Positions 1 through 64,000 of a stretch of DNA of 64,000 nucleotides are shown in pieces (position 1 is the first letter of the stretch; each line of letters begins with the position of its first letter). Origin of the DNA: Phycisphaerales bacterium (GTDB taxonomy: Bacteria > Planctomycetota > Phycisphaerae > Phycisphaerales > SM1A02); the NCBI GenBank assembly GCA_022446965.1, contig JAKVBV010000007.1:1-64000 (forward strand), read 5' to 3'. A program made the translations under genes and the position numbers. The notes below the pieces were generated by a model. It did no database searches and was not told where the DNA came from. It worked only from the letters and a program-made list of their open reading frames with translations.

Positions 1-614
1 CGCAACAGGCCGGACTCACGTCCATTCCATGTTTGGTTCGTGAGGTCGATGATCAGGCTGCTGCCGAACTTGGCCTGATTGAGAATCTGCAGCGAGAGGA
101 TTTAGACGCCATTGAACTCGCCGAGGCCTTTGAGGCTTTGCAGGCTGAGTACGGCCTCACGCATCAGGAGATCGCTGACAGGGTGGGGTGGTCGCGGGCG
201 GCTGTGACCAACCAACTTCGTCTCACGGCCCTAGAGAGTGACCTCCGAGCATTGGTGCAAAGTGGGGCGCTCTCGGGTGGCCATGCTCGCATGTTGTTGT
301 CGATCACCGATTCGAAGGCCCGCCTGGAGATGGCCAAGCAGGCCATTGAGCAAGGCTGGTCGGTACGAGAAATCGAACGCCAGGTCCGCGATGCAGTCTA
401 TGTAACCTCTTCTGCTGCAAAGAGTTCCAAAGGCAAGACAACAGCCCGTAGGGCTCACTTGGATGATCTTGAGAGCCAGTTATCAGACTATCTCGGGACT
501 CGAGTTCGCATCACAGCGAACAAGGCTGGCTATAAGGGCGCCGTGCGGATTGAGTTCTATGACCTCGATCAGTTCGATGGCCTTCTGCAGCGGATGGGCT
601 TCAAGCCAAGCTGA
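1..614 (+). CDS. parB: ParB/Spo0J partition protein, 3' portion
   Basis: The 5' end lies outside the window; 203 residues are visible in an open frame from base 3. ParB binds parS sites near the origin and spreads as a CTP-dependent clamp, working with ParA in chromosome segregation. The visible part starts within the N-terminal nuclease-like fold and shows the family signature LIENLQREDLDAIE. A helix-turn-helix (LTHQEIADRVGWSRAAVTNQ) follows, then a linker rich in Ser/Lys and a C-terminal dimerisation segment. The methionine reading at base 33 is an internal TTG, not the start. The epimerase gene follows after 5 bases. Confidence 0.93.
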   Translation, partial: QQAGLTSIPCLVREVDDQAAAELGLIENLQREDLDAIELAEAFEALQAEYGLTHQEIADRVGWSRAAVTNQLRLTALESDLRALVQSGALSGGHARMLLSITDSKARLEMAKQAIEQGWSVREIERQVRDAVYVTSSAAKSSKGKTTARRAHLDDLESQLSDYLGTRVRITANKAGYKGAVRIEFYDLDQFDGLLQRMGFKPS

Positions 615-619
615 CATCG

Positions 620-1552
620 ATGTCGTCCTCGATGGACATCACAGGGCACACGGTCTGGGTGACCGGTGGAGCGGGCTTCATCGGCGGTGCAGTGTGTCGT
701 GCATTGCATGCTGCTGGGGCCGCAGTGCTCAATTGGCCGCGGTCGCAGCTTGATCTGACTGACGAGCAGGCCACAGTCGACGCGATCTCACAGGCCGACA
801 CGCCCGTACACATCGTGCACTGCGCCGGCTGTGTTGGTGGTCGAGCGTGGTTGCGGGCCAATGACGCAATGATCGAACGTGAGACAGATGCGATGACCGA
901 CGCACTCCTGGCCGTGATGCAGCGATGCGATGTGCAGCGCGTGCTTGTGCTGGGCTCCACGTCGTCATACGCACCGGCTGCGTCAGTGCCGTTCAAAGAG
1001 AGCGATTGGAGCGATGGTGCGCCCGCTGATGACATCGCGGGTTATGTGCGTTCAAAGCGGCGATCGGTGCATGCGTTGACGAGTCAAGCACATGCACCGT
1101 GTGCCGCAGTGTTGCCCTGCAACATCTATGGCCCAGGGCAGCGAATGGCCCCCGATCGCTCCAACGTTGTGGGCGCACTGGTGTGCAAGTTCGTCGATGC
1201 CGCACGCAATGGAGACACAACAGTCGAGTGTTGGGGTGCCAATGCATCGCGCGAGTTTCTACACGTGGACGACTGCGCCATGGGGATCGTCGATGCGTTG
1301 TGCACGTTGGAACACGGCGAGGTCGTCAATATCGGCAGCGGTGTCGCGACACCCATCAGATCGCTCACGCAGCAAGTCGCTACAGCGGCGGGATACGATG
1401 GACACATGCAGTGGGCCGATGAAGACGCACCGATTGATGCGCTGTACACCAGTGCCGAGCATGCGCGGGCCACACTGCAGTGGCGACCGCGCATCGCGCT
1501 CGAACAGGGTCTTGCACAGTGCGTGGCGTGGCATGGGGCGCAGCAGGCATGA
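620..1552 (+). CDS. NAD-dependent epimerase/dehydratase (extended SDR)
   Basis: This 310-residue extended short-chain dehydrogenase probably modifies a nucleotide sugar. The N-terminal dinucleotide-binding motif GGAGFIG is clear, and a YVRSK stretch supplies the Tyr-xxx-Lys catalytic pair. The later segments CNIYGPGQ and REFLHVDD resemble GDP-fucose synthase and UDP-sugar epimerases, but the exact substrate cannot be read from sequence. The start follows parB by 5 bases; an alternative ATG lies at 632. Its stop overlaps the start of the polysaccharide deacetylase (ATGA), so the two are probably co-translated and may both serve exopolysaccharide or envelope glycan metabolism. Confidence 0.8.
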   Translation: MSSSMDITGHTVWVTGGAGFIGGAVCRALHAAGAAVLNWPRSQLDLTDEQATVDAISQADTPVHIVHCAGCVGGRAWLRANDAMIERETDAMTDALLAVMQRCDVQRVLVLGSTSSYAPAASVPFKESDWSDGAPADDIAGYVRSKRRSVHALTSQAHAPCAAVLPCNIYGPGQRMAPDRSNVVGALVCKFVDAARNGDTTVECWGANASREFLHVDDCAMGIVDALCTLEHGEVVNIGSGVATPIRSLTQQVATAAGYDGHMQWADEDAPIDALYTSAEHARATLQWRPRIALEQGLAQCVAWHGAQQA

Positions 1553-2388
1553 GTGAGCGCATCGTCAACGCACTGTCCTTCGACATCGAAGACTGGTTCC
1601 ACATGGTGGAGATCGAAGCGGTTGCTGATGCATCCAAGTGGGACACGTTCGAATCGCTGGTCGAACGCTACACCGAGTGGATCGTGCAGACCGTGACAGA
1701 AGCGAACGTGCAGGCCACGTTCTTCGTGCTGGGGTGGATCGCTGAGCGGTACCCGAATCTTGTGAAACTCATGGTCGACAGCGGCCATGAAGTTGGCACG
1801 CACTCGTATTGGCATCGCAAGGTGTACGAGCTCACGCCGGAGACCTTCGCCGAAGATCTGCGCCAGTCAATTGACGTGATCGAAGCCGCAGGCGGCCAGA
1901 AGGTGCGTGGCTTTCGAGCGCCGTCGTTCTCGATCACGCCAGGTTCGGAGTGGGCCTTCGACGTGCTTCTTGATGCCGGCTTGGAGTACGACGCCAGTTT
2001 GTTTCCCGCGTCACGTGCGCATGGGGGATATCCGTGTGACCCCAGGCCGCACACCAGCATGATTGCTCCCTCGGGCCGACCCATGCCCGAGTTGCCCATG
2101 ACGATGATGCGGCTGGGCCCGGCCACGTTGCCCTTCTCCGGTGGGGGGTACATGCGATTGCTTCCGGGCTGGTTGCTTCGCAAGGGCTTTGATCAGCTCA
2201 ATGCCCAAGGCCGCCCGACGGTGGTGTACCTACATCCCCGTGACTTCGCCCCCGATTGCCCGCGAGTGCCAATGTCGCTCAAGCGTCGGCTCAAGTGCTA
2301 CGTGGGCTGTGGCACCACCAAAGACAAACTGAAGATGCTTCTTGATCGATACGACTTCACCACCTGTACAGCGGTGCTGGGTCTCTAG
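1549..2388 (+). CDS. Polysaccharide deacetylase, XrtA/PEP-CTERM-associated type
   Basis: A 279-residue NodB-fold deacetylase expected to remove acetyl groups from a polysaccharide. The first motif is ALSFDIEDWF, with the catalytic Asp pair in DIED. The metal-binding His pair sits in GTHSYWHRK (H-xxx-H), and the RAPSFS motif follows. The C-terminal extension with YLHPRDF matches the subfamily found in exosortase/PEP-CTERM exopolysaccharide loci (family knowledge). The ATG at 1549 is chosen over the longer frame because it overlaps the epimerase stop and begins directly before the conserved domain. No exosortase or glycosyltransferase cluster is visible here, so the gene seems detached from its usual neighbourhood. 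Confidence 0.85.
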   Translation: MSERIVNALSFDIEDWFHMVEIEAVADASKWDTFESLVERYTEWIVQTVTEANVQATFFVLGWIAERYPNLVKLMVDSGHEVGTHSYWHRKVYELTPETFAEDLRQSIDVIEAAGGQKVRGFRAPSFSITPGSEWAFDVLLDAGLEYDASLFPASRAHGGYPCDPRPHTSMIAPSGRPMPELPMTMMRLGPATLPFSGGGYMRLLPGWLLRKGFDQLNAQGRPTVVYLHPRDFAPDCPRVPMSLKRRLKCYVGCGTTKDKLKMLLDRYDFTTCTAVLGL

Positions 2389-2420
2389 TCGATCAAGCCT
2401 GTACCCTTCCTCGTCTGGCG

Positions 2421-3944
2421 ATGACCATTCACCTGCACAACACGATGAGCGGGCAAACTGAGCCCTTCGTACCCATCGACCCCAACGGCCCGGTACGGTT
2501 CTATACGTGCGGTCCCACGGTGTACGACTACGCCCACATCGGCAACTTCCGTGCCTTCTTGGCATCTGATGTGCTTCGCCGAGTGCTCGAGCTGGCCGGT
2601 CACGATGTGCGTCACATCATGAACATCACGGATGTGGGTCACATGTCCGACGACACCAATGCTGATGGTGGCGGCGAAGACAAGATGCAGGTGGCGGCAC
2701 GGCGTCTGCTTGAGGCCAAGAAGTCTGGTGCGTTGCCCGACGGCGTGGACATCGATCCCGACGATCCCATGGCGATCGCCGACTTCTACGCTGAGGCATT
2801 CCTTGAAGACGCTCGTCTGCTGGGCCTCAAAGTAGCCGATGAGGTTGCCGACGATCCTTCACTCATGCCGCGGCCCTCGCAGTTCGTGCAGGGCATGATC
2901 GACATGGTGCAGACGCTCATCGATCGCGGACATGCGTACGTGGCCGATGACGGCGTGGCGTACTTCGATGTGCAGTCCTTCCCAGACTACGGATCACTGT
3001 CGGGCAACAAACTCGATGCGATTCGTAGCGGCGAAGGCGGCCGAGTGGATATGGGCACACAGGCGATCAAGCGACACCCCGCCGACTTCATGTTGTGGAA
3101 GCCTGATGCATCGCACCTCATGCGATGGGCCAGCCCCTGGGGCGAGGGTTATCCCGGCTGGCATCTCGAGTGTTCCGTCATGGCTCGCGCACTGCTTGGC
3201 GACGAGATCGACCTGCACAGCGGCGGCGAAGACAACATCTTCCCGCACCACGAATGTGAGATTGCCCAGACACGTGGTGTCACGATGTGCGATTCGTTCG
3301 CTCGTACGTGGGTGCATGTTCGCCACCTCATGGTGGACGGCGGCAAGATGAGCAAGTCGGCCGGCACGTTCTTCACGGTGCGTGATCTGCTCGTCAAGGG
3401 CGCCACGCCCGCGGCGATCCGGCTGGAACTGATCCGAACGCACTATCGTGTCAATGCGAACTTCACCATGCAAGGCCTGCGTGATTGCGGGCGGATGGTT
3501 GATCGGTGGTGTCGTCTGCAAGATGCGTTGGTGGCCGGCACGTGTGACGCACATGACGGCGCCGGCCCACTTGAAAGGGCCCTCGCCGACTTCAAGGCGG
3601 CCCTCTTCGACGACCTCAACCTCGCCAAGGCCATCGGAGTGCTCAACGAGGCAGCGGCGGGGCACAGTGGTGCAACTGGCAACTGTGCAGCCTCCGCCGC
3701 GCGGGAACTCGACGCACTCAAGACCATGGACCAGGTTCTGGGCGTGCTCGATCGCAACAGTGCCACAGTGCAGCCAGCCTCCAGTGATGAAGCCGAAATC
3801 GACGCCCTGGTCGCCGCGCGGAACGCCGCGCGGGCGAACAAGGACTGGGCAGAAGCGGATCGCGTACGAGACGAACTGCTCGACATGGGGATCGAAATCA
3901 AGGATGGCGCCGACGGCACCTCCTGGCGGCGGATCGTGCAATGA
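2421..3944 (+). CDS. cysS: Cysteinyl-tRNA synthetase
   Basis: The 507-residue class I synthetase charges tRNA-Cys. The HIGH-type motif is in YDYAHIGNFRAF near residue 40, and KMSKS follows GG at about residue 312. The zinc-binding residues that discriminate cysteine are visible as YTCGPTVY, HLECSVM and HHECEIAQ. The C-terminal DALR/anticodon-binding region ends in a positively charged segment. Length is slightly above the usual 460-480 because of an N-terminal domain insertion (residues about 75-110, KSGALPDGVDIDPDDP). The stop overlaps the coaE start by 4 bases. A weak TACCCT hexamer lies 13 bases upstream of the ATG. Confidence 0.97.
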   Translation: MTIHLHNTMSGQTEPFVPIDPNGPVRFYTCGPTVYDYAHIGNFRAFLASDVLRRVLELAGHDVRHIMNITDVGHMSDDTNADGGGEDKMQVAARRLLEAKKSGALPDGVDIDPDDPMAIADFYAEAFLEDARLLGLKVADEVADDPSLMPRPSQFVQGMIDMVQTLIDRGHAYVADDGVAYFDVQSFPDYGSLSGNKLDAIRSGEGGRVDMGTQAIKRHPADFMLWKPDASHLMRWASPWGEGYPGWHLECSVMARALLGDEIDLHSGGEDNIFPHHECEIAQTRGVTMCDSFARTWVHVRHLMVDGGKMSKSAGTFFTVRDLLVKGATPAAIRLELIRTHYRVNANFTMQGLRDCGRMVDRWCRLQDALVAGTCDAHDGAGPLERALADFKAALFDDLNLAKAIGVLNEAAAGHSGATGNCAASAARELDALKTMDQVLGVLDRNSATVQPASSDEAEIDALVAARNAARANKDWAEADRVRDELLDMGIEIKDGADGTSWRRIVQ

Positions 3945-4531
3945 CACTACCCGTCATTGGTCTGGCCGGTGGCATAGGCGCCGGCAAGAGTGCCGCCGCC
4001 GCAGCACTGCAGTCGCTGGGTTGCGTGGTGGCTGACGCCGACGTGCTCGCCAAGGCAGCGCTTGATGCCGAGCACATTCGATCGCAGGTCGTGGAGTGGT
4101 GGGGCGCAGACATCCTCGACGCTGAAGGCCGGGTGGATCGCGCTGCAATCGCTGCCATCGTGTTTGAGCAGCCCGATGCTTTGGAACAACTCGAGGGCCT
4201 GATCCATCCCGAAGTGGATGCTCAACGCCAGGCGATCTTCGGCGCAGCACCTGAGGGCACACGAGCACTTGTCATCGATGCCCCGCTGCTGTTCGAGGCG
4301 GAACTCGACAGCCTATGTGATGTCGTGATCTTCATCGATGCCAGCCGTGAAACACGGTTGGCACGGGTGGCAGATACCCGTGGCTGGGATGCTCGAGAAC
4401 TCGATCGACGAGAGGTGCGGCAACTTGCACTTGACAACAAGCGTTCACAAGCCGACCATGTTGTCGTCAATGAGGGAGGCCCCGAGGCGTTGCACGCAGC
4501 GCTCGAGGGAATCCTCGACACACTCACCTGA
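3941..4531 (+). CDS. coaE: Dephospho-CoA kinase
   Basis: This 196-residue P-loop kinase catalyses the last step of coenzyme A synthesis, ATP-dependent 3'-phosphorylation of dephospho-CoA. The P-loop is GLAGGIGAGKS at residues 7-17. The CoaE signature IHPEVDA and the DAPLLFE motif follow at about residues 86 and 108. Its ATG overlaps the cysS stop (ATGA), indicating translational coupling. The phosphopantetheine adenylyltransferase coaD, which performs the preceding step, is about 52 kb away on the other strand. Confidence 0.95.
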   Translation: MTLPVIGLAGGIGAGKSAAAAALQSLGCVVADADVLAKAALDAEHIRSQVVEWWGADILDAEGRVDRAAIAAIVFEQPDALEQLEGLIHPEVDAQRQAIFGAAPEGTRALVIDAPLLFEAELDSLCDVVIFIDASRETRLARVADTRGWDARELDRREVRQLALDNKRSQADHVVVNEGGPEALHAALEGILDTLT

Positions 4532-4570
4532 CATCCCAACGAACGTCTGCAGTGGTGCAGTTCCTTCGTT

Positions 4571-4611
4571 GACCCCTCCCCCCCGCACAATCCAGCACGT
4601 CCACACTCAGG
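4571..4611 (+). promoter_or_regulatory. C-rich, G-poor leader upstream of rho (rut-like)
   Basis: About forty bases in the rho leader contain over twenty C residues and only about five G residues, including an uninterrupted run of seven C. Unstructured C-rich RNA is the hallmark of Rho utilisation sites. E. coli rho is known to be autoregulated by Rho-dependent attenuation in its leader. The equivalent role here is inference from position and composition. Confidence 0.4.
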
Positions 4612-4667
4612 ATGTGTGTTGAGTTCACGCCGCACAACGCGGCACCCCTCCGGAAGGAACACAAGCC

Positions 4668-6113
4668 ATGGCCAAGAAGCGACGCCGACGCCGCAAGGGC
4701 GGTTCAGGATCAGCACAAGGCAAGTCGGAAGCTGTCAGCATTTCGCTCTCACCGGGCGAAGTGCCCACCGACGATGTGCTGGAAACCGAAGCCTCCAAGT
4801 TGGCCGCCAAACTCGACGCCAAGACCAAGAAGCGATTCGAGAAGGCCAAGGCTGACGGCATGGACCTCATCGGTCTGCAGCGGATGGCCGCCCCGGCCCT
4901 CACTGAGATCGCTGAGGAGATGGACATCGAGTCCGCCTCGATGTTGTCGCGACAACAACTGGTGTTTGAAGTGTTGCGTCGCAATGCCGAGGACCAGGGC
5001 TTGATGATGGGCGAAGGCACACTCGAAGTGGCTAAGGAAGGCTTCGGCTTCCTTCGCAGCAGCGAGTACTCCTTTGCACCGTCGCCCGACGACATCTATG
5101 TGGGCCCGGCGCAGATGAAGAAGTTCAATCTGCAGCGTGGTCAACAAGTGACGGGCCTGATTCGTCCGCCCAAGGAAGATGAAAAGTACTTCGCCATGTT
5201 GCGTGTGGAATCGGTCAATGGCCGTCCCCCGGCGGAACTGGGCCATCACGCCACGTTTGAAAACCTCACGCCCCTGCACCCGGAAGAGCGCATCTCACTC
5301 GAGACCGAACCCGACGTGCTTGAGACACGCGTCATCGATCTGGTGGCGCCGCTTGGCTTTGGCCAGCGTGCCTTGATTGTGGCACCACCACGCACAGGCA
5401 AGACGGTGCTGCTGCAGAAGATCACCAAGGCGATTGCGCAGAACTACCCCGACGTGCACGTGATCGTCTTGCTGGTAGATGAGCGCCCGGAAGAGGTCAC
5501 AGATTTCAAGCGCAATACCGCTGACACCGTTGAAGTGGTGGCGAGCACGTTTGACGAACACGCGACGCGGCACATCCAGGTGGCCGAGATGGTCATGGAA
5601 AAGGCGCGTCGCATGGTGGAGACCGGCGAGAACGTCGTCGTGCTTCTTGATTCGATCACTCGCCTGGCTCGTGGGTACAACAATGCCACCAGTGGCGGCA
5701 AGATCGGCACTGGCGGCGTGGACTCCACCGCGCTCATCAAGCCCAAGAAGTTCTTCGGGAGTGCCCGCAACATCGAGCACGGTGGATCGCTCACGATCAT
5801 CGGCACGGCGTTGGTGGATACCGGCTCGAAGGCTGACGAAGTGATCTTCGAAGAGTTCAAGGGCACGGGTAACTCAGAGTTGCACCTCACCCGCAAGTTG
5901 GTCGAGAAACGCATCTGGCCGGCGATCGACATTCCTGCCTCGGGCACACGACGTGAAGAGCTGCTGCTTGATCCCAAGGAACTGGAACTGGTCGGCCGCC
6001 TCCGCAAGGTCGTGTCGGACATGTCGGTGGTGGAGGCCATGGAACTGCTCCGTGGGCGGCTGTCCAAATCCAAGACCAACGCCGAATTCCTGATGACCAT
6101 GAATCTGGGCTGA
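4668..6113 (+). CDS. rho: Transcription termination factor Rho
   Basis: The 481-residue hexameric RNA helicase ends transcription at Rho-dependent sites. Residues 1-60 form an N-terminal extension beginning MAKKRRRRRKGG, strongly basic, and absent from the 419-residue E. coli protein. The Rho N-terminal and RNA-binding cold-shock domains follow (GFGFLRSSEYSF at about residue 125). The ATPase core has Walker A APPRTGKT, Walker B VVVLLDSITRLARG and the Q/R-loop region EFKGTGNSELHL. A good SD (GGAAGGA) precedes the ATG. The C-rich leader upstream may mediate autoregulation. Confidence 0.97.
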   Translation: MAKKRRRRRKGGSGSAQGKSEAVSISLSPGEVPTDDVLETEASKLAAKLDAKTKKRFEKAKADGMDLIGLQRMAAPALTEIAEEMDIESASMLSRQQLVFEVLRRNAEDQGLMMGEGTLEVAKEGFGFLRSSEYSFAPSPDDIYVGPAQMKKFNLQRGQQVTGLIRPPKEDEKYFAMLRVESVNGRPPAELGHHATFENLTPLHPEERISLETEPDVLETRVIDLVAPLGFGQRALIVAPPRTGKTVLLQKITKAIAQNYPDVHVIVLLVDERPEEVTDFKRNTADTVEVVASTFDEHATRHIQVAEMVMEKARRMVETGENVVVLLDSITRLARGYNNATSGGKIGTGGVDSTALIKPKKFFGSARNIEHGGSLTIIGTALVDTGSKADEVIFEEFKGTGNSELHLTRKLVEKRIWPAIDIPASGTRREELLLDPKELELVGRLRKVVSDMSVVEAMELLRGRLSKSKTNAEFLMTMNLG

Positions 6114-6221
6114 ATGGCCTCTCAAGGGCGATTGATGGCCTTCATGCCGCAGGGGCAACCCTTGGCAGTATCCTGTCGTATCGACTTTGCAGGGCATGAC
6201 CGCCCCGGGGAGCCTTCTGGA

Positions 6222-7328
6222 ATGCATCGACGCGCCTTCACGCTGACTGAACTGCTCACAGTGATCTCGATCATTGCGCTGTTGTTGGCGATGGCCCTTG
6301 GCGCCTTGACCGCAGTGCGGTCGGCCGACCACGTGGTCACGTCGCAGCACCACATGCGGCAGATTGCCCAGTGGATGGATGGCTGGTCTGCTGCTCGCAA
6401 CGACATTGTATTGCCCGCCAGTTTCGACACCCGTGATGAAGAGGGCACAGATGCAGGTGTCGTCGGCGGCCGTCGGTACTTCGCCTACAACGGCGACGAG
6501 CAAGACTGGCTTGACACCAACATCCCCTGGCAGCCCGCCTCTGGCGATGCGCACGCCAATTTGCTCTCTCAGGGCACCTGGGCCGACATCCTCTGGGTGG
6601 AAGCGGGCGTGGGGGAACAACTGCGTCTTGAGCCACCGTCAATGTTCATGCCTGATGGCTCAACCTACTACGCTGACACGACATACAGTCAGCCCGGGCG
6701 ATGGCTCTACGAAGAAGACCCAGCGGATCGCCGCAACCCGCTGCGATCGACCGCTGCTAATTCCTTCCACTACCCACGCGAACTCACTGACGGCAGCACG
6801 ACCATTGCCCAGCCGGCGTTCTTTGGCGTCAATACCCCGCCCATGGGCATGCCGCTCCCCTTTGGAGCTGGCGCGTGGGAAAAAGACCTGCCAGGGTTCT
6901 TTGCCGCAAACAACTTCTTCGAGGGGCGGTCCATGCGGGATCGCACCGGGTCTGCGGCAGATCCCAACCTCGATCCGAGGTGGTCGCTGGCCCAGATCAA
7001 GGCCCCCAATCGGTCCATGTACCTGGTGGATTCCTTTGCTGGAGAGACCATCGGAGGAGCCCCGGATGAAGAGGACTACCGTGACACCACGGAGATGGCC
7101 TTCATTACGGGCACCAAGCGGGGGTTTGAGAGCCCTCAGCAGGTGGATTTCCGCTACGACGGGCAGGCCCTCATGCTGATGCTCGATGGATCGATCCAGA
7201 AGCACACCCCCTGGGACTCGCTGGAGGGCCTTCAAGGGGCCGTTCCAGAGGGCCCCATGGACGATAGCACCCCGGCTCAGGGGCGTGGCGTGCGGGTCAC
7301 GAACCTTCACAAGCGGGCGCCGTGGTGA
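6222..7328 (+). CDS. Prepilin-type N-terminal cleavage/methylation protein
   Basis: A 368-residue secreted pseudopilin-like protein. The type IV prepilin signal is at the N-terminus: a short basic leader (MHRRA), then FTLTELLTVISIIALLLA, with the Glu at position +5 of the mature pilin typical of pilins and pseudopilins. The remainder is a non-conserved soluble domain that I cannot assign. The ATG at 6222 is preferred over the upstream start at 6114 because it has an SD (GGGGAG) and places the signal at residue 1. Planctomycetes encode many such proteins of unknown role, probably exported by type II secretion or pilus-like machinery (family knowledge). Confidence 0.85.
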   Translation: MHRRAFTLTELLTVISIIALLLAMALGALTAVRSADHVVTSQHHMRQIAQWMDGWSAARNDIVLPASFDTRDEEGTDAGVVGGRRYFAYNGDEQDWLDTNIPWQPASGDAHANLLSQGTWADILWVEAGVGEQLRLEPPSMFMPDGSTYYADTTYSQPGRWLYEEDPADRRNPLRSTAANSFHYPRELTDGSTTIAQPAFFGVNTPPMGMPLPFGAGAWEKDLPGFFAANNFFEGRSMRDRTGSAADPNLDPRWSLAQIKAPNRSMYLVDSFAGETIGGAPDEEDYRDTTEMAFITGTKRGFESPQQVDFRYDGQALMLMLDGSIQKHTPWDSLEGLQGAVPEGPMDDSTPAQGRGVRVTNLHKRAPW

Positions 7329-7386
7329 TGCATGGCCAGTCAGGGGCGACCTGACGAATCAAGACCGATCCGCATGGTCCAAGCCC

Positions 7387-7414
7387 TTGCAGATGCGGCT
7401 CAGACGGCTACAAT
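7387..7414 (+). promoter_or_regulatory. Candidate sigma-70 promoter for tRNA-Thr/tuf
   Basis: TTGCAG and TACAAT are separated by 16 bases, close to the housekeeping consensus. The predicted transcription start falls near 7421, just before a terminator-like hairpin and about 60 bases before tRNA-Thr. No other good promoter was seen before the tRNA. Confidence 0.5.
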
Positions 7415-7421
7415 CCCCCTT

Positions 7422-7447
7422 CCGCTCCTTCTTCGGAGCGGTTTTTA
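7422..7447 (+). terminator. Intrinsic terminator-like hairpin
   Basis: A perfect 7-bp stem (CCGCTCC / GGAGCGG) with a 6-base loop is followed by five T and AA, a textbook Rho-independent terminator. It could end transcription of the prepilin-like gene about 94 bases upstream. It also begins at the expected start of the downstream promoter's transcript. Confidence 0.7.
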
Positions 7448-7482
7448 ATCGGTGGGGCACCATTGTCCCGCGACATGCCACT

Positions 7483-7554
7483 GCCACCGTAGCTCAGTGG
7501 TAGAGCACACCCTTGGTAAGGGTGAGGTCACGGGTTCAAGTCCCGTCGGTGGCT
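7483..7554 (+). tRNA. tRNA-Thr (anticodon GGT)
   Basis: A complete cloverleaf can be drawn: 7-bp acceptor stem GCCACCG/CGGTGGC, D arm GCTC-AGAGC, anticodon stem CACCC/GGGTG with loop TTGGTAA, and T arm ACGGG-TTCAAGT-CCCGT. The discriminator is T and the 3' CCA is not encoded. A tRNA-Thr directly before tuf is a conserved arrangement in many bacteria. Confidence 0.97.
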
Positions 7555-7712
7555 TGCAACTCGTGTGCAGATGGTCTGCACACGATCACAAGACGCCTCA
7601 GGATGAGGCACTAAGACGTCCGGCCGTGTCTCGGCCGGGGTTTCCAGGAAACGGAAGCCGAGGCACTTCCAGAAGTAGCCGTCAGGACAGTAGACGGCAG
7701 GAGAACACGACG

Positions 7713-8901
<1,189 letters not shown>

Positions 8902-8906
<5 letters not shown>

Positions 8907-8921
8907 TCCGATCGGATCACT
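8902..8921. repeat. 20-bp perfect palindrome at the tuf stop codon
   Basis: AGTGATCCGATCGGATCACT reads the same on both strands and includes the tuf stop TGA at 8904-8906. In RNA it could form a short hairpin, or as DNA a protein-binding dyad. The role is unknown. Confidence 0.7.
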
Positions 8922-8932
8922 TGCCCGCTCAC

Positions 8933-8973
8933 GCGGTCGCCGGTCGATGCACACACGCATCGCCGGCGACCGC
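8933..8973 (+). promoter_or_regulatory. Strong stem-loop between tuf and rpmG
   Basis: The left arm 8933-8950 pairs with the right arm 8957-8973 over 17 base pairs with a single bulged T and a 6-base loop ACACAC. There is no T-run, so it is not a typical intrinsic terminator. It may be an mRNA processing or stability element, or a partial attenuator that lowers rpmG-secE-nusG expression relative to tuf. Confidence 0.6.
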
Positions 8974-9002
8974 ACGGCGGCGGGCATGAAAGGTGAAGCG
9001 AC

Positions 9003-9182
9003 ATGGCCAAGAAGGCAATGGACCGCGAGTACGTCTGGCTGCAGTGCACTGAGTGTGGTGATCTGAATTACCGCACGAGCATTCGCGTCAAGGGCGGCAT
9101 CGACGAGAAGGTCAAGGCTGGCTTCAAGAAGTACAGCCCTCGCCTGCGCAAGCACACGCTGCACAAGATCAAGCGCAAGTGA
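9003..9182 (+). CDS. rpmG: 50S ribosomal protein L33
   Basis: A 59-residue basic protein, usual length for L33, preceded by an SD-like AAAGGTGAAG. It binds 23S rRNA near the E site. The first zinc-ribbon knuckle is intact (QCTECGDLNYRT), and the C-terminal RKHTLHK signature is present. The second Cys pair, normally YCPxCRKHT, reads YSPRLRKHT, so two of the four zinc ligands are missing. Position between tuf and tRNA-Trp/secE agrees with the identification. Confidence 0.93.
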   Translation: MAKKAMDREYVWLQCTECGDLNYRTSIRVKGGIDEKVKAGFKKYSPRLRKHTLHKIKRK

Positions 9183-9193
9183 CCCCCGTTTGA

Positions 9194-9266
<73 letters not shown>

Positions 9267-9332
9267 TTACGACCGATCCCCAGCGGTGGGCGTTGAGGAA
9301 TTTGGTCAGGATTGAATTGGAGACCAGTGCAC

Positions 9333-9740
9333 ATGCCTGCGATCTACAAGGCTGGACAGGGCTACTGGGTACGACTGATGTCGGCCTATGGATACGGGGC
9401 GGTCATCGCGCTGGGTCTGGTGTGGCTCTGGAAAGAGTTTGACGGCGTCACCGTGTTCGGCCTCGAGCCGACCTACGTCCGTGTGGGCATCATGTTGCTG
9501 GCCGCCCTCATCTTTGGCGGCATCACGTGGTACCTCCTGGGCGTGCATCGCTCGACCGTGGAGTTCATGGTGGCCACCGAGGGCGAGATGCGAAAGGTGA
9601 ACTGGTCTTCGCGCCAGGAGATTGCTACAGCAACGCGCGTGGTCATTCTGCTAACGCTCTTCACGGCGATGTACTGTCGTGGATTCGACTTCATCTTCGC
9701 CGGCATCTTCACGTGGATGACCGTGCTCCGCACCGGCTGA
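9333..9740 (+). CDS. secE: Preprotein translocase subunit SecE
   Basis: A 135-residue inner-membrane protein of the SecYEG channel. Two N-terminal membrane segments lie at about residues 15-35 and 50-70. They are followed by the conserved amphipathic and third-membrane region beginning EMRKVNWSSRQEIATATR, the SecE signature. The three-segment form resembles the longer E. coli type rather than the single-segment form. The ATG at 9333 is preferred to the upstream TTG at 9312 because of SD spacing. nusG follows after 33 bases, the classic secE-nusG pair. Confidence 0.92.
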   Translation: MPAIYKAGQGYWVRLMSAYGYGAVIALGLVWLWKEFDGVTVFGLEPTYVRVGIMLLAALIFGGITWYLLGVHRSTVEFMVATEGEMRKVNWSSRQEIATATRVVILLTLFTAMYCRGFDFIFAGIFTWMTVLRTG

Positions 9741-9773
9741 TCAACCTCCTGCTTGAGCAGGTGGAGAAGTTTC

Positions 9774-10514
9774 ATGACTGAGAACGAAAACACTGAAGCA
9801 GCCGCAACCGAGGCGGGCGAGGCAGCCGAAGCAACATTGACGACGGCACCAGCCGACACCGAAGCTGCCGCCGAGACCGTTGCGCAGCCTGAGGCTGAGG
9901 CAGCCACCGAAGACGACGGCAAGCCGTTTGATCCTGCCGTGGACCTCCCTATGTACCGCGAGGGCATGAACTGGTTCGTGCTGCGGGTGGCCTCGAACAA
10001 AGAGAACTCGGTGCGTGACACGCTCGAGCGCAAGGTGCAGATTGAGTCGCTTGATCAGAGCGTGGGCCGCATCATGGTGCCCACCGAAAAGACACGCACG
10101 CTCAAGGGCGGCAAGCACCGGGTCACCGAAACCAAGTTGTATCCGGGCTACATCTTCGTGGAGATGCGTCTGGAGAAGGACGGGCGCATTCCGCAGGACG
10201 TGTTCTTCCTGATCAAGGAAACCACCGGTGTGGGCGACTTCGTGGGCAACAAGGGCCGTCCCACGCCCATGTCACCTGCCGAGGTCGAGAAGATGCTCTT
10301 CGACTCGCGCCTGCCCGAGCAGGAGCCCGAGGTCAAGCTCGAGTTCAACCCCGGCGACCATGTGTCGATCAACGAGGGTCCCTTCGAGAACTACGAAGGC
10401 ACCGTGGACGAAGTCATGCCCGAGAAGGGTCTGGTTCGTGTGCTGGTGACGATCTTCGGCCGTCAGGCGCCAGTCGAACTGGAGTACTGGCAGATCGAAA
10501 AGAACGACTCCTGA
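9774..10514 (+). CDS. nusG: Transcription termination/antitermination protein NusG
   Basis: A 246-residue elongation factor that binds RNA polymerase and couples it to Rho or the ribosome. Residues 1-60 are an acidic Ala/Glu/Thr-rich extension absent from the roughly 180-residue E. coli protein. The NGN domain begins at MNWFVLRVASNKE and contains LYPGYIFVEM. The C-terminal KOW domain starts near FNPGDHVSINEGPFENYEG. An SD (GTGGAG) precedes the ATG at 9774. The usual next gene, rplK, is absent; a strong terminator follows instead. Confidence 0.96.
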   Translation: MTENENTEAAATEAGEAAEATLTTAPADTEAAAETVAQPEAEAATEDDGKPFDPAVDLPMYREGMNWFVLRVASNKENSVRDTLERKVQIESLDQSVGRIMVPTEKTRTLKGGKHRVTETKLYPGYIFVEMRLEKDGRIPQDVFFLIKETTGVGDFVGNKGRPTPMSPAEVEKMLFDSRLPEQEPEVKLEFNPGDHVSINEGPFENYEGTVDEVMPEKGLVRVLVTIFGRQAPVELEYWQIEKNDS

Positions 10515-10537
10515 GTTCGTTCCCAATTCGAGTTTCC

Positions 10538-10568
10538 CAACAGGCCCGAGCACCGCTCGGGCCTGTTG
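10538..10568 (+). terminator. Terminator after nusG
   Basis: A perfect 14-bp stem (arms 10538-10551 and 10555-10568) with a 3-base ACC loop. The downstream tract TCTTGTCC is only moderately T-rich. It lies 24 bases after the nusG stop and marks the end of the translation/secretion gene string. Confidence 0.85.
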
Positions 10569-10590
10569 TCTTGTCCGCCGCTGCGGCGAG

Positions 10591-10596
10591 TATCCT
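10591..10596 (+). promoter_or_regulatory. -10-like TATCCT, leaderless start
   Basis: TATCCT ends 7 bases before the ATG at 10604 and there is no SD, so the transcript is predicted to begin at or next to the start codon. Confidence 0.4.
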
Positions 10597-10603
10597 GCCG
10601 GTC

Positions 10604-11503
10604 ATGATTGCATTGACCATGTGCGCACTAGCCCTCGCTGCGGCTCAAGATCCCGATGCCGGGCTTGGGCAAGATGCTGCAACACCGTTCGAGCTGAACT
10701 GGTCGCTGGAGGCGGGCTACGCCTACCAACTCCGCACGACCATTGATGCAGGGGGCCGTTTCAAATGGGGCCGTGGCCACATGCACCTCAACGGCTCCAC
10801 GCCGTTGCGTGATGATCTTGAGCTTCGAGTTGGGATTCGCGGGCAGTACGACACGTTCGATGCCGAAGGCCCCGCCATCACATGGGACAGCGTCCGCACC
10901 TGGCAGGCCGACGCCTCGGTGCAATGGAAGGCCACCGAGCGATGGCAGGTGTTTGGCGGCGCACAGGTGATTTCGGCGGCCGCCGATGGCGCCAACTTTG
11001 GCGATGCGATCGATGTCGGCGGTGCAATTGGTGCGGTGTATGCGGTCAATGAGCGGCTCGCATTGGGCGGCGGCATCGGTGTGCGGAGTCGGCATCTCGA
11101 TGACGCACTCGTGTACCCCGTGATCATGGTGCAGTGGGGAATCACGGAGCATCTGCGGTTGTCCACTTCGCTCACAAGCGGTTGGGCGAATCAAACCGGG
11201 GCAGAGTTGGCCTACGCCTTGACCGACGACGTCACGGTGGGTGTGGCTGCGGTGTACGACTATCAACGTTTCACGCTGGCCGATGGTGATCCAACAGCGC
11301 CCGGCGGCGCCGGTGAGTTCACCATGTTGCCCGTGGCAGCCTTCATCTCGTACGACCTGAGCGAGCGATGCACAGTGAGCGCCTTCGTGGGCGCCAACAT
11401 CGGTGGATCCATGAAGATCACCAACACCGCGCGAGTTGATGTGCTCGATACCGACTACGAATCCGCGCCGGTGGTGGGCGTGCAAGGCACGATCACGTTC
11501 TGA
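10604..11503 (+). CDS. Outer-membrane beta-barrel protein (porin-like)
   Basis: A 299-residue exported protein. The N-terminus MIALTMCALALAAAQ is a signal peptide. The mature part is made of alternating hydrophobic/polar strands (for example LELRVGIRGQYDTF, AVYDYQRFTLADG) and ends in Phe (VQGTITF), as outer-membrane barrels do for BAM recognition. It resembles the DUF6268-like barrels of planctomycetes; no substrate can be assigned. The ATG at 10604 is chosen because it starts the signal peptide directly. Confidence 0.7.
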   Translation: MIALTMCALALAAAQDPDAGLGQDAATPFELNWSLEAGYAYQLRTTIDAGGRFKWGRGHMHLNGSTPLRDDLELRVGIRGQYDTFDAEGPAITWDSVRTWQADASVQWKATERWQVFGGAQVISAAADGANFGDAIDVGGAIGAVYAVNERLALGGGIGVRSRHLDDALVYPVIMVQWGITEHLRLSTSLTSGWANQTGAELAYALTDDVTVGVAAVYDYQRFTLADGDPTAPGGAGEFTMLPVAAFISYDLSERCTVSAFVGANIGGSMKITNTARVDVLDTDYESAPVVGVQGTITF

Positions 11504-11518
11504 GCCGGGCAGTGACCG

Positions 11519-12715
11519 TCAGACCGTGACGGTCTCCACGACATCCAGCCCGTAGGCGTGCAGGCCATGCCATGTGCGTTTTGCTGTGGAGAGCAGTCGC
11601 AGTTTGGTCAGCCCCAATGCCTGAAGGATCTGTGAGCCGGTGCCGGTGTTGCGCGTGTCGGTGGGGACTGCGCGAGCACCAATGCCGTCGGGCCGCGTAA
11701 GATCTGGTTGGTCCGGATCGTCGCGATCGGGTCGTCGCACCCGGTGCAACATGGCCGACAGTTGCGTGTCGCCGAGGGTCTCCGGTCGCAGGTACACCAC
11801 TGCGCCACGGCCTTCATCAGCGATGGCCTGCATCGACGCACGCAGCACGGAGCCACTGGAGGCGGCGTCATCCTGGGTGACGTCGAAGATGTCCCCGAGG
11901 ATGTCGCGACGGTGTACCCGTACCAGCACCGGTTCGTCGATGCGGATGGGCTGGCCGTTGTCATCGACCAAGCCCACGTCGCCTTTGCACAACGCTACAT
12001 GGGGCTGCGGGTCGATGGCGCTCTCGAATGCGATCAGTCTGAACTCGCCCCATGCGGTTTGCACCGTGCGGCCGGCAAGGGGCTCCACGCGGTGAACGAG
12101 TGTCTCTTGGGCCAGCCGGTGCTCGATGATCTGCTCCACCGTACACATCTTGAGGTCGTGTTCTTCACACAAGGCGACGAGATCATCACGGCGGGCCATG
12201 GTGCCGTCGGGCTTGACGATCTCGATGATTGCAGCAGCCGGGGCCAGGCCAGCCAGCTTGCACAGATCCACGCTGCCTTCGGTCTGGCCTGTGCGAGCAA
12301 GCACACCGCCAGGGCGGGCCCGCAGCGGATTGATGTGGCCCGGGCGGACCAGATCGTCGGGGCGAGCGGCCGGATCGGCGAGCAACTGGATGGTCTTGGC
12401 CCGGTCATCAGCACTGATACCCGTGCCCACGCCATGACGGGGGTGGCCGTCCACACTCACCGTGAACGCGGTGGTGCGGAGCGAGGTGTTCACACTGGTC
12501 TGTGGGCCCAGATCCAGGCGGTCGCACGATTCGGCATCCATGGCCACACACAGGTAGCCGCCGCCGACACGGGTGAAGAAATTCACCATGTCCACGGTCA
12601 TGTGCTCGGCGGCCACCATGAAGTCGCCTTCGTTCTCGCGGCCTTCGTCGTCCACAAGGACGACAGCCTTGCCGGCCTTGAGATCGCTCAGGATGTCTTC
12701 GATCGGGGCGAACAT
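11519..12715 (-). CDS. ribB: 3,4-dihydroxy-2-butanone-4-phosphate synthase with degenerate GTP cyclohydrolase II domain (RibBX type)
   Basis: A 398-residue two-domain protein of riboflavin synthesis. Residues 1-205 are a full RibB domain that makes dihydroxybutanone phosphate from ribulose 5-phosphate, with DDEGRENEGD and the later HTEGS-like GQTEGSVDLCK. Residues 210-398 have the RibA fold pattern (GRGAVVYLRPE, GTGSQILQALGLTKLRLL). However, the zinc-binding SECLTGD...CDCG segment is replaced by VHRRDILGDIFDVTQDD, with no cysteines. Cyclohydrolase activity is therefore unlikely, as in described RibBX proteins. Only 10 bases separate a TACAAT -10 from the ATG, leaving no room for an FMN riboswitch. 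Confidence 0.88.
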   Translation of the reverse strand: MFAPIEDILSDLKAGKAVVLVDDEGRENEGDFMVAAEHMTVDMVNFFTRVGGGYLCVAMDAESCDRLDLGPQTSVNTSLRTTAFTVSVDGHPRHGVGTGISADDRAKTIQLLADPAARPDDLVRPGHINPLRARPGGVLARTGQTEGSVDLCKLAGLAPAAAIIEIVKPDGTMARRDDLVALCEEHDLKMCTVEQIIEHRLAQETLVHRVEPLAGRTVQTAWGEFRLIAFESAIDPQPHVALCKGDVGLVDDNGQPIRIDEPVLVRVHRRDILGDIFDVTQDDAASSGSVLRASMQAIADEGRGAVVYLRPETLGDTQLSAMLHRVRRPDRDDPDQPDLTRPDGIGARAVPTDTRNTGTGSQILQALGLTKLRLLSTAKRTWHGLHAYGLDVVETVTV

Positions 12716-12725
12716 GAGATCAGGA

Positions 12726-12731
12726 ATTGTA
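12726..12731 (-). promoter_or_regulatory. -10-like TACAAT for ribBX, leaderless start
   Basis: On the minus strand TACAAT ends 10 bases before the ribBX ATG at 12715. No SD is visible in this interval. Confidence 0.4.
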
Positions 12732-12779
12732 GGTTCCCATGAGGCCCCGCGAGCAGCCACGGACCGGGTGCTGGAGTGG

Positions 12780-12785
12780 TACCGT
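12780..12785 (+). promoter_or_regulatory. -10-like TACCGT for the Nif3 gene
   Basis: TACCGT preceded by G ends 6 bases before the ATG at 12792. It diverges from the ribBX promoter about 50 bases away. A GGAG lies too far upstream (about 15 bases) to be a good SD. Confidence 0.3.
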
Positions 12786-12791
12786 TTTGGC

Positions 12792-13904
12792 ATGTTCGTG
12801 AGCGATCTCAACGCCGCCATCAACGCCATCGCCCCGTTCACCTTGGGTGCGGAGTGGGACAACGTGGGCCTCCTCGTTGGCCGGTACGAGGCGCCGTGTG
12901 CGCGGGTCCTGCTGTGCATCGACCTCACGGAAGCCGTGCTCCAGGAGGCCATCGAGCGTGATGTGCAGGCCGTCGTGGCCTATCACCCGGTGATCTTCAA
13001 GGCGTCTCCGTGCATCACAGACCGCTTCCCGCAGGGACGGGTGTTGATGGGATTGATCGAGGCGGGGATCGCCGTGATCTCGCCGCACACGGCGCTCGAC
13101 GCGGCGCCCGATGGCATGACCGATTGGCTGGCGCAGGGCATCGGTGGTGGGTCCACAAGGCCCATTCATCCTGAGTCGGATCATTGTGCCGATGAGGCCC
13201 ATGAGCTCACCGTCATGGTGCCGCGTGATGCTGTTGATGCCGTTCGCACAGCGGCGGCCGCAGCGGGTGCCGGCCGCATCGGCGACTACGACACGTGCTC
13301 CACCGCGGCCGAGGTGATCGGCACGTTTCGCGGGGGTGATGGCACGTCACCCACGGTGGGCGAGGCTGGCACCGTGGAGCAGGTGGAGGAGTACCGTCTC
13401 ACACTGCCCTGTGGAGCGCAGGCCTTGCCCGGCGCGATCGAGGCGATTCGAGCGGCCCATCCGTATGAGGAGCCGCCGATTCACGTGGTGTCGTTGACGA
13501 ATCACCCGCTGACGGATCGAGGTGAAGGCCGGGTGCTCACACTCGATGAACCAGCCACGATTGAAGTCATCGCTGATCGCCTCAAACTGCATCTCGATGT
13601 GCCGTCGCTGCGCATGGTCAAGGCCTCAGAAGACCCGCACAGCGTTGCAGCCTGTTGCCCAGGTTCAGGTGGCTCGTTGCTGCATCCGGCATCCGTAGCC
13701 GGCGCCACCGTGTTCGTGACAGGCGAAATGCGGCATCACGATCTGCTCGAGGCCAAGGCTAACGGCGTGAGCGTGCTGCTTGCCGGGCACACCAATACTG
13801 AGCGTGGCTTCCTCCCGCACCTGGCAGCGCGGCTGGCCGGGATGTGTTCCAACATGACGTTCACGGTGTCCAAAGCCGACACCGCGCCTTGGTGCGAGGT
13901 CTAA
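12792..13904 (+). CDS. Nif3-like dinuclear metal-centre protein (YqfO type)
   Basis: A 370-residue member of the NIF3/DUF34 family, proposed to act as a metal-dependent hydrolase or metal chaperone; the exact function is unsettled. Metal-ligand motifs include AYHPVIFKA near residue 65, HTALDAAPDG near 98, and at the C-terminus TGEMRHHD and AGHTNTERGFLP. The central region (about residues 130-235, with AHPYEEPPIHVV) is the PII-like insertion that distinguishes the longer YqfO form from the 250-residue YbgI form. ispE follows after 3 bases. Confidence 0.88.
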   Translation: MFVSDLNAAINAIAPFTLGAEWDNVGLLVGRYEAPCARVLLCIDLTEAVLQEAIERDVQAVVAYHPVIFKASPCITDRFPQGRVLMGLIEAGIAVISPHTALDAAPDGMTDWLAQGIGGGSTRPIHPESDHCADEAHELTVMVPRDAVDAVRTAAAAAGAGRIGDYDTCSTAAEVIGTFRGGDGTSPTVGEAGTVEQVEEYRLTLPCGAQALPGAIEAIRAAHPYEEPPIHVVSLTNHPLTDRGEGRVLTLDEPATIEVIADRLKLHLDVPSLRMVKASEDPHSVAACCPGSGGSLLHPASVAGATVFVTGEMRHHDLLEAKANGVSVLLAGHTNTERGFLPHLAARLAGMCSNMTFTVSKADTAPWCEV

Positions 13905-13905
13905 G

Positions 13906-13920
13906 AGGTGTCTGACACCT
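13906..13920. repeat. 15-bp palindrome at the ispE start (GGTGTC-T-GACACC family)
   Basis: AGGTGTC and GACACCT flank a single T. The palindrome contains the GTG start of ispE and its first codons (Val/Met-Ser-Asp-Thr). Two related 13-mers occur in the tpsB gene and one variant in the atpD downstream region. Confidence 0.7.
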
Positions 13921-14816
13921 TGTCGATCACTGCCCCGGCGAAGGTGAATCTTGCCTTGTCAGTTGGCACGCCCGATGCCGACACGGGCATGCATCCCATC
14001 TGCTCGTGGATGGTGACGGTCGATCTCGTAGATGACCTGAGTCTTGTGCAACTCGATCCAGAAAGCCTGTCGCGGTATGCCGTGTTGTGGCATGACGACG
14101 CCCCGGTGCGCACCGAGATCGACTGGTCGATCACCGATGATCTTGCCGTGCGCGCGCACCTGGCCTTGGAGCAGCATGTGGGCCACGCATTGCCCGTGCA
14201 GATGACGCTGCGCAAGCGCATTCCTGTGGGCAGTGGTCTCGGGGGCGGCAGTGCCGATGCGGCAGCCATGTTGCGTGCGTGTAATGCCATGTTCAACCTG
14301 CAGCTCGATTCGCGCATACTCATCGACATCGCCTTGGCATTGGGCTCTGATGTCCCGTTCATGGTGCACGGCGGCAGCGCCACGGTGCAAGCCACCGGCG
14401 GCGATGTGACCGTGCACGACAGCCTGCCCAACATGCACATCGTGCTGGTGTTGCCCGATGCGACATGCTCCACCGCAGCGGTGTATCGCCGGTTCGACGA
14501 CACTGCATCGGATGCCACAGCGGTGCATGCGGATCGTGTGGCAGATGTCCGCGCCGGCGTGGCACCGCTATTCAATGATCTTGCGGCGAGTGCGTGCCTT
14601 GAAGCGCCCGTCATTGCTCACCTGTCCACAGCCATCGAGTCACTCGTGCATCGCACCGTGCATGTGAGTGGCAGTGGCTCAACCGTTTTTCTCACGTGCG
14701 ACACGGCACTGGAAGCGACCGCCATGGCGCACGCCATCGCGTCGGAATTCGACGTGCCCACCCTCGCTGTTTCCCCTGTGTGCGCCAGTAGTGCCGACGA
14801 GACCCGCTCCCCATGA
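13908..14816 (+). CDS. ispE: 4-diphosphocytidyl-2-C-methyl-D-erythritol kinase
   Basis: A 302-residue GHMP kinase of the non-mevalonate isoprenoid pathway. The N-terminal substrate motif ITAPAKVNLALSV and the ATP-binding loop PVGSGLGGGSADAA are diagnostic. The GSDVPFMVHGG motif follows. Start choice: the GTG at 13908 puts the conserved APAKVNL at residue 9, with GCGAGG 8 bases upstream as SD. The start codon lies inside a 15-bp palindrome. Its stop overlaps the M3 peptidase start (ATGA). Confidence 0.94.
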   Translation: MSDTLSITAPAKVNLALSVGTPDADTGMHPICSWMVTVDLVDDLSLVQLDPESLSRYAVLWHDDAPVRTEIDWSITDDLAVRAHLALEQHVGHALPVQMTLRKRIPVGSGLGGGSADAAAMLRACNAMFNLQLDSRILIDIALALGSDVPFMVHGGSATVQATGGDVTVHDSLPNMHIVLVLPDATCSTAAVYRRFDDTASDATAVHADRVADVRAGVAPLFNDLAASACLEAPVIAHLSTAIESLVHRTVHVSGSGSTVFLTCDTALEATAMAHAIASEFDVPTLAVSPVCASSADETRSP

Positions 14817-16519
14817 AGACCTACCCCCAAGCCGTTGACTTCGCCCCCGCCGATCTGGACGGTGGCGACTGGACCGCCGTCGAGCCGCTGTATCAAGCAC
14901 TCTTGGACCGGCCTGTGGCCAATGCCGAGGATCTCGCACAACTCCTGCTGGATCGCAGTGAACTCGACGCCGCCGTGGGTGAGGCCAGAGCCGATCGGTA
15001 CATCAACATGACGCGGCACACGGATGACGAGGCCATCACCAAGGCCTTCCTGCAGTTCGTGGAAGAACTCGACCCCGAGCTCAAGGAGATCGGCTTCGCA
15101 TTGGATCGTCGTATTGTCGAGAACGAGTATGCGGCAGCGCTCGATCAGGACCGGTGGGGCCTGTACTTGAAGGCCCTGCGGGCAGATGTTGAGTTGTTCC
15201 GCGAGGCCAACGTGCCTTTGCAGGTGGACGAAACCAAACTTGGCCAGCAATACAGCGAGTGCAACGGCGCCATGACGGTGGACTTCGAAGGCGAAGAGCG
15301 CACCATGGCACAGCTCAATCCGTTCCTGCAGGAAACCGACCGCGACCTGCGCGAGCGTGCCTGGCGGGCCGCTGCCGAACGCCGCTATCAAGATCACGAG
15401 AAACTCGACGGCATCTTTGACGAGCTGGTGGAGTTGCGTGGCCGGATCGCTGCCAATGCAGGCCAGGAGGACTACCGGGCCTGGGCCTTCACCGCCATGC
15501 ATCGCTTCGACTACGGCCCCGGCCACTGCGAGGCATTCCACACGGCGGTGGAGCAGGTGTGCGTGCCACTGTTGCGCGAAGCTAATCGCGAACGTCGTGA
15601 GGCACTGACCCTCGATGTACTGCGCCCGTGGGATCTGGGTGTAGATGTGTTGGGCCGGGATCCACTGCGACCCTTTGGCGATGCCGATGAGCTTGTCGAC
15701 AAGACATCGACGCTCTTCAACGAAATGGATGACCAACTCGGCGAGCTGTTCGATTCCATGCGCGAGGGTGACAGCCTGGATCTGGCATCACGCAAGGGCA
15801 AGGCGCCAGGTGGGTACCAGTACGATCGCGAGCGCATGCGACGGCCGTTCATCTTCATGAACGCTGCCGGTACGCACGGCGATGTGCAAACGATGATCCA
15901 CGAGGCCGGGCACGCGTTCCACGCGATGCTGTCGCGTGATGAAGACCTGTTGGCCTATCGCCATCCACCGATCGAGTTTGCCGAGGTGGCGTCGATGGGC
16001 ATGGAACTACTTGCGGCTCCAGGTTTGAGCCGCTTCTACGACGAAGCCGAGGCGGCGCGTGCACGCCGAGAGCACCTCGAGGGCATCATCTCCACGCTCT
16101 GTTGGGTGGCCACCATCGATGCGTATCAGCACTGGCTGTACACGCGACCATGTCCGAGTGCCGAGCAGCGTGACATCTACTGGCGCGAGCTCCACGCACG
16201 ATTCGCTCCGGATGTGTGCTGGGATGGACTTGAGCAGTACCGCACCAAACTCTGGCATCGACAGCTGCATCTGTTCGAGGTGCCGTTCTACTACATCGAA
16301 TACGGCATCGCGCAGCTGGGCGCACTGCAGTTGTGGTTGAACGCAAAGACGGATGCACCGGGCGCGCTCGAGGCGTATCGAGCCGCACTGGAACTGGGCG
16401 GCTCGCGGCCACTGCCCGAGTTGTTCGAAGCGGCTGGACTCACGTTCGACTTCGGCCCTGCCACCGTGTCGGCGCTTGCTGATGCGTTGCGTGAAGAACT
16501 GCAGGCCCTCCCTGCATGA
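14813..16519 (+). CDS. M3-family metallopeptidase (oligoendopeptidase-like)
   Basis: A 568-residue cytoplasmic zinc peptidase of the thimet/oligoendopeptidase family that degrades short peptides. The zinc motif HEAGH is within MIHEAGHAFHAMLSRDED at about residue 361. The downstream Glu ligand is in PPIEFAEVASMGMELL. There is no signal peptide. The ATG overlaps the ispE stop and its own stop overlaps the PLP decarboxylase start, giving a translationally coupled trio with no obvious metabolic link. Confidence 0.88.
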   Translation: MKTYPQAVDFAPADLDGGDWTAVEPLYQALLDRPVANAEDLAQLLLDRSELDAAVGEARADRYINMTRHTDDEAITKAFLQFVEELDPELKEIGFALDRRIVENEYAAALDQDRWGLYLKALRADVELFREANVPLQVDETKLGQQYSECNGAMTVDFEGEERTMAQLNPFLQETDRDLRERAWRAAAERRYQDHEKLDGIFDELVELRGRIAANAGQEDYRAWAFTAMHRFDYGPGHCEAFHTAVEQVCVPLLREANRERREALTLDVLRPWDLGVDVLGRDPLRPFGDADELVDKTSTLFNEMDDQLGELFDSMREGDSLDLASRKGKAPGGYQYDRERMRRPFIFMNAAGTHGDVQTMIHEAGHAFHAMLSRDEDLLAYRHPPIEFAEVASMGMELLAAPGLSRFYDEAEAARARREHLEGIISTLCWVATIDAYQHWLYTRPCPSAEQRDIYWRELHARFAPDVCWDGLEQYRTKLWHRQLHLFEVPFYYIEYGIAQLGALQLWLNAKTDAPGALEAYRAALELGGSRPLPELFEAAGLTFDFGPATVSALADALREELQALPA

Positions 16520-17943
16520 GTACATCGCGGCCATGGCGTGCCGGGGCAGCGTCATTTGGCGATGACATGCGCGATGTCACCCGCTGGTTGGAGCGGCACC
16601 GTGAAGGGGCGCACACGCAGCGGGTGTGGTCCGAATGTGCGCCCGGCGATGTGCTCGACGCCTTGCCGACAACTGTCCCCACGGCACCGGTCAGTGTGAC
16701 CACGGCCCTGGATGACATTGACCGATGGATCGTGCCAGGATTGGTGCGATGGGATGCGCCCGGATGGTTCGCGTGGTTTCCCAGCAATGCCCAGGAGCAT
16801 GCCTTGCTCGGCGACGTGTTGGGCGCCGCCATGGCCCAGCAAGGGATGCTGTGGATCTCATCGCCGGCATGCACCGAGGTTGAGATTCGCATGCTTGAAT
16901 GGCTACGGCAGGCCATGGGCTTGCCGGATCGATTCGCAGAAGGTGGCCCCGGCGGCGGTGTGATTCAGGACACGGCCAGCAGCGCCGTGCTCAGTTGTCT
17001 TGTGGCTGCTCGTGATCGAGCGACCGACGGTTTGGCACGCGACCAAGGGCTGCATGCGGCCGGACCGCTGACGGTCTACGCCTCCGACCAGACGCATTCG
17101 AGCGTGCTCAAGGCTGCGTCAATCGCCGGCATCGGCCGGGCGAACGTGCGAGCGGTGCAGAGCACGGCTGATGGCGCAATGGATGTGGCCGCGCTCAGCG
17201 ACACCATCCGGGCCGACATCGAATCAGGATGCAGGCCGATCTTCTGTTGCGCCACCGTGGGCAGCACGGCCAGCGGCGCCATTGACCCGGTGGACACCAT
17301 CGCCACGGTGTGCGACGACCACTCGATCTGGCTGCACGTCGATGCCGCCTGGGCCGGCACGGCGGCCCTCAGTGCACGGTGGCGGGATGTGATCATCGCG
17401 GGCGCCGACCTCGCTGATTCATGGTGCTTCAATCCCCACAAGTGGATGGGCGTGAACTTCGATTGCTCCTGCCTGTGGGTGGCGGATCGTGTCCCGTTGA
17501 TCGATGCGATGTCGGTCACGCCTGAGTATCTGCGGAACGACCCGACGGACTCTGGCGGCGTGGTCGATTACCGAGACTGGCACGTGCAACTGGGCCGGCG
17601 ATTCCGTGCGCTCAAGCTGTGGATGGTGTTGCGTTGCACCGGTACGCAGGCACTTGCCGACATGGTGGACCATCATGTGGCGTTGGCCAGTCATCTCGCG
17701 GACGAGGTGAATGCAAGTACGACCTGGACGCTCGCCGCGCCGGTGTCACTTGGTCTGGTCTGCATTCGCCATGTCGATGGTGATGACGCCACGCAGGCGG
17801 GTATCAATGCCGTCAACGCCGACGGTCGCTTTGCTGTGACCCACTGCAAACTGCATGATCAACTCGTGCTGCGTGTGGCGATCGGCTCGCTTGATGTCGA
17901 GCGGTCACACATTGATGCACTGTGGGGTGTTCTTCAGGGCTGA
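16516..17943 (+). CDS. PLP-dependent group II decarboxylase (aromatic amino acid type)
   Basis: A 475-residue fold-type I PLP enzyme. The lysine that binds PLP is in FNPHKWMGVNFDCS. Upstream HVDAAWAGT carries the conserved Asp and Ala that contact the cofactor. The substrate-site segment FAWFPSNAQEHALLGD matches the aromatic-L-amino-acid/tyrosine decarboxylase group. Predicted products are amines such as tyramine or tryptamine, but the substrate is uncertain. ATGA overlap links it to the M3 peptidase. Confidence 0.85.
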   Translation: MSTSRPWRAGAASFGDDMRDVTRWLERHREGAHTQRVWSECAPGDVLDALPTTVPTAPVSVTTALDDIDRWIVPGLVRWDAPGWFAWFPSNAQEHALLGDVLGAAMAQQGMLWISSPACTEVEIRMLEWLRQAMGLPDRFAEGGPGGGVIQDTASSAVLSCLVAARDRATDGLARDQGLHAAGPLTVYASDQTHSSVLKAASIAGIGRANVRAVQSTADGAMDVAALSDTIRADIESGCRPIFCCATVGSTASGAIDPVDTIATVCDDHSIWLHVDAAWAGTAALSARWRDVIIAGADLADSWCFNPHKWMGVNFDCSCLWVADRVPLIDAMSVTPEYLRNDPTDSGGVVDYRDWHVQLGRRFRALKLWMVLRCTGTQALADMVDHHVALASHLADEVNASTTWTLAAPVSLGLVCIRHVDGDDATQAGINAVNADGRFAVTHCKLHDQLVLRVAIGSLDVERSHIDALWGVLQG

Positions 17944-17961
17944 GGCGACACGCAGGGTGGA

Positions 17962-18336
17962 TCAGCGCTTGAGCGCTTTCTTCAGTTGCTTGTCGTTCTG
18001 GCACACGCTGAAGACCTTGTCCAGACGTACCATCTTGAGCAACTTGAACATGTCATCGCCGACATTGGCGAGCACGGTCTTGAGTTTGAGGCCTGCGGCT
18101 CGGCTGCGGGCGTCGATCAGCATGCCGATGCCCATGGAGTTCATGAAGTTCACCTTGCCCATGTCGATCACGAGGAACCGATGGCCGGGCTTCACCGAGC
18201 CCAGTTGGTCCTGCATCGACATCGCGATGATCTTGGATTCACGCTGGCCGATGTTGGAGACTTCAAGCGTGGCAAAAAGGGCATCGCCGTCGTTGTGGTA
18301 GTCGACGAACAGAACTTCACCGGTGGTGTCGGACAT
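17962..18336 (-). CDS. STAS-domain anti-sigma factor antagonist-like protein
   Basis: A 124-residue single STAS domain. The segment FLVIDMGKVNFMNSMGIGML carries the loop Ser (NSMGIG) that serves as phosphorylation site in SpoIIAA/RsbV proteins. The protein would switch partners depending on phosphorylation by a serine kinase. An SD (GGGAGG) precedes its ATG, and it lies 50 bases downstream of the receiver-GAF-kinase gene on the same strand. Co-transcription suggests that the kinase or its pathway could act on it; that link is inference. Confidence 0.85.
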   Translation of the reverse strand: MSDTTGEVLFVDYHNDGDALFATLEVSNIGQRESKIIAMSMQDQLGSVKPGHRFLVIDMGKVNFMNSMGIGMLIDARSRAAGLKLKTVLANVGDDMFKLLKMVRLDKVFSVCQNDKQLKKALKR

Positions 18337-18386
18337 TGCATGCCTCCCTTCGCGGGCCTTCCAAGCCGAGAGGAGAGTCTACCCGC

Positions 18387-20255
18387 TCAGCCCCGCAGTC
18401 GGGTGATCGCCAGTAGGGCATCAAGGTCGTCCAGCATGGCCTGGGCGCTTTGGTAGCGGTCCAGTGGGTCTTTGGCCATGGCCGTCGCCACGATCACACT
18501 CAGGTCAGGCGGGAGGGCAGGATCGAGCAGTCGTGGATCGCGCACAGGCTCGCGTCGATGGCGGTCCATCACTCGGCCCACGTCCTTCGCATCAGCGAAC
18601 GGGGCCTCCCCCGTCGCGAGATGAAAGAAGGTGGCGCCCAGAGCGTAGATGTCGCTGCGATGATCGACAGCCTTGCCATCGCACTGCTCCGGGCTCATGT
18701 AGTGGGGTGTGCCGGCCACGCGGCCCGACCCGTCGCCTTCGGTGTTGGCCGCAAGGACGAGGCCGAAGTCACTGAGTTTGGCTTCGTGGTCATCGAGCAG
18801 GATGTTGTCCGGTTTGATGTCGCAGTGCACCATGCCCCGCCGATGTGCGGCGTCGAGGCCACGACAGGCATCGCGAACCACCTGGGTTGCTTCGAGCAGC
18901 GGCATCGCGCCCGATGCCCGCAGCCGACCCAGCGCCGTGCCGCGGCTGCACTTTTCCATCACCAGAAAGAGTGCGCCTTCGTGCTCTCCTGCGTCGTACA
19001 CCGACACCGTGTTGGGATGCGACAACAGGGCCATTGAACGCATCTCACGCATGAACTGACGGCGCAGCGACTGCACACTGGCGGAGTCGGGACCGAGCAA
19101 CTTGATGGCGACGGCGCGTTCGAGGAATGCGTCTTCACCTTCAAGCACCAACCCCTGACTGCCTCGGCCCAGCACGGCCTTCACCTCGTACCGACCGATG
19201 ATCGACCCGATCATCTGCGCTGGATCGAATCGCTCCGGCAGATCGGGCAGCACCTGAGTCAGCGCATCCGTTCCGGCGAGTACTTGCGTGGTGTTGATGC
19301 CCACATCGGCCGGTGCGCGAGCAATCGTGGCGGCCAGATGCACTTCGCCGTCAAGGCGGTCGGCATAGAACGCCTCAAGGAGCGCTGCCGCACATCGTGT
19401 CGCAAGTTGCCGGGCGATCACTTCGCATGCGGCAGAAAACGTGCCAGTGCTGTGATTGAGCACCTGGGCCACACCAACTAACTGGCCGTGCTGGTCACGA
19501 AGCGGCACGGACAACACCGACCGCGTGACAAACCCAGTCTGCTCATCGAAGGACCGATTGAAGCGGGCATCGTCATAGGCGTCGGGGACATTGACGAGGT
19601 CGCCCGATTGCACCGTTGCCCCAGCGAGACCTGCATCGGCCGGCATGTGAATGAGCGGCGTGTCGAGCCCGTCGTCACCGTGGGCAACAACCGTCACAAG
19701 TTCAAAGGTGTCGGCCTTGAGTCCGAACACACTGGCTCGTTCGGCGTCGAGGCCGTCGCGCAGGATGTCGCAGATGGCCTGCAGTTTGGCGCGGCCACCT
19801 TGTGCCTGCTCCAGATGGCGATCGATGCCCGGCAGATCGAGCAGCGCCGGTGCGCCTGAGCGGTGCCGGTCGGCGGCGGTGTCCAGCACGCTGCGCACGC
19901 GAGCAACGGCGAGTGCCGGGCGGAGGGGACGAGTCAGGTAGTCGTCCGCGCCGGATTCGAGTGCCCGGATCACCGATTCAGTGCGATCGCGGTCGGACAC
20001 CACGATGATGCCCATGCCCGGAGCGGTGGTGGCGCAGTGCCGCACCAGGTGCAGGCCGCGTCCATCAGGCAGGGCATCGCTGACAATCATCAGGTCGAAC
20101 GTGCTGTCGTCCACCGTGCGCTGTGCATCGGCCATGCTCGTGCAGCTGGTGATGGCCATGCCTTGCCCGGTGAGATTGGTATGCAGCAGTTCTCGACTGG
20201 TGTCATCACCGTCGACAATCAACACTGTTCGCGCTGCACTGACCTCCACCATCAT
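18387..20255 (-). CDS. Receiver-GAF-Ser/Thr protein kinase fusion
   Basis: A 622-residue signalling protein. Residues 10-125 are a CheY-like receiver, 150-300 a GAF sensor, and 353-615 a eukaryotic-type kinase. The kinase is complete: glycine loop GRGSQG, Lys384 in VAIKLL, catalytic loop HCDIKPDN (Asp479) and DFG at 496-498. The receiver is odd. The expected phosphoacceptor position appears to be Ser59 with an Asp one place later (VSDALPDG), and the conserved Lys of the KP motif is Arg (YLTRPL). It may sense protein interactions rather than phosphorylation. TACCAT lies 6 bases before the ATG. Confidence 0.9.
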   Translation of the reverse strand: MMVEVSAARTVLIVDGDDTSRELLHTNLTGQGMAITSCTSMADAQRTVDDSTFDLMIVSDALPDGRGLHLVRHCATTAPGMGIIVVSDRDRTESVIRALESGADDYLTRPLRPALAVARVRSVLDTAADRHRSGAPALLDLPGIDRHLEQAQGGRAKLQAICDILRDGLDAERASVFGLKADTFELVTVVAHGDDGLDTPLIHMPADAGLAGATVQSGDLVNVPDAYDDARFNRSFDEQTGFVTRSVLSVPLRDQHGQLVGVAQVLNHSTGTFSAACEVIARQLATRCAAALLEAFYADRLDGEVHLAATIARAPADVGINTTQVLAGTDALTQVLPDLPERFDPAQMIGSIIGRYEVKAVLGRGSQGLVLEGEDAFLERAVAIKLLGPDSASVQSLRRQFMREMRSMALLSHPNTVSVYDAGEHEGALFLVMEKCSRGTALGRLRASGAMPLLEATQVVRDACRGLDAAHRRGMVHCDIKPDNILLDDHEAKLSDFGLVLAANTEGDGSGRVAGTPHYMSPEQCDGKAVDHRSDIYALGATFFHLATGEAPFADAKDVGRVMDRHRREPVRDPRLLDPALPPDLSVIVATAMAKDPLDRYQSAQAMLDDLDALLAITRLRG

Positions 20256-20261
20256 GTCGCC

Positions 20262-20267
20262 ATGGTA
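20262..20267 (-). promoter_or_regulatory. -10-like TACCAT for the kinase-STAS operon
   Basis: On the minus strand TACCAT ends 6 bases before the ATG at 20255 with no SD between, predicting a leaderless mRNA. Confidence 0.4.
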
Positions 20268-20284
20268 CGCCCTCGGTGGGCGGG

Positions 20285-21838
20285 TCAGCGAATGAAGCGA
20301 AGCCGGCCGAAGTCGGGGATGAACCCGGTCCCCCCGGATGTCAGGGAGTGCGCTGCGGGGAAGTACACCGCGAAGGCCTTGCCGATAAGCAGATCACGAT
20401 TCACCACGAATGGATCATCGTCATAGAGCGCAGCCACCATCGGATCGGGCCAGCCCCAGAGCCGGCCATCGTTGGACCGCCCAGAGTTGTCGCCAAGCAT
20501 GAAGAACTGATCAGGCCCAAGATGCACGATCGTGTCCGGGGATGTGCTCGCAGCGGGTTGACCGGGTTGGATTTCATTCTCACGGCCGGTCGGGGCCGGG
20601 TGCTTGGTGCCTGAGGATCGAATCAGATCGCGGCGGTGATAGAGATCTCGCTCAACCTTAATGTGGGCAATGCGCACATCGGCGCCTTCAACGGTCCACT
20701 GCATCTGCGGGGCTTGTGGCAGATGGCGGATGAGTTCATCGTCCGTCATGCCCGTACCGATGAGCCCTCGGGAGTACTCCAGGCGTTGTCGTGGAGACCA
20801 GTCGAACGTGTGTGTGAGCACATGGTCGCCATTGAGACGAACGATGATCTGCTGATCGCGGTGTTCGAATTCCAGTCGGGCCGCGGTGCCCGGCCGCATG
20901 ATGTCGGCAGGCGCAGTGACGGTGTCGATCGGATCGTCGGTGCCGTTGCGACGCACCTCAAGTGTGCATGTGCCCTCGGTGCACAGCAGTGTGAACGCAT
21001 GCGATCGAGCCGTGAGGGTGAAGGCAATCTGGTCATCTGCGGTCGCGGGCTTCAGTGTGGCGCCGACCAGTAGATCGCTCATGGGGAACGACGGCACGGG
21101 TGAGAACATGTTGTAGGCCGCCCAGTCGTCGAGGGGCATACGTCGGTCATCCCAGGTGAGCGTGCCTTGCCCTTGCCCCGTGTGCACCCAATCTCCGCGT
21201 TGGTGTGTCCATCCACCATTTGGAGCGGCGACCCACGGCGGCCCGGGTGTACGGACGAGCGCTTCGGGCCGTGCCGGTGCCCGGCTGCCATCGTGCACGA
21301 GCTGCCATACGCCGGCCTGCACATGGTCAGGCTTTCGGGAGACGCGGTAGTCGTCCTCACCAGCACGCTTCACAAAGATGTCGCCGTCGATAATCCAGAT
21401 CGACTCATTAGGTTTCCCGATGAGGCGTTTGATGAAGTTCGATGCCGGCCCTTCGGGCTGGGTGGGGTTCTTGAACACGGTCACGTCCCACCGATCGGGT
21501 TCGGCGAAGGGGTACACCGTCTTGAGCACAAGGACTCGGTCACCGGCGAGGGGCCGCAGATCCGCCTTGCGTGGGCGGAGTTGCTCATGTCGTGACACGG
21601 AGTGGTCGCGGAGCCGGCCTTGATCTGGCCTCTGGCTGTCGAGTCCGACCGCGGTTTCGAAGCCGGTTTGCGGGCTGCGGAGACGAAGATGATTGCCCAG
21701 GAGTGTGGGGGCCATCGATCCTGTGGGAATCACGAAGCCCTCCACGACAAAGCCGCGAAACACCATGGCCAGAACGAAAGCCACGATAAGCGACTGCAGG
21801 GTGTCGAGCATGGAAGACTGTGCGGTGGGGCCGCTCAC
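20285..21838 (-). CDS. lepB: Signal peptidase I with large insertion
   Basis: A 517-residue membrane serine protease that removes Sec signal peptides, about twice the usual length. One N-terminal membrane segment (SLIVAFVLAMVFRGF) is followed by the catalytic Ser41 in PTGSMAPTLLG and the general-base Lys137 in NFIKRLIGKPNE. The closing motif MLGDNSGRSNDGR lies about 300 residues later. The intervening region of roughly 250 residues includes a lectin/LamG-like stretch (ARLEFEHRDQQIIVRLNGD). Its ATG overlaps the PSP1 stop by 4 bases. Confidence 0.92.
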   Translation of the reverse strand: MSGPTAQSSMLDTLQSLIVAFVLAMVFRGFVVEGFVIPTGSMAPTLLGNHLRLRSPQTGFETAVGLDSQRPDQGRLRDHSVSRHEQLRPRKADLRPLAGDRVLVLKTVYPFAEPDRWDVTVFKNPTQPEGPASNFIKRLIGKPNESIWIIDGDIFVKRAGEDDYRVSRKPDHVQAGVWQLVHDGSRAPARPEALVRTPGPPWVAAPNGGWTHQRGDWVHTGQGQGTLTWDDRRMPLDDWAAYNMFSPVPSFPMSDLLVGATLKPATADDQIAFTLTARSHAFTLLCTEGTCTLEVRRNGTDDPIDTVTAPADIMRPGTAARLEFEHRDQQIIVRLNGDHVLTHTFDWSPRQRLEYSRGLIGTGMTDDELIRHLPQAPQMQWTVEGADVRIAHIKVERDLYHRRDLIRSSGTKHPAPTGRENEIQPGQPAASTSPDTIVHLGPDQFFMLGDNSGRSNDGRLWGWPDPMVAALYDDDPFVVNRDLLIGKAFAVYFPAAHSLTSGGTGFIPDFGRLRFIR

Positions 21839-23067
21839 GAATCGGTGTCCTTCTTCTTGCGTCGGCGATGTCGGGGGCGACGCTTCTTCTTCGGTTGTGC
21901 CTCGTCCTGGGCTTCAGCGACACGTCGTTGATGTTTGGCCTGCGCCTCAGTCGGCCCGTCGCCACCTGCATCAGCGGCCTTCTTGCTCTTGCGGCGTCGG
22001 CGCCGCCGCTTCTTCTTGCCTGGCTCACCCTGGGAATCTTTGCCCCGCATCGGATCAATACGGGCTTGGGCTGCCTGCTGCGCGATGATATCGAGCGGGT
22101 CGGGGCAGTCATTTGGATCGAGCAGTTCTTCGATCGGCACGGCGATGCGGCGCTTGTCGTGTTCCAGTTCCACCAGCACCAGTTGCGTGAGGATCTTGCC
22201 ATCCACCACGATGCCTGGGCCCTCGGTGGTACCCACGCGAGTCTTTCGGTGGGGCAGATTGGCCTTGAGTTCGCGGTACGTCTGATCTTCATACCGCAGG
22301 CAACACATGAGTCGACCGCAGCGTCCAGAGATCTTCAGCGGATCGAGCGTGGCCTTCTGCTGTTTGGCCGCTCGCATTGACACGGGCTTGAGCACCTTGA
22401 GGAAGTTCTTGCAGCAGCAGTGCTGCCCGCACTTCTCATAGTCGGCGTTGAGACGGGCCTCGTCGCGGGCGCCCACTTGTCGCATGTCCACCTTGCACTT
22501 GAACTCGGCAGCGATGTCGTGGACCAGATCGGTGACCTCGGGTCGTTCTTCGGCGAGGTAGTACACCGTGAGGTGATCACCGCTGAGAATGAGTTCGACG
22601 TCGACCACCTTCATGTCCAACCCGAAGAAGTCGACCATCTCCTGCACGCGCTGCTTGCGGGTGCGGGCGGCTTCGTCGTGCCGGGAAGACGTGGCCATGT
22701 CCTGAGCTGTGGCGATGCGGAGAATCTTGCCCGAGTTGTAGAACGGGAAGTCCTTGCCGCCCGAGCCCTCGATGTAGGTCCGCATTTCCTGCCGCGTCAC
22801 CGACTTGCCACAGCCAGCATTGGTGCAGGTCGTGGTGAGCATTTCGGTGAGTTCCACACCACGGTGTGTACGGGCGACCAGTTTGGATCCACACCCGGGG
22901 CGAATGTCGGTGTCGCTGCGGTACTCACCCACCATCCCCATGCGGCCGAACCGCACCACGATGGTCTTGGGTGGCTCAAGCAGGGCATGCTGCTCCTCGA
23001 GCGTCAAGGCATCGCGATTGTCCGGGTCGGCATCCGCTTCAAACACAGGCAGGGGAAAGATCGACAT
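21835..23067 (-). CDS. PSP1-domain protein (RicT/YaaT-like) with basic tail
   Basis: A 410-residue protein. The PSP1 domain core has the Cys-rich signature GQHCCCKNFL and GRCGRLMCCLRYE, which in Bacillus RicT helps bind Fe-S clusters in the Ric complex affecting RNase Y. Residues 340-410 form a long Lys/Arg-rich tail (KKKRRRRRRKSKK) suggesting nucleic-acid binding. It is first in an operon with lepB. Function in planctomycetes is unproven. Confidence 0.85.
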   Translation of the reverse strand: MSIFPLPVFEADADPDNRDALTLEEQHALLEPPKTIVVRFGRMGMVGEYRSDTDIRPGCGSKLVARTHRGVELTEMLTTTCTNAGCGKSVTRQEMRTYIEGSGGKDFPFYNSGKILRIATAQDMATSSRHDEAARTRKQRVQEMVDFFGLDMKVVDVELILSGDHLTVYYLAEERPEVTDLVHDIAAEFKCKVDMRQVGARDEARLNADYEKCGQHCCCKNFLKVLKPVSMRAAKQQKATLDPLKISGRCGRLMCCLRYEDQTYRELKANLPHRKTRVGTTEGPGIVVDGKILTQLVLVELEHDKRRIAVPIEELLDPNDCPDPLDIIAQQAAQARIDPMRGKDSQGEPGKKKRRRRRRKSKKAADAGGDGPTEAQAKHQRRVAEAQDEAQPKKKRRPRHRRRKKKDTDS

Positions 23068-23077
23068 CAGGCACCAC

Positions 23078-23087
23078 AGTGTAGGCT
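23078..23087. promoter_or_regulatory. Bidirectional -10 core AGTGTAGGCT
   Basis: TACACT on the minus strand (10 bases before the PSP1 ATG) and TAGGCT on the plus strand (9 bases before the HD gene ATG) share the central TA at 23082-23083. The whole divergent intergenic space is 29 bases, so both transcripts would be leaderless or nearly so. Confidence 0.45.
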
Positions 23088-23096
23088 GGGTGAATC

Positions 23097-23663
23097 ATGG
23101 GCATCACTGTTGATCAGGCGCGTGCGTTGATGCACGAATGGGTGGCCTCGATGGGCCTGCGACACCACATGGAGTGCGTCGCGGCCTGCATGGCCTACTC
23201 AGCGGCGCAGATCATGCCGGATGAGGTTGACCGCTGGACCATCTGCGGCCTCCTGCATGACTTCGATTACGAACGCCACCCGACTCAGGAGGAACACCCA
23301 TTCGTGGGTGTGGCCTACCTGCGTGAGCGAGGCGATGTCGATGAGGAGATCATTCAGGCGATCCTCGGGCACGCCACCTACAGCGGGGTTGAGCGCACCG
23401 GCGACATGGCGAGGTACCTGTTTGCTGTGGATGAACTTTCGGGTTTCATCGTGGCCTGCTGCAAGGTGCGGCCCGGGGGCATCGACGGGCTGACGCCCAA
23501 GAGTGTGCAAAAGAAGCTCAAGACCGCCAACTTTGCAGCGGCGGTCAGTCGGGATGACATTGCAACCGGGGCTGCGGAACTGGGGTGGGAACCCACCGAG
23601 CTGATTCAACACTGCATAGATGGCCTCTCCCGGCAGTCCCGTTCGCTCATGCTGGCCTCCTGA
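23097..23663 (+). CDS. HD-domain phosphohydrolase family protein
   Basis: A 188-residue HD-superfamily protein. The metal-binding HD doublet is in ICGLLHDFDYERHP, preceded by a His in GLRHHMECV and followed by ILGHATYSG, the usual set of ligands. Such small HDIG-type proteins hydrolyse nucleotides or phosphoesters; the substrate is unknown. It diverges from the PSP1-lepB operon. Confidence 0.8.
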   Translation: MGITVDQARALMHEWVASMGLRHHMECVAACMAYSAAQIMPDEVDRWTICGLLHDFDYERHPTQEEHPFVGVAYLRERGDVDEEIIQAILGHATYSGVERTGDMARYLFAVDELSGFIVACCKVRPGGIDGLTPKSVQKKLKTANFAAAVSRDDIATGAAELGWEPTELIQHCIDGLSRQSRSLMLAS

Positions 23664-23825
23664 GGGCAGGGGCACTGTTCTCTGCCCCCTGTGTCCTTGT
23701 TCGACTGCTGTAGAGACCGTTTGGCCCCCTTGGTGCAGATTATTGACGGATTGTTGTGGTCAGCGTCAGGTCTGTCCAGTTAGGCTTGAACTTGGCTTTG
23801 GAAGAGCCTCTGGAGGAGAGAAGCC

Positions 23826-24500
23826 ATGAAACTGAGAGAAGGGCTAGGGCTAAGACAGGGTGCGCTCGCGGCGGCTGTATCGGTGTTGTCCATCACCACC
23901 TTGGCTCAGGCGGACGCCTGGATCATGTCTGAGGGGTGGATGAACTACGGCGCTGATTACAACTGGAGTCCCTACAGCGAGACGATCAACATGCTCGACT
24001 ACCCGGGCGGGTACAACACCGGCAACGGCATGTATGACACCATCGGGTCGGGCATTGACATGTGGGCCGCCTACTCTGAGTCTTCCTCATCAGAGTCCAA
24101 CAGTTGGGGCGACAGTTGGGACACATACGAATATGAGTCGACAGACTTCTGGCTGCAGATTTCAACGGACACCGGGTTGGTGATCGATGGCTGGGGCGAT
24201 ATGGGCTATCGATTCCAGAACAGCGCCACCGGGGCTGACTTCACCGGTGCTACCGGAAATCTGAGTGAGTTCACATTGGGCGCAGGTACCTGGACAATCA
24301 CTTTCGCCGACATGGGACACGGCGAGGGCAGCTCGTACGAGGACTACTGGGAGAGCGAGGACGGCTCGGAGTGGTACTACAGTTATCAATCGTCCTACTC
24401 CGCAAACGGCGGCATGACTATCGATGTCGGCGTGCCGGGGCCCAGCGTCGTGGCTCTGTTCGGTATTGCCGGTCTCGCCGGCCGCCGTCGCCGGCGCTGA
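23826..24500 (+). CDS. Secreted PEP-CTERM-like sorting-signal protein
   Basis: A 224-residue exported protein. A signal peptide (ALAAAVSVLSITTLAQADA) precedes a Tyr/Trp/Ser/Glu-rich low-complexity region. The C-terminus is VPGPSVVALFGIAGLAG followed by six basic residues, the tripartite exosortase sorting signal (motif, hydrophobic helix, Arg cluster) with PGP in place of PEP. Mature product is probably surface-attached or released. A strong SD (GGAGGAGAG) precedes the ATG. Confidence 0.82.
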   Translation: MKLREGLGLRQGALAAAVSVLSITTLAQADAWIMSEGWMNYGADYNWSPYSETINMLDYPGGYNTGNGMYDTIGSGIDMWAAYSESSSSESNSWGDSWDTYEYESTDFWLQISTDTGLVIDGWGDMGYRFQNSATGADFTGATGNLSEFTLGAGTWTITFADMGHGEGSSYEDYWESEDGSEWYYSYQSSYSANGGMTIDVGVPGPSVVALFGIAGLAGRRRRR

Positions 24501-24515
24501 CCACGACCTCCACTG

Positions 24516-25931
24516 TCAGTCCATGCGACCTTCCTTGAGCGCCTGGAGGTCTCTGCGCGACCGCTTCGAGAACACAAGCCGAATCGGTACTTCGCTGAAG
24601 GGCAATTCTTCGCGCAGACGATTCATCAAGTATCGCTCGTAGCGGCCTTCGAACAACTTGGGATTGTTCACCACCATGGCGATGGTCGGCGGCTGCGTGG
24701 CGACTTGTGAGACATAGAACAATTTGGCCTGCGTCCCCAACCGTGATGTGGGGCCACGCTTCTTCAAGATGTCCTTGATGACACTGTTCAGGCTGCCCGT
24801 GCCCTCACGATGCGTCGCCTGGGCATGCAGATTGAATGCCATCGTGACAATGTCCTCGAGACCTTCGCCTTCAAGCGCACTGGCGAGCACGATTGGGGCG
24901 TAGTCCAAACCGCGGAGTTCGCCGGTGAGGTACTCGGCGTACTGTTCGGGGGACGCCTTGCCGTCCACCTCGTCCCACTTGTTGACCACGATCACGGTGG
25001 GCTTGAATTGCCGCTGCAGTTCTTGACTGAGCTTGGCGTCCACTTGGCTCACTTTGCGTGTGGCGTCGACAAGGAAGAGCACCACATCAGCGCGACGAAT
25101 GGCCTGCAGCATGCGGTGATATGCGTAGTACTCCACATCGCCAGAGAAGCTCTTTCGCTTGCGCAAGCCTGCGGTATCGATGGCGAGGAAGCTGCGATCC
25201 TTCATGGTGAAGTGCACATCGACCGCGTCGCGCGTGGTGCCGGCGATCTCCGACACGATGCAGCGTTCTTCACCGGCGAGTGCGTTGATCAACGTTGACT
25301 TGCCGGCGTTGCGGCAGCCGACGATCGCAATCTTCATCTCTTCCGAGCTGGGTGTTTCTTCCGTTGTGCCGACGGCGTCCCACAGCATCTCCCGCAAGTG
25401 CCGCATGTTTCGGCCGCTGGTGGTGGACACACACATCGGTTCACCGAAGCCCAGCCCGGCTGCTTCCATGGCATGCGATTCCCACGAGGGGCCGTCCACC
25501 TTGTTGGCGATCAATCGCACTCGATCGGCGAGGCCGCGCTTGCGCAATAGATCAGTGACTACATGGTCGAGCGGCGTGAGGCCCGATTGGGCGTCCACCA
25601 CAAAGAGAATGAGGTCGGCATTGCCCATCGCGGCGCCGATTTGACCTTCGATGTCGTCAGTGAGGGCGTTGAGGTCACACCCGGCGTCGTCGATGCGGTT
25701 GTCATCGGTGGTGTACACGCCCCAGCCGCCGGTGTCGGAGAGCTCTGCCCAGCGTTTTTCGCGGGTCTTGAGTTCTTGCGGGGCGTCGAGCTCGATCATG
25801 GTGGACACCCGATCGCGCGTCACCCCCGGCACGGCGTCGACGATCGACACCCGCTTGCCGGCGAGCTTGTTCAGCAAACTCGACTTGCCCACATTGGGGC
25901 GTCCCACGATGGCGATCTGAGCAGTGGCCAT
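24516..25931 (-). CDS. der: Ribosome-assembly GTPase Der (EngA)
   Basis: A 471-residue protein with two tandem GTPase domains and a C-terminal KH-like domain, required for 50S assembly. The first G domain has GRPNVGKSS, DTGGW and NKVD. The second has GCRNAGKST, DTAGLR and NKWDEVD. The C-terminal region ends KEGRMD. The ATG at 25931 starts 7 bases after a TACAAT on the same strand and divergent to gmk. The longer frame upstream of it is not supported. Confidence 0.96.
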   Translation of the reverse strand: MATAQIAIVGRPNVGKSSLLNKLAGKRVSIVDAVPGVTRDRVSTMIELDAPQELKTREKRWAELSDTGGWGVYTTDDNRIDDAGCDLNALTDDIEGQIGAAMGNADLILFVVDAQSGLTPLDHVVTDLLRKRGLADRVRLIANKVDGPSWESHAMEAAGLGFGEPMCVSTTSGRNMRHLREMLWDAVGTTEETPSSEEMKIAIVGCRNAGKSTLINALAGEERCIVSEIAGTTRDAVDVHFTMKDRSFLAIDTAGLRKRKSFSGDVEYYAYHRMLQAIRRADVVLFLVDATRKVSQVDAKLSQELQRQFKPTVIVVNKWDEVDGKASPEQYAEYLTGELRGLDYAPIVLASALEGEGLEDIVTMAFNLHAQATHREGTGSLNSVIKDILKKRGPTSRLGTQAKLFYVSQVATQPPTIAMVVNNPKLFEGRYERYLMNRLREELPFSEVPIRLVFSKRSRRDLQALKEGRMD

Positions 25932-25935
25932 TCGG

Positions 25936-25964
25936 GGAATTGTACCGCGCAGCGGTACTATTCC
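25936..25964. promoter_or_regulatory. 29-bp dyad holding the divergent der/gmk promoters
   Basis: GGAAT-T-GTACCGC, a GCA centre, then GCGGTAC-T-ATTCC: 12 of 13 positions on each arm pair. The minus-strand arm contains TACAAT (25939-25944, 7 bases before der) and the plus-strand arm TACTAT (25956-25961, 7 bases before gmk). The symmetry may reflect two matching extended -10 elements or an operator for a dimeric regulator. Confidence 0.5.
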
Positions 25965-25968
25965 ACCC

Positions 25969-26553
25969 ATGGCGGCAGGTCTGTTGGTGGTGATGTCAGG
26001 TCCCTCGGGCGTCGGCAAGACGACGATCGCCCATCGCGTGCGTGATGCTGTGGATGGGGTGTTCAGCGTGTCCGTCACCACGAGGGCCCCTGGGCCCGGT
26101 GAAGTGGACGGAGAGGACTACACCTTCGTTTCCGAGGCCACCTTCGATGACATGGTGGCTCAAGGGTCCTTTCTGGAGCATGCCAAGGTGTTCGGCCGCG
26201 ATGGCTACGGCACGCCCCGGGACGCGGTGGAAGCCCACCTCGAGGCCGGTCGGGTGGTGCTGCTCGACATCGACGTGCAGGGTGCGGCGCAGGTGCGGGC
26301 CTCCATGCCCGACGCCTGCATGATCTTCATCCTGCCCCCGAGCGACGAGGTGCTGCGTCAACGCCTCACAGATCGTGGCCGTGATGACGCATCCGCCATC
26401 GAGCGACGGTTGGCCGAAGCGCGGCGCGAGTATGACGCCGCCCAGGCCCCGGGCCTCTACAACCGCTTCGTTGTGAACGACGAACTGGATCGTGCCACCC
26501 ACGACGTGCTGTCAACGATTCGCGGGCACGCGAGTCCTGCAGGGCAGTCATGA
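25969..26553 (+). CDS. gmk: Guanylate kinase
   Basis: A 194-residue P-loop enzyme converting GMP to GDP. The P-loop is SGPSGVGKTT, the GMP-binding region has SVTTRAPGPGEVDGEDY, and LLDIDVQGAAQV is the Walker-B-like segment. The ATG at 25969 gives normal length; the longer frame runs through the promoter. Its stop overlaps the start of the next gene by 4 bases. Confidence 0.95.
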   Translation: MAAGLLVVMSGPSGVGKTTIAHRVRDAVDGVFSVSVTTRAPGPGEVDGEDYTFVSEATFDDMVAQGSFLEHAKVFGRDGYGTPRDAVEAHLEAGRVVLLDIDVQGAAQVRASMPDACMIFILPPSDEVLRQRLTDRGRDDASAIERRLAEARREYDAAQAPGLYNRFVVNDELDRATHDVLSTIRGHASPAGQS

Positions 26554-28139
26554 TCAGCGCCGCCCTTGCGGTTCTGATTATTGCCGCACCCGAGCCTGCA
26601 GTGGTGCAGGCGCTTGCAGTCCGTGGTGGCGTGTTGATGGTGCCCATGCAGGCACAGTCATCGCCGTGGCCAGACACGGTTGCGGTGCGCTGGACGATGG
26701 ACGATGGGACGCAACGAGATCACGCCCAAGTGGTGTGGGTGGATGCACCACCGACCTTGGAACGCCATTGGGCGGTGCATCCGGCGCCCATGCGCGTGCG
26801 GCGCATCGCCGACGTCCCAGGTCGCGGCGGCGCGTCTACCGGCCTGGGGCCGCATCTCATCTTGTCCGTGCCGTGCGATGCTGTTGGGCCGCTGCACATT
26901 GGTGACTCCAGCGTGCAACTGCAGTACCACGACCTGCCCACGAGCATGCCGGATCTTCGACTGGATCCTTCATCGCCACTGGGACCAGGACCGGCTCGCG
27001 TCGCCTCAGCACACACGCCTGGCACGGCGGCCAGTGCGTTCTGGCGGTGGGAGTTGCTGTGCACCGCTGACGGTGTGCACGCGCCGCCGCTACCGGCGGA
27101 CGCACTGGACCGCAGCGTCGCCATGGAGTCCGTCGGACGATGGCGGGTGCTGATGCATGCCATTGCCGAGTTGGATCGAGGCAATGCTCGCGCCGTGCTC
27201 GAAGCGCTTACGGCTCGCGTTGAGGGGCCTGCAGGCACACTGGCTGCATGGGAAGCCCGGCCGCAGCAACTCACGTTTCTGTTCAACGTGCTCACGGCTG
27301 CGCCCGAAGCTCGACAGGCGGTGATCGATGCGTGGCTGTTCCATGGTGCGCCGATGACCAGTTGGCCTCGCGCGGCGATGCAGGAACACATGGAACTGGT
27401 TTTTACCAATGCCGATGTCGTCCCGCAGGTCGTCGAGGTCGCCTGGGCGCGGGATGAAGAGATTCCCCTGGCGGTGCATGTTCCGGCTCGGCACATGGCC
27501 AAAGAACCGCTCACGCGCGAAGTGGAAGCCTGTGTGCTGGCCATGCAATACGGCGGCATTGCCGGAGCATGGACGTTGCCATGCAGAATGCACGCTCCAG
27601 TCCCACCGGGGCTGTCGATCGACGCATTCGCACCGATGATGACCTTGCATGATGCCCAGAAACTGCAGCAAGGTATGCCGCTTGCTGCCGGGCATCGCAC
27701 GGTGGCTCAGGTGCGTCGTGTGCTTGGCCGCTGGGAAGTACTCGTTGAGTGCCAGGGCATGGGTCCACCTGTTCCGACGCAGGCGCAGGTTACCGGTACG
27801 ACGATCGCAGATCTCAAGGGGACTGAAGCCCTGCTGGTTCGAGTGGCGCACGGCGGTCGAGAGGATGCCGTCATCGTGCGACCGGACGGGTGGCATGTGT
27901 CCAGCGGCGATCGATCCGGCATGGACGTGCACATCGCCCCGCGTGATCACGGTTGGGTGGCTCGCGTCCAACTGCCATCGCACTGGACCAGCGCACCGTT
28001 TGGTTTGGGGCTCGCTCGGACCCATCGTGGCTCAACAGCGGTGGAGACGGCCTTCATGTCTTGTGGGCCCAATGAGCACGCACCATGCCTGGTGATCATT
28101 GATCCTTCGGCGTGGGCCGCTGGTCCTCACGGGAAGTGA
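26550..28139 (+). CDS. Secreted hypothetical protein
   Basis: I do not recognise this 529-residue product. The N-terminus MISAALAVLIIAAPEPAVV is a short hydrophobic export-signal-like stretch. The rest is soluble, Ala/Pro/His-rich, with a segment describing helices (RWRVLMHAIAELDRGNARAVLEALTARVE) around residues 190-220 and beta-rich C-terminal parts. The ATG overlaps the gmk stop, so it is probably translationally coupled to gmk. No catalytic motif is evident. Confidence 0.6.
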   Translation: MISAALAVLIIAAPEPAVVQALAVRGGVLMVPMQAQSSPWPDTVAVRWTMDDGTQRDHAQVVWVDAPPTLERHWAVHPAPMRVRRIADVPGRGGASTGLGPHLILSVPCDAVGPLHIGDSSVQLQYHDLPTSMPDLRLDPSSPLGPGPARVASAHTPGTAASAFWRWELLCTADGVHAPPLPADALDRSVAMESVGRWRVLMHAIAELDRGNARAVLEALTARVEGPAGTLAAWEARPQQLTFLFNVLTAAPEARQAVIDAWLFHGAPMTSWPRAAMQEHMELVFTNADVVPQVVEVAWARDEEIPLAVHVPARHMAKEPLTREVEACVLAMQYGGIAGAWTLPCRMHAPVPPGLSIDAFAPMMTLHDAQKLQQGMPLAAGHRTVAQVRRVLGRWEVLVECQGMGPPVPTQAQVTGTTIADLKGTEALLVRVAHGGREDAVIVRPDGWHVSSGDRSGMDVHIAPRDHGWVARVQLPSHWTSAPFGLGLARTHRGSTAVETAFMSCGPNEHAPCLVIIDPSAWAAGPHGK

Positions 28140-28153
28140 GCCGCTGAAAAAGA

Positions 28154-28187
28154 CAGCACGCCGCGGCATGCTGGCCACGGCGTGCTG
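28154..28187 (-). terminator. Intrinsic terminator for the FG-GAP/dockerin gene
   Basis: A 10-bp perfect stem (CAGCACGCCG / CGGCGTGCTG) with a 14-base loop. Read on the minus strand it is followed by TCTTTTTC, a proper T-run, about 20 bases after the stop of the 962-residue gene. On the plus strand there is no T-run. Confidence 0.8.
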
Positions 28188-28207
28188 GAATCACTCAGAA
28201 GAGGGGA

Positions 28208-31096
28208 TCAGCCTTCGCAGCCGCCCCAACCGTCGATCAAGCGAATGATGTCCACGGCATTCACGGCACCGTCGTCATTCAGATCACATTCGGGGCTCAT
28301 GGCCGGTCGGCCCATGCCACGCAGCAGGTGGATAAGGTCCAGCACGTCCACCTGGAGGTTGCCGTCGAAGTCGCCATCACACGCGGCGGCTACCCCATTG
28401 AAGACATGCATGCCCACGGCGCCCGGGATGACCGGGGCGGCATTGAACACACCCATGCGTGGTGCACCGGCGATCACGGCTGTGCCGAAGTCTCCTTGTG
28501 CAAACGCGAGGCTGCTGCCAAAGGCCTGCAGGTTGGGGTTGTTGTACGAATCACCGAAGTTGAGCGTAGGTGGCGTGATTGTTTCACGCTCCTGCCAGTC
28601 CGGAGCACCCACGTTGTTGAACAGCACTACGGCGCCACTGCCGGCACCGGTCGCGGTGGTGTGCTTGGGCGCACCCACGGCCAGTTGCGTGCCGGCGAAG
28701 GCCAGCGAACTGCCGAACATGTCGGCATTCTCGCCATCGGTCATTATGAGTTCGACGGGGGCGTTGGCGCCCCAGGTCGACGTGGCGACATCGTAGGTGT
28801 ACACGTACACGGAGCCGGTGTCGTCGTCGTCCACTGTGTCACGTTGGGCCCAAGGGGCACCGATTGCGAGTTGATCGCCGGTCACGGCGATGGAGGTGCC
28901 AAAGGCCTCGAAGTTCGCCAAACCCACGAGCGTTTCCATGTAGGCAACCTGCATGGTCGCAGTGTCGAGGGTGTATACCAAGACGCGGCCGTTGAGGAGT
29001 TCAGGATCGTCGATGTCCAGATCGAGGTCGGCGAGCTGCGAGCATTCGGCATCGATGAAGCCGGTGACGCCACCAGTGCCAGGTGCGCCGATGAAGACCC
29101 ACACTTGCCCGTCGTGCTCAACAGCGGCCACGGATGTGCCCATCACCTGATGCGGGAAGGGATCGGTGCCAGCGGCCAAGTTGTCCGGAATCAGGCCCAG
29201 CAGACCCAAGCCATAGTTGTCGCTGACAATAGGTTCGCCCGTGGCGTTGTCGATGGCACCCGACACACGCTCCGCGGTGTACTCACCGCCGGGCCCCACC
29301 GGCGGAGTGAGCTTCACCAAGAAGCCGCCGCCACGTCCGCAGGATGTGGGGTCGAAGGGCGTGCCGGTGTCTGATGGAGGCACGGCTCGTGTTACGTCAC
29401 TAGGGCAGGGCTGATCATCCTCGCATGACAAGCCAGACACGGGGGAACCGCCAACGACGACGCAATCCCACGGTCCGGAGGGCATCTGCACACAGTCATC
29501 TTCGAAGCAGCACGCCACCGGGCCAGGGCCTGTGATCGCACCTGCGATATCGTCAAAGAGAATGCCGTCCGCGTCAGCACAATCGGCGCCGGTGGCAGCG
29601 AAGACCGCGTCTTCTGTAACGCACGTTCCGGTGACATCACCACCCATGACAATGTTGGTGCCGTTGAATATAAACGATGGATAGGCGCCGTTGCCGTCAT
29701 ACCAAGGCATGCCTGCGACAACGATGATGTCGCCATTGGCCAGTTCGAGAATGGTGGACGACGCGCCGATGCCGTTTTGCACCACGGCGCGGGACTCATC
29801 GCCATCACATGCACAAGCCGATTGCGGCATGCCTGAGCGAGGTCCGGTCAGTTCAAGTGGGGCACTGTCGGTTGCGGTGTACTGCAGCACCTGGATGTTC
29901 GCGATGCCGAAGCAGTCTGCCTGGGTCAGATCTTGAATGTCGATGGAGGGATCAGCTGCATCGCCGAGCAACTGCGCCACAAAGCCATAGGAATAGCCCA
30001 GTGTGGCGGTGGTTGCCGCAAAGCAGTTCTCGGCCGTCACGGGGTACAGCGTGGTGCTGGCAATCGTGCCGTTCGTCACGCCAAGATCAGCAACGAAGCC
30101 GATGCCCAGCCCGTTGATGGCCGCGACCAGTTCGGTGAACGTATCGTAATCCGCGTCGGTGAGATCGAAGGGGTAGGTGCCACCATTGGGCCCGCCGATC
30201 ACCGTGAGCGTGAACGTAATGCCCGCAAGGTCCACCGTGGCGCCGGTCGTGCCGTCGCCGATATCGGGGTAGTTCACCGTGAAGCCGTCTTCGCCTTCGG
30301 CATTGATGGCGTCGGCGAGTTCGCCAAGCGTGTCGTACTCCGGCTGCGTAAAGTCGTAGACATAGGTGTCTGCCGCGAGGCCGTCGGTGAGGATGAGCGT
30401 GAGGGCATTGCCTGCCACCTCTGCGGTGGCCAGCGTGGTTTGCAGTGTGCCGTTGTGGAACACGCTGATCGCGTTGGGGCTGGTTGTTTCCGATGCAGTG
30501 ATCGGCTGCCAGTCCGCGCCATCGTGCGCCAGCATGAAGAGACGACCTTCGGGCACGATCTCACCAGGGAGCGCCTCGGCATCAGGATTGCAGTCGATGC
30601 CGATGAAGTCCTTGGCGGCCACGTTCGGTGGACCAGCCAAACCAATCACGATCACACTGCCGTCACTGCTGATGGAGAGTGACGTGCCGAAGGGCTGCGC
30701 GAACCCAGTTTGGCCGAGCAGACCACCATCGAAGACGTCGGGCGTGATGGTTTGGTGTGTCGTCCACGTGCCAGCGGTGGCGTCGTAGCCGAGGATGTAC
30801 ACGGCACCTTCTGGCCACTCGCTGGCCTGCGTGTCGTAGCACCCGGCCGGAATGGGCTGCACCGGAATGTCGAGATCGGGATAGACCTCGGACAAACGGA
30901 AGGACGGACCAGACACCACAAGCAACATGTCGTCACCAGTCACCAGACCGTTGGCGGTCGTGGCGGCGACGGCATAGCCGTTGCGCATGCCATGGGTGTC
31001 ATTGGGCAATGACACCTGCACAGATTGTTGTGCCACGGCCGAAGCGCTCACGCAGGCCGTAACGACCGCGCCCAGTAGGACTCTTCCCAGATTCAT
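28208..31096 (-). CDS. Secreted FG-GAP beta-propeller protein with dockerin-type C-terminus
   Basis: A 962-residue exported protein. The signal peptide is LGRVLLGAVVTACVSASAVA. Repeats of the FG-GAP type recur, for example FGTSLSISSDGSVIVIG, FGTSIAVTGDQLAIGAPW and FGSSLAFAGTQLAVGAPK, indicating an integrin-like propeller. Residues about 200-310 hold an insertion of two related modules. The C-terminal 60 residues form two dockerin-like Ca-binding repeats (DFDGNLQVDVLDLIHLLRG, DLNDDGAVNAVDIIRLIDG). It is probably surface-associated. SD GAGAGG precedes the ATG at 31096. Confidence 0.82.
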   Translation of the reverse strand: MNLGRVLLGAVVTACVSASAVAQQSVQVSLPNDTHGMRNGYAVAATTANGLVTGDDMLLVVSGPSFRLSEVYPDLDIPVQPIPAGCYDTQASEWPEGAVYILGYDATAGTWTTHQTITPDVFDGGLLGQTGFAQPFGTSLSISSDGSVIVIGLAGPPNVAAKDFIGIDCNPDAEALPGEIVPEGRLFMLAHDGADWQPITASETTSPNAISVFHNGTLQTTLATAEVAGNALTLILTDGLAADTYVYDFTQPEYDTLGELADAINAEGEDGFTVNYPDIGDGTTGATVDLAGITFTLTVIGGPNGGTYPFDLTDADYDTFTELVAAINGLGIGFVADLGVTNGTIASTTLYPVTAENCFAATTATLGYSYGFVAQLLGDAADPSIDIQDLTQADCFGIANIQVLQYTATDSAPLELTGPRSGMPQSACACDGDESRAVVQNGIGASSTILELANGDIIVVAGMPWYDGNGAYPSFIFNGTNIVMGGDVTGTCVTEDAVFAATGADCADADGILFDDIAGAITGPGPVACCFEDDCVQMPSGPWDCVVVGGSPVSGLSCEDDQPCPSDVTRAVPPSDTGTPFDPTSCGRGGGFLVKLTPPVGPGGEYTAERVSGAIDNATGEPIVSDNYGLGLLGLIPDNLAAGTDPFPHQVMGTSVAAVEHDGQVWVFIGAPGTGGVTGFIDAECSQLADLDLDIDDPELLNGRVLVYTLDTATMQVAYMETLVGLANFEAFGTSIAVTGDQLAIGAPWAQRDTVDDDDTGSVYVYTYDVATSTWGANAPVELIMTDGENADMFGSSLAFAGTQLAVGAPKHTTATGAGSGAVVLFNNVGAPDWQERETITPPTLNFGDSYNNPNLQAFGSSLAFAQGDFGTAVIAGAPRMGVFNAAPVIPGAVGMHVFNGVAAACDGDFDGNLQVDVLDLIHLLRGMGRPAMSPECDLNDDGAVNAVDIIRLIDGWGGCEG

Positions 31097-31150
31097 GCCT
31101 CTCAGTATCCTCGCTGGCACCACCCCTGTGCAAGCATACGCGGCGATCTG

Positions 31151-32119
31151 TCAGACAGTTGCGGGCACCATTTCCACCACATCGGCGAGCAGGGCATCCG
31201 GGGTGAGGCCCTCAGCATGGGCTTCGTAGGTGGTCGCCACACGGTGCCGCAGGGCTGGAAGGACGTGACTCCGAACATCGGCCGAGGTCACAGCGGTGCG
31301 GCCATGTCGCAGCGCGGTGACCTTGGCGGCCAGAATCAGGGCCTGGGCAGCTCGCGGAGAGGCCCCAAATCGCAGATATCGACCGATTCGAGGGGGTGCG
31401 GATGGGTCTTCGGGCCGGGTGGCCATCACAAGCCGGACGGCGTCATCACGGGCGGATGGTGGCACCTCAACGGCTCGCACGGCGGCCTGATGGGCGATCA
31501 CCTGATCTGCGGTGAGCACCTGGCTCGCCGAGGGCTGAGAGACCCCCGTGGTGCGGTCGAGAATCTCGGCCAACGTGGCGGCATCCGGGGCTGGGACTAG
31601 CACCTTGAGCAAGAACCTGTCGAGCTGGGCCTCGGGCAATGGATACGTGCCCTCTTGTTCCACCGGGTTCTGCGTGGCCAGCACGAGGAAGGGTGGGTCG
31701 AGCAGGCGGGTTTCGCCGCCTGCAGTGACCGATCGTTCCTGCATGGCTTCCAACAGGGCTGACTGTGTTTTGGGCGTGGCTCGGTTGATTTCGTCGGCGA
31801 GCACGATTTGGGCGAAGATCGGTCCCTTGCGGAACACGAATCGCCGGCCGTCGCTGTCTTCCTCGACGATCGTCGTGCCGGTGACATCAGCAGGCATGAG
31901 ATCCGGCGTGAATTGAATGCGGCTGAACTGCACATCGATGGCGTCAGCGATCGACCGCACCAGCAGCGTCTTGCCCAACCCGGGCACACCTTCCAGAAGG
32001 GCATGGCCGCCAGCGAACAGACACGTGAGTGTCTGTTCGACCACTTCATCCTGACCAACAATCACCGAGCCGATCGCGGAGCGAAGGGCGTCCCAATCCT
32101 GCCTGAAGTCCCCGTTCAT
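31151..32119 (-). CDS. MoxR-family AAA+ ATPase
   Basis: A 322-residue AAA+ chaperone. Walker A is EGVPGLGKT, Walker B VLADEINRA with the MoxR signature PKTQSALLEAMQER, sensor 1 ATQNPVEQEGTYPLPEAQ. MoxR proteins usually mature a partner containing von Willebrand A or DUF58 domains encoded next door; none is visible here. The gene lies 5 bases downstream of the His-rich protein gene, so the two are co-transcribed. Confidence 0.93.
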   Translation of the reverse strand: MNGDFRQDWDALRSAIGSVIVGQDEVVEQTLTCLFAGGHALLEGVPGLGKTLLVRSIADAIDVQFSRIQFTPDLMPADVTGTTIVEEDSDGRRFVFRKGPIFAQIVLADEINRATPKTQSALLEAMQERSVTAGGETRLLDPPFLVLATQNPVEQEGTYPLPEAQLDRFLLKVLVPAPDAATLAEILDRTTGVSQPSASQVLTADQVIAHQAAVRAVEVPPSARDDAVRLVMATRPEDPSAPPRIGRYLRFGASPRAAQALILAAKVTALRHGRTAVTSADVRSHVLPALRHRVATTYEAHAEGLTPDALLADVVEMVPATV

Positions 32120-32124
32120 CGTGT

Positions 32125-33273
32125 TCAGTCGTCGCCCTTCTTGGCCCGGTTCTTGTTCCGGGCCTTCTTGCCGGCCCCCGCCTGCTTCGCAGCGGCCGCG
32201 TGCTGATCTTCCATGGCGTTCCGTGCTTCGGGGGTCATGCCGGCGCGGCGAATGATGGTGCCGAGAATGCGATTGGCGAGATCGTGATTGCCCAGTGCAT
32301 TGGCCTTGTCGATTGCGACGAATGCCGCAGCGCGGCGCACATTGCGCTCGAGCGACTGATCGTTGACCAATGAGACCATCAGTTCAAGGCACTGGTGATC
32401 GTCCATCGATTCGCTGGCGTACCAGATGCTCAACATGGCAACGCCCATGTCCTCGGCGAGGTGTGCACCAACTTCGCGTGCGTAGGCCAGTTGTTCCACG
32501 AAGCTGGTCGCCGCGGCCTTGAAGTGTTCGGCACCGTCGTCGTGATGGCCATGGTCGTGATGGTCATCGTGTTCACAGGGGCCGAAGTGCGGCGGCGGCC
32601 ATGGTGGCTCCATCTCCGCATGGGCACGTTCGAGTTCCATCTCGAGCTGGTGGATGTGGTGGTCCATCTCTCCACCGTGGCCCTCGTGCACGTCCCAGTG
32701 GCCGTCCTTGTCGCCGTGATGGCCGTGATCGTCGTGGTCGTGGCCATGCCCATGGCCTTCATTCCAGTGGTGGTGGCCGTGTCCATCGTGGGTCTTGAAG
32801 AAGTGCCCGCCGGTGTGCTGGGGGCCGCCCGGCGGCGTCCCCATGAAGACAGTGCCAGACAACGCACCAAGGATGGCGTCGATCTCAGCATCATCGGCGC
32901 CCCCGAGGCGATCGATCAGGGTGTTCAGGTCGATGTCCACATGCTGCTGCAGGCGGCCGATCGCATCGGTGGCGTCGAAGTGCCGCACGGTTTCGTGCCG
33001 TTCACCGTCGGGCCCGATCACGATGGCGCGGATCACGCCTTCGCCATGCACGTCTCCATCATTCCCCCCATGTCCTGCGTGTGCATCCACCTGTACATCG
33101 ACTTCAACCTCACCGAGCTGACCGAACACTCTGCTCAGACTGATGCCTGCGGGCACGTCGAATGTCATGTTGCGTTCGACTTTGATTTCACGTGGCTGAT
33201 CGTGTTCAGCGATACCAAGAGAAAGCACGCCCATTCCAAGCGTGGTGGCGATCGAAGTGGCGACGAGATGCAT
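32125..33273 (-). CDS. Histidine-rich secreted protein
   Basis: A 382-residue protein not matched to a known family. A signal-like N-terminus (LVATSIATTLGMGVLSLGIA) is followed by a soluble domain, then a His/Asp/Gly-rich region at residues about 153-250 with runs such as HDGHGHHHWNEGHGHGHDH. The C-terminal 120 residues are helical and end in a Lys/Arg-rich tail. The His clusters suggest binding of Zn, Ni, Cu or Fe. The start at 33273 has a perfect AGGAGG SD and heads the signal. It precedes moxR in one operon. Confidence 0.75.
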   Translation of the reverse strand: MHLVATSIATTLGMGVLSLGIAEHDQPREIKVERNMTFDVPAGISLSRVFGQLGEVEVDVQVDAHAGHGGNDGDVHGEGVIRAIVIGPDGERHETVRHFDATDAIGRLQQHVDIDLNTLIDRLGGADDAEIDAILGALSGTVFMGTPPGGPQHTGGHFFKTHDGHGHHHWNEGHGHGHDHDDHGHHGDKDGHWDVHEGHGGEMDHHIHQLEMELERAHAEMEPPWPPPHFGPCEHDDHHDHGHHDDGAEHFKAAATSFVEQLAYAREVGAHLAEDMGVAMLSIWYASESMDDHQCLELMVSLVNDQSLERNVRRAAAFVAIDKANALGNHDLANRILGTIIRRAGMTPEARNAMEDQHAAAAKQAGAGKKARNKNRAKKGDD

Positions 33274-33329
33274 GGCAGGCCTCCTGGCCGTCACGATCCA
33301 CAAGCGGCGTGCGGCGCACGGGCCCGAGT

Positions 33330-34595
33330 CTACTCGCCACCGGAGATTCGTTCGACCTTCAGTCGCACGATGTGCGTGGGCTGGGCCTCCAGCACGGTGC
33401 ATAGTAGCCCGTGACCTTCAATCACCGATCCAGGGTCAGGCACTTGCCCGGAGATGGCGAGCGCCCAGCCGCCTACTGTGTCGTACTCGTCGTCTTCAGG
33501 GAGGTCCACGCCGATCGCTTCATTGAAGTCATCAATATGAAAGCGTGCGTCCACTTGCCAGGTGCCGTCGTCGTACTCGGCGAGATCAGGCTCTTCATCG
33601 TCACCGTCTTCGTGTTCGTCGTAGATCTCACCGACGATCTCTTCTAGGACGTCCTCGATCGTGACCAGCCCCGCGGTGCCGCCGTACTCATCAACAACGA
33701 TTGCCATGTGCACTTCGGCGCGTTGGAAATCGGCCAGCAGATCCTGCACCGGTTTGGTGTCGGGAACCACGATGGGTGTGCGAAGCAGGGGGCGGAGTGC
33801 AAAGTCGGTGGCGTCTTCCCCCAGGAATGGCACGAGATCCTTCACGTACAGGATGCCCGCGATGTGATCGAGGTCTTCCTCGAACACGGGAATGCGGGAG
33901 TGTCCTTCTTCGCGAATGAAGCTGCGAATCACCGCGAGGTCGTCGGTGAATTCGATGCCTTCAATCTCAGTGCGAGGTGTCATTACCTCACCCACATCGG
34001 TGCTTGCGAAGTCGACCACGTTTTCCAACAACGTGGCGGCACCCTCATCGATCACGCCTTCACGCTGCTGTTGCTCGATGCTGCGCAAGAGATCTGATTC
34101 CGGATCGCCGTTGCGGCCGTGCTCACGGAGGTTGGCGCCACTGAGTCGCTTGACAATTTCATCGATAAGACGAGGCAGCCAGGCCACCACCTTGCCGCCC
34201 AATGAGGCGCTGCGAAGCATGAACAAGGACCGTCGTGCCACCGAAGCGCCAACGTATCGCGCCATCGCGTTGGCGAGCGACACGGGGCCGATCCAGAGCA
34301 GGAGCAATGCAATGCAGGCTGAGCCGATGATCCACGGCGTTTGCGTGTGCAGCGCATCCGTGCTGATCAACCAGCACACCAGAAACGAAGCATTGAAGAA
34401 CACGGCCTTGACCGTGAGGATTTCCACAGCGTCGTCGAGGCCAGGTTCCAGTCGCAGCCAGCGTGGCGATTCTTCACCGCCAAGTCGTTCGGCGAGATCG
34501 TGGCGACGTCCGGTTCGCAGCCAGCGCGCCAGCGTGGATGTCCAAATGGCCAGCACCCAGGCCACCGCTGTGGCGATCCAGAAGAGCTCGTTCAT
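33330..34595 (-). CDS. HlyC/CorC-family CBS-domain membrane protein
   Basis: A 421-residue protein with an N-terminal membrane domain (DUF21-like, hydrophobic segments at about residues 1-20, 60-80 and 88-110). Two CBS domains follow (VMTPRTEIEGIEF, RIPVFEEDLDHIAGILYVKDL, then HMAIVVDEYGGTAGLVTIEDVLEEIVGEI), and a C-terminal CorC_HlyC domain. Members are linked to Mg/Co efflux or magnesium homeostasis. Its ATG overlaps the ybeY stop by 4 bases, a common ybeY-corC pairing. Confidence 0.9.
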   Translation of the reverse strand: MNELFWIATAVAWVLAIWTSTLARWLRTGRRHDLAERLGGEESPRWLRLEPGLDDAVEILTVKAVFFNASFLVCWLISTDALHTQTPWIIGSACIALLLLWIGPVSLANAMARYVGASVARRSLFMLRSASLGGKVVAWLPRLIDEIVKRLSGANLREHGRNGDPESDLLRSIEQQQREGVIDEGAATLLENVVDFASTDVGEVMTPRTEIEGIEFTDDLAVIRSFIREEGHSRIPVFEEDLDHIAGILYVKDLVPFLGEDATDFALRPLLRTPIVVPDTKPVQDLLADFQRAEVHMAIVVDEYGGTAGLVTIEDVLEEIVGEIYDEHEDGDDEEPDLAEYDDGTWQVDARFHIDDFNEAIGVDLPEDDEYDTVGGWALAISGQVPDPGSVIEGHGLLCTVLEAQPTHIVRLKVERISGGE

Positions 34596-35143
34596 GATGC
34601 ATCCCCCGAGATGGCGTCGCGACCGATGGCCGTGAGCAGGGCATCTTGTGCCGCGTACATGCGGGCTTGGTCAGCGGGCGTGTGATCATCGTGGCCGCAG
34701 CAATGCAGCAACCCGTGCAGCACATACAGCAGCAGTTCGTCCTGCCAGCAGTAGCCGCGTGAAGTGGCTTGCCGCTTGGCTTCGTCCAGACACACCGCGA
34801 TATCCACATCCAGTGGCCCCTCGACATCCGTCTCAAAGGTGAGCACATCGGTGGTCGTATCGAGATCGTGCCAGGTGCGGTGCAGGTGGATCATGGTCGC
34901 GTCGTCCACGATCTGAATGCCAATCCGGCTCACCGTGCGGTCAAGGTGGCTGCATGCGGCATCCACTAATTCGCACAGTGACAACGCGTCGGCCTGTGGT
35001 GCCGGGCCGGCGTCGATTTCAATGGCATGGGTGAGGGCGGGGTGATCACGGCCAGCTGAAGGTTCAGGAGGGAGATCACCCTCGGCCGACGAGCCAGGCT
35101 CGTCGCGTTCGGCTGCCCCCGATTGATCGAGTGTGCTGTGCAT
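34592..35143 (-). CDS. ybeY: Endoribonuclease YbeY
   Basis: A zinc-dependent RNase for 16S rRNA 3' maturation and ribosome quality control. The metal-binding signature HGLLHCCGHDDHTPAD matches H-G-xLH-xx-GxDH. The family fold starts near residue 60; residues 1-50 form a Pro/Glu/Asp-rich extension. I chose the ATG at 35143 (183 residues), though a TTG at 35164 is possible. Downstream corC is translationally coupled. Confidence 0.9.
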   Translation of the reverse strand: MHSTLDQSGAAERDEPGSSAEGDLPPEPSAGRDHPALTHAIEIDAGPAPQADALSLCELVDAACSHLDRTVSRIGIQIVDDATMIHLHRTWHDLDTTTDVLTFETDVEGPLDVDIAVCLDEAKRQATSRGYCWQDELLLYVLHGLLHCCGHDDHTPADQARMYAAQDALLTAIGRDAISGDAS

Positions 35144-35199
35144 TGCGTCAGTATCGCCGCTCAATGGCCGTCAGTCCAGAAATCGTCGCCAAGGACCGC

Positions 35200-36540
35200 T
35201 CAGACCCGCGCCACGGCGGGCGATGCCTTCAGACGGGCTTCGAACTCGCCGCGGAACTTGTTGACGATCGTCTTGACCGCCCAGTTGTTGCCGTCGGCAA
35301 GACCGCAGATGGTGGTGCCGGGCATCGTGCCCATCGAGTTGGCGATCTCAAGCAGGAGATCGAGGTCCTTGCCCGTGCCATTGCCCTGTTCGATTTTCAC
35401 CAGCAACTTGTACAGCCACTGGGCGCCTTCTCTGCATGGTGTGCATTGGCCGCAGGATTCGTTCTTGAAGAACCGGCTGATATTGCGGGCCACCATGATC
35501 ATGTCGGTGTGTTCATCGAAGACCGTGGGGCAGGCCGTACCCAGTCCGAGCACGTCGCATTGACGGCCGATGTCGAAGTCCATGGCGACGTCGTACTGGT
35601 CGGTGCCCAGAATGCCCATGCTTACACCGCCGGGGATGGCGCCCTTGTACGCGGCGCCACCACGCATGCCCTGACAGTAGTCATCGGACTCGATGAAGTC
35701 CTTGAGCGAGAAGCCCAGCCCGAGTTCGTATACCCCGGGGCGGTTCACATGGCCCGAAGCGCCCACAAGCTTGGTGCCGTAGGACGGTCCGGCGCCAATG
35801 CTCGACTCACATCCGAGTGTGGCGTACCAATCGGCGCCTTTGGAAATGATGTCCGGCACCGCGGCGAGCGTTTCCACGTTGTTGACGATCGTGGGGCGGC
35901 CGAACAGTCCTTTGATCGCGGGGAATGGCGGCTTGATGCGAGGCCAGCCACGCTTGCCTTCGATGGCTTCCAGCAGGCCGGTCTCTTCACCGCAGATGTA
36001 TGCCCCGGCACTGCGATGCATGTGGCAGTCGACCTTGAAGTCGACGGCGCCATTCAGCAGGCCGTTGCCGCCAAAGATGCCCATGTCGTAGGCCTCCTTG
36101 ATGGCGTTCTCCAGCACCTTGGCTTGATGGCGATACTCGCCGCGGATGAAGAAGTACGCGGTGTCGAGCTTGCATGCCCAACACGCGATGGCGATGCCTT
36201 CCAGCACGAGGTGCGGGTCGTAATCGACAAGCAGGCGATCCTTGAAGGTGCCCGGTTCGGCTTCGTCGCAGTTGATGGCCAGATAGCGACGTCCGCCATC
36301 GGGATCGGGCAGGAAGGTCCACTTCAATCCACATGGGAAGCCTGCGCCCCCGCGGCCACGCAACTGTGATGCCTTGACGGCCTCCGTCACATCGTCCGGA
36401 TCCATCGTGATGGCTTGCCGCAGGGCTTCGTATCCACCGGTGGCCTTGAATTGGGTGCCGCTGATGAGCGTCCGCTCGGCCGGGTCTGCCCAGGGCCAGG
36501 TGGGAATGCGCTTGGTGAGTACCGGTTCGTTCAGGAACAC
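35200..36540 (-). CDS. nuoF: NADH-quinone oxidoreductase subunit F (NuoF)
   Basis: The 446-residue flavoprotein subunit of complex I oxidises NADH. The FMN/NADH-binding region has LRGRGGAGFPCGLKW and NCDEAEPGTFKDR. The N3 [4Fe-4S] cluster motif is CGQCTPCREG with a later Cys in TTICGLADG. It overlaps a 72-codon gene (ten bases at the start) that separates it from nuoE. Confidence 0.97.
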   Translation of the reverse strand: MFLNEPVLTKRIPTWPWADPAERTLISGTQFKATGGYEALRQAITMDPDDVTEAVKASQLRGRGGAGFPCGLKWTFLPDPDGGRRYLAINCDEAEPGTFKDRLLVDYDPHLVLEGIAIACWACKLDTAYFFIRGEYRHQAKVLENAIKEAYDMGIFGGNGLLNGAVDFKVDCHMHRSAGAYICGEETGLLEAIEGKRGWPRIKPPFPAIKGLFGRPTIVNNVETLAAVPDIISKGADWYATLGCESSIGAGPSYGTKLVGASGHVNRPGVYELGLGFSLKDFIESDDYCQGMRGGAAYKGAIPGGVSMGILGTDQYDVAMDFDIGRQCDVLGLGTACPTVFDEHTDMIMVARNISRFFKNESCGQCTPCREGAQWLYKLLVKIEQGNGTGKDLDLLLEIANSMGTMPGTTICGLADGNNWAVKTIVNKFRGEFEARLKASPAVARV

Positions 36541-36749
36541 GTGTCGGCGTCCTTTGCTGCGGTCTCGGCGGGCATTTCCACTTCTTCGATCACGGTTCGA
36601 CGGAGGACCACATCGCCTTGCGTTGATTCGTGCGTTTCATGACGGATGGTTTCCGTCTTGGGACCCGCTGGCGTGCGCACCCCATGCATGATGTGCCCGG
36701 CAAACTCGCCGATGCATCGCATCAATGACTTGGGTTGCTCTTTCGTCAT
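36531..36749 (-). CDS. Small conserved-position ORF between nuoE and nuoF
   Basis: A 72-residue protein I do not recognise (starts MTKEQPKSLMRCIGEFAGH, ends with acidic residues and a Cys). Its ATG overlaps the nuoE stop by 4 bases and its stop overlaps the nuoF start by 10 bases, so it is tightly coupled on both sides. That makes it a real gene rather than a chance frame. The N-terminal half resembles a short helix with one Cys; the C-terminal half is charged. A complex I accessory or assembly role is inference only. Confidence 0.7.
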   Translation of the reverse strand: MTKEQPKSLMRCIGEFAGHIMHGVRTPAGPKTETIRHETHESTQGDVVLRRTVIEEVEMPAETAAKDADTCS

Positions 36750-37282
36750 GACGACTTGCTCGGCAGGTTGTCGATGATCTGGTCGAGCATCTCAATCGTG
36801 AGATTGTCGTGGCGATCATCATTGACGAGGCAGCACGGCGCGGTATCGCAGGCGCCCAGGCATTCCAAGGCCAGCAGTGTGAACTTGCCGTCGGCCGTGG
36901 TTTCATGGGGCTCGATGTCGAGTTTGGTGCGGAGGTGATCGAGGATCGCCTGGTGACCACATGCTTCACAAGCGATCGACTGACAGATGCCGATCACGTG
37001 TTCGCCCACCGGATGGGTGTGGTATTCCTCGTAGAACGTGGCGGTATCAAGCACGTCGCCAGGCGGGATGCCGAGGAAGTCGGCGACTTCAGCCATGGCC
37101 TGCAGCGGCAACCAGCCCACGTGGTGTTGCAGATCGTGCAGCACCGGCATCAGGGCACCGTGCTTATTTTCGTACTTGGGCAGGATGTCCTTCGTCCACG
37201 CGGCCTTGAGCGCGTCGTTCACGTACGGCTCGTCGCGCTTGTCAACCTTCATCGACCCACTGGGTTTGGCGTGCCACGTCAT
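36746..37282 (-). CDS. nuoE: NADH-quinone oxidoreductase subunit E (NuoE)
   Basis: A 178-residue thioredoxin-fold subunit with the N1a [2Fe-2S] cluster. The four ligands are visible as CQSIACEACG and CLGACDTAPCC. An N-terminal helical domain has HHVGWLPLQAMAEVADFLGIP and DTATFYEEYH. Overlaps with nuoD upstream and the small gene downstream are 4 bases each. Confidence 0.96.
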   Translation of the reverse strand: MTWHAKPSGSMKVDKRDEPYVNDALKAAWTKDILPKYENKHGALMPVLHDLQHHVGWLPLQAMAEVADFLGIPPGDVLDTATFYEEYHTHPVGEHVIGICQSIACEACGHQAILDHLRTKLDIEPHETTADGKFTLLALECLGACDTAPCCLVNDDRHDNLTIEMLDQIIDNLPSKSS

Positions 37283-38568
37283 CGGTCAAGCTCCGCCGCG
37301 ATGATGTTCAGCGATCCCAGCACGGCCACGAAGTCAGCCAGTTGATGGCCTTCGAGCATGCGGGCGAACGTCTGGTAGTTGATGAACGACGGTGGTCGTA
37401 CGGCCACACGCCAGGGGTTCTTGCCGCCGTCTGCCACGATGAAGTACCCCAACTCACCGTTGGGGCCTTCCACGCCGTTGTAGATCTCGCCCACCGGGGC
37501 GTTCCAACCGCGGTTGGTCATGATCAACTCGAAGTGTTGGATGGTGGCCTCGATCGAGCCGTACACGTCGCCCTTTTCGGGGATGTGCAGCTTGCCGTCG
37601 GGGCTGGCGTTGATCGGTCCGCCGGGGATGTTGTCGATGAGTTGATCGAGGATCTTCATCGACTGCTTGATCTCTTCCAGTCGCACGAGATACCGGGCAA
37701 GGCAGTCGCCATCCTGAGCCACCGGCACGGAGAACTTCACGGCTTCGGCGCCTTGTCCGTCCCAGTTGTCGGCGTAGCACAGATACGGCGAATCTTTGCG
37801 GAGGTCACGGGCTACGCCGGAAGCGCGAGCCAGCGGTCCGGTCAGCGACCACGCCGTGACTTCTTCGCCCGTCAGTGTGCCGATGCCCTGCACACGATCG
37901 ATGAAGATGCGGTTTCGGTTGAGCAGTGTCTCGATGTCGTTGACGGCCTTTGGCAGTCGTTCATCGATCAAGCTCCGCACCATCTTCTTGAAGATGTCTT
38001 CATCGGGCAGGTCACGCATCATGCCGCCCACGCGGGTCACGTCCGGGTGGAAGCGTTGCCCTGAGTAGAAGTCCATGATGTCGTAGATGAATTCGCGCTC
38101 GTTGAACCCGTAGAGGAAGCCGGTGAACGCGCCCAAGTCGAGTGCCGCGGCACCCACGCACAGCAGATGGCCTTGCAGTCGACCCAATTCCATCAGGATC
38201 GTGCGGACCACCTTGCAGCGGGGTGTGAGGTCGATGTCAAAGAGCTTCTCGACGGCCAGATGCCAGGCGACGTCGTTGAAGACCGGCGCCACGTAGTCCA
38301 TCCGGCTGATGGTGCACACGTACTGGTTGTAGTCGTGGTGCTCGCCGAGCTTCTCAAAGCCGCTATGCAGATAGCCGATGTGCGGCGTGGCCCGAACCAC
38401 TCGTTCGCCGTCGAGCTCGAGAATCACCCGCAAAGTGGTGTGCGTGGCTGGATGCTGGGGGCCAAAGTTGAGCACCCAACGATCGCCGCCTTGGGGGCGG
38501 TTCTCGAGGTAGTCGACATCGTCGATATCGACGTCGTAGGGCGTGGCTGGGGTGAGGGTGTAGGGCAT
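37279..38568 (-). CDS. nuoD: NADH-quinone oxidoreductase subunit D (NuoD)
   Basis: A 429-residue 49-kDa-type subunit forming the quinone site. Signature stretches are NFGPQHPATHTTLRV, PHIGYLHSGFEKL and the C-terminal IVADGGKNPWRVAVRPPSF. nuoC is not fused and not adjacent, and nuoA, B, H-N are outside the window. The ATG at 38568 removes a 43-residue upstream extension and lies 10 bases after a perfect TATACT. Confidence 0.96.
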   Translation of the reverse strand: MPYTLTPATPYDVDIDDVDYLENRPQGGDRWVLNFGPQHPATHTTLRVILELDGERVVRATPHIGYLHSGFEKLGEHHDYNQYVCTISRMDYVAPVFNDVAWHLAVEKLFDIDLTPRCKVVRTILMELGRLQGHLLCVGAAALDLGAFTGFLYGFNEREFIYDIMDFYSGQRFHPDVTRVGGMMRDLPDEDIFKKMVRSLIDERLPKAVNDIETLLNRNRIFIDRVQGIGTLTGEEVTAWSLTGPLARASGVARDLRKDSPYLCYADNWDGQGAEAVKFSVPVAQDGDCLARYLVRLEEIKQSMKILDQLIDNIPGGPINASPDGKLHIPEKGDVYGSIEATIQHFELIMTNRGWNAPVGEIYNGVEGPNGELGYFIVADGGKNPWRVAVRPPSFINYQTFARMLEGHQLADFVAVLGSLNIIAAELDR

Positions 38569-38578
38569 GAAAAGACGC

Positions 38579-38584
38579 AGTATA
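38579..38584 (-). promoter_or_regulatory. -10-like TATACT for the nuoDE-orf72-nuoF operon
   Basis: TATACT on the minus strand ends 10 bases before the nuoD ATG. No SD is seen in the interval, which reads as a near-leaderless start. Confidence 0.5.
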
Positions 38585-38612
38585 GGGCCGTGCGCGGCCC
38601 TGTCCGCCTTTC

Positions 38613-40340
38613 TCAGGCGCGGAAGACGGCCCCGAGCTTTCGGCCCATCAGCACGCTGGCCCCCACGAGGGTCACCGCGAGCAGGGCCATGGCCCACACG
38701 CCCATGGCGCTGGCGATGCCGGCCCCGTCGCCGAGGCGTTCGAACAGCACGTAGATCGCCTTGGTGACCGGATAATCAGCCGCTCGCTGGGCCAGAATGA
38801 GCGAATCACTCACTTCCAGCATCGCAAAGGCGAAGGCCAACAGGCCCCCGGCGATGAGATTGGCCATCAACAGGGGCACCACTACGGTGCGGACGGCCTT
38901 GAGGGGCGAGGCCCCCAGCATGACGGCAGCTTCTTCCAGTTGAGGCGAGGTCTGTTGCAAACCGGCCACGGCGCTTCGCACCACGTACGGCAGCCGCCGC
39001 ACGCCGTAGGCGACGATGAGCAGCAGCACGGGATCGGGGTCGGACCCGATCACACTGACCATGCCGTGCAGAGGGTCGCCTTCGCCAAAGGGCCATCGGA
39101 AGGTCATGGCCACATAGCCGAAGGCCATCACCAGACCTGGTACGGCCAAGGGCAACATGGCCAGTGCATCAAGCACGGTGCGACCACGAATCTTCACCCG
39201 TACGAGCAGGTAGGCGATGGCCAGTCCGATCACGATGTCAGCGCCAGTGGCGATGGAGGCGTAGAACAGACTGTTGCGTACGGACCCCGACGCCATCGGG
39301 TGTGTGAGTGCCTGGTCGTAGTGGCTCAATGTGAGTGATGTGGGCAGCACGGTGTCGTACCACGTTCCCGGGGGCGCGAGTGAAGCCAGCACCACGCTGA
39401 TGTGCGGCAACACCGCCAGCAGACTGATGCCGCCGAGAAATACCACGGCCCCGGCCGCTTGCCACCCGTGCAATGGTCGCGGCGTGAAGCGCAGCGACGC
39501 ACGGCCTGCGGTGGCGGTGTCTGCAGAGCCAAGCACCACCTTGCCCAGCAGGTACATGCCTGCCGCAAGCGCGAGCAGCACCACGGTCAATGCGTACGGT
39601 TCACGGGAGACTTCCATCTCCTTGATGCCGTTGAAGATCTGGACCGGCGTGACCTGCTGATAGTCGAACATCAACGGTGTACCCAACTCTGTGAGCGACC
39701 AGATGAAGACGATCGTGCACCCGGCAAAGAGCCCCGGTCGCATCAGCGGCACCACGACGTCCTTGATGCGTTGCCAGCGAGAGGCGCCTAGGCCTTGGGC
39801 TGCCTCTTCCAGTGCCGGATCCTGATTGGCCAGCGCGGCGGCGGCGTTCAGATAGATGATGGGATACAGGTGCAGTGCTTCGACCACGACCACCGCCCAG
39901 AAACCACCGGCGCCGATGAAGTCGATGCCTTCGCTGCAGATGCCCAGGTCCACGAGCATCGTGCTGAGGGCGCCGTATCGACCCAACAGATGGTGCAGGC
40001 CGATGGCACCCACAAAAGGCGGAAGAATCAGCGGCACCAGCACGCATGCTTCGAGAATGCGGCGGCCGGGATACAGACACCGCACTGAGATGAGCGCCAT
40101 GGGGATGGCCATCACCATGCACAGGCCGGTGGTGCACACCGCGATCATCAGGGCATTGACCAGCCCAGTTCGAGTGGATGGATCACGCAGCACATCAAGC
40201 ACGTGAAAGAAGGTGAAGCCGCCGTCATCGGCGACAAAGCCCTCGGACACCGTCAGCCAGATGGGATACAGCAGCGTCGCCGCGAGCACGGCAAGCAGCG
40301 TGATGAAGATGATCCAGGATCCCGTGCCAGCCCGGCGCAT
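38613..40340 (-). CDS. ABC transporter permease, fused FbpB/iron type
   Basis: A 575-residue inner-membrane protein with two fused binding-protein-dependent permease halves. Each half has its EAA coupling loop: EEAAQGLGASRWQRIKDVVV near residue 180 and EEAAVMLGASPLKAVRTVVV near residue 480. The organisation matches iron(III) or thiamine importers, and about twelve hydrophobic segments are present. No ATPase or binding-protein gene is adjacent. TAGGCT lies 6 bases before the ATG. Confidence 0.88.
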   Translation of the reverse strand: MRRAGTGSWIIFITLLAVLAATLLYPIWLTVSEGFVADDGGFTFFHVLDVLRDPSTRTGLVNALMIAVCTTGLCMVMAIPMALISVRCLYPGRRILEACVLVPLILPPFVGAIGLHHLLGRYGALSTMLVDLGICSEGIDFIGAGGFWAVVVVEALHLYPIIYLNAAAALANQDPALEEAAQGLGASRWQRIKDVVVPLMRPGLFAGCTIVFIWSLTELGTPLMFDYQQVTPVQIFNGIKEMEVSREPYALTVVLLALAAGMYLLGKVVLGSADTATAGRASLRFTPRPLHGWQAAGAVVFLGGISLLAVLPHISVVLASLAPPGTWYDTVLPTSLTLSHYDQALTHPMASGSVRNSLFYASIATGADIVIGLAIAYLLVRVKIRGRTVLDALAMLPLAVPGLVMAFGYVAMTFRWPFGEGDPLHGMVSVIGSDPDPVLLLIVAYGVRRLPYVVRSAVAGLQQTSPQLEEAAVMLGASPLKAVRTVVVPLLMANLIAGGLLAFAFAMLEVSDSLILAQRAADYPVTKAIYVLFERLGDGAGIASAMGVWAMALLAVTLVGASVLMGRKLGAVFRA

Positions 40341-40346
40341 GGCCGC

Positions 40347-40352
40347 AGCCTA
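40347..40352 (-). promoter_or_regulatory. -10-like TAGGCT for the ABC permease
   Basis: TAGGCT on the minus strand ends 6 bases before the ATG at 40340, with no SD. Confidence 0.38.
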
Positions 40353-40369
40353 GCCGACTGTGCGGTGGC

Positions 40370-41923
40370 TCACGTGTCCCAGTAGCTCAGGAACAGCAGC
40401 AGGTCGTCCACGCCGACCATGTCGTCGCCGTCGAGATCAGCCGGGTGACCGGGGTTGTGGCCCCAGGCCTTGAGCACGATCAGCAGGTCGGTGACGTTTA
40501 CGGCGCCGTCGCCATTGATGTCGCCCGGGTTGGACGAGCCTGCGTCGGCATCGCTCCACCAGGCCAGGGCCACATCGGTCGAACTCGCCCCGCTGCCAGC
40601 GTCATTGGAGGTTACCTGCAGTTCATAAGTACCCGGCTCGAGGCCGGTGATGTGCAGGTGTTCCACGTTGCCCACGGTTGATCGACTCGCGACGTTTCCG
40701 CTCACCCATTCGGTCGCACCGTCGCCGAGCAGCGAGATGGTGTCGTTGCCCGACACGAGGCGAAGCTCAAGGTCAAGATCAGCCACCCACCACACGCCGT
40801 AGTTGGAGGCGCTGGAGACACCGCGGTTCCACACGGCCACGGCGTTGAATACGTCGGCGGTGCTGGTACTGGTGAATCGGAACGTGGCGATGCCGCCCTC
40901 GGCCACAGTCTCAAAGGCCCAGCCCGATGTGCTGCCGGATCCACCCGAGGCCACCTGGCCGGCCGTGAGCAGCTGGTGCGATCGGTCGATGTTCATGTGG
41001 CCAGCGCCGCAATTGAGATCGAGTGCTTGGGTGCTCAGGCCGCGATCAGCGCCGGTTGCAACGGCATCATTCGACCAAGGCACGCCGCTGGTGTTCTGAT
41101 GCACGGCACCGGCCATGAGCGCGGCCTTGATGGTTTCGGAGGCTTCGCCGTCGGCGCCCAGATCTGCGTCGACTGCGGTCTGCACCAACATGCTGGCGCC
41201 ACCCGACACGATGCCGGTGCACTGGCTGGTCGTGTACAGCGGGCCCACGAGATCGGGGCGCACGCGGTTCTGTCCATCGCCGAGGGTCCACAGGCCGCCG
41301 GAGTGTTGCCCGTCGCGTCGGCCCACGGCGATCGAATTGAAGGCACCAGCAAGGAGGTGCACCTGTTCGGCCGAATTGTTGAGGCCCACGCAGACGACGT
41401 CGTCGTCGCGCTCGATCATGAAGTCGAGCTTTCGGTTGGCACGCAGGTCTAGGGTCTCGTTGCCGAACTGGGCCACCCAGGAGTGGTTCCACACCTTGAT
41501 GATCGGCACATGGTCCGGAGCCGCGGTCGTGTTCACGTGCAGGTAGTGGTTGGTCAAGAACCCGTTGGCGTTGTAGCAGTACACGTACGACACGCCGCGT
41601 GCGAGCCCTTCCGAGGCGCCAAAGAAGTGCTTGGCCACCATGGTGGCGTGGGAGCTCGGCTGCGTGGAGCCACCGCCGGGGCGAATGTACAGCGGGTGGT
41701 CGAGGTCGGAATCATTGGGATTGGGGATGTACTCCCCGCTTGAGCCTTGCGCTTCGACTTGTGCGAGCACCACGTCTTCACCTGTAGGCATGTCCGTTTC
41801 GCCCACACGCTCGAGCAGTGACGCCCAGCCGCAGTTCACCAACCAACCAGGCAGGTCACCGGCCATGGTGGCCGAGACGATGCCAAGAGCAAGGCAGGAT
41901 GCAAATCCGCTGGCTGGGCGCAT
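40370..41923 (-). CDS. Subtilase-like (S8) protein with dockerin-type C-terminus
   Basis: A 517-residue exported protein. After the signal peptide, a subtilisin-fold pattern is visible: VVLAQVEAQG near residue 55 where the catalytic Asp would be Glu57, SHATMVAKHFFG with His92, VWNHSWV with the oxyanion Asn146, and TTSQCTGIVSGG with Ser233. A pre-peptidase-like beta domain (about residues 320-455) and two dockerin repeats (DINGDGAVNVTDLLIVLKAW, DLDGDDMVGVDDLLLFL) follow. Activity is doubtful because the Asp is replaced. Confidence 0.7.
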   Translation of the reverse strand: MRPASGFASCLALGIVSATMAGDLPGWLVNCGWASLLERVGETDMPTGEDVVLAQVEAQGSSGEYIPNPNDSDLDHPLYIRPGGGSTQPSSHATMVAKHFFGASEGLARGVSYVYCYNANGFLTNHYLHVNTTAAPDHVPIIKVWNHSWVAQFGNETLDLRANRKLDFMIERDDDVVCVGLNNSAEQVHLLAGAFNSIAVGRRDGQHSGGLWTLGDGQNRVRPDLVGPLYTTSQCTGIVSGGASMLVQTAVDADLGADGEASETIKAALMAGAVHQNTSGVPWSNDAVATGADRGLSTQALDLNCGAGHMNIDRSHQLLTAGQVASGGSGSTSGWAFETVAEGGIATFRFTSTSTADVFNAVAVWNRGVSSASNYGVWWVADLDLELRLVSGNDTISLLGDGATEWVSGNVASRSTVGNVEHLHITGLEPGTYELQVTSNDAGSGASSTDVALAWWSDADAGSSNPGDINGDGAVNVTDLLIVLKAWGHNPGHPADLDGDDMVGVDDLLLFLSYWDT

Positions 41924-42016
41924 GTGGCGTGGTCTCTTCTTCAGTCCAAGTCGCGGTGGCCCAAAGCAATGAGGACCGTTCCTCAGGCTACCGCGCCACA
42001 GGCACTGGGCAAGAGG

Positions 42017-42658
42017 TCAATGGCCCAGTCGGGCCGCGATTTCTGCCAGAAGCAGCCCTTCAGCGTCGCGATCGCGAGATTCCGGGACCTCCACCGTGCT
42101 TGGCGTGGTTTCCCATGTTGGGTCATCAACCAGAGGACGCTCCCACGATGTGGTCTGTAAGGTCCAGGATCCGAGGTTGCGACCGGGTTTGTACACCCGT
42201 TCCACCCACACCCAGGCTCGGACATCCACCGGGCCGCTGGTGGCGGTCAGTGGGGTGTCGAGATCCAGCCCCAGCAGGTCTGGTTCGGACAATGTGCCTT
42301 GATCCGTATGGGCCAGCGGTGGCCCGGCGGCGGGAGAAAACTCGATTCGCACTCGTCGAGCGGTATTGCCGAGCGTGTTGAGGGCGGCCAATTCCGGGTC
42401 GGAGGTGCCAGCGGTCCATGGTTCAAGCATGGATGCGGTCTGACGGGCTCGGGTTTCGATCAGGCCGCCACGGCGATCCAAGATGGTCGGTTCCAGCCCT
42501 TTACTGCGAATCACAGCAACCGCGGCGTCAAAAGCGTCCGAATAGTGCCCCGCCTCAATGGTGATTTGGGCGCGGTCCTCAGGACGAGGTTGGCTTGTGC
42601 AGGTTGTGAGGCCTGTCACGACCAGAAGGAGGACGAGTTTTGGGACCTGGGCGAGCAC
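42017..42658 (-). CDS. Predicted lipoprotein of unknown function
   Basis: A 213-residue protein with a lipoprotein signal: hydrophobic LVLLLVVTGL then TTC as lipobox with Cys at about residue 20. The mature domain (about residues 30-150) has alternating strands and helices (ITIEAGHYSDAFDAAVAVIR) but no known motif. Start codon is GTG, 6 bases after TAGACT on the minus strand. Confidence 0.65.
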   Translation of the reverse strand: MLAQVPKLVLLLVVTGLTTCTSQPRPEDRAQITIEAGHYSDAFDAAVAVIRSKGLEPTILDRRGGLIETRARQTASMLEPWTAGTSDPELAALNTLGNTARRVRIEFSPAAGPPLAHTDQGTLSEPDLLGLDLDTPLTATSGPVDVRAWVWVERVYKPGRNLGSWTLQTTSWERPLVDDPTWETTPSTVEVPESRDRDAEGLLLAEIAARLGH

Positions 42659-42664
42659 GTGGTG

Positions 42665-42670
42665 AGTCTA
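42665..42670 (-). promoter_or_regulatory. -10-like TAGACT for the lipoprotein gene
   Basis: TAGACT preceded by GG ends 6 bases before the GTG start at 42658; no SD. Confidence 0.4.
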
Positions 42671-42745
42671 CCAGTGACGAATGCCGACCATTGACCTGAG
42701 GGGCAATTGGTGTACCTTTGGAGGTCTACCAGTGGCAGGCCGGCT

Positions 42746-44659
42746 ATGGCAGGAAAGGCGAAGAAGGTCGGAATCTTGAGTCAATATCGGACTGTGGCGA
42801 TGCTTGGATGCGTCGTGCTGTGCATGGGTGCAGCCGGCGGCGATCAAGTGCAGTTGCCCACCACCGTGGACGACTTCTTCCAGCCCGGTACGCAGCCGCT
42901 CCCAGAGGGCTTTCAGGAGTTTGAAGTGACGTCGATGGCGTGCACCACGTGCCATGCCTTCGACTCTGATGACAATCCGGATGAGATCACCGCTCCGGTG
43001 GACAACTGGGCCATGAGCTTGATGGCCCAGTCCATGCGCGACCCTGTCTTCCAAGCCGCAGTCACCATCAGCAACCAAGATGCTGCAGGCAGTGGCGGAT
43101 TCTGTTTCCGCTGCCACGCGCCGGCGGCCTTTGGCACCGGTCGCGGCCTTGACGGCAACTTTGACGATCTCATTGCCCCCGACGATTTCGATGGCGTGAA
43201 CTGTGGGTTCTGCCACCGCATCGTTGACCCTGTCTACGACGACGAGAACCCCGAGCAGGATGTGGACATCATCCAGGCGCTGCTCGACGACGGCACCTAT
43301 CCCGATCCAGACGAGCCAGGCAATGGCCGCTTCATCTTCGATCCTCGTGACGATCGACGTGGCCCATTGGACCCTGCGATCAACATGCACGGTGCGGCAC
43401 AGATCGTGGTGTCACCGCACCACAGCGAAGCATCGGTGTGCGCGTCATGTCATGACCTGAGCAACCCGGTCTTCTCCTTGCAGGACGACGGCACATGGGC
43501 GCTCAACACCGTGGGTCAGCCACACGAATCGCAGTTGATGGATGAGATGTTCCCCGAGCAGCGCACATACAGCGAGTGGCTTGCATCCTCGTTCGCCGAC
43601 GAAGGCGTAGCGTTCCCTGACGGCCGCTTCGGTGGCGAAGGGCATCCCGATGGTGTGATGCGATCTTGCCAGGATTGCCACATGCCCAAGATGCACGGGG
43701 CCAATTGCGCCTTCTGGTACGACCCGAACATCGGAACCCATGATGATCTCGATCAACACGCGCTCAAGGGTGGCGACACTTGGGTGATCGGTGCAGTGCA
43801 TGATCTGCACGACCCCTATGACACCAATCTCAGCGAAGAGCGCGTGCAACTGGCGATCAATCGCACAGTGGCACAGCTGCAGAACGCTTCCGACATGAAC
43901 GTGGTGCAGATTGGCGACGTGCTCGACGTTCGCATCACCAACTGGTCGGGCCACAAGCTTCCCACGGGTTTCCCGGAAGGTCGCCGCATGTGGGTGCAGG
44001 TGAAGTTTCTCGATGAGAACGATGATGTGATCGAAGAGATCGGTGGCTACGACTACGACACCGCCACGCTCGATACCGACGGCGCCACCGTGTTCGAAAT
44101 GAAGCTTGGCATGGATGAAGCCGTGGCCGCGGCCGCAAATCTCGAGCCAGGCGAATCGTTCCACCTAGTGTTGAACAACGTGATCCTGAAGGACAACCGC
44201 ATTCCGCCGGTGGGCTTCACGAACAGCGAGTTCGAGGCGATTCGCGCTGCACCCGTGGGTGAGACCTACGAGGACGGCCAGCATTGGCACGATTCCTACT
44301 ATCAGATCCCGGCTGGTGCCTCGAGCGCCATGGTGAATCTCTGGTTCCAGACGTCCAGCCGCGAGTACATGGAGTTCCTTCGCGACGCCAACGTCACCGA
44401 CAACCGTGGCCAGATTGCATGGGACGCTTACGTGGCCCGCGGCAAGTCGGCCCCGGTCGTGATGGATGCGCATGTGATCGAACTTGATAATGTCGGCCTT
44501 GGCGGCGACGCCAACGGTGACGGCGTGGTCGATGTGATCGATCTGCTGATGGTGCTGGCCGACTTCGGCCCATGCGAGGGCTGTGACACCGACTTCAACG
44601 GCGACGGGATCGTGGGCGTTGACGAAGTGCTTGTGATCCTCTCCAACTGGACGACGTAA
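42746..44659 (+). CDS. Secreted multihaem cytochrome c with dockerin-type C-terminus
   Basis: A 637-residue exported protein. Five CxxCH haem-attachment motifs are visible: CTTCH (66-70), CFRCH (120-124), CGFCH (153-157), CASCH (232-236) and CQDCH (308-312). A beta-sandwich-like region follows from about residue 390 (SGHKLPTGFPEGRRMWV). The last 53 residues are two dockerin repeats (DANGDGVVDVIDLLMVLADF, DFNGDGIVGVDEVLVIL). The N-terminal hydrophobic segment serves as signal peptide. The ATG at 42746 is chosen over a TTG at 42707. Confidence 0.82.
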   Translation: MAGKAKKVGILSQYRTVAMLGCVVLCMGAAGGDQVQLPTTVDDFFQPGTQPLPEGFQEFEVTSMACTTCHAFDSDDNPDEITAPVDNWAMSLMAQSMRDPVFQAAVTISNQDAAGSGGFCFRCHAPAAFGTGRGLDGNFDDLIAPDDFDGVNCGFCHRIVDPVYDDENPEQDVDIIQALLDDGTYPDPDEPGNGRFIFDPRDDRRGPLDPAINMHGAAQIVVSPHHSEASVCASCHDLSNPVFSLQDDGTWALNTVGQPHESQLMDEMFPEQRTYSEWLASSFADEGVAFPDGRFGGEGHPDGVMRSCQDCHMPKMHGANCAFWYDPNIGTHDDLDQHALKGGDTWVIGAVHDLHDPYDTNLSEERVQLAINRTVAQLQNASDMNVVQIGDVLDVRITNWSGHKLPTGFPEGRRMWVQVKFLDENDDVIEEIGGYDYDTATLDTDGATVFEMKLGMDEAVAAAANLEPGESFHLVLNNVILKDNRIPPVGFTNSEFEAIRAAPVGETYEDGQHWHDSYYQIPAGASSAMVNLWFQTSSREYMEFLRDANVTDNRGQIAWDAYVARGKSAPVVMDAHVIELDNVGLGGDANGDGVVDVIDLLMVLADFGPCEGCDTDFNGDGIVGVDEVLVILSNWTT

Positions 44660-44681
44660 GAGGTGCCAGCCCCTTTTGCGG

Positions 44682-44687
44682 TAGAAT
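44682..44687 (+). promoter_or_regulatory. -10-like TAGAAT for pyrB
   Basis: TTTTGCGGTAGAATCC places TAGAAT 9 bases before the pyrB ATG without SD. The GCGGTA-AT context resembles the der/gmk arms. Confidence 0.42.
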
Positions 44688-44696
44688 CCGCACCTG

Positions 44697-45644
44697 ATGG
44701 CTCTGGCGACCTCTACCCGACATCTTCTGGCGCTTCGCGACATGCCCTTGGACCGCATGCTGGGTCTGTTCGAGACGGCACGTGCGTGCATGCCTGTGGT
44801 CACTGGTGATGCGGCGCCCCGCAGCGATCTGGCAGGCAAGATCATCGCCAACGTGTTCCTTGAGAACTCCACGCGGACGCGGTGCAGCTTCACAGCCGCG
44901 GCGCACCGCCTGGGGGCAACCACCATCGACCTGCTTGGGGGGACATCCAGTGCGAGCAAGGGCGAAACGTTGCTCGACACGTGCGCCAATGTCGCCGCGA
45001 TGGGCGTGGATGGCCTGGTGATTCGCTGCAGTGATACATGCGGTCCCGCCGCGGTTGCCGGCGCGCTTGGCCTGCCGGTGCTCAATGCCGGTGACGGCAA
45101 ACATGAACACCCCACACAAGGCCTGCTCGATGCATTCACGATCACCGAGCATCTTGGTCGCACAGATCTTGCTGGGCTCAGGGTTGGCATATGCGGTGAT
45201 GTGGCCACAAGCCGTGTGGCTCGGAGCAACGTGTTCGCGCTCACGCGATTGGGCGCCGATGTCACCTTGATGGGCCCGCCGACACTGGCCCCGGATGACA
45301 TGGCGACGCTCATTGATGGTCTGGATATGCCCGGCACCGTTCGAGTGGTGCACGAGTTTGATCCACACCTTGAGCAGCTCAACGTGCTCATGGTGCTTCG
45401 CATTCAGTTTGAGCGTCATGGCGGCGGGGGTGTGCCTGACGACTACCGGTTGCACTGGGGCTTGACCGCAGATCGCGCCGAGCACCTGCCCGAGGATGCC
45501 ATCGTGATGCATCCTGGCCCGGTGAATCGGGGCACGGAGCTCGACGATGCCGTGTGCGACGGCCCCCGCAGTTTGATTCTGCAGCAGGTCACCGGCGGCG
45601 TCGCCGTGCGAATGGCCTCGCTGCTGGACTGCCTCGGTGGCTGA
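44697..45644 (+). CDS. pyrB: Aspartate carbamoyltransferase catalytic subunit
   Basis: A 315-residue enzyme that makes carbamoyl-aspartate in pyrimidine synthesis. The carbamoyl-phosphate site is FLENSTRTRCSF, with Ser-Lys in SSASKGETLLDT and the HPTQ motif in HEHPTQGLLDAF. The aspartate loop reads MHPGPVNRGTE. No pyrI or pyrC is next to it in this window. Confidence 0.96.
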   Translation: MALATSTRHLLALRDMPLDRMLGLFETARACMPVVTGDAAPRSDLAGKIIANVFLENSTRTRCSFTAAAHRLGATTIDLLGGTSSASKGETLLDTCANVAAMGVDGLVIRCSDTCGPAAVAGALGLPVLNAGDGKHEHPTQGLLDAFTITEHLGRTDLAGLRVGICGDVATSRVARSNVFALTRLGADVTLMGPPTLAPDDMATLIDGLDMPGTVRVVHEFDPHLEQLNVLMVLRIQFERHGGGGVPDDYRLHWGLTADRAEHLPEDAIVMHPGPVNRGTELDDAVCDGPRSLILQQVTGGVAVRMASLLDCLGG

Positions 45645-45724
45645 AAGGCCAGTTTTCACCATGAAACTGAGCAGAGTTGGCGATCGGGCTTCATCGGCCG
45701 CGCGGTTGAGCCGAGGCCATTGGC

Positions 45725-46123
45725 ATGAGCGCATCACACACCGTATTGGCCGTTGCATCATGGTCCTGGCAGGGGGCCATCGCGCTCGCTGCAGGTATGG
45801 ACACCATGTTGACAGGCCTGCCTGCGGCGGCGTTCACCGTGGCATGGCTCGCAGCATGTGCCGGACCGATCGTGCCCTCACGATTGCGATGGAGCAGTGC
45901 CCGCCAGCTCGGCATGATGTTGGCTGCCGGTGGTGCAGGCTTGTTGATCGGTGTGCTGTTGGCACAGATCGCAGGCACGGCGCGATTGAGCGCCGAGTGC
46001 CTAAGCTTCGGCATGATGTGTGCGATGGTGTCGTTGGTGGCGGCGTTGCCCGCCGCGATGCGCTTCGCCAGCGAAAACTCAGTCGCCGCTGCAACCGCAT
46101 CCGCCCGAGCCACATCCACCTGA
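45725..46123 (+). CDS. Small hypothetical membrane protein
   Basis: A 132-residue protein with four predicted hydrophobic segments (TVLAVASWSWQGAIALAAG, LPAAAFTVAWLAACAG, LGMMLAAGGAGLLIGVLLAQ, SFGMMCAMVSLVAALPAAM). No family is recognised. It is convergent with nuoG and their 3' ends overlap by 45 bases. A GAGG lies 9 bases before the ATG. Confidence 0.5.
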   Translation: MSASHTVLAVASWSWQGAIALAAGMDTMLTGLPAAAFTVAWLAACAGPIVPSRLRWSSARQLGMMLAAGGAGLLIGVLLAQIAGTARLSAECLSFGMMCAMVSLVAALPAAMRFASENSVAAATASARATST

Positions 46124-47785
46124 CGTCTGCTGTCCGCCCACGCTTAGCTGTACCAGATCCATGTCGGATTCCAGTTCGTCCTGCGTGACGATCGGGTGAT
46201 GCACGTCATCTCGCATTGCGGTGAGGCCGGCATCAGCCATGGCTTGCCGTGTGGCGGCATCATTGAACACCGGGGCGGTGCACCCCTCGACATCAGCCTG
46301 CAGGTCGAGCGCGATTTGCGCTTCGCTCTTGCAGTACTGCACCGATTCGATGGCGCCTTCGAAACTCTGCAGACGGTTGTCTGCGTTCTCGAATGTGCCA
46401 GCTTTCTCCACCCAGGTTGCGGCGGGCATGAACACGTCGGCTCGCTCAAAGAGTGCGGTGGCCATGGTGTCCATCAGGAGCACGAAGCGTTCGTCGCCGA
46501 TGGCCGCGGTCAAGTGCGGTGTGACCCATTCGCTGGGGTAGTTGCCAGTGATGATGACGCCCTTGATGGTGTCATCACTGCTGAGCATCTGCTCGAAGGC
46601 CGGTGCTTCGATCACGTCGCCGAAGTGTGCCAGCACTCGACGCACGCCGCGTGCATTAGGGGCCTTTTCGGCGCGGATGGTGTAGCCGCCGGGGAAGGTT
46701 TGATCGTCGCCATCCACGGGGACCGGCCCCAAGGCCAGTACAGCGTTGGGATCGATGGCGCGAGCCATGGTGGCCAGATGCCATGCGTCTTCGCACGACA
46801 GCATTGGTGAGATCATCACGGCGATGTGACCGCCTTGTTCGAGGCCGGCAAGGCCAGCGTCGCGGGCATCCTGCCACGCTTCGGCAGCGTCGGCCTGTGG
46901 CGCTTCCAATTCGCCGCGGAGATGCGGCATCAGCGGTCGTGTTTCGGTGTGGATGTGTGACCAACCGTGTCGAATCTCATCGGAGATCCACCATGTGTTC
47001 ACGTCCATGTTGGTGCGTGGCTTGATGCGATGCACCGCGCCGTCGTTGTGCTGCACGAAGATGTTGTCGCCCGAGGCGGTAATGCCGTCGATCGAGGGCG
47101 TGCTGGTGAGGAACCACACACGCTGCTGAAAGAGGAAGTCCTTGTCGAGCAGGGCACCTACCGGGCAAAGATCGACCACGTTGCCCGCGAGCGGGTTGTC
47201 TAGGGCGTTGCCCGGGAACACGTCGATCTCATTGTGTGCGCCGCGGCCGGCGATCATCAGTTCGCTCGTGCCGGTGACTTCCTTGGTAAATCGCACGCAA
47301 CGGGTGCACATGATGCAGCGGTCGGAATACAGCAGGATGTCGCCGCCGAGATCCTTCTTGGGCTGCTTGATCTTCTCTTCTTCAAACCGGCTCTCCGCTC
47401 GGCCGTAGCGGTAGGCATAGTCCTGCAGATAGCACTCGCCGGCCTGATCGCACACGGGGCAGTCCACTGGGTGATTGATCAGCAGCAACTCCATCACGGA
47501 GCGTTGGTTCTTCACCGCCTTGGGGGAGTCGCTATGGATCACCATGCCTTCGGAGGCGGGTGTCTGGCAGGTGGGCACGAGCTTGGGCAGGGGCTCGAGC
47601 TTGTTGTCGTTGCGGGGGTTGGGTTGCCAAACCTCAGCGAGGCAGATGCGGCACTGGGCAACCACGCTCAGGCCCGGATGCCAGCAGTAGTACGGGATCT
47701 CGATGTCGTGGTCGATGGCCACTTCGAGGATCGTCTGACCCTCGGTGAACTCGAGTTCGCGGTTGTTGATGGTGATCGTGGGCAT
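46079..47785 (-). CDS. nuoG: NADH-quinone oxidoreductase subunit G (NuoG)
   Basis: A 568-residue iron-sulphur subunit of complex I, shorter than the roughly 900-residue E. coli form. N-terminal ligands: YYCWHPG...CRIC for [2Fe-2S], HPVDCPVCDQAGEC for the His-Cys cluster, CIMCTRCVRF and DLCPVGAL for the next ones. A molybdopterin-oxidoreductase-like domain follows. The extreme C-terminus is Gly/Cys-rich (SGGCGSGGCGC), unusual. It lies about 9.5 kb from nuoF. A hairpin occupies the space before its ATG. Confidence 0.94.
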   Translation of the reverse strand: MPTITINNRELEFTEGQTILEVAIDHDIEIPYYCWHPGLSVVAQCRICLAEVWQPNPRNDNKLEPLPKLVPTCQTPASEGMVIHSDSPKAVKNQRSVMELLLINHPVDCPVCDQAGECYLQDYAYRYGRAESRFEEEKIKQPKKDLGGDILLYSDRCIMCTRCVRFTKEVTGTSELMIAGRGAHNEIDVFPGNALDNPLAGNVVDLCPVGALLDKDFLFQQRVWFLTSTPSIDGITASGDNIFVQHNDGAVHRIKPRTNMDVNTWWISDEIRHGWSHIHTETRPLMPHLRGELEAPQADAAEAWQDARDAGLAGLEQGGHIAVMISPMLSCEDAWHLATMARAIDPNAVLALGPVPVDGDDQTFPGGYTIRAEKAPNARGVRRVLAHFGDVIEAPAFEQMLSSDDTIKGVIITGNYPSEWVTPHLTAAIGDERFVLLMDTMATALFERADVFMPAATWVEKAGTFENADNRLQSFEGAIESVQYCKSEAQIALDLQADVEGCTAPVFNDAATRQAMADAGLTAMRDDVHHPIVTQDELESDMDLVQLSVGGQQTSGGCGSGGCGCSGD

Positions 47786-47795
47786 GCGTGTACAG

Positions 47796-47830
47796 CTGCC
47801 CCCGGTCGGTGTATCTCCGGCCGGGGGCAG
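47796..47830 (-). promoter_or_regulatory. Leader hairpin before nuoG
   Basis: Perfect 10-bp arms CTGCCCCCGG (47796-47805) and CCGGGGGCAG (47821-47830) with a 15-base loop end 10 bases before the ATG, and the G-rich arm could mask the SD. A TACCAT on the minus strand (47833-47838) would put the transcript start inside the hairpin. Its role is unknown. Confidence 0.5.
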
Positions 47831-47885
47831 GCATGGTAGCAGGGTTTTTGGTGTGGAAAGCCCTGTTCTGAAGCCAGCGGAGGGG

Positions 47886-48506
47886 CTACTCCACCGTGCG
47901 GAGGTCGACCTCCAGCTGCCCCGGCAAGGGCCGCAGGGCGATGATCTGTACTTCTCGGTGATCCACGAGCTGGATGGTCGTGTTGAGCTTGGCGGCACGA
48001 ATCATGTCATCCAGATCATCACCGAGCACGGTGGTCGGCGAGAAGGGGATGGGCAACATGCCGATGGCGGCGCTCACGGGCACCTCATGCACCATCCCGT
48101 CGTTGAAGAACGGGAGCAGTCTGATCGAGCACACACGATCGCCCATTGCCGCGATGCGGGCTGCCACCACCACATGGCCGTCGCGAAAGTGCACCTGTGG
48201 ACGCCCCACGCCCTCGGGCCAGGAGACGCCGTGCCCACGCAGCCATGTGAGCAATCGCGTGGCCAACCAGGCATTGGCCACGTCGTCTGGGATTCGAAGG
48301 GTCCATTCGGTGCCGTCAGGTCGAATCGTGTGCAGCGCCTGCTGCACGCCGAATTCGATTCGTTCCGAAGCCGTTGCCGCAGCGTCGTTATCTGCCGCGA
48401 TCGGGGCGAACCACGTGGGCGGCATGATCGACAACACCCAGGCGCCGCCGAGGAGCATCGCCAGGATGGTGCAGGCCAGCAGCGTCTTCCTGTGCTTCAC
48501 CTTCAC
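47886..48506 (-). CDS. Membrane-anchored hypothetical protein
   Basis: A 206-residue product with one N-terminal hydrophobic anchor (TLLACTILAMLLGGAWVLS) and a periplasmic-type domain rich in short strands (WTLRIPDDVANAWLATRLL, VHFRDGHVVVAARIA). It is conserved-looking but unassigned. GTG start at 48506, 7 bases after TACCAT on the same strand. It may be co-transcribed with nuoG. Confidence 0.6.
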   Translation of the reverse strand: MKVKHRKTLLACTILAMLLGGAWVLSIMPPTWFAPIAADNDAAATASERIEFGVQQALHTIRPDGTEWTLRIPDDVANAWLATRLLTWLRGHGVSWPEGVGRPQVHFRDGHVVVAARIAAMGDRVCSIRLLPFFNDGMVHEVPVSAAIGMLPIPFSPTTVLGDDLDDMIRAAKLNTTIQLVDHREVQIIALRPLPGQLEVDLRTVE

Positions 48507-48513
48507 GAGGCCA

Positions 48514-48523
48514 ATGGTACGCT
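48514..48523. promoter_or_regulatory. Bidirectional -10 core ATGGTACGCT
   Basis: TACCAT (minus, 7 bases before the GTG at 48506) and TACGCT (plus, 6 bases before the corA GTG at 48530) share the central TA at 48518-48519. This repeats the arrangement at 23078-23087. Confidence 0.45.
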
Positions 48524-48529
48524 GCGGGC

Positions 48530-49732
48530 GTGACACGTTCGTCCGATCAGGCGATGCATGAGCATGACCCGGACCGCGTCCCGTTTCTGAATCAGGATTC
48601 GGCGGACACGGCCGACGCACCAGATGTGGAAACGATGGATCTCGGCGGGCAGCTCGAGTCGTACGAGGGCACCGAGGGCTATCCGGAAGATCCGGCGGAT
48701 GTCAGCGAACAGCACCCCGATGCGCCAGTAGGGCCGGCGGAGGTGTTGTGCATTGACTACGGCGCCGATGGGATCGAGCAGACGCCGGTGCACGATGTGG
48801 TGCGTTTCTTCAAGGCACCGCGGCCAGCATGTGGTGACGTGCGCTGGATCAACGTGATTGGCCCGCCATCGCCGGCGGTCCTTGAGGCGCTGGCCGACCG
48901 CTACCACTTGCATCCCCTTGCGGTGGAAGACCTGATTCAGATTCCGGGCCGACCAAAGATCGACGACTACGCCGAGTTCGGCGATCACGCCTATCTTTTC
49001 GTCACGCTTCGAGCGGTGGATGCCCAGGACGGCAAGTTGCGCAGCCAGCAGGTGAGCATGTTCATCGGCGATCGGCAGGTTGTTTCGTTTCAGCAGTTCG
49101 ACAAGCCACTTTGGGATGTGGTGCGACGCCGCTTGAACGATGCAGACTCCAAACTCCGCAACAGTGGCACGGACTTCCTCTTCTACTGTCTGATCGACCG
49201 TATCGTGGATGAGATGTTCCCCGTTCTGCAGGACATCGGTGAACGGCTTGATGTACTCGACGCGCTCATCACGAATGATGCTGACGAAGAAGCTGCCGTT
49301 GAAGTACATGAACTCAAGCGTGCCTTGTTGCTGATGCGGCGTGAGATCTGGCCCATTCGAGATCTCATGCAAGCCGTCGTGAGTTCAGATCACGGCGTGT
49401 TGTCCAGAGAGACGCGGGCCTATCTTCGCGATGTTCAGGATCACGTGCACTATCTGGCCGACACGATCGAGCTGTACCGCGAAGCCACGGTGGGCATGCT
49501 CGATGCCCACGCGAACGTGATCAATCAGCGCATGAACGACGTGATGAAGGTGCTCACCATCATTGCGACGATCTTCATTCCGCTGAGCTTCCTCACGGGC
49601 ATCTTCGGAATGAACTTCACGGGCTCGTTGCCCGGCCAGCAAAATGCCGGCGCGTTTGCCTGGTTCATACTCGGCTGCGTGTTGATCGGCGGTTCGATGC
49701 TCAGCGTCTTCAGATGGAAGAAGTGGATCTGA
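48530..49732 (+). CDS. corA: CorA-family magnesium/cobalt transporter
   Basis: A 400-residue channel. A long soluble N-terminal domain and helical stalk precede two C-terminal membrane segments. The family motif appears as FGMNF in the loop between them (usually YGMNF). The first 60 residues are an acidic extension. GTG start with TACGCT 6 bases before. Confidence 0.92.
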   Translation: MTRSSDQAMHEHDPDRVPFLNQDSADTADAPDVETMDLGGQLESYEGTEGYPEDPADVSEQHPDAPVGPAEVLCIDYGADGIEQTPVHDVVRFFKAPRPACGDVRWINVIGPPSPAVLEALADRYHLHPLAVEDLIQIPGRPKIDDYAEFGDHAYLFVTLRAVDAQDGKLRSQQVSMFIGDRQVVSFQQFDKPLWDVVRRRLNDADSKLRNSGTDFLFYCLIDRIVDEMFPVLQDIGERLDVLDALITNDADEEAAVEVHELKRALLLMRREIWPIRDLMQAVVSSDHGVLSRETRAYLRDVQDHVHYLADTIELYREATVGMLDAHANVINQRMNDVMKVLTIIATIFIPLSFLTGIFGMNFTGSLPGQQNAGAFAWFILGCVLIGGSMLSVFRWKKWI

Positions 49733-49735
49733 GGA

Positions 49736-51757
49736 TCAGTGCTCTGCCGAGTCCAAGCCAAGGCTCCTGATGAACGCATCCATCTTCGGCTCACGGCCGA
49801 GGTAGTCGCGGAGCATGTCGTCGGCGCTCTTGGTGCCGCCTTGGCCAAGCACCGTGGAGAGGTAATGCTGGCCAGCTTCGGGGCTGAGCATGCCCAATTC
49901 ACGGAAGCGCTCGGCCATGTCTTCGGCAAAGACGCGAGACCACATGTACCCGTAGTAGCCAGCCTGGTATCCAGTCAGGTGTCCGAATGAGCCTTGGAAC
50001 CACGTCTCGTCCACCGGTGTGAACAAGGTGGTTTCGCCGAGCAGGTCTTTGCCCACCTGCGTGGTGTCGAGATCACCTTCGGGGTCGAGATGGAATGTGA
50101 GATCAGACAGGCCGTAGTGCACTTGCGTCTCATTGAGCATGCCGGAGCACAGCGTCTTGGCGTCCACCATGCGTTGCAGCAAGTCCGTCGGCAGTGGCTC
50201 GCCGGTTTCGTAGTGGCCGCTCAGTAGGGGGAGGGTTTCTGGCGACCACACCCACGCTTCGAACATCTGGCTGGGCGCTTCGACAAAGTCCCGCTCCACT
50301 CCGGTGCCGGAGAAGCGGGCGCTTTCGCCTTCGGTGAGCAGAGTGTGCAGACCATGTCCGAACTCATGGAAGAACGTCTCCACCTGATCATGGCTCAGCA
50401 GACTTGGCATGTCATCGGTGGGAGGCGGGAAGTTGCACACCAAGGCCGCGACGGGCTTCTGGATGCGGTCTTCGCCCAATCGCACGCGCGGGACCAGGCC
50501 CCATTGGGCGGCATGGCCGTACTTGCCTTCACGGGGATAGAGGTCCATGAAGAATTCGCCGAGCACGTTGCCATCGGCATCGACAACGTCGAACCACTCC
50601 ACACTCTCATGCCAGATGTCTGTGCCGACTTCACCGTGCTTGGGCACCATCGTCACGCCGTAGAGCCGCTCCACGATGTCGAACAACCCATCACGCACCT
50701 TGGTCATGGGGAAGTACTCACGGACCACATTGCCATCCACGCTGTAGTCGCGTTTCTTCACCTGCTCGAGGTAGTAGCTGAAGTCCCACGGCTTGAGCGT
50801 GGCATTGGGATCGCCGGTGTCGTCTCGCTTGGCCTGCGTGAGCAGCGCATGATCCTGAAGGGCCTTGGCGCGAAGCATGGGGCGAAGCGTGTCGTAGAAC
50901 TGCTGCACGCGGTCGGCGCTGCCGCTCATTCGCACTTCGTTCTCGAAGTCCGCGGGATGGGCGTAGCCAAGTAATGCGGCCTGTCGGGTTCGGAGCGCCA
51001 GCAGTTGCTCGAGCACCTGCACGTTCTGTTTGCCGGCGCGACGCTTGCGGGCCATCCAGATCTTCTGCCGGAGCGATGCGTTGGGGCTGTAGTCAAGGAT
51101 CGGCACGATGGTTGGGTAGTCCATCCCGAGCAGGTACAGGCCGTCCACCTCGGTGAGTGTGGCAATCCAATCCTCGGGCATGCCCTCAAGTTCGTCGCGG
51201 GTCACGGCAACGATCGTGTCGTCGTCGTTGATCGCGGTGTCGAAGGCCTGTGCGGTGTCGTTGATTTGCCGTTCTAGGTTGGCCAGTTCGGCGCGGTCTT
51301 GGGCGCTCAGCGCCATGCCTGCCCGTCGATAGTCGCGGAGCATGTGTTCAAGCAGGCGGGCTTGGGCGTTGGTCAGGGTTCCATCGCCTTGGGCCACGAT
51401 CTGCAGTGCGGCGTAGAGCGGTTCGTTCTTGCCCAGATCCACCATCCAGTTGTACCACTGTTGTTCAGCATCTCGTGCGGCGGTTCGCATGTCCACATCG
51501 GGGTGCACGTAGCCCATGAACTGCAGCATGCTCGTGTCGGCGTCGAACTCGCCCATCACACGGTCGATCGCGGCGGCCGTGTTGTCGAACGTGCGATGGC
51601 CATCCGGAATGGCCAGGATGAAGGCGATCTTGGCATTGGCCGTGTCGATGCCAGCTTGCATGTGGTCGGTGATGTCCTGCGGGGTGGCTGGCACGGGCGG
51701 TGCCGCAGTGGCGCTGGCGGCAATGGTGATGGCAATGATCGAGGCGAGGCGAATCAT
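49736..51757 (-). CDS. M3-family metallopeptidase, secreted (Dcp-like)
   Basis: A 673-residue zinc peptidase of the Dcp/oligopeptidase A group. The zinc site is FFHEFGHGLHTLLTE (HEFGH) with the Glu ligand in FVEAPSQMFEAWVW. Unlike the peptidase at 14813 it has a signal peptide (MIRLASIIAITIAASATAA), so it acts outside the cytoplasm. The ATG at 51757 has an AGGAG SD 9 bases upstream. Confidence 0.92.
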   Translation of the reverse strand: MIRLASIIAITIAASATAAPPVPATPQDITDHMQAGIDTANAKIAFILAIPDGHRTFDNTAAAIDRVMGEFDADTSMLQFMGYVHPDVDMRTAARDAEQQWYNWMVDLGKNEPLYAALQIVAQGDGTLTNAQARLLEHMLRDYRRAGMALSAQDRAELANLERQINDTAQAFDTAINDDDTIVAVTRDELEGMPEDWIATLTEVDGLYLLGMDYPTIVPILDYSPNASLRQKIWMARKRRAGKQNVQVLEQLLALRTRQAALLGYAHPADFENEVRMSGSADRVQQFYDTLRPMLRAKALQDHALLTQAKRDDTGDPNATLKPWDFSYYLEQVKKRDYSVDGNVVREYFPMTKVRDGLFDIVERLYGVTMVPKHGEVGTDIWHESVEWFDVVDADGNVLGEFFMDLYPREGKYGHAAQWGLVPRVRLGEDRIQKPVAALVCNFPPPTDDMPSLLSHDQVETFFHEFGHGLHTLLTEGESARFSGTGVERDFVEAPSQMFEAWVWSPETLPLLSGHYETGEPLPTDLLQRMVDAKTLCSGMLNETQVHYGLSDLTFHLDPEGDLDTTQVGKDLLGETTLFTPVDETWFQGSFGHLTGYQAGYYGYMWSRVFAEDMAERFRELGMLSPEAGQHYLSTVLGQGGTKSADDMLRDYLGREPKMDAFIRSLGLDSAEH

Positions 51758-51844
51758 GGTGCAGGAACTCCTTGGTCGGCGAAGCGCTTCAACGCCGGTG
51801 CCGGACCGAAGACTGTATCCGAGATGTGAGGGCAACTGTGTTCG

Positions 51845-52735
51845 TCACTCGACCTGTGCGGTCGTGGTGGCGGGTGTGACATCGACGATGTCGATATCGA
51901 TGATCACGGTGCTGCCGGCGGGGACGTCGCCCATGGGACTGAACCCGGCGCCGATGGATGCAGGAATCACGAGTTTGCGCTTGGCACCTGCAGCGAGTCC
52001 TTCGATGCCTGCAGCGAGGCCCGGTGACAGGGTGTCGTTCAGTGTGAACGTGACGGGTTCGCCAAGTGCAGCGGCAATCGGCGTACCGTCAGCGAGCCAT
52101 GCTTCGTATCGCAGCGAGATGGTGTCGCCAGCACTTGCCGTCGTTCCTGTGCCGGTGGTGGTGAGGTCGTAGAACCGCAGGCCATTCGGGCCACCCTGTG
52201 GGGCAGCGCCCGCAGTGGCAGCGCCAGGCAGCGTGCCAGCAACAGTGGCACTGTTGATGGCGTGCAGGGTGACTTCCATCACGATGGGCGAGTAGCCCTC
52301 CACGGGCCAACTGGTGGCGTCCTTGGGCGGGGCAGCCCAGATCTTGCGCGTGCCGCCGATCTGCATGCCATCAAGGGCTTCGCTCCACCCGGGGAAGGCC
52401 GTGGTGTTGGCCGTGCCCAGCACGAGTTCATCGGACGCGGTGGCTGAACCGAAGTACTGCGTGCCGTCTTGTGTCCATCCCGACACTGACATGGTGACAT
52501 CGCGGGCGAGCCCGTCGATGGCCGGACCGGTGCCAGGTGTGATGTCCCAGATGTGGACGCCCGGGGCGACGGTCGTCGAAGCCGCGGTGGTGGCCGTGCC
52601 TGGCAGGGCCGCCGGCGGTGTCGGCGCCGGTTCGGGCTTCACTTCAGCCGCCTTGGGATTTGGTGATTCGTTGGCGCAGCTGGCCAGTAGGAGGGCACTT
52701 GCGGTCAGGGCAACGGCAGCGATTCGAGTGGTCAT
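51845..52735 (-). CDS. Lipoprotein with two FKBP-type PPIase domains
   Basis: A 296-residue lipoprotein (ALLLASCANES, lipobox Cys at residue 19) with a Pro/Ala linker. Two FKBP-like domains follow at about residues 70-165 and 185-290. The second has the better match (DTISLRYEAWLADGTPI, AGIEGLAAGAKRKLVIPA, VIIDIDIVDV). The first lacks several active-site aromatics, so it may be chaperone-like only. Confidence 0.85.
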   Translation of the reverse strand: MTTRIAAVALTASALLLASCANESPNPKAAEVKPEPAPTPPAALPGTATTAASTTVAPGVHIWDITPGTGPAIDGLARDVTMSVSGWTQDGTQYFGSATASDELVLGTANTTAFPGWSEALDGMQIGGTRKIWAAPPKDATSWPVEGYSPIVMEVTLHAINSATVAGTLPGAATAGAAPQGGPNGLRFYDLTTTGTGTTASAGDTISLRYEAWLADGTPIAAALGEPVTFTLNDTLSPGLAAGIEGLAAGAKRKLVIPASIGAGFSPMGDVPAGSTVIIDIDIVDVTPATTTAQVE

Positions 52736-52741
52736 TCCGGC

Positions 52742-52747
52742 AGGCTA
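52742..52747 (-). promoter_or_regulatory. -10-like TAGCCT for the FKBP lipoprotein
   Basis: TAGCCT on the minus strand ends 6 bases before the ATG at 52735; no SD. Confidence 0.35.
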
Positions 52748-52812
52748 CAAGGAAGCGGTGTGCCCGCGGTGGGTTGTGGGTGTCTGGTGGATGGGTCGGG
52801 GAACGCGCCCGA

Positions 52813-52827
52813 TGGGGTCTGACCCCA
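52813..52827. repeat. 15-bp palindrome TGGGGTCTGACCCCA
   Basis: A perfect palindrome around a central T in the gap between atpD and the FKBP gene. It resembles REP-type motifs and differs from the GGTGTC-GACACC copies by one symmetric base pair. Confidence 0.55.
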
Positions 52828-52841
52828 GGTGGAGGAATGCA

Positions 52842-52873
52842 ACACCGCCCGTGGCGAGGGCCACGGGCGGTGT
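52842..52873 (-). terminator. Terminator after atpD
   Basis: A 14-bp perfect stem (52842-52855 with 52860-52873) and a 4-base loop, about 30 bases after the atpD stop. The T-tract is weak on both strands. Confidence 0.75.
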
Positions 52874-52902
52874 GATGAGGTCTACCGATGTGATCGCGTG
52901 GA

Positions 52903-54408
<1,506 letters not shown>

Positions 54409-54492
54409 TCAGGGTCGAGCAGGATAGCGGTTTTCGACCGTTTCGACCACCCCTTGAAGCCCTCGATTCGACCCTGAACAGGCCTTCGCCGG

Positions 54493-54498
54493 TACACT
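54493..54498 (+). promoter_or_regulatory. -10-like TACACT for the FabZ-ACP-FabZ cassette
   Basis: TACACT preceded by GG ends 7 bases before the TTG start at 54506; no SD. Confidence 0.4.
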
Positions 54499-54505
54499 TC
54501 TCCCC

Positions 54506-54907
54506 TTGCGATACGACCTCGTTGACACTGTGCTTGAGCAAGGCCCCGACAGCATCCGTACCCGCAAGGCGGTGACGGCTGCCGAGGAGTATCTGGCTGA
54601 CCATTTCCCGGGTTTTCCGATCCTTCCCGGGGTGATGATGCTAGAGGCCCTGGTGCAGGCCGCCCGCCACATGTTGGCCCCTGCGGCCGGCTGCACGTTG
54701 GTGCTTGGCGGCGTGAAGGCGCTCAAGTACGGCGCCATGGTGAAGCCTGGAGAGGCGCTCGAGGTCGAAGTATTGCTGGTCAAGGGCCCCGATGAGCATG
54801 GTGTGTACACCTGCAAGGGCACAGGAACAGTTTCAGGCGGCTCGCTCGATGGCGAGACCGCAGTCGCCGGCCGCTTTACAATGCGGCCAATCCGCACCGG
54901 CACTTAG
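54506..54907 (+). CDS. FabZ-like 3-hydroxyacyl-ACP dehydratase
   Basis: A 133-residue hot-dog protein. The FabZ signature HFPGFPILPGVMMLEALVQ holds the catalytic His. The expected acidic residue may be the Glu in MLEAL. TTG start. First of three genes with an ACP and a second dehydratase. Confidence 0.88.
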   Translation: MRYDLVDTVLEQGPDSIRTRKAVTAAEEYLADHFPGFPILPGVMMLEALVQAARHMLAPAAGCTLVLGGVKALKYGAMVKPGEALEVEVLLVKGPDEHGVYTCKGTGTVSGGSLDGETAVAGRFTMRPIRTGT

Positions 54908-54934
54908 ACCGGCGCTTGAGGAGCACGAATCGTC

Positions 54935-55336
54935 ATGACTCACGATGAGATCAAAGCCAAGGTTGCTGAGGTGCTGGAAACCGCACTGGGATGCGACGAA
55001 GACGAAATCGTCGACGACGCCAGCCTGACCGCCGACTTGGGCGCAGAGTCGATCGACTTTCTCGACATCGTGTTCCAGTTGGAGAAGGCCTTCAGCACGG
55101 AAGCGGCCCCGTTCAAGATTGATCAGGGCGAGCTGTTCCCTGAAGGCATCATGGACAACCCCGACTGGGTGCAAGATGGCACGATCACGGACCAAGGCAT
55201 GGCGATGCTCTCGGAGCGCATGCCGCACGTGGACTTCAGCGGCTTCGACGGCTCGGTGAGCAAGGTGGGCGACCTGATCACGGTTGGCGCCCTGGTCAGC
55301 TTTGTTGAGCGCAAGCTTCAGGCCGCCGCGGCTTGA
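54935..55336 (+). CDS. Acyl carrier protein, extended
   Basis: A 133-residue acyl carrier protein. The phosphopantetheine Ser is in DLGAESIDFLDIVF (Ser at about residue 37 in GAES). Helices I-II are normal. About 40 extra residues lie between helix II and the C-terminal helix (PEGIMDNPDWVQDGTITDQG), so the protein is much longer than the usual 75-90. SD GGAG precedes the ATG by several bases. Confidence 0.85.
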   Translation: MTHDEIKAKVAEVLETALGCDEDEIVDDASLTADLGAESIDFLDIVFQLEKAFSTEAAPFKIDQGELFPEGIMDNPDWVQDGTITDQGMAMLSERMPHVDFSGFDGSVSKVGDLITVGALVSFVERKLQAAAA

Positions 55337-55384
55337 GCGAACACCACCATCAGGCATCTCGCCTGAGGATCAAAGGCCCCCGTC

Positions 55385-55885
55385 ATGCGATGGATGTGGA
55401 TCGACCGGATCGTTGAGCACGACCCCGGTGCTCGCCTCGTGGCGCTCAAGAACGTCTCGCTGGCCGAAGAGCACCTGCACGACCACTTTCCCGACACACC
55501 CATCATGCCTGCGGCGCTCATCATCGAAGGGGTGGCGCAAACCAGTGGCATCATGGTCGGTGCGGTCAACGCCTTCACCGAGAAGGTGTTGCTCGCCAAG
55601 GTGGCCAAGGTGCAGCTTGATCGTGATGCCCAGCCCGGCGACACGCTGCGGTATACCGCCACGCTTGATCGCATCGACGACGCCGGCGCCGCAACCGCGG
55701 CGCAGGTGCATCTGCGGTCCAATGAAGATGGATCCGATTGGGAGTGCATCGGTGAGGTGAATCTCATGTTCAGCCACGCCGATCAGAACATGTCCGGTCT
55801 GGACCTGCCCGAAGAGAACTTCGTGTTTGGTGACAACTTCCGCGCCATCTTGAGCGCTTCAGGGTTGCGGCCAGAAACCGTGTGA
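55385..55885 (+). CDS. FabZ/FabA-like dehydratase
   Basis: A 166-residue hot-dog protein with HFPDTPIMPAALIIEGVAQ, similar to FabZ with Asp-Thr replacing Gly-Phe. The Glu in IIEGVAQ is in the catalytic position. The C-terminal 25 residues (LPEENFVFGDNFRAIL) are additional. It follows the ACP gene by 48 bases. Confidence 0.85.
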   Translation: MRWMWIDRIVEHDPGARLVALKNVSLAEEHLHDHFPDTPIMPAALIIEGVAQTSGIMVGAVNAFTEKVLLAKVAKVQLDRDAQPGDTLRYTATLDRIDDAGAATAAQVHLRSNEDGSDWECIGEVNLMFSHADQNMSGLDLPEENFVFGDNFRAILSASGLRPETV

Positions 55886-55896
55886 TGCAGGCGGCG

Positions 55897-56073
55897 TCAA
55901 TCGCCAAGGTCGTCTGTCTGCTGACTGCGTACACGCGCGACACACATCATCCCCACAACGGCGATACCACCAGCCATGCCGCCGCCCATGACCGGGTCTT
56001 CAACACCCAGCGCCTTGCTTACGACGACAGTGAGCACGGAAGCGGCGATGGCACACACGATCAGAATGGACAC
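55897..56073 (-). CDS. Small two-helix membrane protein
   Basis: A 58-residue hypothetical with two hydrophobic segments (ILIVCAIAASVLTVVVS, MGGGMAGGIAVVGMMCV). It starts at a GTG 20 bases after the coaD stop, with an imperfect SD, and would be co-transcribed with coaD. Because it is short, certainty is limited. Confidence 0.42.
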   Translation of the reverse strand: MSILIVCAIAASVLTVVVSKALGVEDPVMGGGMAGGIAVVGMMCVARVRSQQTDDLGD

Positions 56074-56092
56074 TTCATGGTTGGGTGTCCTC

Positions 56093-56611
56093 TCAGGCGG
56101 TTCGCATCGCCCGCAATTGATCAAGCACAGGCTGGGGCACGATGTCGGTGAGCTTGTCCACATCACCGCCGAGATCCACGATCTGGCGGATCAAACTGCT
56201 CGAGGTGAAGCCGTAGCGTTCGTCGGTGATCACGAAGGTCGTTTCGATGTTGGCCACCTGCCGGTTGGCGATGGCCAATTGGCACTCGCTGGCGAGGTCG
56301 GTCACGTTACGGATGCCGCGCAGCAAGGCGACGGCATTGATGGATCGGGCGAAATCGACGGTCAGGCCCTCATACGTCTCCACTCGTACCGGCGCGCCAT
56401 CCGGATCGGCCTCGAGCATGTCTCGAACCAACTGCTGCATCAAGGTCAGCCGGGTCGCGGGATCGAGCATGTGTTGCTTGTCGGGGTTCTCGCCGATGCC
56501 GACCACGATTTCGTCGAACAGGCGGCGTGCCCGCTGGATCACATCCAGATGTCCCAGCGTGGGTGGGTCAAATGAGCCGGCATACACGGCGATGTGGCTG
56601 GGGCCTGACAT
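56093..56611 (-). CDS. coaD: Phosphopantetheine adenylyltransferase
   Basis: A 172-residue enzyme making dephospho-CoA. The nucleotide-binding loop is AGSFDPPTLGHLDV (the T-x-G-H motif), with LLRGIRNVTD and the late SSSLIRQI motif. Usual length about 160. TAGGAT lies 6 bases before the ATG. Confidence 0.96.
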   Translation of the reverse strand: MSGPSHIAVYAGSFDPPTLGHLDVIQRARRLFDEIVVGIGENPDKQHMLDPATRLTLMQQLVRDMLEADPDGAPVRVETYEGLTVDFARSINAVALLRGIRNVTDLASECQLAIANRQVANIETTFVITDERYGFTSSSLIRQIVDLGGDVDKLTDIVPQPVLDQLRAMRTA

Positions 56612-56617
56612 GTCCTG

Positions 56618-56623
56618 ATCCTA
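56618..56623 (-). promoter_or_regulatory. -10-like TAGGAT for coaD
   Basis: TAGGAT, preceded by GG, ends 6 bases before the ATG at 56611; no SD. Confidence 0.42.
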
Positions 56624-56789
56624 CCAGTCCCTACAGATGGGCCGTGTGCCGTTGTGACGGCAAGAACCGCTTGCCTGAGGGCGGCCCGCATTCAATGGTG
56701 TGCCCGTCGCGATGAACGGCATCTCGCGACGCACTCCCTGCCGGGCGCTCCCCGACCAGCCTCCTCGGTCCGGCCCCGGAATCCCTCGA

Positions 56790-56821
56790 TCGGCGACGCG
56801 GCGTAGGCCACGTCGCCGATT
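56790..56821 (-). terminator. Hairpin after the metallo-beta-lactamase-like gene
   Basis: A 10-bp perfect stem (ATCGGCGACG / CGTCGCCGAT) with a 12-base loop directly after the stop on the minus strand. No T-run follows, so termination would be inefficient or Rho-assisted. The rest of the 214-base gap to coaD shows no gene. Confidence 0.55.
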
Positions 56822-56825
56822 GTGT

Positions 56826-57512
56826 TCACCCTGGCATGTGTCGCAGTGGGTTGAGTTCGATGTTGTCGCGGCCTGGCACGATCACATCAGCAATCTCGAT
56901 CGCTTCCTTGAACGACTCCAAGGCCTGCTCGCGATTGAAGCACTCGGGCAGCACCTGTCCGGCCAACAAGTGGTCGCTGGTGGCCACAGCGTCGCCCGCA
57001 ATCAGCACGGTGCGTGAACGCTGAGGCAGCAGCAGCCCCGCGGTGCCCGGACGCACACCTGGCAGCGGGAACAGATCGACGCCATCGGCGAGGGCATCGG
57101 GGCAGACCCGCATGCGATCGTGAATCGCTTTGAGCGTGGACATGTATTCGAGCCCACCGTCTTCGGGGTGGTCTTGTGCGGCGCCGAGATCTTCGTCGAG
57201 GGCGTCGGCGGCATTGGCCAGTTCTGTTTCTGAACACAGCCATTGGGCGTTCGTGAAGGCCGCAATTCCGCCAACATGGTCATCGCTGAATCCCGTGCAG
57301 AACACGTGCGTGATGTCATCGGGCGTCTTGCCTGCTCGCTCATGCAGGCGAGCGGCCATCACCTGAGGCGGCAGCGACGGGTCGACGATGATGCACGCAT
57401 CATCAGCTTCGATGAGGGTGGTGGTGGCGTGGGCGGTTCGCACCGCTGTGGATTCGTTCCAAAGCAGGTTGCGAGCGAGGGTGCCGATGGAGATGACGCG
57501 ACAGGTAGCCAT
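56826..57512 (-). CDS. Metallo-beta-lactamase-fold protein, degenerate
   Basis: A 228-residue protein with the alpha-beta-beta-alpha pattern: IIVDPSLPPQ, a metal-site region, PGVRPGTAGLLL, IAGDAVAT and VPGRDN. The family motif T-H-x-H-x-D-H is reduced to TGFSDDH, losing two His ligands, and PGHTPG is PGVRPG. It may not bind two metals. Start taken at 57512. Confidence 0.75.
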   Translation of the reverse strand: MATCRVISIGTLARNLLWNESTAVRTAHATTTLIEADDACIIVDPSLPPQVMAARLHERAGKTPDDITHVFCTGFSDDHVGGIAAFTNAQWLCSETELANAADALDEDLGAAQDHPEDGGLEYMSTLKAIHDRMRVCPDALADGVDLFPLPGVRPGTAGLLLPQRSRTVLIAGDAVATSDHLLAGQVLPECFNREQALESFKEAIEIADVIVPGRDNIELNPLRHMPG

Positions 57513-57585
57513 GGCGTGCCATTGTCTCGCCTTGATGGCGCATGCACAACTTGCCCTGCATGCTGCGGGCGGGTACCAAGGTGGC

Positions 57586-59490
57586 ATGTTGTCCTTGCTT
57601 TGCACCTTGGCCCTGTTGCAGACGCCCCAGTGGCAGACCTGGGCTCAGCCCATCACAACCGCCTCGGCCGCCATGCGAGCCAAGATCCCTGTCGTGGATC
57701 AGGTGGTTGTGGTGCCCGACATGCCCACCATGCTCGATGAATTGGGCAAGTGGTCGCCGGCGGGGCACTGGCCAATCTTGATCGAGGGTGATCCTCGCAA
57801 CGTGCAGTTTATTCGTCGATTCGCCCCCGCCCGGGTGTTGCGACGCGATCGACATGTTGCGGCTGCCGATGCGGCGGCGGTGGAGTCTGCTGTCGCAGCG
57901 GCATGGGATGTGCCGGTGGGTCATGTGCCAGAGGCAGCGGCGGAGGTGTTGGGCGTTCCCGTTCCGGGCATCGTGCTCGCGGACCCGGGCAACAGCGCAC
58001 GAGGTGGCGCCGCGATGCTTGCAGCCGGACGCGGCCAGCACCTCGGTTGGGTGGCCGGAGACTTCGGCCGAAGTGGCGGTCGCTTGACGCCCGCGCAAGG
58101 CCGTGCGTTGTGCGATGCGGTGGAAGCCGCATGCGAAGCCACCGGTGCATCGTGGAACGGACTCGGTGACGCCATCGACACCGTCACGCTGTGCCGGGAT
58201 CTTGCAGCCCGAGTAGAAGGCGGCGAGCGATCGAATTCGGACAACCTTTCGAACCCACCGGCACTCGCCGTGACGGATGTCGTGGGGCGGCATGCAGACG
58301 GACGTCGCTGGGCGTGGACAGGCTGGATCTTTGGTGATGCCAAGTCGAGCGTGTGGCAGGCCAACTGCAGTTTGTTCTTGCCGCGAACGCGAGTGTGGTT
58401 GGGAGACAGTTATCCAGCCCAGCCGCCGTGGACCACTTGGAAGCTCGCAGCCGCCGCAGACGTGTTCACGGCCGAGGGCTACACCGTGCAGATCACGGAT
58501 CCACTGACGCCGGACGCACTCACTCGTGCAGCGACCGACGGTCTCGATGCCGACCTGGTGATGATGGCGTCCAAGGGCAATGCCGATTTCTTCCGACTTG
58601 CCGGCGATATTGATGTGGACGCATCCCAAGTCCCCGTGTGTCGAACACCCGCTGCTGTCTACATGCTGCACTCATGGAGCTTGCGTGCACCGTATGACGT
58701 TCGCACTGTCGGCGGGCGATGGTTGGGCAATGGGGCGTATGCAGATGTCGGCTCATCGCAAGAACCTATGTTGCAGGCTTTCGTACCGCCGGAGTTGATA
58801 GCTAAGCGTGTGTCCAAGGGCATTCCCTGGCTGATCGCCAGTCGGTATTGGCCGGGCACAAGTGGTGCTGCGTCGAATCCGTGGCGGATCAACACCATCG
58901 GAGATCCGCTCATGTTGGCGCCGGCGCCCGGGACGTCGAACCGTCGCAAGATCCAGCCCGAGGGTGAACCCGGTGCCCAGTACACATCCATGCTGCAGAT
59001 TGCGCAGGACGCATTGAAGCAGGCAGCTGTGGCGGCCTCGGATGATGTCTTCGCCGAGGGCATTCATGCTGCGGTGATGGCCAATCGCCAGACACTGGCC
59101 ATGCAGATCTACAGTGTGGCCCAAGGACACGCAGCTGCAGGCCCCAAGAGTGCTGCGGCGGTGCTTGCCACGGCGGCGTTCAATGGCAAGATCAACATGG
59201 TGCTGCATGCGGCGACGACCATCGGCACGCTGTCTCGCGGTCAGGCCGATCTGGTGTGGGCAGTGGGCGCGCCCAAGTTGGCCGATGGCACCGCGGACGC
59301 GACGCTCATCCACGTGCTTCGCTCGTGCATCGATGCGACACAGTCTGCAGGTCGGGTGCGGCTGCTCGCGCAGGCCATGCGCTCAACGCAAGGTGCATTG
59401 GCCGCCTCGAAGATGATCGAGCACTTTCTGGCGCAGGCGAAGTCGGCCCGCCAGAAGAAGGAACTGCAGAAGATCTTGTCAGGGGTGTAG
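57586..59490 (+). CDS. Secreted hypothetical protein, weakly gingipain-like
   Basis: A 634-residue product with a short export signal (LSLLCTLALL). No family is certain. The segment about residues 360-440 (YMLHSWSLRAPYDVRT, WLGNGAYADVGSSQEP, INTIGDPLMLAP) weakly recalls C25 cysteine-peptidase folds, but the catalytic Cys-His pair is not evident. The C-terminal 170 residues are Ala-rich helices. Start at 57586 rather than an upstream methionine. Confidence 0.6.
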   Translation: MLSLLCTLALLQTPQWQTWAQPITTASAAMRAKIPVVDQVVVVPDMPTMLDELGKWSPAGHWPILIEGDPRNVQFIRRFAPARVLRRDRHVAAADAAAVESAVAAAWDVPVGHVPEAAAEVLGVPVPGIVLADPGNSARGGAAMLAAGRGQHLGWVAGDFGRSGGRLTPAQGRALCDAVEAACEATGASWNGLGDAIDTVTLCRDLAARVEGGERSNSDNLSNPPALAVTDVVGRHADGRRWAWTGWIFGDAKSSVWQANCSLFLPRTRVWLGDSYPAQPPWTTWKLAAAADVFTAEGYTVQITDPLTPDALTRAATDGLDADLVMMASKGNADFFRLAGDIDVDASQVPVCRTPAAVYMLHSWSLRAPYDVRTVGGRWLGNGAYADVGSSQEPMLQAFVPPELIAKRVSKGIPWLIASRYWPGTSGAASNPWRINTIGDPLMLAPAPGTSNRRKIQPEGEPGAQYTSMLQIAQDALKQAAVAASDDVFAEGIHAAVMANRQTLAMQIYSVAQGHAAAGPKSAAAVLATAAFNGKINMVLHAATTIGTLSRGQADLVWAVGAPKLADGTADATLIHVLRSCIDATQSAGRVRLLAQAMRSTQGALAASKMIEHFLAQAKSARQKKELQKILSGV

Positions 59491-59501
59491 GCCGGGGCCG
59501 A

Positions 59502-59813
59502 TCAGTGCACGATGGCCATCATGAAGCCATTAGGTTGGCATTCCGTCTCGTACCAGCACAGCACACGCTCGAACACGTCCCAGGTGGTGGGCGTGGTCAC
59601 GGTCTGCGATTGGGACGGGGCCTGAGTCTGAGCAAGCACGGTCGGTGTCTCGATGGACAGGACGTCCGCTTCGGGCGTGGCCAGCGTGAGCACGGCCATT
59701 GCATGGAGCTCCATGCCCAAGACATCTCCGGCCACGAAACTTGGTCCAGCCAGTCCAGGCATGGTCAGCGTTGCGGTGGTCACGGCGGTGGCGAAGAGGC
59801 GGCTCAGGGGCAT
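59502..59813 (-). CDS. Small hypothetical exported protein
   Basis: A 103-residue product with a weak signal-like N-terminus (LFATAVTTATLTMPGLAG) and a Thr/Gln-rich middle. AAGGA lies about 11 bases before its ATG. It is convergent with the preceding gene, 11 bases apart. No homologue is recognised. Confidence 0.45.
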   Translation of the reverse strand: MPLSRLFATAVTTATLTMPGLAGPSFVAGDVLGMELHAMAVLTLATPEADVLSIETPTVLAQTQAPSQSQTVTTPTTWDVFERVLCWYETECQPNGFMMAIVH

Positions 59814-60013
59814 TAAATCGGTCCTTCAGTCAGAGGTCAGTCGTGGACTGCTGGTGATTTCGGGTCGAAATGGGAGCCACTTCAGTTGGATGTCCGAAAT
59901 GTCTGTACCCGCAACGGCTTGAATGCGTCCGCAGGTGGCCCCTTGACGGGGCGTGCCCGCCCGGCGAGGCTGCTTGCGGCTTGTTCCCACACCCTCTTGG
60001 TGCCGTCGTCCCA

Positions 60014-62488
60014 ATGCTCCGTGTTCGTCTGTTGTGTGTCGTAGTGCTGTTTCTAGGGGCGGCTGTCGCATCTACGCAGGCGGCCGTGCTGGAGCCGGTG
60101 CAGCATGTGCGGGTTGTATGGGGGATCGACGCCCCCTGGCTGCCGTCGTTGGATTCAACGTGGGATGCGCCCTTTGTGCTCAAGGGCACGGCCGACGGGT
60201 GGGCTGCTGGAGCTCCGGGTGAACCTGGCATTCGAACAGATCTCAAGGCGCTGTCCTTGCAGGGGGCCACTCGGTTGGAACCATCGGCGATCGATGCCAT
60301 CGCCGCGGCGATCACAACCGCGGTGGCAGATCTGGGGCTGATGGGTGCCACGGTCACGGCGATGGCCGTGGACGGTGATGTGCGAACAGACCGGGTCCTG
60401 TGGTTTGTGGTCGCTGTGCCACTGCCCGATGTCCAGCCCAATCTGGTCTTGCCCTCGACGCTGCGGCCGTTGGGCGCAACGGTGTCAGACACCATTGCGG
60501 AGCCGGAGCCAGCGCCTGAACCTGAACCAGAGCCCGCGACGGAACCGGAACCAGAGCCGGAGCCAGAGCCGGAGCCAGAGCCGGAGCCGGAGCCAGAGCC
60601 TGAACCCGAGCCTGAACCCGAGCCTGAACCAGAGTCCGCACCAGAACCGGAGTCAGACACGGTGTCTGACACCTTTTCGTACCCGGTGTCTCCCTTCACG
60701 GTGGCGTATGCCCCGCCGCATCGAGACCTTCCGCAGATCGAAACCTACCTGGACATGCCCTTCATGCTGCAGGAGGTCGATGGCATCTGGTCCGCGGCCA
60801 CCGATCCCGACGCAGCGACACAGTGGACCCTGCTCGCATTCAACGAACTGGGCGTTCAGCAGGTCAGTGACAGCGCGATCCTCACGATCGTGACCACCTT
60901 GGCCGATCGGCTGCTGGCCCTTGGGCTGCAGGGTGTAAGTGTGGCCCCTGATCCGCGGCAACTGGTCACCGTCGGGCCTGAAGCTGGCCGGGATCTCCGT
61001 GCAGACACCACCGAACTTCGATTGCTCATTCGTGTGGGTCGTGTGACCGAGGTGCGAACGCTCGCCAGTGGTGACCGCATCGATGAATCGAAGCGGATCA
61101 ATCACGCGTCACATGAGCGCATCAAGAACGAGTCCCCAGTGCAAGTGGGTGAAGACGCAGATCACCTCGGCGGTTTGATCGTCGGTGAAGACCTGCAGAA
61201 CTATCTGCACTTCCTCTCTCGGCATCCCAACCGTTCCGTGGAAGCCTCTGTTGCGGCGGCCAGTCAGCCCGGTGGTGTGGCGCTCGATTACATCATCAGT
61301 GAGTCGAAGCCGTCCACCTTCTGGTATCGCATGGGCAACGACGGCACGGCCAGCGAAGGTTGGATACGCCAGCAGGCCGGCTGGTTCACGTCGCAGCTCA
61401 CGGATTCGGACGACATCCTGCAACTGCTCTACGCCACATCGAACTTCGACAGCACGAATGCTGTCAATGGTTTTTACGAACGACCTGTGGGGTGGGACGG
61501 ACGACTGCGGGCGCGCGTGTCGGGATCGTGGAGTCAGTACTTCGCCGATCAGTTTGGTGTCACTGTGGTGCCCGATGCGTTCAGCGGCGTGTCGTGGTCA
61601 GGCAGTGCAGAGCTTCGCGCCAACGTGCATCAATCGGGCGCTCGGTTCATCGACCTCATCGGTGGCGTGCGGTACCAGTACGTCGACACCAAGAACAACT
61701 CCATTCCGGGCCTGCCCATCGTGGCGTCGGGCGACTTCGTCATCCCCTACGCATCACTCCAATTGGAGGAGATCGGGCCGTTCTCTGCCCTGCAAGGCAG
61801 CATCGGAATTGAAGGGGCGGTCAATGATCAGGGCAATGTGGATGGCCTCGGCCGGTTCAACGCGGATGACCAATGGGCCAAGGTGAACTGGTCGGTGTTC
61901 GCGAGCACCTTTCTTGAGCCACTCATTCACGGCGATGATTGGCGAGACCCGTCTTCGCCGGAGAGTTCCACACTCGCGCACGAATTGCAGGTGCGGCTCG
62001 GCGGGCAGTGGGCCATGGGCAACCGGCTGCTTCCGCAGTTTCAACAGGTGGCCGGCGGGCCGACATCCAACCGCGGCTATCCCGTGTCTCTGGTCGCCGC
62101 CGACAGCGCCGTACAGGTCACAGGTGAGTACCGATTTCACTGGCCCCGCACCTTTGCCCCGGATCCCGAACCGGGCGAGCTCTTCGGCGAACCCTTCCGT
62201 GCGTCGCGGCAGTTCGTGTACGGCCGACCGGACTGGGATCTCGTGCCACTGGCTTTCGTCGACGCGACCTGGCTCTTCCAGACCGGCAATCAGGTGTTCG
62301 AGCTGGACAATACGCTGGTCTCCGCGGGCGTGGGCCTCGAATTCGTGCTCAAGCAGAACATCAGAGCTCGGATCGACTGGGGCTTTGCCCTTCGCGATGC
62401 CTGGGGGCCCGGGCCCGGTGGCTCCAGAACGCTGCTGTATGAGTCCGGGAAAAACAGGCTCTACGGGTCATTCACGATTTACTTCTGA
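60014..62488 (+). CDS. TpsB-type outer-membrane transporter (ShlB/FhaC family) with Glu-Pro hinge
   Basis: An 824-residue Omp85-superfamily protein. The signal peptide is [18 protein letters not shown]. Residues about 30-140 and 225-360 are two related modules with POTRA-like features. Between them is a Glu-Pro-rich hinge (about residues 163-213) flanked by TVSDT. The beta-barrel from about residue 390 to the end finishes in Phe (SFTIYF). A RGYP motif ([10 protein letters not shown]) near residue 690 corresponds to the conserved loop of the family. The exoprotein gene lies 116 bases downstream. Confidence 0.85.
60481..60493. repeat. Palindrome GGTGTCAGACACC (left edge of the hinge)
   Basis: A 13-bp palindrome around a central A, in the TVSDT coding segment just before the Glu-Pro repeats. 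Confidence 0.7.
60500..60650 (+). repeat. Low-complexity GAGCCG/GAGCCA hexamer repeats
   Basis: About 150 bases of degenerate 6-base units encoding alternating Glu-Pro, interrupted by Ala and Thr. It is in frame within the TpsB gene, and the same stretch gives a Ser-Gly frame on the opposite strand that is not a gene. Confidence 0.9.
60652..60673. repeat. Nested palindromes GTCAGACAC-G-GTGTCTGAC and GGTGTCTGACACC (right edge)
   Basis: A 9-bp-arm inverted repeat (60652-60670) overlaps the 13-bp palindrome 60661-60673. It encodes SDTVSDT at the end of the Glu-Pro hinge, matching the left-edge copy. Confidence 0.7.
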
Positions 62489-62604
62489 AGACTGCATGAC
62501 AGAGTCGTGGTTCGGGCTAGATTCTAGGGTCGCTCGTAGCCGTTCCCTCTTGAGTGACACCACATCGCCCACGCGACCACTGTGGGTACAGGAGAGGTCC
62601 CTCG

Positions 62605-64000
62605 ATGCGTCAGCACCGCGCTTCGCTCGCCATCGCCAGAGGTCCATTGGCCGCCCTTGCTGCGGCAATGTTCACGTGCGCCGTCACGGCCACGCCTGAA
62701 AATGGCGTGTTCATTCACGGCGTGGGCACGATCACCTACGGCTCAGACACCTGGATCGATCTTTTCGGTGATCAGTTCATCATCGGGTGGGACGACTTTG
62801 ATCTCGCTGCAGGTGAATCGGTCACCTTCAACGGCACCGACTTCACCGTGCTCAACACGATCAACACCGGTGCGCCCTCGAACAGCTGGATCATTGATGG
62901 CGCGATCAATGCGCCCGGCGGCGAAGTGTGGTTCGTGAATCCTGCTGGGGTGCTGTTCGGGCAGAACTCGGTCATTGATGTGGGCGGCATCATCGCTGCG
63001 GCAGGATCCATAGATAACGACGCCTTCCTCTCAGGCAATCACGAGTTCACGCTCACCGGGGACGTGTTCTTCGGTGGCACCATGGCCTCGTCCATAGGCA
63101 TGGCTGATCGCGCCGTGTTCCTGGGCCAGCACGTGACGAACACCGGCCTTGTCTCCGCCAACATCATCGCGATGGCGTCGGGCAGCACGATCAGGCTCAT
63201 CGACCTGGAAACACGGATCTCGCTTGAGGTGGACACCACCGCGCTGGATTCCGCCACGCCGAACGAAGCCTCGATAGCTTCGATGCAAGGCCAGGCCTTT
63301 GTCACCAATCACGGTCGGCTTGAAACCGGACAAGGCGGGCAGGTGTTGCTCGCTTCGGGCGACATGCTCGGCGCCATGCTGCCTTGGGACGGCTTGGCCA
63401 TCGAACACGATGGCGAGATCCACTCCGCTGGCGGCGATGTGGACATCATCGCGCTCGACGGTGCCATCCGAACAGACCAATACGTGGCCGGCGGAAACGC
63501 CCACGTGGCCCATGCGGGCCTCATCGATGTGTCGTCCAATGACGGTGGCGGTGATGTCACGATCACTGGCCCGAGTGTCGTGGTCGGCAGCGACCTGCAC
63601 GCTCAGGGTGGATGGTCGGGTGGCGGTGGAGACATCGCCCTGCGGGGATATCACACCGTGATGCTCGCAGGCGACGAACTGGTCGGGTGGAACGACGAAG
63701 CCGCAGGGCACACGGGCGCCGCGGGCCTTTCCGTTGGTGCCGGTCACGGCGACCACGATGGTGGATCGATCTTTATTGAGGCGACCGACGGCACGGTGGT
63801 GGGTGCGTCCACCGCCGCAGTCACAGCCTTGGGCGGTCTCTCGGGCGGCAATGGCGGCACCGTGGAGGTGATCGGCCAAGGGCTGCAATACAACAGCCGT
63901 ACACGAACCGACGCCGTCAACGGTCAGGCGGGCGAGTTGCTCCTTGAGACCGCTGGCGATCTTCGCATCACGGCCGACGGCAGCGTGGGCGATGCAAACT
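62605..64000 (+). CDS. TpsA-type filamentous haemagglutinin-like exoprotein, 5' portion
   Basis: An open frame of 465 residues that runs off the window. The signal peptide ends near AAAMFTCAVTA. The TPS secretion domain follows, with the family hallmark NPAGVLFGQNSVIDVGGIIA at about residues 113-132 (cf. NPNGI motifs). Beyond it are repeats rich in Gly and Val (GGQVLLASGD, GGDVTITG, GGSIFIEA) typical of a parallel beta-helix. An SD (AGGAGAGG) precedes the ATG. The upstream TpsB is the expected transporter. Confidence 0.9.
   Translation, partial: MRQHRASLAIARGPLAALAAAMFTCAVTATPENGVFIHGVGTITYGSDTWIDLFGDQFIIGWDDFDLAAGESVTFNGTDFTVLNTINTGAPSNSWIIDGAINAPGGEVWFVNPAGVLFGQNSVIDVGGIIAAAGSIDNDAFLSGNHEFTLTGDVFFGGTMASSIGMADRAVFLGQHVTNTGLVSANIIAMASGSTIRLIDLETRISLEVDTTALDSATPNEASIASMQGQAFVTNHGRLETGQGGQVLLASGDMLGAMLPWDGLAIEHDGEIHSAGGDVDIIALDGAIRTDQYVAGGNAHVAHAGLIDVSSNDGGGDVTITGPSVVVGSDLHAQGGWSGGGGDIALRGYHTVMLAGDELVGWNDEAAGHTGAAGLSVGAGHGDHDGGSIFIEATDGTVVGASTAAVTALGGLSGGNGGTVEVIGQGLQYNSRTRTDAVNGQAGELLLETAGDLRITADGSVGDAN

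Follow-up and report, generated by a model that had tools for sequence, protein, structure and literature searches.

The window analyzed here (the whole stretch of 64,000 nucleotides) comes from a MAG of 2.24 Mb that belongs to a family of Phycisphaerales, and its named relatives are mostly marine MAGs (ALOHA and Arabian Sea, for example, by isolate names). Near its end, a tpsB gene (60014..62488, + strand) encodes a protein of 824 amino acids including the signal peptide. The reading frame is open from 59870, and the ATG at 60014 is the likely start, since a convincing signal peptide follows it and the first module comes at once thereafter, as in relatives. The signal peptide (60014..60082, + strand) was inferred by eye, and a signal-like segment lies directly ahead of the N-terminal module in the relatives too. 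Six further parts follow on the same strand. An extra POTRA-like module, a duplicate of POTRA1 that we call N1 (60098..60427; sequence and profile alignment, predicted fold), makes up the N-terminus of the mature protein and ends in a C-terminal tail with the motif LPxxLxPL, which sequence comparison also finds on tip modules of lipoproteins (60425..60475). A tether then follows, a Glu-Pro run of 54 residues (residues 162-215; 60497..60658) recognized from the sequence and its DNA repeat. The predicted model places the usual TpsB copy of POTRA1, which carries the family's N-terminal hairpin extension, at 60680..61063 and POTRA2 (strand-helix-helix-strand-strand) at 61040..61303. The remainder is an Omp85/TpsB-type beta barrel (61304..62485; predicted model, Foldseek, VIA-align), with the RGY of the L6 loop signature at 62072..62080 (alignment of 29 rows).

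Directly downstream lies tpsA (62605..64000, + strand), which encodes the partner substrate and its TPS secretion domain and whose open reading frame runs beyond the window to about position 66525 of the contig. In domain searches its product matches PF05860 (E 5.7e-14) and TIGR01901 (E 9.4e-13), and the gene stands immediately 3' of tpsB here and in nearly all relatives whose contig reaches that far. Directly 5' of tpsB, a protein of about 670-700 residues (window 57388-59490) is kept in place in the genera g1, g37, g38, g31 and g40; its sole family match is a weak one to TIGR03790. A Gly-Ser-rich frame of 289 residues on the minus strand (59830-60699) is the Glu-Pro repeat read in reverse and very likely no gene.

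The core of the window protein (POTRA1, POTRA2 and barrel, from 60680 on) was predicted by AlphaFold2 with a pLDDT of 86, and the model shows an Omp85-type barrel after two POTRA domains, in keeping with the 16-stranded barrel and POTRA pair that mark a TpsB. Its top Foldseek matches are FhaC (4ql0, E 1.4e-21) and CdiB (6wim, E 7.8e-20). VIA-align superimposes it over its whole length on FhaC 59-554 (Z 25.5, rmsd 6.8, 441 residues), core model residue 1, the start of POTRA1, being aligned to FhaC residue 59, and likewise over its whole length on CdiB 6wim (Z 25.4, 460 residues). The L6 signature is present as R465-G466-Y467 in core alignment numbering, invariant in all 29 rows, and reads NRGY here and VRGY in many relatives. 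Searches of the window protein with Pfam ShlB (PF03865) and POTRA_2 (PF08479) gave no match to either. Unlike FhaC and CdiB, it is too distant in sequence from these two models for a call; PF03865 was matched by 28 of the 29 aligned relatives (best E 1.9e-12), and PF08479 went unmatched in the Pfam search of aligned family members. Searches of PDB sequences with the core and N-module profiles matched no POTRA protein, and the matches to uS3 in that search were set aside as short. The family also carries [GS]NxGT after strand 1, and the PDB sequence search meant to align this motif with FhaC residue by residue returned no match. Together, the structural matches in Foldseek and VIA-align, the ShlB matches of the relatives and the adjacent tpsA identify the protein as a TpsB, and we are nearly certain that it is a two-partner secretion pore of the FhaC/CdiB type. 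It resembles FhaC of Bordetella pertussis and CdiB in its POTRA1-POTRA2-barrel core, in the RGY of L6 and in its next gene, a tpsA whose product has a TPS domain. By family membership, this pore would export TpsA across the outer membrane.

The first-pass annotation, made from the sequence alone, had proposed that two segments in the N-terminal part align in order and represent an internal duplication. Both segments are there, at positions about 20 residues higher than it gave: the repeat starts at residue 52 (APFVLKG) for the N-module and at residue 248 (MPFMLQE) for POTRA1. BLASTP of the N-module (residues 24-159) against the POTRA1-2 region gave 28% identity over 72 gapless residues, with an E of 3e-6 that holds for one single comparison. 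The Smith-Waterman score was 81, against 33.2 +/- 5.8 for 2000 shuffles of the N-module (maximum 69), so that none of the 2000 shuffles scored as high. An HMM-HMM comparison of the two halves, which had been suggested as a check, agrees with both: profiles built apart from 15 N-modules and 22 POTRA1 domains align with 99.6% probability (E 7e-24, 103 columns). Because this alignment spans 103 columns, the repeat is broader than first quoted, at about 110 residues. A profile of N1 alone, run against the genomes, reached POTRA1 of the same protein (E 3e-10) and also POTRA1 of many other TpsBs of the family. Against POTRA2 alone the local score was 26, whereas shuffles in the whole POTRA1+2 comparison average 33, and the module was therefore copied from POTRA1. 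The shared end strand with DVR and DLR did not hold up and is a coincidence: POTRA1 domains conserve DLR (with an invariant D105 and R107 in POTRA1 alignment A2), the N-modules do not conserve DVR, and both triplets sit in the loop ahead of the last strand.

With a pairwise identity as low as 28%, and with matches to TonB and PARP families that stem from the Glu-Pro run alone, the similarity of the segments might be put down to chance or to low-complexity matching aided by that run. However, the run was excluded from the compared segments, no shuffle reached the observed score, the profiles from separate rows agree, and the two segments share the same predicted fold. These tests rule that explanation out. 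The N-terminal module is a real duplicate of the protein's own POTRA1.

The AlphaFold2 model of the N-module (pLDDT 87) has a strand (8-13), a short helix and strands 31-36 and 39-42, followed by strand 50-52, helices 54-60 and 67-83 and strands 90-96 and 105-111. The last five elements follow the beta-alpha-alpha-beta-beta order of a POTRA domain, whose two helices lie against one face of a three-stranded sheet; an N-terminal hairpin is added to them, and the main elements of POTRA1 in the core model follow in the identical order. In VIA-align, POTRA domains account for all 50 matches listed, among them BamA POTRA4, TamA, CdiB, TpsB4, cyanobacterial Omp85 and Toc75. The best are BamA POTRA4 chains (Z 7.0, rmsd 2.9, 81 residues), where a Z under 8 would by itself be weak to middling. 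Given the uniform list of POTRA matches and the homology to POTRA1, we find the POTRA fold of the module convincing despite this Z. Foldseek against single PDB chains gave weak matches, the best again being BamA POTRA4 (E 0.11); Nudix chains in its list had a probability of 0.10 or less, were absent from the VIA-align rows listed and were discarded. Pfam POTRA models matched none of 15 N-modules, and the link of the module to POTRA domains runs through its own POTRA1, which Pfam likewise leaves uncalled. The different folds that would have spoken against a duplication were thus not what the models and the VIA-align list gave. By analogy with other POTRA domains, of which polypeptide binding is a property, the module may bind polypeptides, for example by beta-augmentation.

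Between the two copies, a Glu-Pro spacer of about 50 residues had been noted, and the run of 54 residues bears this out. At the DNA level it is a repeat with a period of 6/24, and the relatives in g1, g37 and g38 each have a single long linker of 41-145 residues that is Pro-rich and in most cases acidic. In a polyproline-II helix, with about 3.1 Å per residue, 54 residues would extend to about 17 nm at most, a length that could allow the tether to cross a planctomycete periplasm. The run does not make the protein a relative of TonB, of PARP or of the tau subunit of DNA polymerase III, matches to which are compositional only; the TonB match (E 2.5e-5) spans the Glu-Pro run alone. At both ends of the run (window 60481-60493 and 60661-60673) we also observed the palindrome GGTGTCWGACACC, which encodes VSDT there and recurs at 13907-13919. 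The genome holds 14 such sites, several of them followed by TTTT, versus 0 for a reversed control. The TpsB loci retrieved from relatives do not contain the palindrome, and a literature search on it returned nothing relevant.

Module number differs among the relatives. In genus g1 there are two modules (N1 - linker - POTRA1), in g38 three (N1-N2 - linker - POTRA1) and in most of g37 four (N1-N2 - linker - N3-POTRA1), and most other TpsBs of the family have POTRA1 only. N2 and N3 are more divergent yet recognizable (N2 vs POTRA1, E 2e-11; N3 vs N1, E 5e-8). Synteny of the locus extends over g1, g37, g38, g31 and g40, of which g31 and g40 lack extra modules. In the tree of the core, g31+g40, g38 and g1+g37 form three strong groups whose branching order is not settled. 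In the tree of the modules, which rests on 135 columns, N1 modules and g37-type lipoprotein modules form one group with moderate support (81/92), apart from POTRA1 (99/98). The simplest reading of the trees is that N1 was gained once, at an orthologous locus, in the ancestor of g1, g37 and g38, and that more modules would have been added later in two of them. For the missing N1 of G001 the most plausible cause is that the assembly broke within the linker repeat, because the N-module (C28) and the core (C129) are there two pieces at contig ends. In G137, a second TpsB frame of 641 aa matches from POTRA1 on only, so that one genome can have such a pore with the module and another that lacks it. 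Two distinct TpsB loci of G140 (L052, L053) both have extra modules, which paralogues or mixed strains may explain. TpsA partners of the multi-module TpsBs in the three genera have about 1040-1880 aa and those of some single-POTRA1 TpsBs more than 3300 aa; more modules do not go with a longer TpsA, which rules out that the extra modules scale with its length.

A further reading is that the extra module and its tether do little. In Phycisphaerae, POTRA1 might be prone to duplication and Pro-rich repeats might grow by slippage, module and tether being tolerated as a neutral elaboration. Extra POTRA1 copies indeed arose independently in TpsBs from elsewhere in Phycisphaerae (L145, L125 and L117/L119/L120/L150; the L145 protein, of Phycisphaera sp. 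RI_212, has three modules, and the duplications in L117/L119/L120/L150 come without a Pro-rich tether). The DNA of the linker is repetitive and varies in length, and few folded parts change faster than N1: between the window protein and that of G002, identity is 44% for N1, 53% for POTRA1 and 68% for the barrel. However, wherever the contig reaches the syntenic locus in g1, g37 and g38, the orthologue there has kept N1, with identity down to 25-45%. Its approximate dN/dS of 0.17-0.36, rough because dS is near saturation, is well under 1 and indicates a constraint weaker than that on POTRA1 and the barrel, and the module has also been placed at the tip of two other proteins. We therefore regard neutral elaboration as improbable.

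These two other proteins, also matched by the N-module profile, are unrelated lipoproteins rather than TpsBs. The first (type 1; loci L204, L047, L049, L050, L197 and L201) has about 200 residues and a lipobox seen by eye, occurs in 159 of 181 genomes of the family, and is normally a frame of 200-300 residues. In g37 only, the frame runs on into a linker rich in Pro that ends in an N1-type module at the C-terminus. The window genome has the short form (G000:C47:75252-75839, L204; a 226-residue frame). A copy in G001 (C58) was set aside, as it is nearly identical to a g37 copy and G001 is 7% contaminated. The second (type 2) has about 500 residues, occurs in 112 of the 181 genomes and normally has about 480-570 residues; its Pro-rich extension bears two modules in G001 and one in G002 (L044 3752-6784, L045 2156-4681). 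Profiles of N1 and of the lipoprotein modules match with an E of 4.5e-26. Both kinds of module share a private tail, approximately VPLPxxxxNxx[LI]PxxLxPL, which is absent from N2, N3 and POTRA1. Tailed lipoproteins are confined to lineages with an N1 TpsB, which are related genera and hence not independent observations, and lipoprotein orthologues elsewhere have neither linker nor module.

We propose that N1 is a docking POTRA on a pore with a duplicated POTRA1, a reading that joins the identity of the protein with substrate capture and that we hold to be reasonably probable. The tether would keep N1 away from the outer membrane, where it could bind an extended polypeptide or a periplasmic partner, raise the local concentration of the ligand at the pore and pass TpsA on to POTRA1 and POTRA2. 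Since the POTRA domains of FhaC bind the extended TPS domain (PMC5422565), TpsA capture is the first candidate for the mechanism; we regard it as a serious possibility, falling somewhat short of probable. Weighing against the proposal are the lower conservation of N1 relative to POTRA1 and barrel, which suits a changing ligand but also a loosely constrained appendage, the TpsA lengths, the weak Foldseek match of the N-module, the moderate tree support for the group of N1 and lipoprotein modules, and the second TpsB frame of G137 that lacks the module. The addition of an N1-type module to two unrelated lipoproteins suggests that the module probably has a ligand of its own, independent of the barrel.

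As these lipoproteins have no pore, the module on them also makes docking to an envelope partner a close rival of capture. In that case the N-module would serve to fix the pore, and in relatives the two lipoproteins, to one common partner. Peptidoglycan, a peptidoglycan-synthesis complex or a protein of the inner membrane could be that partner, and the Pro-rich tether would bridge the distance to it. The position of N1-type modules at the ends of Pro-rich linkers on two unrelated lipoproteins, in N1-TpsB lineages only, is in keeping with this, as is the tail motif common to both, and the type 2 gene adjoins an lpoB-like gene, which would encode an activator of peptidoglycan synthase (PF13036, E 1.1e-13). 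However, this adjacency is one gene neighbourhood in one genus, domain searches matched no known peptidoglycan-binding family, and the window genome has an N1 TpsB without either tailed lipoprotein, so that the partner there would be another protein. We consider envelope docking less likely than not as an alternative to substrate capture. A wider version of our proposal, in which N1 is a portable periplasmic docking domain, a POTRA detached from its barrel and displayed on Pro-rich tethers, through which the pore and the independently recruited lipoproteins bind one ligand in a capture system across the envelope, is equally tentative.

The position of the module at the N-terminus raises one more alternative. 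In reviews and structures, TpsB proteins have two POTRA domains, the helix H1 and a short linker (PMC5422565, PMC7644211). Module and linker could replace the plug helix H1 of FhaC and its linker, the N-module folding onto POTRA2 or the mouth of the barrel and keeping the resting pore closed until TpsA binds. The module does occupy the position of H1, the linker after H1 in FhaC runs along POTRA2 and is required for secretion (PMC5422565, PMC7644211), and neither the N-module nor the core model of the window protein contains a plug-like helix ahead of POTRA1. H1 itself is dispensable for FhaC activity (PMC5422565). Yet a folded domain of 110 residues is too bulky for the pore, the close orthologues of g31 and g40 have neither the N-module nor an obvious H1, and the copies on lipoproteins have no pore to plug. 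A plug is accordingly a quite improbable role for the module.

The tethered docking POTRA that we favour has partial counterparts in known systems. BamA and TamA are generally described with their POTRA domains in succession, without long disordered spacers. With five and three POTRA domains, respectively, they resemble the window protein and its relatives in having more than two ahead of the barrel; unlike in BamA and TamA, one or two modules here sit on a Pro-rich tether and the neighbouring gene encodes a TpsA substrate. Unlike FhaC, which has H1 and a linker of about 30 residues in that place, the window protein has a tethered N-terminal POTRA, and unlike in FhaC and CdiB, there are up to three extra modules in relatives and an N-terminal hairpin extension on POTRA1. 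The likeness to the envelope proteins TonB and LpoB, whose linkers present a C-terminal domain on the far side of the periplasm, concerns the manner of working only, a folded domain displayed at the end of a long Pro-rich or disordered tether: no homology of the folded domain was found, and the anchor here is an outer-membrane pore. The order is domain-tether-anchor in the window TpsB, whereas it is anchor-tether-domain in the lipoproteins. In a survey of 12,869 Omp85/TpsB proteins (PMC4104836), the TpsB barrel occurred in no additional domain architecture, and FtsQ was named as the sole further protein with a POTRA domain. The first-pass remark that descriptions of FhaC-type proteins usually lack such an arrangement is in line with this survey and with a review (PMC5422565). 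In the open-access literature, outside which many papers lie, we found no description of a tethered or repeated POTRA1 in a TpsB, and searches there for planctomycete TPS and for POTRA lipoproteins with Pro-rich linkers gave no such architecture. Together with the two or three extras of relatives and the same tip domain on two unrelated lipoproteins, the tethered extra POTRA suggests a docking device new to the descriptions of TpsB-type pores.

In summary, this lineage repeatedly adds copies of POTRA1, hangs them on a tether and puts the same module on lipoproteins. If the proposed capture across the envelope is true, it would be a system peculiar to these marine Phycisphaerales. A single locus whose orthologues have zero to three extra modules forms a natural test set for the way in which an unfolded substrate is captured by POTRA domains and delivered to the pore.
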